Positions 1 through 20,717 of a DNA stretch of 20,717 nt are shown here, piece after piece (position 1 is the stretch's first letter; the number at the start of each line of letters is the position of its first letter). The translations under genes were made by a program, and so were the position numbers. The notes under the pieces were generated by a model. The model had not been told where the DNA came from and made no database searches. It saw only the letters and a program-made list of their open reading frames with translations. The stretch is from a virus, in the IMG/VR virus record IMGVR_UViG_3300020056_000205, positions 1 to 20,717 of that record. One strand, 5' to 3'.

Positions 1-918
1 ATTTATGATTGTGGATATGCAAATGTACAACCTCACAGTGGAGCTAATGCAAACCTAGCTGTATTCCAAGCATTCTTAGAGCCTGGTTCTCGTATACTTG
101 GAATGGACCTAGCAAGTGGTGGTCATTTATCACACGGCGCACCAGTTAATATTTCTGGTAAAAATTATACGACTGAACATTATGGTGTTGACAATAATGG
201 ATATATTGATTACGAAGAAGTTCGTAAAAAAGCACTTAAGTTTAGACCTCACATGATTATTGCTGGAGCATCTGCTTATCCTCGTCAAATTGATTGGAAA
301 AAGTTTAGAGAGATTGCAGATGAATGTAGAGCATTATTAATGGTAGATATGGCTCACTATTCAGGCCTGATCGCTGGTGGTGCTTACGATAATCCAGTTC
401 CTTATGCTGATGTTGTCACATCAACAACACATAAAACATTAAGAGGACCTCGTGGTGGAATTATTTTGTGGAATAACGATAAATATACTAAAATGATTAA
501 TTCAGCTGTATTCCCAGGAACACAAGGTGGACCATTGATGAATATTATTGCAGCTAAAGCTCAATCATTTATTGAAGCAGACACAAAAGAATTTTATGAT
601 TATGCAGAACAAGTAATATCAAATGCACAAGCAATGTGTAGAGTATTTGAAGAAAATGGTTTTCCTGTACAAACAGGTGGAACAGATTCACATATTATAT
701 TAATGGATTTAAGCAAGAGTAAGTTTAGTGGTAGACAAGCAGCAGACCTATTAGAAGAGAATGGTATTACTGTAAACAAAAACGGTATACCAAATGACCC
801 TCGACCCTTTATGGAAACATCAGGTATTCGTATAGGTACTGCAGCAGAAACGACAAGAGGCCATGACGAAGAATGGTTTGCAAGATTAGCCCTTAGAATA
901 GTGGAGTTATTACGATAA
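1..918 (+). CDS. glyA: Serine hydroxymethyltransferase, 5'-truncated by the window edge
   Basis: This PLP enzyme interconverts serine and glycine while charging tetrahydrofolate with a one-carbon unit, which feeds thymidylate synthesis. The frame is open from base 1 (Y-D-C-G-Y-A-N-V-Q-P-H-S-G-A-N) to the TAA at 916-918, so 305 codons are present and roughly the first 80-90 residues are missing. An internal ATG at 103 is not the true start because strong family sequence lies upstream of it. The PLP-lysine motif is clear: T-T-H-K-T-L-R-G-P-R-G, with the lysine codon at 433-435. The GTQGGP motif and a C-terminal R-I-G-T-A segment also fit the family. The stop overlaps the next ATG (TAATG), so it is the first visible gene of the operon. 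In a phage it probably supports nucleotide synthesis, in line with the RNR genes downstream. Confidence 0.95.
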   Translation: MYDCGYANVQPHSGANANLAVFQAFLEPGSRILGMDLASGGHLSHGAPVNISGKNYTTEHYGVDNNGYIDYEEVRKKALKFRPHMIIAGASAYPRQIDWKKFREIADECRALLMVDMAHYSGLIAGGAYDNPVPYADVVTSTTHKTLRGPRGGIILWNNDKYTKMINSAVFPGTQGGPLMNIIAAKAQSFIEADTKEFYDYAEQVISNAQAMCRVFEENGFPVQTGGTDSHIILMDLSKSKFSGRQAADLLEENGITVNKNGIPNDPRPFMETSGIRIGTAAETTRGHDEEWFARLALRIVELLR

Positions 919-1106
919 TGGAAATCACACCAATTAGCCCAATGTGGCCCACAAATTATTTTCAGAAAGTTGAATACGATACTCGAGTTGTGAAAGCAAC
1001 AGTTCGTATTAATGGAAACGAACAGGTGGAAACTGTTTATACTTACGATAAGTATGGTCGGCTTGAAAGTACAGTTATACACCCAAAAACAATAGCAGAC
1101 GTATGA
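918..1106 (+). CDS. Small hypothetical protein, 62 aa
   Basis: I do not recognise this protein. It starts at the ATG that overlaps the stop of the SHMT gene and ends overlapping the next ATG (at 1103), so it sits in a translationally coupled string. The N-terminus has a short proline/tryptophan-rich stretch (M-E-I-T-P-I-S-P-M-W-P). The middle looks like alternating beta strands (V-K-A-T-V-R-I, then V-E-T-V-Y-T-Y-D-K-Y-G-R-L), loosely recalling the Y-D-x-x-G-R-L unit of RHS/YD repeats, but one unit is not enough to assign that family. No signal peptide or membrane segment is visible. Gene packing and sensible composition support it as real. Confidence 0.7.
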   Translation: MEITPISPMWPTNYFQKVEYDTRVVKATVRINGNEQVETVYTYDKYGRLESTVIHPKTIADV

Positions 1107-1765
1107 GTGTAAATATTCCAAAAAAGATGTCCCACATTTGGATTGGACCAAAACCTGCTCCACTCAAATGGATGTATACTTGGCGAGATAAACACCCAGA
1201 CTGGGAATATAAGATATTCACAGACCAAATGTTAAGAAATCGTGCGTGGAGAAACCAAGCATTAATTGAAACATACTATAATGCAAAAGCTTGGTGTGGT
1301 GTATCTGATTTAATTCGATATGAGCTATTGTATGAACGTGGTGGATTTATTTGTGAAGCTGATATGATTTGTTTAGAAAATACAGATGAATTATGGAATT
1401 CACCAGCTGACCATGCTTATACATGTTATGAAAACGAAAAGGGTAGACCTAATTATGTTCAACCAATTTTTGGATGTAATCCAGAAAATCCTTTTGTTAA
1501 ATTTATATTAGATGAGCTGAAAAAACTTAGACCTCAAGATTTACATAGACAACCGCATAATTCTACTGGTAATGCTTTCTTAGCAAAACATGTTCCAAAT
1601 TGGAAAGACAAATTAACTATTTGGCCATCTCATTACTTTATACCACAATTTTATATTAATGGTTCACAAAGATACGATGGACCAGATAAAGTTTACGCAG
1701 ACCATAAATGGGGCTCAACTGGTATGGGCTTTAATTGCGTGGACTATTCTCAAGGAGTATTATAG
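1103..1765 (+). CDS. GT32-like (Och1/capsular type) glycosyltransferase
   Basis: This 220-residue protein fits the small glycosyltransferases that carry the sugar-binding DXD-containing region. It opens with I-P-K-K-M-S-H-I-W-I-G (residues 5-15), the typical first strand, then W-R-D-K-H-P-D-W-E-Y-K-I-F-T-D (27-41). The core S-D-L-I-R-Y-E-L-L-Y-E-R-G-G (68-81) precedes E-A-D at 85-87, where the family usually has D-x-D. This conservative change probably keeps metal and nucleotide-sugar binding. No membrane segment is seen, so it would act in the cytoplasm. The start overlaps the preceding stop by four bases (ATGA). Its stop overlaps the GTG of the sulfotransferase gene. The acceptor is unknown; tail-fibre protein, host surface glycan and phage DNA are all possible. 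Confidence 0.8.
   Translation: MSVNIPKKMSHIWIGPKPAPLKWMYTWRDKHPDWEYKIFTDQMLRNRAWRNQALIETYYNAKAWCGVSDLIRYELLYERGGFICEADMICLENTDELWNSPADHAYTCYENEKGRPNYVQPIFGCNPENPFVKFILDELKKLRPQDLHRQPHNSTGNAFLAKHVPNWKDKLTIWPSHYFIPQFYINGSQRYDGPDKVYADHKWGSTGMGFNCVDYSQGVL
1752..1757 (+). promoter_or_regulatory. Ribosome binding site fixing a GTG start
   Basis: AAGGAG lies seven bases before the GTG at 1765. It selects that GTG over an upstream in-frame TTG at 1735, which would lengthen the protein by ten residues inside the previous gene without a comparable site. Confidence 0.8.
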
Positions 1766-2421
1766 TGTACTTATCACATAAACACAAATTCTTATTTTTA
1801 CGTACGCCGAAAACTGCAAGTAGTAGTTTATCGGATTTCTTTATTCGTAATATAGACGATAAAGATGCAATTTATACTGAAGTAGAAGATAGTAATCTAC
1901 CAGGAACATTAGATGAAGCAATAGTAAGTAAATATCGTCCTTATGCTTTTTATCATTTTACATTAAACCAATTAATTGACGAAGGTGTATTAACAGAAGA
2001 ACAAGCATTAGAATATGATATATTTGCTTTATTGAGAAATCCTGTTGACAGAGCAAAGAGCTTTTATTATTTTTATCGTAAATGGAAAGCGCACGGTACA
2101 GACCCTTCTATAGAACAATATCGTGATTGGACAGTTAACGGAGTATTTAAAGGCGAACCAAATAGTGGTATTGTTCAAAGTAGCTTATTAAAACTTGGTA
2201 ATAAGCGCGTTGGTCGTTTTTGGTTATATGAAAATTTAGAAAAAGAATTAAGTAATTTTATGTTTAATCGTAGGTTACGTATTGACCATGCATTACCAAG
2301 ACATAAAACAGATTCAAGAGCAACAAAAATAAATGAGATTGAATTTGAGCAAAAAGACATTGACGAAATGAAAATTACTTTTGCTGAAGATTTTAAATTA
2401 TACGAAGAGTTAACAGAGTGA
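1765..2421 (+). CDS. Sulfotransferase family protein (PAPS-dependent)
   Basis: Sulfotransferases move a sulfuryl group from PAPS to a sugar or other acceptor. The N-terminus F-L-F-L-R-T-P-K-T-A-S-S-S-L (residues 9-22) is the P-loop-like 5'-phosphosulfate-binding motif. L-R-N-P-V-D-R-A-K-S (90-99) is the 3'-phosphate-binding motif with its conserved Arg and Ser. At 218 residues it is short but complete for phage and bacterial members. The GTG at 1765 is preferred because of the strong AAGGAG before it and the TAGTG overlap with the preceding stop. It lies between two glycosyltransferase genes, so a sulfated sugar product is a reasonable inference. The acceptor is not visible from sequence. Confidence 0.85.
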   Translation: MYLSHKHKFLFLRTPKTASSSLSDFFIRNIDDKDAIYTEVEDSNLPGTLDEAIVSKYRPYAFYHFTLNQLIDEGVLTEEQALEYDIFALLRNPVDRAKSFYYFYRKWKAHGTDPSIEQYRDWTVNGVFKGEPNSGIVQSSLLKLGNKRVGRFWLYENLEKELSNFMFNRRLRIDHALPRHKTDSRATKINEIEFEQKDIDEMKITFAEDFKLYEELTE

Positions 2422-3104
2422 AAGCTTATATTCTCAGGATAGATACACCTATATCACATAAGTATGCAAAAATGTGTGCAGAAACATGTGATGTTATTGA
2501 TTTAGATTGGGAATACTTTGATGGTTGGTCAGATATTACTGGTCGTGCAGCTTGGTGCCAAACTGGTATTAAGATGAAATTTTACGAACCACCTTTAATT
2601 GTTGATAATATGACACCAGCTCAAAAAGCAAATGCGTGTTCAGCTGGACATGGAGCAATATGGAAAAAGATTGCAGAAGGTGACGATGAAGTTGGTATTG
2701 TATTAGAGCACGATGCTTTAATGTATTATAAACCAGATATTAAAGTACCAGATAACTATATTATTGTATTAGGTTATAAATTAGCTAACTATCATGATTA
2801 TAGATTTTTAGATGCTAAGAATGAACCTAGAGAATTAATTAATATTGATGGTCACGAAGGTGCTCATGCATATATGATGACTAAACGAACTGCACAAAAT
2901 CTTATACATGAGATTGAAGAAAAGGGTATTTTAGGCGCTGTTGACAATGCATATTTTATACGAGGACAACGTAGAACAAATATTCCGTTGTGTATTATGT
3001 CACCAACACCAGCAATAGGTTATTTAAGAGAAAGTACAATATGGAATAAATCTGCACATGTAAATTATGAATTTATTCCGTCATTTGCAAAATATTATAA
3101 ATAA
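2418..3104 (+). CDS. GT25-like glycosyltransferase
   Basis: This 228-residue protein resembles glycosyltransferase family 25 (LPS biosynthesis type). It starts M-K-A-Y-I-L-R-I-D, contains C-S-A-G-H-G-A-I-W (residues 74-82), matching the family's S-x-G-x-x-x-x-H/W region, and then G-I-V-L-E-H-D-A (93-100), equivalent to the usual L-E-D-D-A metal/nucleotide site with the first Asp replaced by His. A later histidine/glycine stretch (D-G-H-E-G-A-H-A-Y) is compatible with the family's downstream catalytic region. The GTG start overlaps the sulfotransferase stop (GTGA). It is the last gene of the operon; its stop codon lies inside a TATAAATA late promoter motif for the next transcription unit. Confidence 0.75.
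   Translation: MKAYILRIDTPISHKYAKMCAETCDVIDLDWEYFDGWSDITGRAAWCQTGIKMKFYEPPLIVDNMTPAQKANACSAGHGAIWKKIAEGDDEVGIVLEHDALMYYKPDIKVPDNYIIVLGYKLANYHDYRFLDAKNEPRELINIDGHEGAHAYMMTKRTAQNLIHEIEEKGILGAVDNAYFIRGQRRTNIPLCIMSPTPAIGYLRESTIWNKSAHVNYEFIPSFAKYYK
3096..3103 (+). promoter_or_regulatory. T4-type late promoter motif
   Basis: TATAAATA, identical to the T4 late promoter consensus, spans the end of the GT25-like gene, 41 bases before the ATG at 3145. The gap 3105-3144 is the expected late leader. Identification is by motif and position only. Confidence 0.55.
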
Positions 3105-3144
3105 AACAGAGTAGATATACATTTTTAATTTAGGGCTTATTTTT

Positions 3145-5568
3145 ATGGGCAAAACATTCCAAGAATACTTAGCCGCAAAGGCAAAAGAAAAAGAACTTCA
3201 AGAAGTCGAAAAAGATGCCGATGGCAACATCGTCAACAAAGATGGCAAAATCTTGAAGAAAGCTCGTGGTAATAAAAAACCAGAGCCTGAAGCTGATGGC
3301 AAAGAAACTGAGGTTGATACAAAACCAGAGACAGATGATGAACCTGAAGCAGAACTTAAGCCAAAGAAAAAAGTTAAGTCAGATGACGAAGTTGAAGTCG
3401 ACGACACCAAGGACGACCCAAAAGCTGCAAGTAAAGACAGCGATAAAGCGGGTACTGAAATTGATGATAAAGAAGATGACGATAAAGAAACCGGCCAAAA
3501 CATAGTTAAAAAGACAGCCGATAAAAACTCATCAGATGAAAAACAAAACAAGAAAAGATTTAATCCAACGAGATTCGTGAACGTTAAACCAGAAATTACA
3601 GAAAATTTAAACGAAGCAGCGTATGACACTGCTGTTATATCATTTGGGCGTATGAATCCCGTGACAGTAGGTCACGAAAAGCTCATCAATAAAGTTCTTA
3701 CAACTGCAAGAAGTAGAAGGGCTACACCGTTTGTATATCTATCTCACTCTACAGACCCTAAGAAAAACCCTCTACCTTATGACCAAAAACTCATGTTCGC
3801 TCAGGCAGCCTTTGGTCGACGTCTTGTTGTAAAATCTCGAGCACGAACAATCATTGAAGTTGCTAAAGAATTACAAAAGACATTTAAAACTCTAATCCTC
3901 GTGGTTGGCTCAGACCGCGTCAAGGAATTTGATGACCTACTCAACAGATATAATGGAAAAGAGTTTACATTTGATAAAATTGAAGTTATTTCAGCTGGGG
4001 AAAGAGACCCGGATGCAGAAGGTGTTACAGGAATGTCTGCATCTAAAATGAGAAAAGCAGCTGAAGACGGAGATTTAGCATCCTTCAAAAAAGGCCTACC
4101 TCGTAAATTACAATCAAAAGCCAAATCGGTATATGGCGCAGTAAGAGCAGGTATGGGTATTAAAGAAGGTATTGAAGAAATTGAACAAGACTATTTAGAA
4201 GAAGCATTGACTCGTCAACAAAGACTTAGACGTAAAATGGTTATGCGTCGTATGAAGTCTAAGATTATGATGGGTCGACGTAGAGCATTAAAAAAGAGAG
4301 CTACTCTTGAAGTATTAAAGAATAGGTCTCGTAGGTTAGTATATCGTATGTTAAAGAAGAGATTCTCAAAAGGACGATATGCAGAAATGCCTTATTCAGC
4401 AAGACAAAGAGTCGATGACAGAATTAAAAAGATTTCTAAAAATAGAATTGATACTTTAATGAGAAGATTCTTACCTAAAGTTAAAGCAGTTCAAAAAGCT
4501 CGATTAGCTAATAAAATTAAGAAAAAGAATTCTACAAGTACACCTAAACCAAAGTCAGTTAAAGTTGCAAAACCAGCAATTGAGAGTTACGACGCTCTAT
4601 GGGAAGCATTTCAAGCTGAAAGAGTTGTTAAAGGTAAACTAGACCCAAACAGCCCAATGGGAAAAACGAAACTGACCGGCAGAGAAGTCTCACAATACTA
4701 CCGAGATAATCCAGCTGCTAAACGTGCTGCAAGAGATAAAAATGTCAAACTTGCTATTGAGTTGGCCCTGGATTTAGGCGGTAACATGAATTATGCGATA
4801 AAAGAAATTGAAAAATTAAAGCGCAATTTATCTAAACATCCTGAAGTTAAAAAAGCATTGCGTAGTGCTAATGAAAACTTTGACTATGAAAGCTATGCAG
4901 AATATACTCTTGAAGCTCGAATGAAGAGTCCACAAGATAAAGATGTTAAAGATTTAAAAGGTACACAACCAAGCAAATATTATAAGGGCGTCAAGAAAGA
5001 TACTAAAGACGACCGTGATGCTCATTTTAAGCGTAAAGCTAAAATGGACGATGATAATCCAAAAGCATATACACCAGCTCCTGGTGACAAAGACCCTAAA
5101 ACGGGCGAACTAAAGAAAACAAAACCATCTAATCACACAACTAAATTTAAGAAAATGTTTGGAACAGAACAGAAAATCTTAAAAAGACCTCACATGCTTA
5201 TTGCAAGAAATGGTAAACCAGTTGTAGATAAAAGATTTAAACACTTTCGCAATGGACCAGAGCAACTTGAAGCTGAACGTCAAAGAAAGATGGCAGCGTT
5301 ATTACAAGTAGCTGAAGATGTAGAATTTATTTTTGAGAGTAACCCAAAAGCTGCTCTTAAGAAAAAGGCAGAAAAAACTGGTATGCCTTATGGAATATTA
5401 AAGAAAGTATTTGATAGAGGAGTAGCTGCATGGAGAACAGGTCACAGACCTGGAACAACTCCAACACAATGGGGATTAGCTCGTGTTAATAGTTTTGCTA
5501 CTAAATCATCAGGAACATGGGGTAAGGCTGATAGCGACCTCGCTAAAAAAGTAAGGGATAGCAAATAA
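3145..5568 (+). CDS. Modular head protein with nucleotidyltransferase domain and capsid-targeting-like N-terminus
   Basis: This 807-residue protein appears built from modules. Residues 1-15 (M-G-K-T-F-Q-E-Y-L-A-A-K-A) closely resemble the T4 internal-protein tag MKTYQEFIAEA. Residues 40-140 are acidic Lys/Glu/Asp-rich linker. Residues 158-330 are a cytidylyltransferase-like/NMNAT-type domain with F-G-R-M-N-P (167-172), T-V-G-H (174-177, a TxGH form of HIGH as in CoaD) and M-S-A-S-K-M-R (297-303). Residues 353-462 are extremely Arg/Lys-rich, suited to binding DNA. Three further basic modules follow (about 480-575, 590-720 and 733-807). They are separated by acidic segments containing I/L-x-E sites (L-N-E|A at 155, L-E-E|A at 351, L-W-E|A at 485, I-F-E|S at 729). 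I recall similar fusions in marine T4-like phages. The small-molecule substrate is unknown. No strong SD precedes the ATG. Confidence 0.75.
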   Translation: MGKTFQEYLAAKAKEKELQEVEKDADGNIVNKDGKILKKARGNKKPEPEADGKETEVDTKPETDDEPEAELKPKKKVKSDDEVEVDDTKDDPKAASKDSDKAGTEIDDKEDDDKETGQNIVKKTADKNSSDEKQNKKRFNPTRFVNVKPEITENLNEAAYDTAVISFGRMNPVTVGHEKLINKVLTTARSRRATPFVYLSHSTDPKKNPLPYDQKLMFAQAAFGRRLVVKSRARTIIEVAKELQKTFKTLILVVGSDRVKEFDDLLNRYNGKEFTFDKIEVISAGERDPDAEGVTGMSASKMRKAAEDGDLASFKKGLPRKLQSKAKSVYGAVRAGMGIKEGIEEIEQDYLEEALTRQQRLRRKMVMRRMKSKIMMGRRRALKKRATLEVLKNRSRRLVYRMLKKRFSKGRYAEMPYSARQRVDDRIKKISKNRIDTLMRRFLPKVKAVQKARLANKIKKKNSTSTPKPKSVKVAKPAIESYDALWEAFQAERVVKGKLDPNSPMGKTKLTGREVSQYYRDNPAAKRAARDKNVKLAIELALDLGGNMNYAIKEIEKLKRNLSKHPEVKKALRSANENFDYESYAEYTLEARMKSPQDKDVKDLKGTQPSKYYKGVKKDTKDDRDAHFKRKAKMDDDNPKAYTPAPGDKDPKTGELKKTKPSNHTTKFKKMFGTEQKILKRPHMLIARNGKPVVDKRFKHFRNGPEQLEAERQRKMAALLQVAEDVEFIFESNPKAALKKKAEKTGMPYGILKKVFDRGVAAWRTGHRPGTTPTQWGLARVNSFATKSSGTWGKADSDLAKKVRDSK

Positions 5569-5828
5569 TGAAAGATTTAAAAGGCAGTATTAACGAAGCA
5601 ATTGCACAAGTTGCTAATTATAATAAAGGTCAACGACCTATTGTTGAAGCAGAAACTGAAACTTTAGACGAAAGAGAAACAGATAAATACGGTAATCCAA
5701 AACTAAGTGATGCTGATAAAGATAAGATTGGTAAACTTAGAGAACAGATTGCTGAGAAAGAAAAAGAAATTAATAAGTTAAAAATTCAAATAGCAATGAC
5801 TAAGAAATTTGCAGGATTACCACAATAA
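5568..5828 (+). CDS. Small charged coiled-coil protein, candidate internal head protein
   Basis: This is an 86-residue protein of unknown function. The N-terminus M-K-D-L-K-G-S-I-N-E-A (I-N-E|A) has the same layout as the tagged neighbours. A second candidate cleavage region, P-I-V-E-A-E-T-E-T-L-D-E-R, lies near residues 25-38. Residues about 48-78 are a Lys/Glu heptad-like helix (I-G-K-L-R-E-Q-I-A-E-K-E-K-E-I-N-K-L), probably a coiled coil. The ATG overlaps the stop of the 807-residue gene and its stop overlaps the next ATG, so all three are likely translated together. It has no signal or membrane segment. Packaging in the head is inferred only from context and the N-terminal pattern. Confidence 0.7.
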   Translation: MKDLKGSINEAIAQVANYNKGQRPIVEAETETLDERETDKYGNPKLSDADKDKIGKLREQIAEKEKEINKLKIQIAMTKKFAGLPQ

Positions 5829-7270
5829 TGAATAAACGAGTAAGAGACTTAATTAACGAAAGCGGTGCTGGACTGTGGGGGACAGATAAAGCACGTAAGC
5901 GCTTACAGAAAGATACACCTGGACAAGAGATTAAATCGCTCGTTAAAAAGTCTCAGAAAGTTTCTGAAGCAATGTCTGATTCTGAAAAACATCAAGCGTT
6001 ACAAAAGAAAATTGCTGATGTTAGAAGACAGTACAGAGCAGGAACATGGGACGGCAATGTTAATAAAGATGGTAAACCTGTAATCCATGTTGATGGTAAA
6101 CCTGTCATTGTTGAAGATGTAAAAAATCCTTATAAAGCATACGATAACCAAAAGCTTCAGCAATTAAAGAGAAACATGAGAGATAATGTTGCTAACTTAA
6201 CACAACGTATACGTAAAAGAGCTGGTAATGCATCTCAAAGTTTAAAAGACGAATTAAAAGATTTAGAGCGTAAATCTAAGTTAATTGATTTAGCATTAAG
6301 AGATAGTGCAAAACAATCTGATGCTAAAAGAGCTGGTGTAGGCTCAGACAGAGAAACATTTAGAGATAGACAAAAACGTTTAGGTAAGCCTCAAACAGAA
6401 CAAGTTACTGATAAAGGACTTAAGATGGTCAATAAAAATGGTAACGTTGTTTACGCTACTCGCGATAAAGTCAAACATTACCAAGACCTAGGTTATAAAT
6501 CAGCTGCCTATATGGATGCTCGTAAAAAGACACTTTCACGAACTAATCAAAATCCAGAAAAATCATTTGCTGATGTACGAAGAATAGCTAAAGATATACA
6601 AAACAAAAAAGCTGGTGATACACCTCAAAGATATAGCGAATCAGTTGAGCAACTTAACGAACTTAAAATATCATTTAAATTTGACAAATTAGCAGACGCT
6701 GCAAGGGCTGAACGTAAAGCCATGCAGATGAAAAAATTAGATGTTGACTCTGAAAAGATTCAAGGTAAAAATATGTGGTTACTACATGTTACTGGTAATT
6801 ATACCGATATTATGAAGTATATCAAAAGAGTTGACCTTGAAGATAAAGTTCATGAGTCTAAAGAAATGAGTTTAGACGATATTAAAAAGAGATATGCTAA
6901 AGAGATAATTGCATTCCAAAATGATGGAAAGGATTTATCAAGTGGCGCTAAAATGGCTTTATATGGTTATGTTGGTTCAGATGCTTTAAAGACAGATGAC
7001 GCCGACGAGTTTGATGATTTCGTTATGGGTTTACAAATGGGTAAATACAAAAAAGAGTCATTAGATGAAGGTTCTGAATCTTGGGAAGATGGATATAAAA
7101 GAAGAGTTGTAAAAACAACCAAGCCAGAGCACAAAGAAAAAGGTTACAATTGGAGAATTAAGGGTAAAGATAAAGCTCATCTCACAATCAAGTTATATAA
7201 AGACAAACCTTCTCAAGAAGAATTTAACAAACAAATGAAACGTGTAGCAGGACACGAGTTCGGAGGATAA
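5828..7270 (+). CDS. Large basic modular protein, candidate processed internal head protein
   Basis: This 480-residue protein is unrecognised as a whole. It starts M-N-K-R-V-R-D-L-I-N-E-S (I-N-E|S), matching the tag pattern. It then shows V-S-E-A-M near residue 46, a short tandem repeat D-G-K-P-V-I (81-86 and 89-94), and a basic helical stretch (105-160). A compact module at 196-235 (K-M-V-N-K-N-G-N-V-V-Y-A...Y-Q-D-L-G-Y-K) recurs at the C-terminus of the protein encoded at 10142. A second site-bearing linker (S-E-S-V-E-Q-L-N-E|L, 270-278) precedes a beta/alpha domain, and a third (S-L-D-E|G, 411-414) precedes the C-terminal basic domain. The ATG overlaps the previous stop. The pattern of basic domains joined by acidic linkers with I/L-x-E sites suggests processing by the prohead protease. 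Confidence 0.7.
   Translation: MNKRVRDLINESGAGLWGTDKARKRLQKDTPGQEIKSLVKKSQKVSEAMSDSEKHQALQKKIADVRRQYRAGTWDGNVNKDGKPVIHVDGKPVIVEDVKNPYKAYDNQKLQQLKRNMRDNVANLTQRIRKRAGNASQSLKDELKDLERKSKLIDLALRDSAKQSDAKRAGVGSDRETFRDRQKRLGKPQTEQVTDKGLKMVNKNGNVVYATRDKVKHYQDLGYKSAAYMDARKKTLSRTNQNPEKSFADVRRIAKDIQNKKAGDTPQRYSESVEQLNELKISFKFDKLADAARAERKAMQMKKLDVDSEKIQGKNMWLLHVTGNYTDIMKYIKRVDLEDKVHESKEMSLDDIKKRYAKEIIAFQNDGKDLSSGAKMALYGYVGSDALKTDDADEFDDFVMGLQMGKYKKESLDEGSESWEDGYKRRVVKTTKPEHKEKGYNWRIKGKDKAHLTIKLYKDKPSQEEFNKQMKRVAGHEFGG
6068..6112 (+). repeat. In-frame tandem repeat encoding DGKPVI twice
   Basis: Two copies of a 24-base unit (the second less complete) start at 6068 and 6092. The first 15 bases of each are identical and encode D-G-K-P-V. 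It keeps the reading frame, so it looks like a small in-gene duplication. Confidence 0.6.
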
Positions 7271-7272
7271 AA

Positions 7273-8748
7273 ATGAAACGTTTTAAGAGCTTATATAAAG
7301 AAGCTAAAGTAGAAGTCGATGATATCTCAGTTGGTGTAAAGAAAAAGAAACCAGCTGGAGTTAAAGCAGATGAGCCTTTAAAGGGTTATGCTTATAACGA
7401 GAAAATGAAATTCAAGTTTAAAGGTAAGAAAACTGCTTTACACATTAAGAACAATAAATTTTTAGAATCTGCTGAAGAAATAACTGAAGCTAAAGCCGAT
7501 TTAGTTAAAACAATCGAAGCTGAAATTAAAAAGTATGGTCCTAAAGACATTGATACACCTACATATAAGCAAGCAATTACCTTAGTTAAAAAAGGTGATA
7601 TGAAGTCTTTAAAGAAATTAATCTATACATCTGATACTGAACCTTCAGAATTTTTATCTTACGCACTAGCTCAACATGACCCTGCAGCATTTAAGAAAAT
7701 GTATCCTCGAGCAAAAGCTGGCGACTATTTAAGAAGCATTGTTATCCAACATGGTGAGTCCGTTGAAATCAGCGAAAGGAGAGTTACTGATATTGATGTA
7801 GAGCAATCTGCACGTGAACTTAAAAAAGCTAAATTAGATAAAGCAAAAGAAAAAGTTCAGAACGAAGACGAAGAAGAAGAAAAGTCTTATATTGTAAGAG
7901 TACAAGGTAAAGGTGCACCTGGTCGCGATTATATAAATGTTAAGACAAGAGCTCATTCTCAAAAAGCTGCTCTTGAAAAAATCAGAAAGCAATATCCTGG
8001 TCGTGTGTCATATAGTATCGTTAAAGAAGATTACGACACAGCAATCTCTTTGTCTATAGAAGAAATTGAAATGAACGAAGCTCTATCTCCTAAAGAGAAA
8101 GAAAAGCGTTTACTTATGATTAAGAAAGCTGTTCAAAAACTTAATAGAGCAAACATCGAAAAAGCCAAAAAGATGGCTATGAGAGATATGAAAGCATCTG
8201 GTATGTTTGACGATGCTATCGACGAACATATTAAGGGCGGTGCTGACTCTTATTATGCTTTACAACAAGCAAAAAAGAAAGCTGCAAAAATGGGTAAAGT
8301 TTGGAGTAAAATGGGTCAAGACGAAAAAGATAGATTTGTTGATAAAGAAATGAAAGCAGCAGGTTACGAGAAAAAACCTGGTAATCAAATGTATACAAAA
8401 ATACCAACTGATAGCGAAAGAAAATTTGCCGATAAAGTAAGAGCAAAAGACAAAGAAGTTTCTAAAATGTCAGAACCCGATAAAATAGATTATTTTAGTA
8501 AAAATCCTTCTGCATCTACGGGCGGTCATGATATTTCTGATGAAGGGAAGAAAAAAATTCAAATAGCAAGATATCAATCTCAAATAGATGCTTTAGAGAA
8601 ACGAGCTATTGAAGCCCAAAGAAAAGCTTATGAAGCTGATGAAGAAGGCGATGATTTGGCATATGAAAAATATCAAGATGAAGAAGAATATTTTTTAGAG
8701 AGAATTCGTGAAGTAGAAAATAGAATAGAAGATTTAAAAGACGAATAA
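7273..8748 (+). CDS. Large basic modular protein with several candidate protease sites
   Basis: This is a 491-residue protein of unknown function. Residues 1-12 (M-K-R-F-K-S-L-Y-K-E-A-K) match the internal-head-protein tag layout (M-K-x-F/Y-x-x-F/L-x-x-E-A). Acidic linkers with I/L/M-x-E sites separate the modules: I-T-E|A (70-72), I-S-E|R (166-168) and M-N-E|A (267-269). Between them lie a helical module (75-158), a beta-alpha module (204-250, Y-I-V-R-V-Q-G...), a very basic helix (272-312) and a lysine-rich region to about 400. The last 65 residues are a charged coiled coil. The ATG follows the previous stop by two bases and is preceded by GGAGG inside the end of the upstream gene. Composition and neighbours suggest DNA-associated head contents. 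This is inference. Confidence 0.7.
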   Translation: MKRFKSLYKEAKVEVDDISVGVKKKKPAGVKADEPLKGYAYNEKMKFKFKGKKTALHIKNNKFLESAEEITEAKADLVKTIEAEIKKYGPKDIDTPTYKQAITLVKKGDMKSLKKLIYTSDTEPSEFLSYALAQHDPAAFKKMYPRAKAGDYLRSIVIQHGESVEISERRVTDIDVEQSARELKKAKLDKAKEKVQNEDEEEEKSYIVRVQGKGAPGRDYINVKTRAHSQKAALEKIRKQYPGRVSYSIVKEDYDTAISLSIEEIEMNEALSPKEKEKRLLMIKKAVQKLNRANIEKAKKMAMRDMKASGMFDDAIDEHIKGGADSYYALQQAKKKAAKMGKVWSKMGQDEKDRFVDKEMKAAGYEKKPGNQMYTKIPTDSERKFADKVRAKDKEVSKMSEPDKIDYFSKNPSASTGGHDISDEGKKKIQIARYQSQIDALEKRAIEAQRKAYEADEEGDDLAYEKYQDEEEYFLERIREVENRIEDLKDE

Positions 8749-8751
8749 TCT

Positions 8752-8916
8752 ATGAAAAGATTCAATAAATTTTGTGAAGATGCTGAATTGAATGCTCGTC
8801 AAGCTGCAGAAAAAGCGCGCATGATTGACCAACACAAAAGAGAAAAAGAATCTTTAAAGCGCCGACATGACAACCAAGATGCACAGGCAGCAAGAGCAAA
8901 AGAGCAAAGACAATGA
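8752..8916 (+). CDS. 54-aa tagged basic helical protein
   Basis: This short gene encodes 54 residues. It starts three bases after the previous stop, and its TGA overlaps the next ATG (ATGA), so packing supports it. The N-terminus M-K-R-F-N-K-F-C-E-D-A-E matches the tag pattern of the neighbour that starts M-K-R-F-K-S-L-Y-K-E-A. The remainder is one continuous charged helix rich in Arg, Lys, Glu, Gln and Ala, with no hydrophobic core. If the tag is removed, a 40-residue basic peptide similar in kind to T4 internal peptides would remain. No function can be assigned. Confidence 0.65.
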   Translation: MKRFNKFCEDAELNARQAAEKARMIDQHKREKESLKRRHDNQDAQAARAKEQRQ

Positions 8917-9278
8917 GAAGATTTAAGGATAGCTTTGGTATTTACGAGGGAGTTACAGTACCTCTCGAGCAACCTATGCTTGAGTTTGAGGAAGACAAAG
9001 ACCCAGAAATTAATAAACCAAAGCGATCGGGCGGTCCTACAAAATATGTAGTATATGTTAAAGACCCTAAAACTGGTAATATTAAAAAGATAAACTTTGG
9101 CGATGTCAAAGGTGGACTAACTTCTAAAATAAACGACAGAGAAGCAGCTAAATCTTTTAATGCAAGACATAACTGTGATACAAAAACAGATAAAACTAAA
9201 GCTGGTTATTGGGCATGTCGTTTACCTAAATATGCAAAAAGCTTAGGTTTAAAAGGTGGAGGAAATTACTTTTGGTAA
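8913..9278 (+). CDS. Conserved phage protein with RHNC and YWACR motifs
   Basis: This 121-residue protein has the tag-like start M-R-R-F-K-D-S-F-G-I-Y-E-G and an acidic linker (L-E-F-E-E-D-K-D). A compact module follows from residue 43 (K-Y-V-V-Y-V-K-D-P-K-T-G-N-I-K-K-I-N-F-G). Its end holds the distinctive A-R-H-N-C-D-T-K-T-D-K-T-K-A-G-Y-W-A-C-R. I recall this Cys/His/Trp module from marine phages and some large DNA viruses, where it has no assigned function; the two cysteines and the histidine could bind metal. The ATG overlaps the previous TGA. The last residues (G-G-G-N-Y-F-W) overlap the start of the lipoprotein gene. Confidence 0.75.
   Translation: MRRFKDSFGIYEGVTVPLEQPMLEFEEDKDPEINKPKRSGGPTKYVVYVKDPKTGNIKKINFGDVKGGLTSKINDREAAKSFNARHNCDTKTDKTKAGYWACRLPKYAKSLGLKGGGNYFW
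9258..9262 (+). promoter_or_regulatory. Ribosome binding site supporting a TTG start
   Basis: GGAGG lies nine bases before TTG at 9272. It supports the rare TTG start needed to give the lipoprotein a complete signal peptide. Confidence 0.6.
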
Positions 9279-9649
9279 AAAATATTTTAATAGGTGCTTT
9301 GTTAATAGTAACAGCAGGTTGTTCAAGTCTTGGTAAATACTTACCAAGTGATTTTGATAATGTTGAGTATGGTAAGTTAGTAGAACTCAACGTTATAGCT
9401 AATATGCCACAAGATGATTGGTGCAAAAAATCAACAATCAGCCAAATGAATTACAGAGCTTTATATTTACACACATATGCTGAACATCGTTTAAACGATA
9501 ATATTACAGAGATATATAAAGGATTGCATGGTCTTACAGAAGAATTAGTAAATAAAGAAGAACCTAGCCAAGCATATTGTAGAATTAAGAGAACAAACAT
9601 ACACGATATTACAACTAATGTATTAAGTGCATTTGGAGATAGAAAGTGA
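9272..9649 (+). CDS. Small predicted lipoprotein, 125 aa
   Basis: The protein begins M-V-K-N-I-L-I-G-A-L-L-I-V-T-A-G-C-S-S: a short charged N-terminus, a hydrophobic core and a lipobox (T-A-G-C) with the lipidated Cys at residue 17. It should be exported and anchored in the cell envelope. The mature part has two more cysteines (in D-W-C-K-K and A-Y-C-R) that could form a disulfide in the periplasm; it is otherwise unrecognised. The start is TTG at 9272, seven bases inside the preceding gene, with GGAGG upstream. The next in-frame ATG would remove the signal peptide. Envelope lipoproteins in phages can act in lysis or superinfection exclusion, but nothing here decides between these. Confidence 0.75.
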   Translation: MVKNILIGALLIVTAGCSSLGKYLPSDFDNVEYGKLVELNVIANMPQDDWCKKSTISQMNYRALYLHTYAEHRLNDNITEIYKGLHGLTEELVNKEEPSQAYCRIKRTNIHDITTNVLSAFGDRK

Positions 9650-9864
9650 GTATTGATACTTGGAAAGCAGAAACAGAACAAAGAGCAAAAGAATATAAAA
9701 GTCTGTTAGATGACGGACATTTAAAACAAGACGAATTTGAAGAATTAATAGAAGACCTTATTGATGAGTCAAAGATTAACGCTGATTTAGAATTAGAAGA
9801 AAATAAAATTTTAGTTCAAAAAGCAATAGATGGAATTAAAGTAATAGCTGGTTTAATTAGCTAA
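9646..9864 (+). CDS. Small acidic helical protein, 72 aa
   Basis: This protein is unrecognised. It starts with GTG overlapping the lipoprotein stop (GTGA). The sequence is nearly all helix-forming and acidic (D-E-F-E-E-L-I-E-D-L-I-D-E-S) with a hydrophobic C-terminal end (A-I-D-G-I-K-V-I-A-G-L-I-S) too short and broken to be a clear membrane span. Tight coupling to both neighbours supports it as a real gene. It lacks the internal-head-tag pattern of surrounding genes. Confidence 0.65.
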   Translation: MSIDTWKAETEQRAKEYKSLLDDGHLKQDEFEELIEDLIDESKINADLELEENKILVQKAIDGIKVIAGLIS

Positions 9865-9865
9865 A

Positions 9866-10120
9866 ATGAATCCATATATTGATGATGGTGGTATTCGTAC
9901 CTTTGATATAAATGCGTTAGACGAAGAATTTGTTTGGCACAGAGATAACGAAGACCGAGAAATAGAAATACTTGAAGGTGACGGTTGGCAATTTCAAGCT
10001 GAAAATGCTTTACCTTTTCTATTAAAACCAGGTTTAAGGTTTGAAATTAAAGCTGGAGAATACCATAGAATCATTAAAGGGATTAATGATTTAAAAATTA
10101 GAATAAATAGAAACATATAA
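9866..10120 (+). CDS. Cupin-like small protein, 84 aa
   Basis: The sequence looks like a single small cupin barrel. E-F-V-W-H-R-D-N-E-D-R-E-I-E-I-L-E-G-D-G-W-Q-F-Q is followed by L-L-K-P-G-L-R-F-E-I-K-A-G-E-Y-H-R-I-I-K-G and a closing strand L-K-I-R-I. The order of short strands, the H-R-D near the start, the P-G turn and the later Y-H-R are typical of cupin motifs 1 and 2, although the full set of metal ligands is not obvious. I recall similar short proteins in marine T4-like phages without a known role. It starts one base after the previous stop and has no strong SD. Its end contains an AATAAATA motif that may drive the next gene. Confidence 0.65.
   Translation: MNPYIDDGGIRTFDINALDEEFVWHRDNEDREIEILEGDGWQFQAENALPFLLKPGLRFEIKAGEYHRIIKGINDLKIRINRNI
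10102..10109 (+). promoter_or_regulatory. Possible late promoter motif (AATAAATA)
   Basis: AATAAATA lies 32 bases before the ATG at 10142, at the end of the cupin-like gene. It fits the NATAAATA form described for T4-like cyanophages. In AT-rich DNA a chance match is possible; a strong AAAGGAG follows before the start. Confidence 0.35.
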
Positions 10121-10141
10121 TAAATTTTAAAGGAGACTGAA

Positions 10142-10954
10142 ATGTCATTTAGAGAAATTATTGAAGCTAAGGTTACAGAAGCTGTTGACCAGTCTTTAGG
10201 ATTAAACGAAGCTACATTGAAAGTTAGTAATTTTACAGGTAAAATTGCTGATAAAGCTGGCTTCAAAATGAAGAAGGTTGGTGACTCTAATCCAGGCGCA
10301 GATGTAATATTTACTGGCGATGAAAAAGCCATTATTAGTTATGCGAGAAAATATTTAGGTACTGATGGAAAAACATTAAGCGATATTCAAAGAGATGTTG
10401 CTGGTGGACCTGGTTCTCAATTTGGGTATAACGAAGATTTTAACGGTGAAAACATTGATGCTGAACTATTAGAGCGTATTGCAGAAATGACTGACGACGA
10501 GTTTGAGTCTTTCTGTCAGTTCTGTGTTGAAGCACAACTTGACGAATTATCACCAGAAACACTTTCAAATTACAGAAAGAAAGCGTTTAAATCATATAAA
10601 AAATCGAGCGACGCACTCGGAAGAACTGCTAATTTTTCAAGAAGAGTTTACTCTGATAAGGGTATTGCTAAACACACAAAAATTGCTGATAAAAGACACA
10701 AAGGAATTGGTTCAGCAGATAAAAGAAGTAGAGCTAGGTCCGGTAACGACCATGTTGGCCGTTGGGATTTAGACAAAGATGCTGGATATCATACTTTATC
10801 TAAGAAAACAAGCAAACAAATGCAAAAAATTAAAGGGTATGGTAAAGACCAATCCGGTAAAAACAAAATAGTTAGTCCAAACGGTAAAGTAGCATATGTA
10901 TCTAGTTCTGAAATTAAAGACTACATCGACCGTGGCTGGAAAAGGAGTAAGTAA
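10142..10954 (+). CDS. Modular basic protein with tandem I/V/L-x-E-A sites, candidate internal head protein
   Basis: This 270-residue protein opens with three closely spaced candidate prohead-protease sites: I-I-E|A (6-8), V-T-E|A (11-13) and L-N-E|A (21-23). A small domain follows (25-80, with V-I-F-T-G-D-E-K-A-I-I-S-Y-A-R-K-Y-L-G), then an acidic linker (105-135) leading into D-E-L-S-P-E-T-L-S-N-Y-R-K-K-A. I recall that last segment as a recurrent element in phage virion proteins. Residues 145-200 are strongly basic. The C-terminus (242-266, K-I-V-S-P-N-G-K-V-A-Y-V) repeats a module found in the 480-residue protein. The start has a good AAAGGAG. A DNA-binding head-content role is inferred from composition and tags. 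Confidence 0.7.
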   Translation: MSFREIIEAKVTEAVDQSLGLNEATLKVSNFTGKIADKAGFKMKKVGDSNPGADVIFTGDEKAIISYARKYLGTDGKTLSDIQRDVAGGPGSQFGYNEDFNGENIDAELLERIAEMTDDEFESFCQFCVEAQLDELSPETLSNYRKKAFKSYKKSSDALGRTANFSRRVYSDKGIAKHTKIADKRHKGIGSADKRSRARSGNDHVGRWDLDKDAGYHTLSKKTSKQMQKIKGYGKDQSGKNKIVSPNGKVAYVSSSEIKDYIDRGWKRSK

Positions 10955-11286
10955 TGACTTTAAATGAAAAATTAGAATACGCTCTGAATGCCTTTTTCGA
11001 AGCTAAAGCAGGAGATGAATGCTCTTGCTGTGGTAATAAAATTGATGAAGAAGGTAAATGTGGATGTGGCCCGGAATGCAAGCACTGTGGCGGACAACAC
11101 GACATTTCAGAAGCTAAAAAGAAAGAAGAAGAAAAGCTTGACCCAGTCGATAAAGCAGATGCAGACATCGATAATGACGGTGATGTAGATGACACTGATG
11201 ATTATTTAAAGAATCGTCGTAAAAAGATTGGTAAAGCAATCGACGCTAAAAAATTAAAAGAGATGGCAAAAGCCTCTAAGAATTAA
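10954..11286 (+). CDS. Small protein with Cys-rich zinc-ribbon-like segment and EF-hand-like loop
   Basis: This 110-residue protein starts M-T-L-N-E-K-L-E-Y-A-L-N-A-F-F-E-A-K-A (F-F-E|A, tag-like). Residues 23-45 contain seven cysteines and end in E-C-K-H-C-G-G-Q-H, probably binding zinc. Residues 71-82 (D-I-D-N-D-G-D-V-D-D-T-D) match an EF-hand/dockerin calcium loop with acidic residues at positions 1, 3, 5, 7, 9 and 12. A basic tail (L-K-N-R-R-K-K-I-G-K-A-I) follows. I recall the EF-hand-like segment plus Y-L-x-x-R-R-K-x-I-G-K-A-I in other marine phage proteins. The ATG overlaps the previous stop and is preceded by AAAGGAG. The role is unknown; metal-dependent binding to DNA or protein in the head is possible. 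Confidence 0.7.
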   Translation: MTLNEKLEYALNAFFEAKAGDECSCCGNKIDEEGKCGCGPECKHCGGQHDISEAKKKEEEKLDPVDKADADIDNDGDVDDTDDYLKNRRKKIGKAIDAKKLKEMAKASKN

Positions 11287-11320
11287 TATATAATTAATAT
11301 GAATGAAAAATATATCTTAT

Positions 11321-11325
11321 GGAGG
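11321..11325 (+). promoter_or_regulatory. Ribosome binding site choosing ATG 11331
   Basis: GGAGG sits five bases before ATG 11331. An in-frame ATG at 11319 overlaps this site and has no SD of its own, so the later start is preferred. Confidence 0.75.
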
Positions 11326-11330
11326 ATATT

Positions 11331-11606
11331 ATGAGAAAACTAATTGAATGGCTAAAAAGCTTATTCGGAACTGGCGTAAAACCAGTTGACCCAGTAAAAG
11401 AGCCTAAGAAGGCTGCAGTTGCTAAAGGTCCTAAAAAGACAGTAGCTGCCAAAGCAGTATCAAAACCTGCTAAGCCAACTAAAGCATCGTTAAATAAATT
11501 AACGAAAGCTCAGTTGGAAGAAAAGGGTCGTGAAATCGGGATTGAACTCGATAAGCGTAAGAAAAAAGCTGATTTAGTAGACGAAGTTTTTAAGCAATTA
11601 AAATAA
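11331..11606 (+). CDS. Histone H1-like small protein with SAP/HeH-like C-terminus
   Basis: The product has 91 residues from the SD-supported ATG. It has a short amphipathic helix (M-R-K-L-I-E-W-L-K-S-L-F), a Lys/Ala/Pro/Val-rich disordered stretch (residues 16-51), and a C-terminal helix-extended-helix segment (L-N-K-L-T-K-A-Q-L-E-E-K-G-R-E-I-G, then K-K-K-A-D-L-V-D-E-V-F). That segment resembles SAP/LEM/Rho-N-type nucleic-acid-binding motifs. The layout is that of a small DNA-binding protein, for example one that coats packaged or replicating DNA. The gap before it (11287-11330) is AT-rich without a clear promoter. Confidence 0.7.
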   Translation: MRKLIEWLKSLFGTGVKPVDPVKEPKKAAVAKGPKKTVAAKAVSKPAKPTKASLNKLTKAQLEEKGREIGIELDKRKKKADLVDEVFKQLK

Positions 11607-11636
11607 GTTTCTAACGAAACATTGAATGCGATTTTT

Positions 11637-11661
11637 GTTATAACTTAACGTTAAATATAAC
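11637..11661 (+). repeat. Imperfect palindrome upstream of the 11674 gene
   Basis: GTTATA and TATAAC arms flank a perfect 10-base palindrome TTAACGTTAA (11645-11654), with two and one spacer bases. It ends directly before the AGGAG at 11662-11666, so it could be an operator or an mRNA hairpin affecting translation. Confidence 0.5.
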
Positions 11662-11673
11662 AGGAGAATAACA

Positions 11674-11985
11674 ATGGCACTATGGGGAAAAACAGACGCT
11701 GCGGCAAGTGCGCCGAAGTGGTTATCCGACGATGCTAATAACACTAATAAGTCTAATGATAAAGACAACGCAGTATTCGTTGACTTGACAGAAGCAGGTG
11801 TTGCTGCAAACCAAGCTAAAGGTCTTAAAACACCAGGTTGGAATCTCTACAATACTTATACAACAGCAGATGGTCGTACAAGACATATCGCTGAGCCACT
11901 ATGCGTAATGAAAGTTGCTGCTGGTGATGCAGGTGATGCTGGTGTATCTGGTACTGGTGATGATTCAGTGGTTGCTGACAGCTAA
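11674..11985 (+). CDS. Conserved T4-like marine phage protein of unknown function
   Basis: This 103-residue protein starts M-A-L-W-G-K-T-D-A-A-A-S-A-P-K-W-L. It contains N-A-V-F-V-D-L-T-E-A-G-V-A and G-L-K-T-P-G-W-N-L-Y-N-T-Y. I recall near-identical N-termini in proteins of cyanophages and related marine myoviruses, where the product is called hypothetical or structural. No signal or membrane segment is seen, and the C-terminus is a Gly/Asp-rich acidic tail. A strong AGGAG lies seven bases before the ATG, just after a palindrome. Compared with its neighbours it uses more C- and G-ending codons (for example gcg, ccg, gcc), suggesting high expression. Confidence 0.75.
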   Translation: MALWGKTDAAASAPKWLSDDANNTNKSNDKDNAVFVDLTEAGVAANQAKGLKTPGWNLYNTYTTADGRTRHIAEPLCVMKVAAGDAGDAGVSGTGDDSVVADS

Positions 11986-11991
11986 TAAATA
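11984..11991 (+). promoter_or_regulatory. Possible late promoter motif (AATAAATA), first of two
   Basis: AATAAATA overlaps the stop codon of the preceding gene, 31 bases before the ATG at 12023. It is followed 11 bases later by a second copy. Confidence 0.4.
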
Positions 11992-12002
11992 GTTTTATTA
12001 AC

Positions 12003-12010
12003 AATAAATA
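12003..12010 (+). promoter_or_regulatory. Possible late promoter motif (AATAAATA), second of two
   Basis: AATAAATA is in the short intergenic gap 11986-12022, 12 bases before the ATG at 12023. A start about 12 bases downstream would give an almost leaderless mRNA, so the upstream copy is the better candidate. Confidence 0.3.
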
Positions 12011-12022
12011 ATTTTTTATAAT

Positions 12023-12397
12023 ATGAATTTAACAGAATCAACCTTTCTGCTCTATGCGATGAAGCACTATGACAATCCTCAATGTACGGATATGTCAGAG
12101 TTTGAAGAAGACATGAAAAGATTTCAGTATCTTCGAAAGCTCTTCAGTCGTTATAAGCAAGACAATGATTTGAAAGAAAGGTTGATACTGAATCACTTAA
12201 TTGTGATATACAATGTGTTTGGAGTAGATGCAACTAACATGCTCTTTTTAAAATTGCATGAGTTTCATAGTTATCTTAAACCATTTGTGGAATATTTAAA
12301 TTTTATGCCACAAGTATTGCAATACGATGAGAATATTATCAATAAAGATAGTATTATTGGTGACATATTTATTGAACAAAAACTAAAGGAAATTTAA
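12023..12397 (+). CDS. Conserved helical phage protein, 124 aa
   Basis: This all-helical protein opens M-N-L-T-E-S-T-F-L-L-Y-A-M-K-H-Y-D-N-P-Q-C. It carries F-E-E-D-M-K-R-F-Q-Y-L-R-K-L-F and the segment L-K-E-R-L-I-L-N-H-L-I-V-I-Y-N-V-F-G. I recall this last motif from conserved unknown proteins of T4-like marine phages. There is no signal peptide, membrane segment or catalytic motif. No convincing SD precedes the ATG (the upstream sequence is T-rich). It is spaced so that the next gene starts directly after its stop, so the two are likely coexpressed. Confidence 0.7.
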   Translation: MNLTESTFLLYAMKHYDNPQCTDMSEFEEDMKRFQYLRKLFSRYKQDNDLKERLILNHLIVIYNVFGVDATNMLFLKLHEFHSYLKPFVEYLNFMPQVLQYDENIINKDSIIGDIFIEQKLKEI

Positions 12398-12910
12398 ATG
12401 GTAGTTGATTTATTTTTAGTATTTCAGTTTATTAAAAAGCTTGTTACGCCTTTTAATAAGTGGCCTGCTCATAAATTAGGAATTATCGATGCGAAGGGTA
12501 ATATTATTATTCGTCGTAAAGATTTTACTAAAAGAGAGCAGACAAAAGCTTTTGGTGTATTTGACCAATTAGTTGGAAATGTTAAAAAACTACTTGCTAA
12601 ATTACCTGGCGGTTCTACAAGACTAGCTTCTTATGCAGCTGCATTATGGTTAGTTAAAGAACAAGCTGCGCTTGAAAATAATACCATGCTAAATGAAGAG
12701 TTTCTAATTGAGGAATATCTTTCTCAAGCTGAAAACAGATTCATTAATGAATGGGCTGATATCATTGAAGCTTCGGAAAAAGAAGAAATGACTGGTGTTG
12801 GTAGTGGAGCAATCGCAGGATTAGGAGTCGGAGCACAAGGTGAACCTGGTGTTTCTAAAAAGGCTCAAAAGAAATATAAGCGCAAAAATTTTAAAGATTT
12901 TGCAAAGTAA
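12398..12910 (+). CDS. Conserved phage protein, 170 aa, basic C-terminus
   Basis: The function is unknown. It starts with a hydrophobic amphipathic stretch (M-V-V-D-L-F-L-V-F-Q-F-I-K-K-L-V). Next come K-L-G-I-I-D-A-K-G-N-I-I-I-R-R-K-D-F and a conserved-looking segment K-L-P-G-G-S-T-R-L-A-S-Y-A-A-A-L-W-L-V-K, which I recall from other T4-like marine phages. The middle is acidic (L-N-E-E-F-L-I-E-E-Y), with I-I-E|A-S near residue 123. A glycine-rich hinge and a basic tail (K-K-A-Q-K-K-Y-K-R-K-N-F) end it. The ATG follows the previous stop with no gap and AAAGGA upstream. It could be another head-associated protein, but this is weak inference. Confidence 0.7.
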   Translation: MVVDLFLVFQFIKKLVTPFNKWPAHKLGIIDAKGNIIIRRKDFTKREQTKAFGVFDQLVGNVKKLLAKLPGGSTRLASYAAALWLVKEQAALENNTMLNEEFLIEEYLSQAENRFINEWADIIEASEKEEMTGVGSGAIAGLGVGAQGEPGVSKKAQKKYKRKNFKDFAK

Positions 12911-13272
12911 TGGCTACAGTAAATGTTAAGGAATTAGTCGACGTAACGGTTATTCCTACATATGAAACATATACTAATGTTATTAAATCAGTAAATTATA
13001 CAATTACTGTTTATGACGATGTAGTTGGAGCTAATACAAATATTAGTTTATTACAGCAAAGTGTTTTAAGTGCTGAAGATTTAGCAAATAATAATTTTAT
13101 TACTGCTAATAGTACTGTAACACAAACTGAAATTATTAATTGGGCACATACTAATCTCGGTGGAGATGAAGCAGCAGCAGATTTAATATCTTATGCTGAA
13201 ACAAAATTAGCTGATTCAATATATTTGGCTGATGGCACATCGGATTACGACTTTAGTACTAACCCACTTTAG
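12910..13272 (+). CDS. Small beta-rich protein of unknown function, 120 aa
   Basis: The ATG overlaps the previous stop (TAATG). The first half reads as alternating beta strands (V-T-V-I-P-T-Y-E-T-Y-T-N-V-I-K-S-V-N-Y-T). The second half includes I-N-W-A-H-T-N-L-G-G-D-E-A and a Thr/Asn-rich surface. It is almost free of lysine after residue 30, unlike the basic proteins around it. No domain is recognised; a structural or virion-surface role would fit the composition, with no direct evidence. Confidence 0.6.
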   Translation: MATVNVKELVDVTVIPTYETYTNVIKSVNYTITVYDDVVGANTNISLLQQSVLSAEDLANNNFITANSTVTQTEIINWAHTNLGGDEAAADLISYAETKLADSIYLADGTSDYDFSTNPL

Positions 13273-13281
13273 GAATTAAAT

Positions 13282-13737
13282 ATGAAACAAGAAAATAGAG
13301 ATAACGTTTTTGAACAACTAAAAATTGACGAAGGTGTTGTATACGAAATATACAAAGACCATCTCGGCTATCCTACATTTGGTGTAGGTCATTTAGTATT
13401 AGATTCAGACCCAGAGTTTGGTGCTGATGTCGGTACACCAGTTGACGAAGACAGAGTCAAAGATTGTTTTGATAAGGATTTAGAAATCGCTATCAGTGAG
13501 TGTCATGCTCTTTATACTGAAGAATCATTTAATGATTTTCCTGGCGAAGTTCAAGAGATTCTTGTTAATATGATGTTTAATATGGGACGTACTCGTTTAA
13601 GTAAGTTCAAAAAATTCAATGCTGCATTACACGAAGGTGACTGGGCAGAAGCCGCAGTTGAAGGACGTGATAGTAGATGGCATAAACAAGTGACCAACAG
13701 AGCGGAGCGCTTGATGGTCAGGATGGAACAAGTTTAA
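13282..13737 (+). CDS. e: T4-type lysozyme (GH24 endolysin)
   Basis: This enzyme cuts the beta-1,4 bond between N-acetylmuramic acid and N-acetylglucosamine in peptidoglycan, opening the cell at lysis. The catalytic triad of the T4 enzyme is present with a shift of six residues: E17 (L-K-I-D-E-G), D26 (Y-K-D-H-L-G-Y) and T32 (P-T-F-G-V-G-H). Later motifs also align with T4: V-N-M-M-F-N-M-G, W-A-E-A-A-V and S-R-W...Q-V-T-N-R-A-E-R. At 151 residues it is slightly shorter than T4 lysozyme (164). It has no signal peptide, so it needs a holin. AGGAA precedes the ATG. The likely spanin pair lies about 1.4 kb downstream. Confidence 0.93.
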   Translation: MKQENRDNVFEQLKIDEGVVYEIYKDHLGYPTFGVGHLVLDSDPEFGADVGTPVDEDRVKDCFDKDLEIAISECHALYTEESFNDFPGEVQEILVNMMFNMGRTRLSKFKKFNAALHEGDWAEAAVEGRDSRWHKQVTNRAERLMVRMEQV

Positions 13738-13743
13738 TAAATA
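13736..13743 (+). promoter_or_regulatory. Possible late promoter motif (AATAAATA)
   Basis: AATAAATA overlaps the lysozyme stop codon, 29 bases before the ATG at 13773. The gap has no strong SD-like run apart from the leader, so this is a candidate start for the next transcript. Confidence 0.4.
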
Positions 13744-13772
13744 AACCAAACAATACTTTATACGGAACTAAA

Positions 13773-14552
13773 ATGGCAATAGAAAAAATTATCCAAGCTG
13801 CTATTGATAATAATCCTTTAAAGCTTAAAGAAGCTTTTGAAGACGAAATGAATGGTCGTTTACGAAGTGCTTTACAAGAAGCAGTTAGTAATATGAATGA
13901 AGATGATAGGTTTGGTGACACTGATAAAGTTACAATTGAATATAAAGGTAATGATGAGCGGCGCAAAGAAGAAGCAGAAAGATATGGAATTAAAATTGGC
14001 GCGCCAAGACAGAGAGATGGAAAATCTATCGTAACTGGTGACCATGATAAAGTTGCTAAATATTTAGCAAAACATTACGGTTCCGAAGAAAAAGCCAAAG
14101 AAAAACATCCAAGAGTTTTCAAGTCTGATGATGACAGTGGCGACAGCGAATTTAAACCAGTAGCTATTCAAGTAGGTGGCTCAGGAAATCTTCAAAAGAT
14201 ATTTGACGCTATGAACGAACAAGGTGAAGTAGGTTTAGATGAAATGTTAGGATTTGAGGGCGGAGGTGATGCCGATGTCCGTGGGGAAACTGTTTTTTAT
14301 CCAGACTCAGAAGTAGATGAAAATGGTTTAAAAGAAATTATAAAGAAATGTGATTACCGAACTAAACTATCAAATTACACTGCAAAGCGTATAGCTGCAC
14401 ATATAAACAACGGTGGTAAAGTTAATAGCTGGGAGCCTAGCGAAGACGATACACAAAACATCGGCTATGATGCAATATATTACAATGGCTTGCTTGAAAA
14501 TGTAATTAAGCCTAGTGGTTCAGGTTTAACATATAGAGCCAAATTAAGTTAA
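13773..14552 (+). CDS. Protein with gp67-like prohead-core N-terminal module
   Basis: Residues 1-40 (M-A-I-E-K-I-I-Q-A-A-I-D-N-N-P-L-K-L-K-E...A-F-E-D-E-M-N-G-R) are nearly the same as the start of the next gene's product and resemble the T4 prohead core protein gp67 (I-E-A-I-K-S-N-D-L...F-A-E-A-M-A-A-R). After this the 259-residue protein differs. It has a small domain with I-V-T-G-D-H-D-K-V-A-K-Y-L-A-K-H-Y-G (86-103), an acidic linker, a glycine-rich segment (V-G-G-S-G-N-L-Q-K-I-F) and a C-terminal domain of unknown type. The shared module suggests both proteins enter the same assembly, most likely the prohead core. The rest has no assigned role. Confidence 0.7.
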   Translation: MAIEKIIQAAIDNNPLKLKEAFEDEMNGRLRSALQEAVSNMNEDDRFGDTDKVTIEYKGNDERRKEEAERYGIKIGAPRQRDGKSIVTGDHDKVAKYLAKHYGSEEKAKEKHPRVFKSDDDSGDSEFKPVAIQVGGSGNLQKIFDAMNEQGEVGLDEMLGFEGGGDADVRGETVFYPDSEVDENGLKEIIKKCDYRTKLSNYTAKRIAAHINNGGKVNSWEPSEDDTQNIGYDAIYYNGLLENVIKPSGSGLTYRAKLS

Positions 14553-14569
14553 AAAAAGGAGAAATAGAG

Positions 14570-14944
14570 ATGTCTATTGAAAAAATTATAGCTGAAGCAA
14601 TTGAGAACAATCCGCTTAAGCTAAAAGAAGCATTCGAAGATGAAATGAATGTGCGTATTCGTGCTGCTCTTGAAGAAAAGTACAAAGAAATGACTTCTGA
14701 AGAAGAGGAAGTTGTTGCTGAGGAAACTGAAGAGCTCGTTGAAGAAGACGAAGATGAATCTGATGAAGAAGAATCTGACGATGACGACGAAGAAGAGGAT
14801 TTCGACGAAGCCGCTTGTGTCAAAGAAATGAAAAAGAGACACGCTGATGGCGAGAAAAAAGGCGATATCATCAAAGCTGTAAAAGAAAAGTACGGCTGTT
14901 CTGAAGCTAAGTGCAACGAATTATACGCTTCTAACTGCGGTTAA
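14570..14944 (+). CDS. gp67-like prohead core protein candidate with Cys-containing C-terminus
   Basis: This 124-residue protein has the gp67 plan: an amphipathic N-terminus (M-S-I-E-K-I-I-A-E-A-I-E-N-N-P-L-K-L), F-E-D-E-M-N-V-R-I-R-A-A-L-E-E-K, then a very acidic run (residues 44-80, mostly Glu and Asp). T4 gp67 is an 80-residue scaffold-core protein with the same order and an acidic tail. Here an additional C-terminal module follows with four cysteines (C83, C110, C115, C123; Y-G-C-S-E-A-K-C-N-E-L-Y). That module seems to occur in other marine phage proteins from memory. A strong AAAGGAG precedes the ATG. In T4, gp67 is encoded next to gp21 and gp22, but here it lies after lysozyme, so the assignment rests on sequence style. 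Confidence 0.6.
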   Translation: MSIEKIIAEAIENNPLKLKEAFEDEMNVRIRAALEEKYKEMTSEEEEVVAEETEELVEEDEDESDEEESDDDDEEEDFDEAACVKEMKKRHADGEKKGDIIKAVKEKYGCSEAKCNELYASNCG

Positions 14945-14953
14945 TACCGCACC

Positions 14954-15169
14954 ATGTGGTCATGGATAAAAGCTTGGTGGTTTGGTAAGTCTTATACTAT
15001 TACAGTATCTTATGACACCAAGTTTGGAAATGTTGATGATAAGAAATATCTGGGTGTGCGGAAGATTAAAAAATCTACTTGGAAAGAGCTTATCTTTGTA
15101 ACTGCGGACAAAAAGCTGGTCTCCGTACGGTCAGCTAGTGGTCTGTTCTATAGAATTGAGGAAGAATAA
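14954..15169 (+). CDS. Small Trp-rich protein, 71 aa
   Basis: This protein is unrecognised. It begins M-W-S-W-I-K-A-W-W-F-G-K-S-Y-T-I-T-V, an aromatic amphipathic start that could lie on a membrane surface but is not a full span. A beta-rich domain follows (V-R-K-I-K-K-S-T-W-K-E-L-I-F-V-T-A-D-K-K-L-V-S-V). It sits nine bases after the previous stop, and the next gene starts directly after its stop, so it is coupled to the spanin-like pair. It has no convincing SD; the upstream bases ACCGCACC do not fit one. Confidence 0.6.
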   Translation: MWSWIKAWWFGKSYTITVSYDTKFGNVDDKKYLGVRKIKKSTWKELIFVTADKKLVSVRSASGLFYRIEEE

Positions 15170-15553
15170 ATGTATCAAATATTAATAGGAATTATTTTAA
15201 TCCTTGGTGGTGCATCTTATTACTTATTCGACCAAAACCAAACTCTAATAGGAAATAACGCAAAGTTAGAGCTTGCTGTTGAAGAACAAAAGCAAGCTAT
15301 TGAAGCTATTAGAGAGTCATACGAAAAACAAGGTGAAGCACTCAATAATATGAGTCGTGCTAATGCTGCTATTGAAGCAGAAAAAGAACGTTACCTTGAA
15401 ATTTTTAAAAGACATAATCTTAACTTACTAGCAATTAAAAAACCTGGTCTGATTGAGAGTCGTATCAATAATGGTACAAAAGAAGTATTTGAGGGATTAG
15501 AAAATGATAGCAAGAACATTACTGTTAGCGCTACTGACGACAACAATAATTAG
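15170..15553 (+). CDS. Candidate inner-membrane spanin (Rz-like)
   Basis: This 127-residue protein has one N-terminal membrane segment (residues 2-20, Y-Q-I-L-I-G-I-I-L-I-L-G-G-A-S-Y-Y-L-F). A long helical, charged region follows (L-E-L-A-V-E-E-Q-K-Q-A-I-E-A-I-R), with a likely coiled coil to about residue 85, then K-K-P-G-L-I-E-S-R-I-N-N. This N-in, periplasmic coiled-coil plan is that of i-spanins. The 3' end overlaps the start of a lipoprotein gene in another frame by 50 bases, which is the classic Rz/Rz1 layout. Spanins join inner and outer membranes and fuse them in the last step of lysis of Gram-negative hosts. Sequence identity to known Rz is not claimed; topology and gene overlap are the basis. 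Confidence 0.7.
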   Translation: MYQILIGIILILGGASYYLFDQNQTLIGNNAKLELAVEEQKQAIEAIRESYEKQGEALNNMSRANAAIEAEKERYLEIFKRHNLNLLAIKKPGLIESRINNGTKEVFEGLENDSKNITVSATDDNNN

Positions 15554-16037
15554 TGGTTGTTCTTTACTACCACAAAAGAAAATTGAAATAGTCAGTAAAC
15601 CTGTCCCTATTAATATAATCCAACCAGAATTACCAAGACCAATTAATTTAGCTGATGTTCAGATGAGTGTTGTATCTGAAGCAGTTATTGTTAATCCTTG
15701 TAAACGTTCTATTCCGTTTGACCCACCTCAGTACGATGATAAAGGTGCTGAAAAACTCAAACGTCCTAAAGCGTGTGATTTAGAGGATAGAGAGAATCCA
15801 ACATGGCCAGTCGGCTATACATATCTCGATAGATTCCTCGATGAAAATAAAATTGCACAAGGTGGTGACATAGTTTTCGTAGCAACTACGATAAAAGACT
15901 ATGAAATAATGACAGCAAATTTCCAAGAGCTTCGTAGGTATATCAGAGAGCTCGGAGAAGTCATTGTTTATTATCGTAAGGTAACCACCAATGACAAAGA
16001 AGAAAAGGCAGCTGAGTCAAAACCAGTTGACCAGTAG
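15504..16037 (+). CDS. Candidate outer-membrane spanin lipoprotein (Rz1-like), large
   Basis: The N-terminus M-I-A-R-T-L-L-L-A-L-L-T-T-T-I-I-S-G-C-S is a lipoprotein signal with the lipidated Cys at residue 19. A proline-containing stretch follows (V-P-I-N-I-I-Q-P-E-L-P-R-P-I-N-L), then a cysteine-bearing region, the motif N-P-T-W-P-V-G-Y-T-Y-L-D-R-F, and a helical end (E-L-R-R-Y-I-R-E-L-G-E-V-I-V-Y-Y). The gene starts inside the i-spanin candidate with GAGGGA seven bases upstream. At 177 residues it is much longer than typical Rz1 proteins (about 60), so it may be a spanin with an added domain. I recall this C-terminal family from cyanophages and pelagiphages as an unknown protein. Confidence 0.65.
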   Translation: MIARTLLLALLTTTIISGCSLLPQKKIEIVSKPVPINIIQPELPRPINLADVQMSVVSEAVIVNPCKRSIPFDPPQYDDKGAEKLKRPKACDLEDRENPTWPVGYTYLDRFLDENKIAQGGDIVFVATTIKDYEIMTANFQELRRYIRELGEVIVYYRKVTTNDKEEKAAESKPVDQ

Positions 16038-16100
16038 ACCACTTAGTCACCTTTCATCAGAAAATAAATCTTAATTAATATCATTCTAATAAGATTAACT

Positions 16101-16108
16101 TATAAATA
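16101..16108 (+). promoter_or_regulatory. T4-type late promoter motif next to an early promoter
   Basis: TATAAATA lies in the gap after the o-spanin candidate, five bases before the -35 box of a perfect sigma70 promoter. It could give late expression of the same gene. Confidence 0.4.
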
Positions 16109-16112
16109 ATAG

Positions 16113-16141
16113 TTGACAAAACTATGAAGCTGTGATATAAT
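16113..16141 (+). promoter_or_regulatory. Consensus sigma70 (early) promoter, first of two
   Basis: TTGACA (16113-16118) is 17 bases from TATAAT (16136-16141), with an extended -10 TG at 16133-16134. Transcription should start near 16148, leaving a leader of about 14 bases with the SD AGGAG (16152-16156) before the GTG at 16162. The surroundings match the second promoter at 16693. Confidence 0.88.
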
Positions 16142-16161
16142 AACCCATATTAGGAGACAGC

Positions 16162-16689
16162 GTGTCAGACGAACTCAATCATGTCAAAACCGACATTGCG
16201 CTAATTAAAAACGACATCAAACAAATCGAAAGATTTTTTGATAAAGTTGACGAAGCTATGGACCAAATGGTCAACATTAGTCAAGATATTGCAGTGCAAC
16301 AAAACGTGTTAGAGACATTTGAGAGCAAGTTAAATACAGTTGAAAACAAAATAGATACACAAGCGCGCATTAATGTTGAATCGCGATTTGCTTTTAAAGA
16401 AGAGCTTGACGAGCACAAATATAGATTTAAAGAAGCTATGACAGATGGAATGAATCAAGCACAATCTGCTCACCAAGAATATAACTTAAAACAAAGAGAA
16501 TGGATGGAAGAGCGCTCAGAACGAACACTTACAGCTATTAATACATTGACAAAAGAATTAAATATTAAAATTGATGAACAAGATAGACGTATCCGTAATT
16601 TAGAAAATTTAAAATGGTGGTTACTTGGTGCAGTAGCTGTAGTCACTGCTGGTGCCAATATGTTTATAGATATGATGACTGGTAAATAA
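16162..16689 (+). CDS. Tail-anchored coiled-coil membrane protein, early gene
   Basis: This 175-residue protein starts at GTG, fixed by AGGAG five bases upstream. It is almost entirely helical and charged, with heptad-like patterns (I-K-N-D-I-K-Q-I-E-R-F-F-D-K-V and L-N-T-V-E-N-K-I). It ends in one hydrophobic segment (about residues 151-170, W-W-L-L-G-A-V-A-V-V-T-A-G-A-N-M-F). The layout recalls XhlA-like haemolysin/holin accessory proteins and other tail-anchored phage proteins. Its promoter is a strong host-type one, so it is probably made early. That argues against a simple lysis role and for a membrane-linked early function, perhaps anchoring or exclusion. No family is firmly recognised. 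Confidence 0.7.
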   Translation: MSDELNHVKTDIALIKNDIKQIERFFDKVDEAMDQMVNISQDIAVQQNVLETFESKLNTVENKIDTQARINVESRFAFKEELDEHKYRFKEAMTDGMNQAQSAHQEYNLKQREWMEERSERTLTAINTLTKELNIKIDEQDRRIRNLENLKWWLLGAVAVVTAGANMFIDMMTGK

Positions 16690-16692
16690 TGG

Positions 16693-16721
16693 TTGACAAA
16701 TGCCACCAAACGTGTTATAAT
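16693..16721 (+). promoter_or_regulatory. Consensus sigma70 (early) promoter, second of two
   Basis: TTGACA (16693-16698), 17 bases, TATAAT (16716-16721), with an extended -10 TG at 16713-16714. The -35 box begins three bases after the end of the tail-anchored protein gene. The expected start near 16728 leaves a leader of about 31 bases before the primase ATG. Confidence 0.88.
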
Positions 16722-16758
16722 AACACAAATTAATTAAACAGACTTAAACACTTATATT

Positions 16759-17778
16759 ATGATTGATTTCGTTGACGTACAATACGCACAATCTCTTGCA
16801 GGTCGCATGGAGAGATTTAAAGTAACGCGTACAAATCCTTATAGAATTAACTTCCGTTGCCCATTGTGTGGTGACAGTCAAAAGTCTCGTACAAAAGCAA
16901 GGGGTTGGCTGCTTGAGAAAGACAACAACTTTCACTACTATTGTCACAACTGTGGTGCAAGTCATTCCTTTTCCTACTTTCTCAAGTTAGTCGACCCTCT
17001 TGCATTCAAAGACTATACCTCAGAAAAATTTATAAACAAAACAAGACCAAAAGATAAATTAACAGTTCTTGAGAAGACAAAATTTGAAGCCCCAAAATTT
17101 GACAATAAGGCAGCGATAAAAAGTATAAAAAAAGTATCTCAACTGGACTATAACCATTTTGCCAAAATATATATACAAAAGAGGGTAATTCCTTCAGAGC
17201 AACATTATCGCATATATTACACCCCAAAATTTAAAACTTGGGTTAATACTATTATACCGGATAAATTTGCTAATACTGATAGAGATGAACCTCGTTTGGT
17301 AATTCCATTCTTCGATAAAGACAAGAAGATGTTTGGAGTATCGGCTAGATGTTTTAAACCTGACTCTAGCTTAAGATACATTACAATTATGTTTGAGGAT
17401 AAACCGAAGATATTCGGCCTCGATGTTGTCGACTTTAACCAACAATATTTTGTGGTTGAAGGTGCAATAGATTGTATGTTTTTAAAAAATGCAGTTGCTA
17501 TGGCAGGTGCTGATGGAAATACTGAAGCTTTAAATAATGTAGATAAAAACGCAGTATTCGTTTTTGACGCAGAACCTCGCAATAAAGAGATTCACAAAAG
17601 AATGGAAAAAATCATTGACAAAGGCTATTCAATCTGTATTTGGCCAAATGATTTACCAGGAAAAGACATTAATGAAATGGTCCTTAATGGCCATAAGAAT
17701 ATTGAAGAAACAATTAGAAATAACGTTTATAAGGGACTCGAAGCAAAGATGAAATTTAATTTTTGGAAAAAATCATAA
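16759..17778 (+). CDS. 61: T4 gp61-type DNA primase
   Basis: This 339-residue primase makes RNA primers for lagging-strand synthesis together with the replicative helicase (gp41 in T4). The N-terminal zinc-binding domain has C34-P-L-C37-G-D-S and C62-H-N-C65-G, with the T4-like K-A-R-G-W between them. The catalytic Toprim-like core shows P-R-L-V-I-P-F, V-V-E-G-A-I-D with E234, and F-V-F-D-A-E-P-R-N with D270 and E272. Length and order match T4 gp61 (342 residues). The ATG has no recognisable SD; alignment of the first residues with T4 gp61 still supports it. It is driven by the promoter at 16693, and its stop overlaps an 18-codon ORF that leads into nrdA. Confidence 0.93.
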   Translation: MIDFVDVQYAQSLAGRMERFKVTRTNPYRINFRCPLCGDSQKSRTKARGWLLEKDNNFHYYCHNCGASHSFSYFLKLVDPLAFKDYTSEKFINKTRPKDKLTVLEKTKFEAPKFDNKAAIKSIKKVSQLDYNHFAKIYIQKRVIPSEQHYRIYYTPKFKTWVNTIIPDKFANTDRDEPRLVIPFFDKDKKMFGVSARCFKPDSSLRYITIMFEDKPKIFGLDVVDFNQQYFVVEGAIDCMFLKNAVAMAGADGNTEALNNVDKNAVFVFDAEPRNKEIHKRMEKIIDKGYSICIWPNDLPGKDINEMVLNGHKNIEETIRNNVYKGLEAKMKFNFWKKS

Positions 17779-17834
17779 TGGCATCACTTCTCTTATCCAC
17801 CTTTTCATTCTTCCACCATAAAAGAAATAACTAG
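17778..17834 (+). CDS. Possible 18-codon leader ORF between primase and nrdA
   Basis: An ATG overlapping the primase stop opens an 18-codon frame (M-A-S-L-L-L-S-T-F-S-F-F-H-H-K-R-N-N). Its TAG (17832-17834) overlaps the nrdA Shine-Dalgarno (TAGGAG). It could be a coupling or leader peptide that carries ribosomes across the 65-base gap. It may equally be chance, as nothing shows that it is translated. Confidence 0.3.
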   Translation: MASLLLSTFSFFHHKRNN

Positions 17835-17843
17835 GAGAGTAGT

Positions 17844-19634
17844 ATGCAATATTGCGGCATAGAAATCGACAATAAACGGAATAAAATTTTATCAGAACAA
17901 TCACTCAAATTATTACAAGACTACTATTGTAGAGAAGACGAAAAGTCACCTCAACAAGCTTTTGCTCGAGCTGCAGCATGTTTTAGTAATGGTAACAACA
18001 AATTAGCACAACGAATATATGATTATGTTTCACAAGGCTGGTTTATGTATAGTTCTCCAGTATTGTCGAATGCTATCCTTAAAGGTGAAGAAGTTAAAGC
18101 ACTACCAATTTCTTGTTTCCTAAGCTATGTGCCAGATACACTTGATGGTTTAATTGACCATACAAATGAGTTAAGATGGCTATCAGTAAAAGGTGGCGGA
18201 GTTGGTGGGCATTGGTCAGACATCAGAGCAGTATCTAAGAAAGCTCCTGGTCCTATGCCATTCCTACACACAGTCGACGCAGACATGGTTGCATATCGAC
18301 AAGGGCGAACAAGAAAAGGTTCTTATGCAGCTTATATGGATGTTGACCATCCAGACATTATTGAATTTATTAACATGAGGATTCCTACTGGTGATGTTAA
18401 CCGTAAAAATCTGAACCTACATCACGCGGTCAATATAACAGATGACTTTATGAAAGCCGTTGAAGCTGGTACAGACTGGAACCTTCTAGACCCTAATGAT
18501 AAGACTATCAGAGAAACCATTAAGGCTCGTAAGTTATGGGAACTTATTTTAGAAACAAGATATCGTACAGGTGAGCCTTACTTAAATTTCATTGATACAG
18601 CAAACCGTGCATTACCTGACGCACAAAAAGCAATGGGCATGACCATTAAGGGGTCTAATCTATGCAATGAAATCCACCTTGTCACCGATGAAAAACGCAC
18701 AGCAGTTTGTTGTTTATCATCTGTCAATTTAGAAATGTATGACGAATGGAAAGATACAAATATGGTAAAAGACCTTATTGTATTTTTAGATAATGTATTA
18801 CAATTCTTTATTGATAATGCTGGTGATGAGATTAGTAAAGCTCGTTATAGTGCTGAACAAGAAAGGTCACTCGGTTTAGGAGCTATGGGATTACACTCAT
18901 ATTTTCAAAAGCATTTAGTACCTTTTGATAGTGATGAAGCTATAGCAATTAACGAAATCATATTTAAAGACATTAAAACAAAAGCACTTGAAGCAACTAT
19001 GACTATGGGTAAACAACGAGGTGAAGCACCAGATATGGTAGGCACCGGCCGTCGTAATGCTCACATGTTAGCGATCGCTCCAAACGCAAATAGTTCTATG
19101 ATTGTAAACACTTCACCAAGCATCGAGCCTTGGAAAGCTAATGCATTTACTTCAAGAACAAGGGTGGGAAGTCACCTAAATAAAAATCCATATCTCGAGA
19201 GAGAATTGGAAGCAATTAATAAAAATACCGAAGAAGTTTGGTCGTCAGTTATTACAAATGGCGGCAGTGTACAACATTTGGATTTTTTAAGTAATCGTGT
19301 TAAGGAAGTATTCTTAACAGCAATTGAATTAAATCAGTTGGCTCTTATCAGACTAGCAGGAGACAGACAGAAGTACCTATGCCAAGGACAATCTCTAAAC
19401 ATATTCTTCCCTGCAGGAGCAGATAAAGCAACTCTTCATAAAGTTCACTATGAAGCTTGGAAACAAGGAACAAAAGGACTATATTATTTAAGAACAGAAA
19501 CATCTAATAGAGCAGAGAATGTATCACAGAAAGTTGAAAGAGAAAAGTTAGATGATATTATTAACCCAGACGCAGTAAATTTTTCAAACGGACAAGAGGA
19601 AAATCAAGATGAGTGTGTCGCCTGTCAAGGATAA
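17844..19634 (+). CDS. nrdA: Class I ribonucleotide reductase, large (alpha) subunit, without ATP cone
   Basis: The catalytic subunit reduces ribonucleoside diphosphates to deoxyribonucleotides. The active-site set is complete: C91 (P-I-S-C, E. coli C225), N272-L-C274-N-E276 (E. coli N437/C439/E441), C289 (A-V-C-C-L-S, E. coli C462) and the radical-relay tyrosines in G-L-Y-Y-L-R-T-E. The C-terminal C591-V-A-C594 tail should relay electrons from glutaredoxin. With 596 residues it is much shorter than E. coli NrdA (761), chiefly at the N-terminus. The ATP cone that lets dATP inhibit the enzyme is missing. AGGAG precedes the ATG. The downstream glutaredoxin-NrdB gene provides both reductant and radical. 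Confidence 0.96.
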   Translation: MQYCGIEIDNKRNKILSEQSLKLLQDYYCREDEKSPQQAFARAAACFSNGNNKLAQRIYDYVSQGWFMYSSPVLSNAILKGEEVKALPISCFLSYVPDTLDGLIDHTNELRWLSVKGGGVGGHWSDIRAVSKKAPGPMPFLHTVDADMVAYRQGRTRKGSYAAYMDVDHPDIIEFINMRIPTGDVNRKNLNLHHAVNITDDFMKAVEAGTDWNLLDPNDKTIRETIKARKLWELILETRYRTGEPYLNFIDTANRALPDAQKAMGMTIKGSNLCNEIHLVTDEKRTAVCCLSSVNLEMYDEWKDTNMVKDLIVFLDNVLQFFIDNAGDEISKARYSAEQERSLGLGAMGLHSYFQKHLVPFDSDEAIAINEIIFKDIKTKALEATMTMGKQRGEAPDMVGTGRRNAHMLAIAPNANSSMIVNTSPSIEPWKANAFTSRTRVGSHLNKNPYLERELEAINKNTEEVWSSVITNGGSVQHLDFLSNRVKEVFLTAIELNQLALIRLAGDRQKYLCQGQSLNIFFPAGADKATLHKVHYEAWKQGTKGLYYLRTETSNRAENVSQKVEREKLDDIINPDAVNFSNGQEENQDECVACQG

Positions 19635-19638
19635 AAAG

Positions 19639-20717
19639 ATGGACGTAACAATTTATACAAAATCAAACTGTCCTTTTTGCGAAAAGGCCAAAGCATGGTT
19701 TAAGCAAAGAGGATTTACATATACACAAATATTGCTCGATGACGAAGAGCAAAGATTAGCATTTTATCAAAGAGTAAGTAATGGTCGTCAAGTAAGAAGT
19801 GTACCACAAATTTTTATTGACGATAAACATATTGGAACATATAATGACCTTATGGCTATTGCAGATACTCTTGTTAAGAAGCAAGGTGGTCTGTTAGAGT
19901 TTTCAGAAACATATAAGCCATTCCATTATCCTTGGGCAGTTGAAATTACAACAAGACATGAAAAAGCACATTGGATTGAAGATGAGCTTGACCTATCAGA
20001 AGATGTAGCTGATTGGAAAGGTGGTAAAATTACAGCAGTAGAAAAAGAATATATTACAAACATCTTGAGATTATTTACTCAATCTGATGTTGCTGTTGGT
20101 CAAAACTATTACGACCAATTTATTCCTAAGTTTAAAAATAATGAAATTCGTAATATGTTAGGGTCGTTTGCAGCTCGTGAAGGTATCCACCAGAGAGCTT
20201 ATGCTTTATTAAATGAAACCCTTGGCCTACCTGATAGTGAGTACCACGCGTTCTTAGAGTATTCAGAAATGGCAGATAAGATTGACTATATGAGAAAAGC
20301 TGACACAGCAACATTACGTGGTCTTGGTTTATCTCTTGCTAAATCTGTATTTAACGAAGGTGTTGCACTCTTCGCATCTTTCGTAATGCTATTAAACTTC
20401 CAACGTTTCGGTAAAATGAAAGGTATGGGTAAAGTTGTTGAGTGGAGTATACGAGACGAATCTATTCACGTTGAAGGTAACTCGAAATTATTTAAAGCAT
20501 TTGTTAAAGAGCATAGTCGTGTTGTCGATAATGACTTTAAGAAAGAAATCTATGAGATGTCAAAAGACATTGTAGACCTTGAAGATAAATTCATCGACCT
20601 TGCTTACGAAATGGGTGAGATTGAAGGATTAAACAAAGAAGAAGTCAAACAATATATTCGTTATATTACAGACAGACGCTTACTTCAGCTTGGTATGAAA
20701 CCAAACTTTAAAGTAAA
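19639..20717 (+). CDS. nrdB: Glutaredoxin-NrdB fusion, 3' end beyond the window
   Basis: The frame stays open to the window end (359 full codons). Residues 1-80 are glutaredoxin: M-D-V-T-I-Y-T-K-S-N-C-P-F-C with the C-P-F-C redox pair, and S-V-P-Q-I-F-I-D with the cis-proline. After a linker (K-P-F-H-Y-P-W-A-V) comes the RNR beta subunit. All metal ligands are visible: the Asp in T-Q-S-D-V-A-V-G, E and H in A-R-E-G-I-H-Q-R-A-Y (whose Tyr matches E. coli Y122), the Glu in F-N-E-G-V-A-L-F, and E and H in R-D-E-S-I-H. The fusion would reduce NrdA directly and supply the radical. AAGGA lies seven bases before ATG 19639. An in-frame ATG at 19609, inside nrdA and after AGAGG, is an alternative adding ten residues. 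Confidence 0.93.
   Translation, partial: MDVTIYTKSNCPFCEKAKAWFKQRGFTYTQILLDDEEQRLAFYQRVSNGRQVRSVPQIFIDDKHIGTYNDLMAIADTLVKKQGGLLEFSETYKPFHYPWAVEITTRHEKAHWIEDELDLSEDVADWKGGKITAVEKEYITNILRLFTQSDVAVGQNYYDQFIPKFKNNEIRNMLGSFAAREGIHQRAYALLNETLGLPDSEYHAFLEYSEMADKIDYMRKADTATLRGLGLSLAKSVFNEGVALFASFVMLLNFQRFGKMKGMGKVVEWSIRDESIHVEGNSKLFKAFVKEHSRVVDNDFKKEIYEMSKDIVDLEDKFIDLAYEMGEIEGLNKEEVKQYIRYITDRRLLQLGMKPNFKV

Follow-up and report, generated by a model that had tools for sequence, protein, structure and literature searches.

Neighbouring genes in a 20,717-nucleotide viral sequence (IMG/VR record IMGVR_UViG_3300020056_000205, the whole of which we call the window) place similar short N-termini on otherwise different protein bodies, which raises the question of what these N-termini do, and what they do on very long proteins. 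The six N-termini singled out in a preliminary description begin at 3145, 5568, 5828, 7273, 8752, and 10142, and the two weaker ones begin at 8913 (MRRFKDSFGIYE/G; the slash marks the predicted cut throughout) and 10954 (MTLNEKLEYALNAFFE/A). The acidic residue said to end the segment is present in most of them and absent from MGKTFQEYLAAKA at 3145, where the cut position has no acidic residue; in MKRFNKFCEDA (8752), position 10 is Asp and not Glu. Labels are missing from three genes, those at 9272 (lipoprotein signal), 9646, and 9866. The features discussed here are as follows.

3145..5568, plus strand: 807-aa multi-module protein (Pfam/PHROGs matches, AlphaFold2 model, Foldseek)
3145..3183, plus strand: label MGKTFQEYLAAKA, aligning to T4 MKTYQEFIAEA with one inserted residue (profile without window sequences)
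3616..4167, plus strand: nucleotidyltransferase (PPAT/NMNAT-like) module after predicted site LNE/A (PF01467; phrog_3041, 1e-93)
4204..4590, plus strand: basic helical module after predicted site LEE/A, encoded on its own in Melnitz, HTVC008M, and C48C1
5338..5568, plus strand: DUF5824 module after predicted site IFE/S (PF19141, 1e-14), which forms an ORF by itself in C48C1 and others
5568..5828, plus strand: 86-aa protein, label MKDLKGSINE/A, which is conserved across homologues with different tails
5828..7270, plus strand: 480-aa mosaic protein, label MNKRVRDLINE/S, internal sites VSE/A, YSE/S, VHE/S, and LDE/G
7070..7267, plus strand: C-terminal module of the 5828 protein, beginning GSESWEDGYKRR, a separate labelled ORF in relatives
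7273..8748, plus strand: 491-aa mosaic protein, label MKRFKSLYKE/A, internal sites ITE/A and MNE/A
8752..8916, plus strand: 54-aa protein, label MKRFNKFCED/A (Asp at 10), from the label profile
8913..9278, plus strand: 121-aa phrog_7595 protein (PHROGs match), shortened label MRRFKDSFGIYE/G
10142..10954, plus strand: 270-aa mosaic protein, second label type MSFREIIE/A, internal site LNE/A
10954..11286, plus strand: 110-aa protein, DxDNDGDVD motif, weak label (phrog_4359, 4e-19; ISE/A before the motif)
13773..14552, plus strand: 259-aa protein sharing its N-terminal 40 aa, but not its body, with 14570 and many relatives
14570..14944, plus strand: 124-aa protein with the 40-aa N-terminus of 13773 and an acidic tail (gp67 [PIP]-like layout)

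The gene cluster is best explained as a locus for cargo proteins of a marine T4-like phage, kin to the Kyanoviridae, a group of such phages that is abundant in the ocean. In relatives, the equivalent place is flanked by the gp41 helicase or gp55 sigma factor on one side and by the gp61 primase/nrdA on the other. The late-promoter-like sequence TATAAATA had 70 matches with at most one mismatch against 64 expected, so its exact copy at 3096 is no evidence.

The motif [ILVMFYC]xE[AGS], starting at residues 4 to 18, was found in 6 of 11 cluster genes and in 23 of 370 (6%) non-locus genes of two related phages, Melnitz and HTVC008M (Fisher p=4e-5). The N-terminal pattern is thus commoner in the cluster than in those other genes, with a P value that is somewhat optimistic because the region was picked after the pattern had been noticed. 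An independent label profile, derived solely from T4 IPI-III and from five S-CREM2 proteins detected by mass spectrometry, scored at least 3 bits in 4 of 11 window cluster genes (p=8e-5) and in 10 of 79 locus genes overall (p=4e-5), compared with 11 of 584 elsewhere. A strict T4-register label, MK-x-F-K-x-F-[LI]-x-E, matches the T4 capsid-targeting residues 4, 7, 8, and 10; it begins 43 complete plus-strand ORFs in related viral contigs, where shuffling of the N-termini predicts 1.16 (never more than 4 in 200 shuffles). After similar bodies were removed, the one label was left on 35 distinct, otherwise unrelated proteins, with F at position 4 in 28/35 and F or Y at position 7 in 29/35. Several enzymes are among the labelled bodies (nucleotidyltransferase, RimK, HD phosphohydrolase, PAP2, and SAM lyase). 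Minus-strand ORFs of the viral contigs, the negative control, gave 0 labels; over all loci there were 6, and S-SZBM1 records have real genes on that strand. Short amphipathic Glu-Ala N-termini might simply be common in Glu-rich phage proteins and unrelated to packaging: the motif is short, the region was not chosen blindly, and one of two virion data sets (S-SZBM1, below) has no label-virion association. The shuffle and profile tests largely refute this explanation, the S-CREM2 virion association also speaks against it, and we regard it as very improbable.

T4 genetics assigns positions 4 and 7 to targeting and positions 8 and 10 to processing, and T4 IPIII with Asp at 10 retains targeting while its processing is blocked (PMC9026906). 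Hydrophobic or aromatic residues occupy positions 4 and 7 in the labels at 3145 (shifted by +1), 7273, and 8752, and the match is weaker at 5568, 5828, and 8913. The aliphatic residue at 8 with Glu at 10 (I/L-x-E) is found at 5568 and approximately at 5828, 7273, 8913, and 10142, but not at 3145 (Glu absent) or 8752 (Asp). By analogy with T4, the 3145 and 8752 products would be targeted yet uncut at the label. The 3145 label is the window's best match to that of T4 (14.3 bits with a +1 shift, P1 Glu absent), and the AlphaFold2 model places a helix at residues 3-19. Orthologues of the 8913 protein have full labels (MKGFREFINE/SNFGLYEG and MKKFNNYIEENFGLYEG). The 40-aa N-terminus of 13773 and 14570 may possibly be a longer head-core label; 57 of 62 hits for the 13773 protein cover residues 1-40 only.

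Published proteomics of relatives bears on whether labelled proteins reach the virion. In S-CREM2, the strict label is found on 5/52 virion proteins and 1/167 others (p=0.003), or on 5/28 of the non-structural virion proteins (p=2e-4), and the five include the cytidylyltransferase of the equivalent locus. A slightly relaxed version gave p=0.04, and looser N-terminal patterns had no association with virion detection in this phage (p=0.17 and 0.32). The association was not repeated in S-SZBM1 (0/30 vs 2/188); for the two phages combined, p=0.007. Locus membership itself was not significantly associated with virion detection (p=0.06 and 0.18). Mass spectrometry of purified virions has recovered equivalent-locus products of S-CREM2 (gp154, 155, 156, and 160) and S-SZBM1 (S-SZBM1_136, 139, and 140) and the citidylyltransferase of S-SM1; homologues of the window's nucleotidyltransferase module are in the virions of all three. 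The cyanophage authors caution that non-structural proteins might survive CsCl purification. These data, from the relatives' and not the window's own proteins, support packaging of locus products in the virion. The idea of a shared address label on different bodies, and hence of virion cargo, gains support from the residue pattern, from reuse on unrelated bodies, and from this proteomics.

The preliminary description treated the locus as single labelled cargo proteins. Its shared label on different bodies stands, but it missed the cut-site motif inside the long proteins; because this motif recurs at module boundaries, the long proteins resemble polyproteins. The 3145 protein runs from its label MGKTFQEYLAA (no P1 Glu) through an acidic linker, the nucleotidyltransferase, the basic module, and further modules to DUF5824. 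A PDB sequence search with the nucleotidyltransferase gave nothing useful; a fold search did match, and the modelled fold resembles CoaD/NadD/FAD synthetase (Foldseek E ~1e-3). An HMM of the internal basic module matches the separate ORFs with E values of 1e-24 to 4e-11, and xE/A is kept before it in contexts unrelated upstream. Segments 61-192, 346-409, and 415-480 of the 5828 protein have homologues in different proteins, and as a separate ORF its C-terminal module carries the labels MKSFKEFISE/GSET and MKNFKTFLNE/GSET. At the MNE/A site of the 7273 protein, xE/A is kept in 6/6 unrelated upstream contexts, and the segment of the 10954 protein also lies inside S-PRM1 gp68, after TSE/A. Modules of the long proteins are also found elsewhere as separate labelled genes. 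Split/fused pairs comprise the basic module, DUF5824, and a SAM lyase, the last being the label-bearing gp6 in S-CREM2 and the C-terminus of S-SZBM1_194, after ITYREFIAE/G, in S-SZBM1.

We defined the internal site as [hydrophobic]-x-E/[AGS]. Homology boundaries fell near such sites in 46 of 126 cases against 11.6 under the null (p=2e-4). For distinct boundaries the count was 13/50, whereas a shifted null gave 4.8 (p=3e-4) and a Glu-matched null 6.6 (p=1e-3); control motifs were not significant at distinct module boundaries. Eight of nine sites are located in predicted disordered linkers (pLDDT<50; 2.4 expected, p=9e-4), including 4/4 internal sites of the 5828 protein. The number of [hydrophobic]xE[AGS] motifs inside locus proteins is not raised relative to other phage proteins, so it is the position of the sites that bears the polyprotein claim.

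An unlikely alternative is that the proteins reach the head, perhaps lose the label, and otherwise stay whole as multidomain injected effectors, with xE/A or xE/G being the first residues of a homologous domain. Multidomain injected proteins are known in the phage polyvalent proteins (PMC5512222), most boundaries (37/50) have no site nearby, and the SPN3US prohead protease acts almost exclusively on N-terminal propeptides. Conservation of domain starts fits less well than protease specificity, because P3 is aliphatic, P2 variable, and P1 Glu across unrelated upstream contexts. Before GSES, for instance, [LIV]xE/G is kept in most unrelated contexts and also serves as an ORF's own label; non-matching sequence precedes some modules in some contexts (51/81). 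The predicted linker location of the sites and the lack of a boundary effect in control motifs also argue against uncut proteins.

The internal sites could instead serve disposal, if the proteins were prohead core components with a part in shaping the head, like gp22, gp67, gp68, and IPIII, and were later broken down to peptides by the protease. T4 gp22, gp67, and gp68 are indeed core proteins cut into fragments, and the locus has both a gp67-like acidic layout (14570) and a strongly basic module. Homology to gp67 and gp68 was not significant, however: the basic module had been suspected of being a gp68 homologue from its layout, and the 13773/14570 N-terminus had no BLASTP match to T4 gp67 (PIP), scored 1.8 bits against it by HMM, and reached E 0.006 at best against the gene that occupies the gp67 position in Melnitz. 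Labelled enzymes are also unexpected for a scaffold, and each module is conserved as a folded domain, the sites falling between modules and not inside them. We consider a head-core role improbable.

The reading we prefer, and hold to be probable, is a locus of head-targeted cargo in which several proteins are polyprotein precursors cut by a gp21-type protease. The N-terminal label would send locus proteins into the head. The precursors would be independent modules (nucleotidyltransferase, basic DNA-binding-like, DUF5824, and uncharacterised domains), with gp21-type sites, hydrophobic-x-Glu/Ala, Gly, or Ser, in the disordered linkers between them, and the phage's prohead protease would strip the label and cut the linkers. 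One labelled gene would then yield several small packaged proteins able to leave with the DNA and, we infer, to act in the host. A search for the gp21-type protease family in the 20.7-kb window found none, the record being a fragment in which no positive control matched; 4/4 relatives longer than 130 kb have a gp21-family protease, and one is also annotated in Melnitz, HTVC008M, S-CREM2, and S-SZBM1. We see the case as evenly poised for a broader cut-and-paste system in marine T4-like phages, in which precursors of exchangeable modules would be diced in the prohead, in trans, by the maturation protease, one label would package several effectors in fixed ratios, and linker recombination would reshuffle the cargo.

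With a readable label, genome sequences would be enough to list the injected proteins of marine T4-like phages, among them predicted RimK ligases, HD phosphohydrolases, kinases, and SAM lyases. If the internal cutting is true, the maturation protease would also be a polyprotein processor. Proteases of that kind are known from eukaryotic viruses; we found no description of polyprotein processing by T4-like head proteases in the literature searched.

T4 packages three small internal proteins and Alt. These are of the same general type as the proteins described here, which are a variant of them. With IPI, IPII, IPIII (and Alt), whose capsid-targeting sequence is cut by gp21, the window's proteins have in common the label of about 10 residues (aromatic at 4 and 7, commonly an aliphatic residue at 8 and Glu at 10), small and often basic bodies that differ under a kept label, and, judged from relatives, the virion location; reviewers have suggested that such a label enables the packaging of a variety of proteins by T4-like phages (PMC9026906). 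Pfam and PHROGs scans gave no family match to the T4 internal proteins, whose bodies are expected to differ. The set of genes here is larger, its labels also head enzymes and long mosaic proteins that contain several internal sites, and the locus is in the replication region and not the e-gene region, with processing that is predicted only.

In polyvalent proteins, too, a single phage polypeptide combines a number of unrelated domains and is predicted to enter the host together with the DNA; the authors who described them liken them to polyproteins released by peptidases (Iyer et al. 2017, PMC5512222). The 3145 protein has at least two disparate domains in one polypeptide (nucleotidyltransferase, basic module, DUF5824). 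Polyvalent proteins embed their peptidases, whereas the candidate protease here would act in trans during head assembly; Pfam, PHROGs, and NCBIfam scans found neither an embedded peptidase nor any other domain that is a hallmark of polyvalent proteins, and the modules here are mostly uncharacterised. In phiKZ and SPN3US, many inner-head proteins are cut after x-x-E, with multiple cuts in propeptides, and the diverged giant-phage paralogues gp53 and gp54 have identical N-termini (PMC5694885). Their propeptides are at least 100 residues long, the specificity is A/S-x-E, and cutting removes N-termini without splitting modules; in SPN3US, self-cleavage aside, every identified cut removes an N-terminal propeptide and none splits proteins. 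The closest counterpart of the nucleotidyltransferase module is the virion cytidylyltransferase/NMNAT of cyanophages (S-CREM2, S-SZBM1, S-SCSM1, and S-SM1; mass spectrometry), its homologue at the equivalent locus, although the window's version forms part of a long multi-module chain. How such enzymes enter marine T4-like virions was previously an open question, and the cyanophage authors gave no packaging route for this one. Its labels, MKNFSSFLTE/A in S-CREM2 and MRFRQFIIE/A in S-SZBM1, offer such a route.

The window, 20,717 bases long, is an entire IMG/VR record and covers part of the genome of a marine T4-like myovirus. Among annotated phages, three members of the Kyanoviridae lie closest to it: Methylophilales phage Melnitz, Pelagibacter phage HTVC008M, and phage C48C1. 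In relatives, the stretch corresponding to the gene cluster at 3145-11286 is flanked by gp41 (helicase) or gp55 (sigma factor) on one side and by gp61 (primase) and nrdA on the other. Some genes are apparently host-type metabolic ones: at 103-918 lies a serine hydroxymethyltransferase-like ORF, and after it come ORFs resembling glycosyltransferases and sulfotransferases (identified by eye in the translations).

Every cluster N-terminus quoted in the preliminary description as a T4-like capsid-targeting label was found in the window translations, and the pattern is indeed more common here: [ILVMFYC]xE[AGS] lies near the start of 6 of 11 cluster genes, in a region picked by eye, compared with 23 of the 370 genes that two relatives carry elsewhere in their genomes (p = 4e-5). 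For a label profile, only T4 IPI-III and five S-CREM2 proteins detected by mass spectrometry served as training sequences; it matched 4 of 11 window genes and, in the overall count, 10/79 locus genes versus 11/584 others. The strict label, a T4-register pattern matching T4 residues 4, 7, 8, and 10, heads 43 ORFs in related viral contigs (1.16 expected), a count that, like our other statistics, rests on related sequences that were deduplicated, with kinship not corrected on a tree. These ORFs represent 35 dissimilar bodies, as expected if one label is reused on otherwise different proteins. The conserved positions of their consensus, M-K-x-F-K-x-[FY]-[IL]-x-E, coincide with those known from T4 genetics to serve targeting (4, 7) or processing (8, 10) (PMC9026906).

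The proposed acidic ending did not hold for every label. Two window labels depart from the consensus: MGKTFQEYLAAKA lacks the Glu, and MKRFNKFCEDA is acidic but has Asp at position 10, which in T4 IPIII permits targeting and not processing (PMC9026906). The label at 8913, at first taken as weak, proves to be truncated relative to the full labels of its orthologues, e.g., MKGFREFINE|SNFGLYEG (bar, predicted gp21-type cut). A small lipoprotein-like ORF within the cluster (9272-9649; lipobox LIVTAGC) has no label. Outside the cluster, the neighboring genes 13773-14552 and 14570-14944 have different bodies and a common 40-aa N-terminus (MSIEKIIAEAIENNPLKLKEAFEDEM...), which also heads many proteins of relatives and is possibly a second, longer head-core label.

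In related loci (L handles), labels also head enzyme-like proteins, the RimK-like ligases being of the ribosomal protein S6 modification family:

L083, 3875-5320: RimK-like ATP-grasp ligase, label MKGFSSYLKE
L126, 5033-6454: RimK-like ATP-grasp ligase, label MRNFSNFLSE
L001, 82-1131: RimK-like ATP-grasp ligase, label MTQKFSQFITE
L101, 15-644: PAP2 phosphatase, labelled
L112, 19158-19781: HAD/polynucleotide-kinase-like protein, labelled
L002, 15855-16523: AAA_33/zeta-like kinase, label MKTFAELQE|G

Two of the three ligases carry a zinc-protease-like tail. In L116 (10207-10770), MKRFKQYISE| precedes an HD_4 domain (PF13328, 2e-16) of the kind known from ppGpp hydrolases, and the product is possibly a packaged alarmone hydrolase.

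BLAST against ORFs of related loci showed that the cluster proteins are mosaics, with separate segments of one protein matching different proteins. Segment starts, taken from BLAST with a slack of several residues, coincided with [hydrophobic]xE|[AGS] sites in 46 of 126 cases (11.6 under circular shifts), the motif having been fixed before this test and after the proteins had been seen. For distinct start positions the coincidence was 13/50 versus 4.8 (p = 3e-4), or versus 6.6 with Glu-matched controls (p = 1e-3); control motifs (polar P3, or Asp or Lys replacing Glu) gave no significant coincidence in the same test. The best example is the module at the C-terminal end of the 5828 protein: its GSE(S/T)W follows a range of unrelated sequences (SLDE|, SIEE|, TVAE|, QLSE|, AVTE|, etc.), and in other phages the module is its own labelled gene (MKSFKEFISE|GSET or MKNFKTFLNE|GSET). 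Melnitz, HTVC008M, and C48C1 encode the counterpart of the 3145 protein's basic module as a stand-alone gene, and a SAM-lyase domain that is encoded alone, with a label, as S-CREM2 gp6 makes up the C-terminal portion of S-SZBM1_194. The exact P3/P1 signature is retained in 30 of the 81 homologues with unrelated upstream sequence, counting every site and context; thus, some sites show the pattern strongly and others lack it.

AlphaFold2 models of the 807-aa (3145) and 480-aa (5828) proteins (mean pLDDT, 68 and 63; low pTM) predict distinct folded segments linked by low-confidence stretches, and 8 of 9 internal sites lie where pLDDT is <50 (2.4 expected; p = 9e-4). Residues 158-341 of the 3145 protein are modelled as a PPAT/NMNAT/FAD-synthetase nucleotidyltransferase fold, in agreement with Pfam and PHROGs.

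The proposal that these products are virion cargo is supported by published proteomes of relatives. We translated the S-CREM2 genes and compared strict labels with its 52 published virion proteins (PMC10665884): 5/52 were labelled versus 1/167 others (p = 0.003), or 5/28 among non-structural virion proteins (p = 2e-4). These five comprise a SAM hydrolase, a kinase, two proteins without assigned function, and cytidylyltransferase gp154 (MKNFSSFLTE|A). Genes of the equivalent locus encode virion proteins gp154, 155, 156, and 160 in S-CREM2 and 136, 139, and cytidylyltransferase 140 (MRFRQFIIE|A) in S-SZBM1 (PMC9146016); a cytidylyltransferase is also present in S-SM1 virions (PMC3037559), and two of these publications warn that such proteins may have been carried over during purification. 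The strict label did not predict virion detection in S-SZBM1 (0/30 versus 2/188); pooled with S-CREM2, the association gave p = 0.007. Virion-detected S-CREM2 gp12 (L162, 7704-10313, minus strand), annotated as Cas9-like, has a label-like segment slightly inside its N-terminus (...LRFASFMAE|A, residues 17-25). A second labelled cluster in S-SZBM1 (L166) adjoins the terminase and comprises 191 (MKSFKSFLSE|S), 192 (MKTFKQYITE|A), and 194, a 707-aa mosaic whose SAM-lyase end follows an internal ITYREFIAE|G; none is among the proteins of the published proteome.

The best account is a locus of head-targeted cargo genes, some encoding putative polyprotein precursors that a gp21-type protease would cut. 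Such a protease was found in every tested relative >130 kb and is annotated in reference genomes. Packaging of diverse proteins by a common label in T4-like phages is an existing idea (PMC9026906), and that review alone, in the literature searched, links capsid targeting to cyanophages. Because that idea already exists and we found no description there of a prohead protease that splits cargo proteins internally, we place the novelty in the polyprotein reading. By analogy with T4 IPI and IPIII, which act against defences in the host cytoplasm, the products would be cleaved, ejected, and active in the host. Pfam, PHROGs, and NCBIfam scans of the cluster proteins turned up no peptidase domain, and in this they differ from polyvalent proteins, which carry a peptidase domain within.
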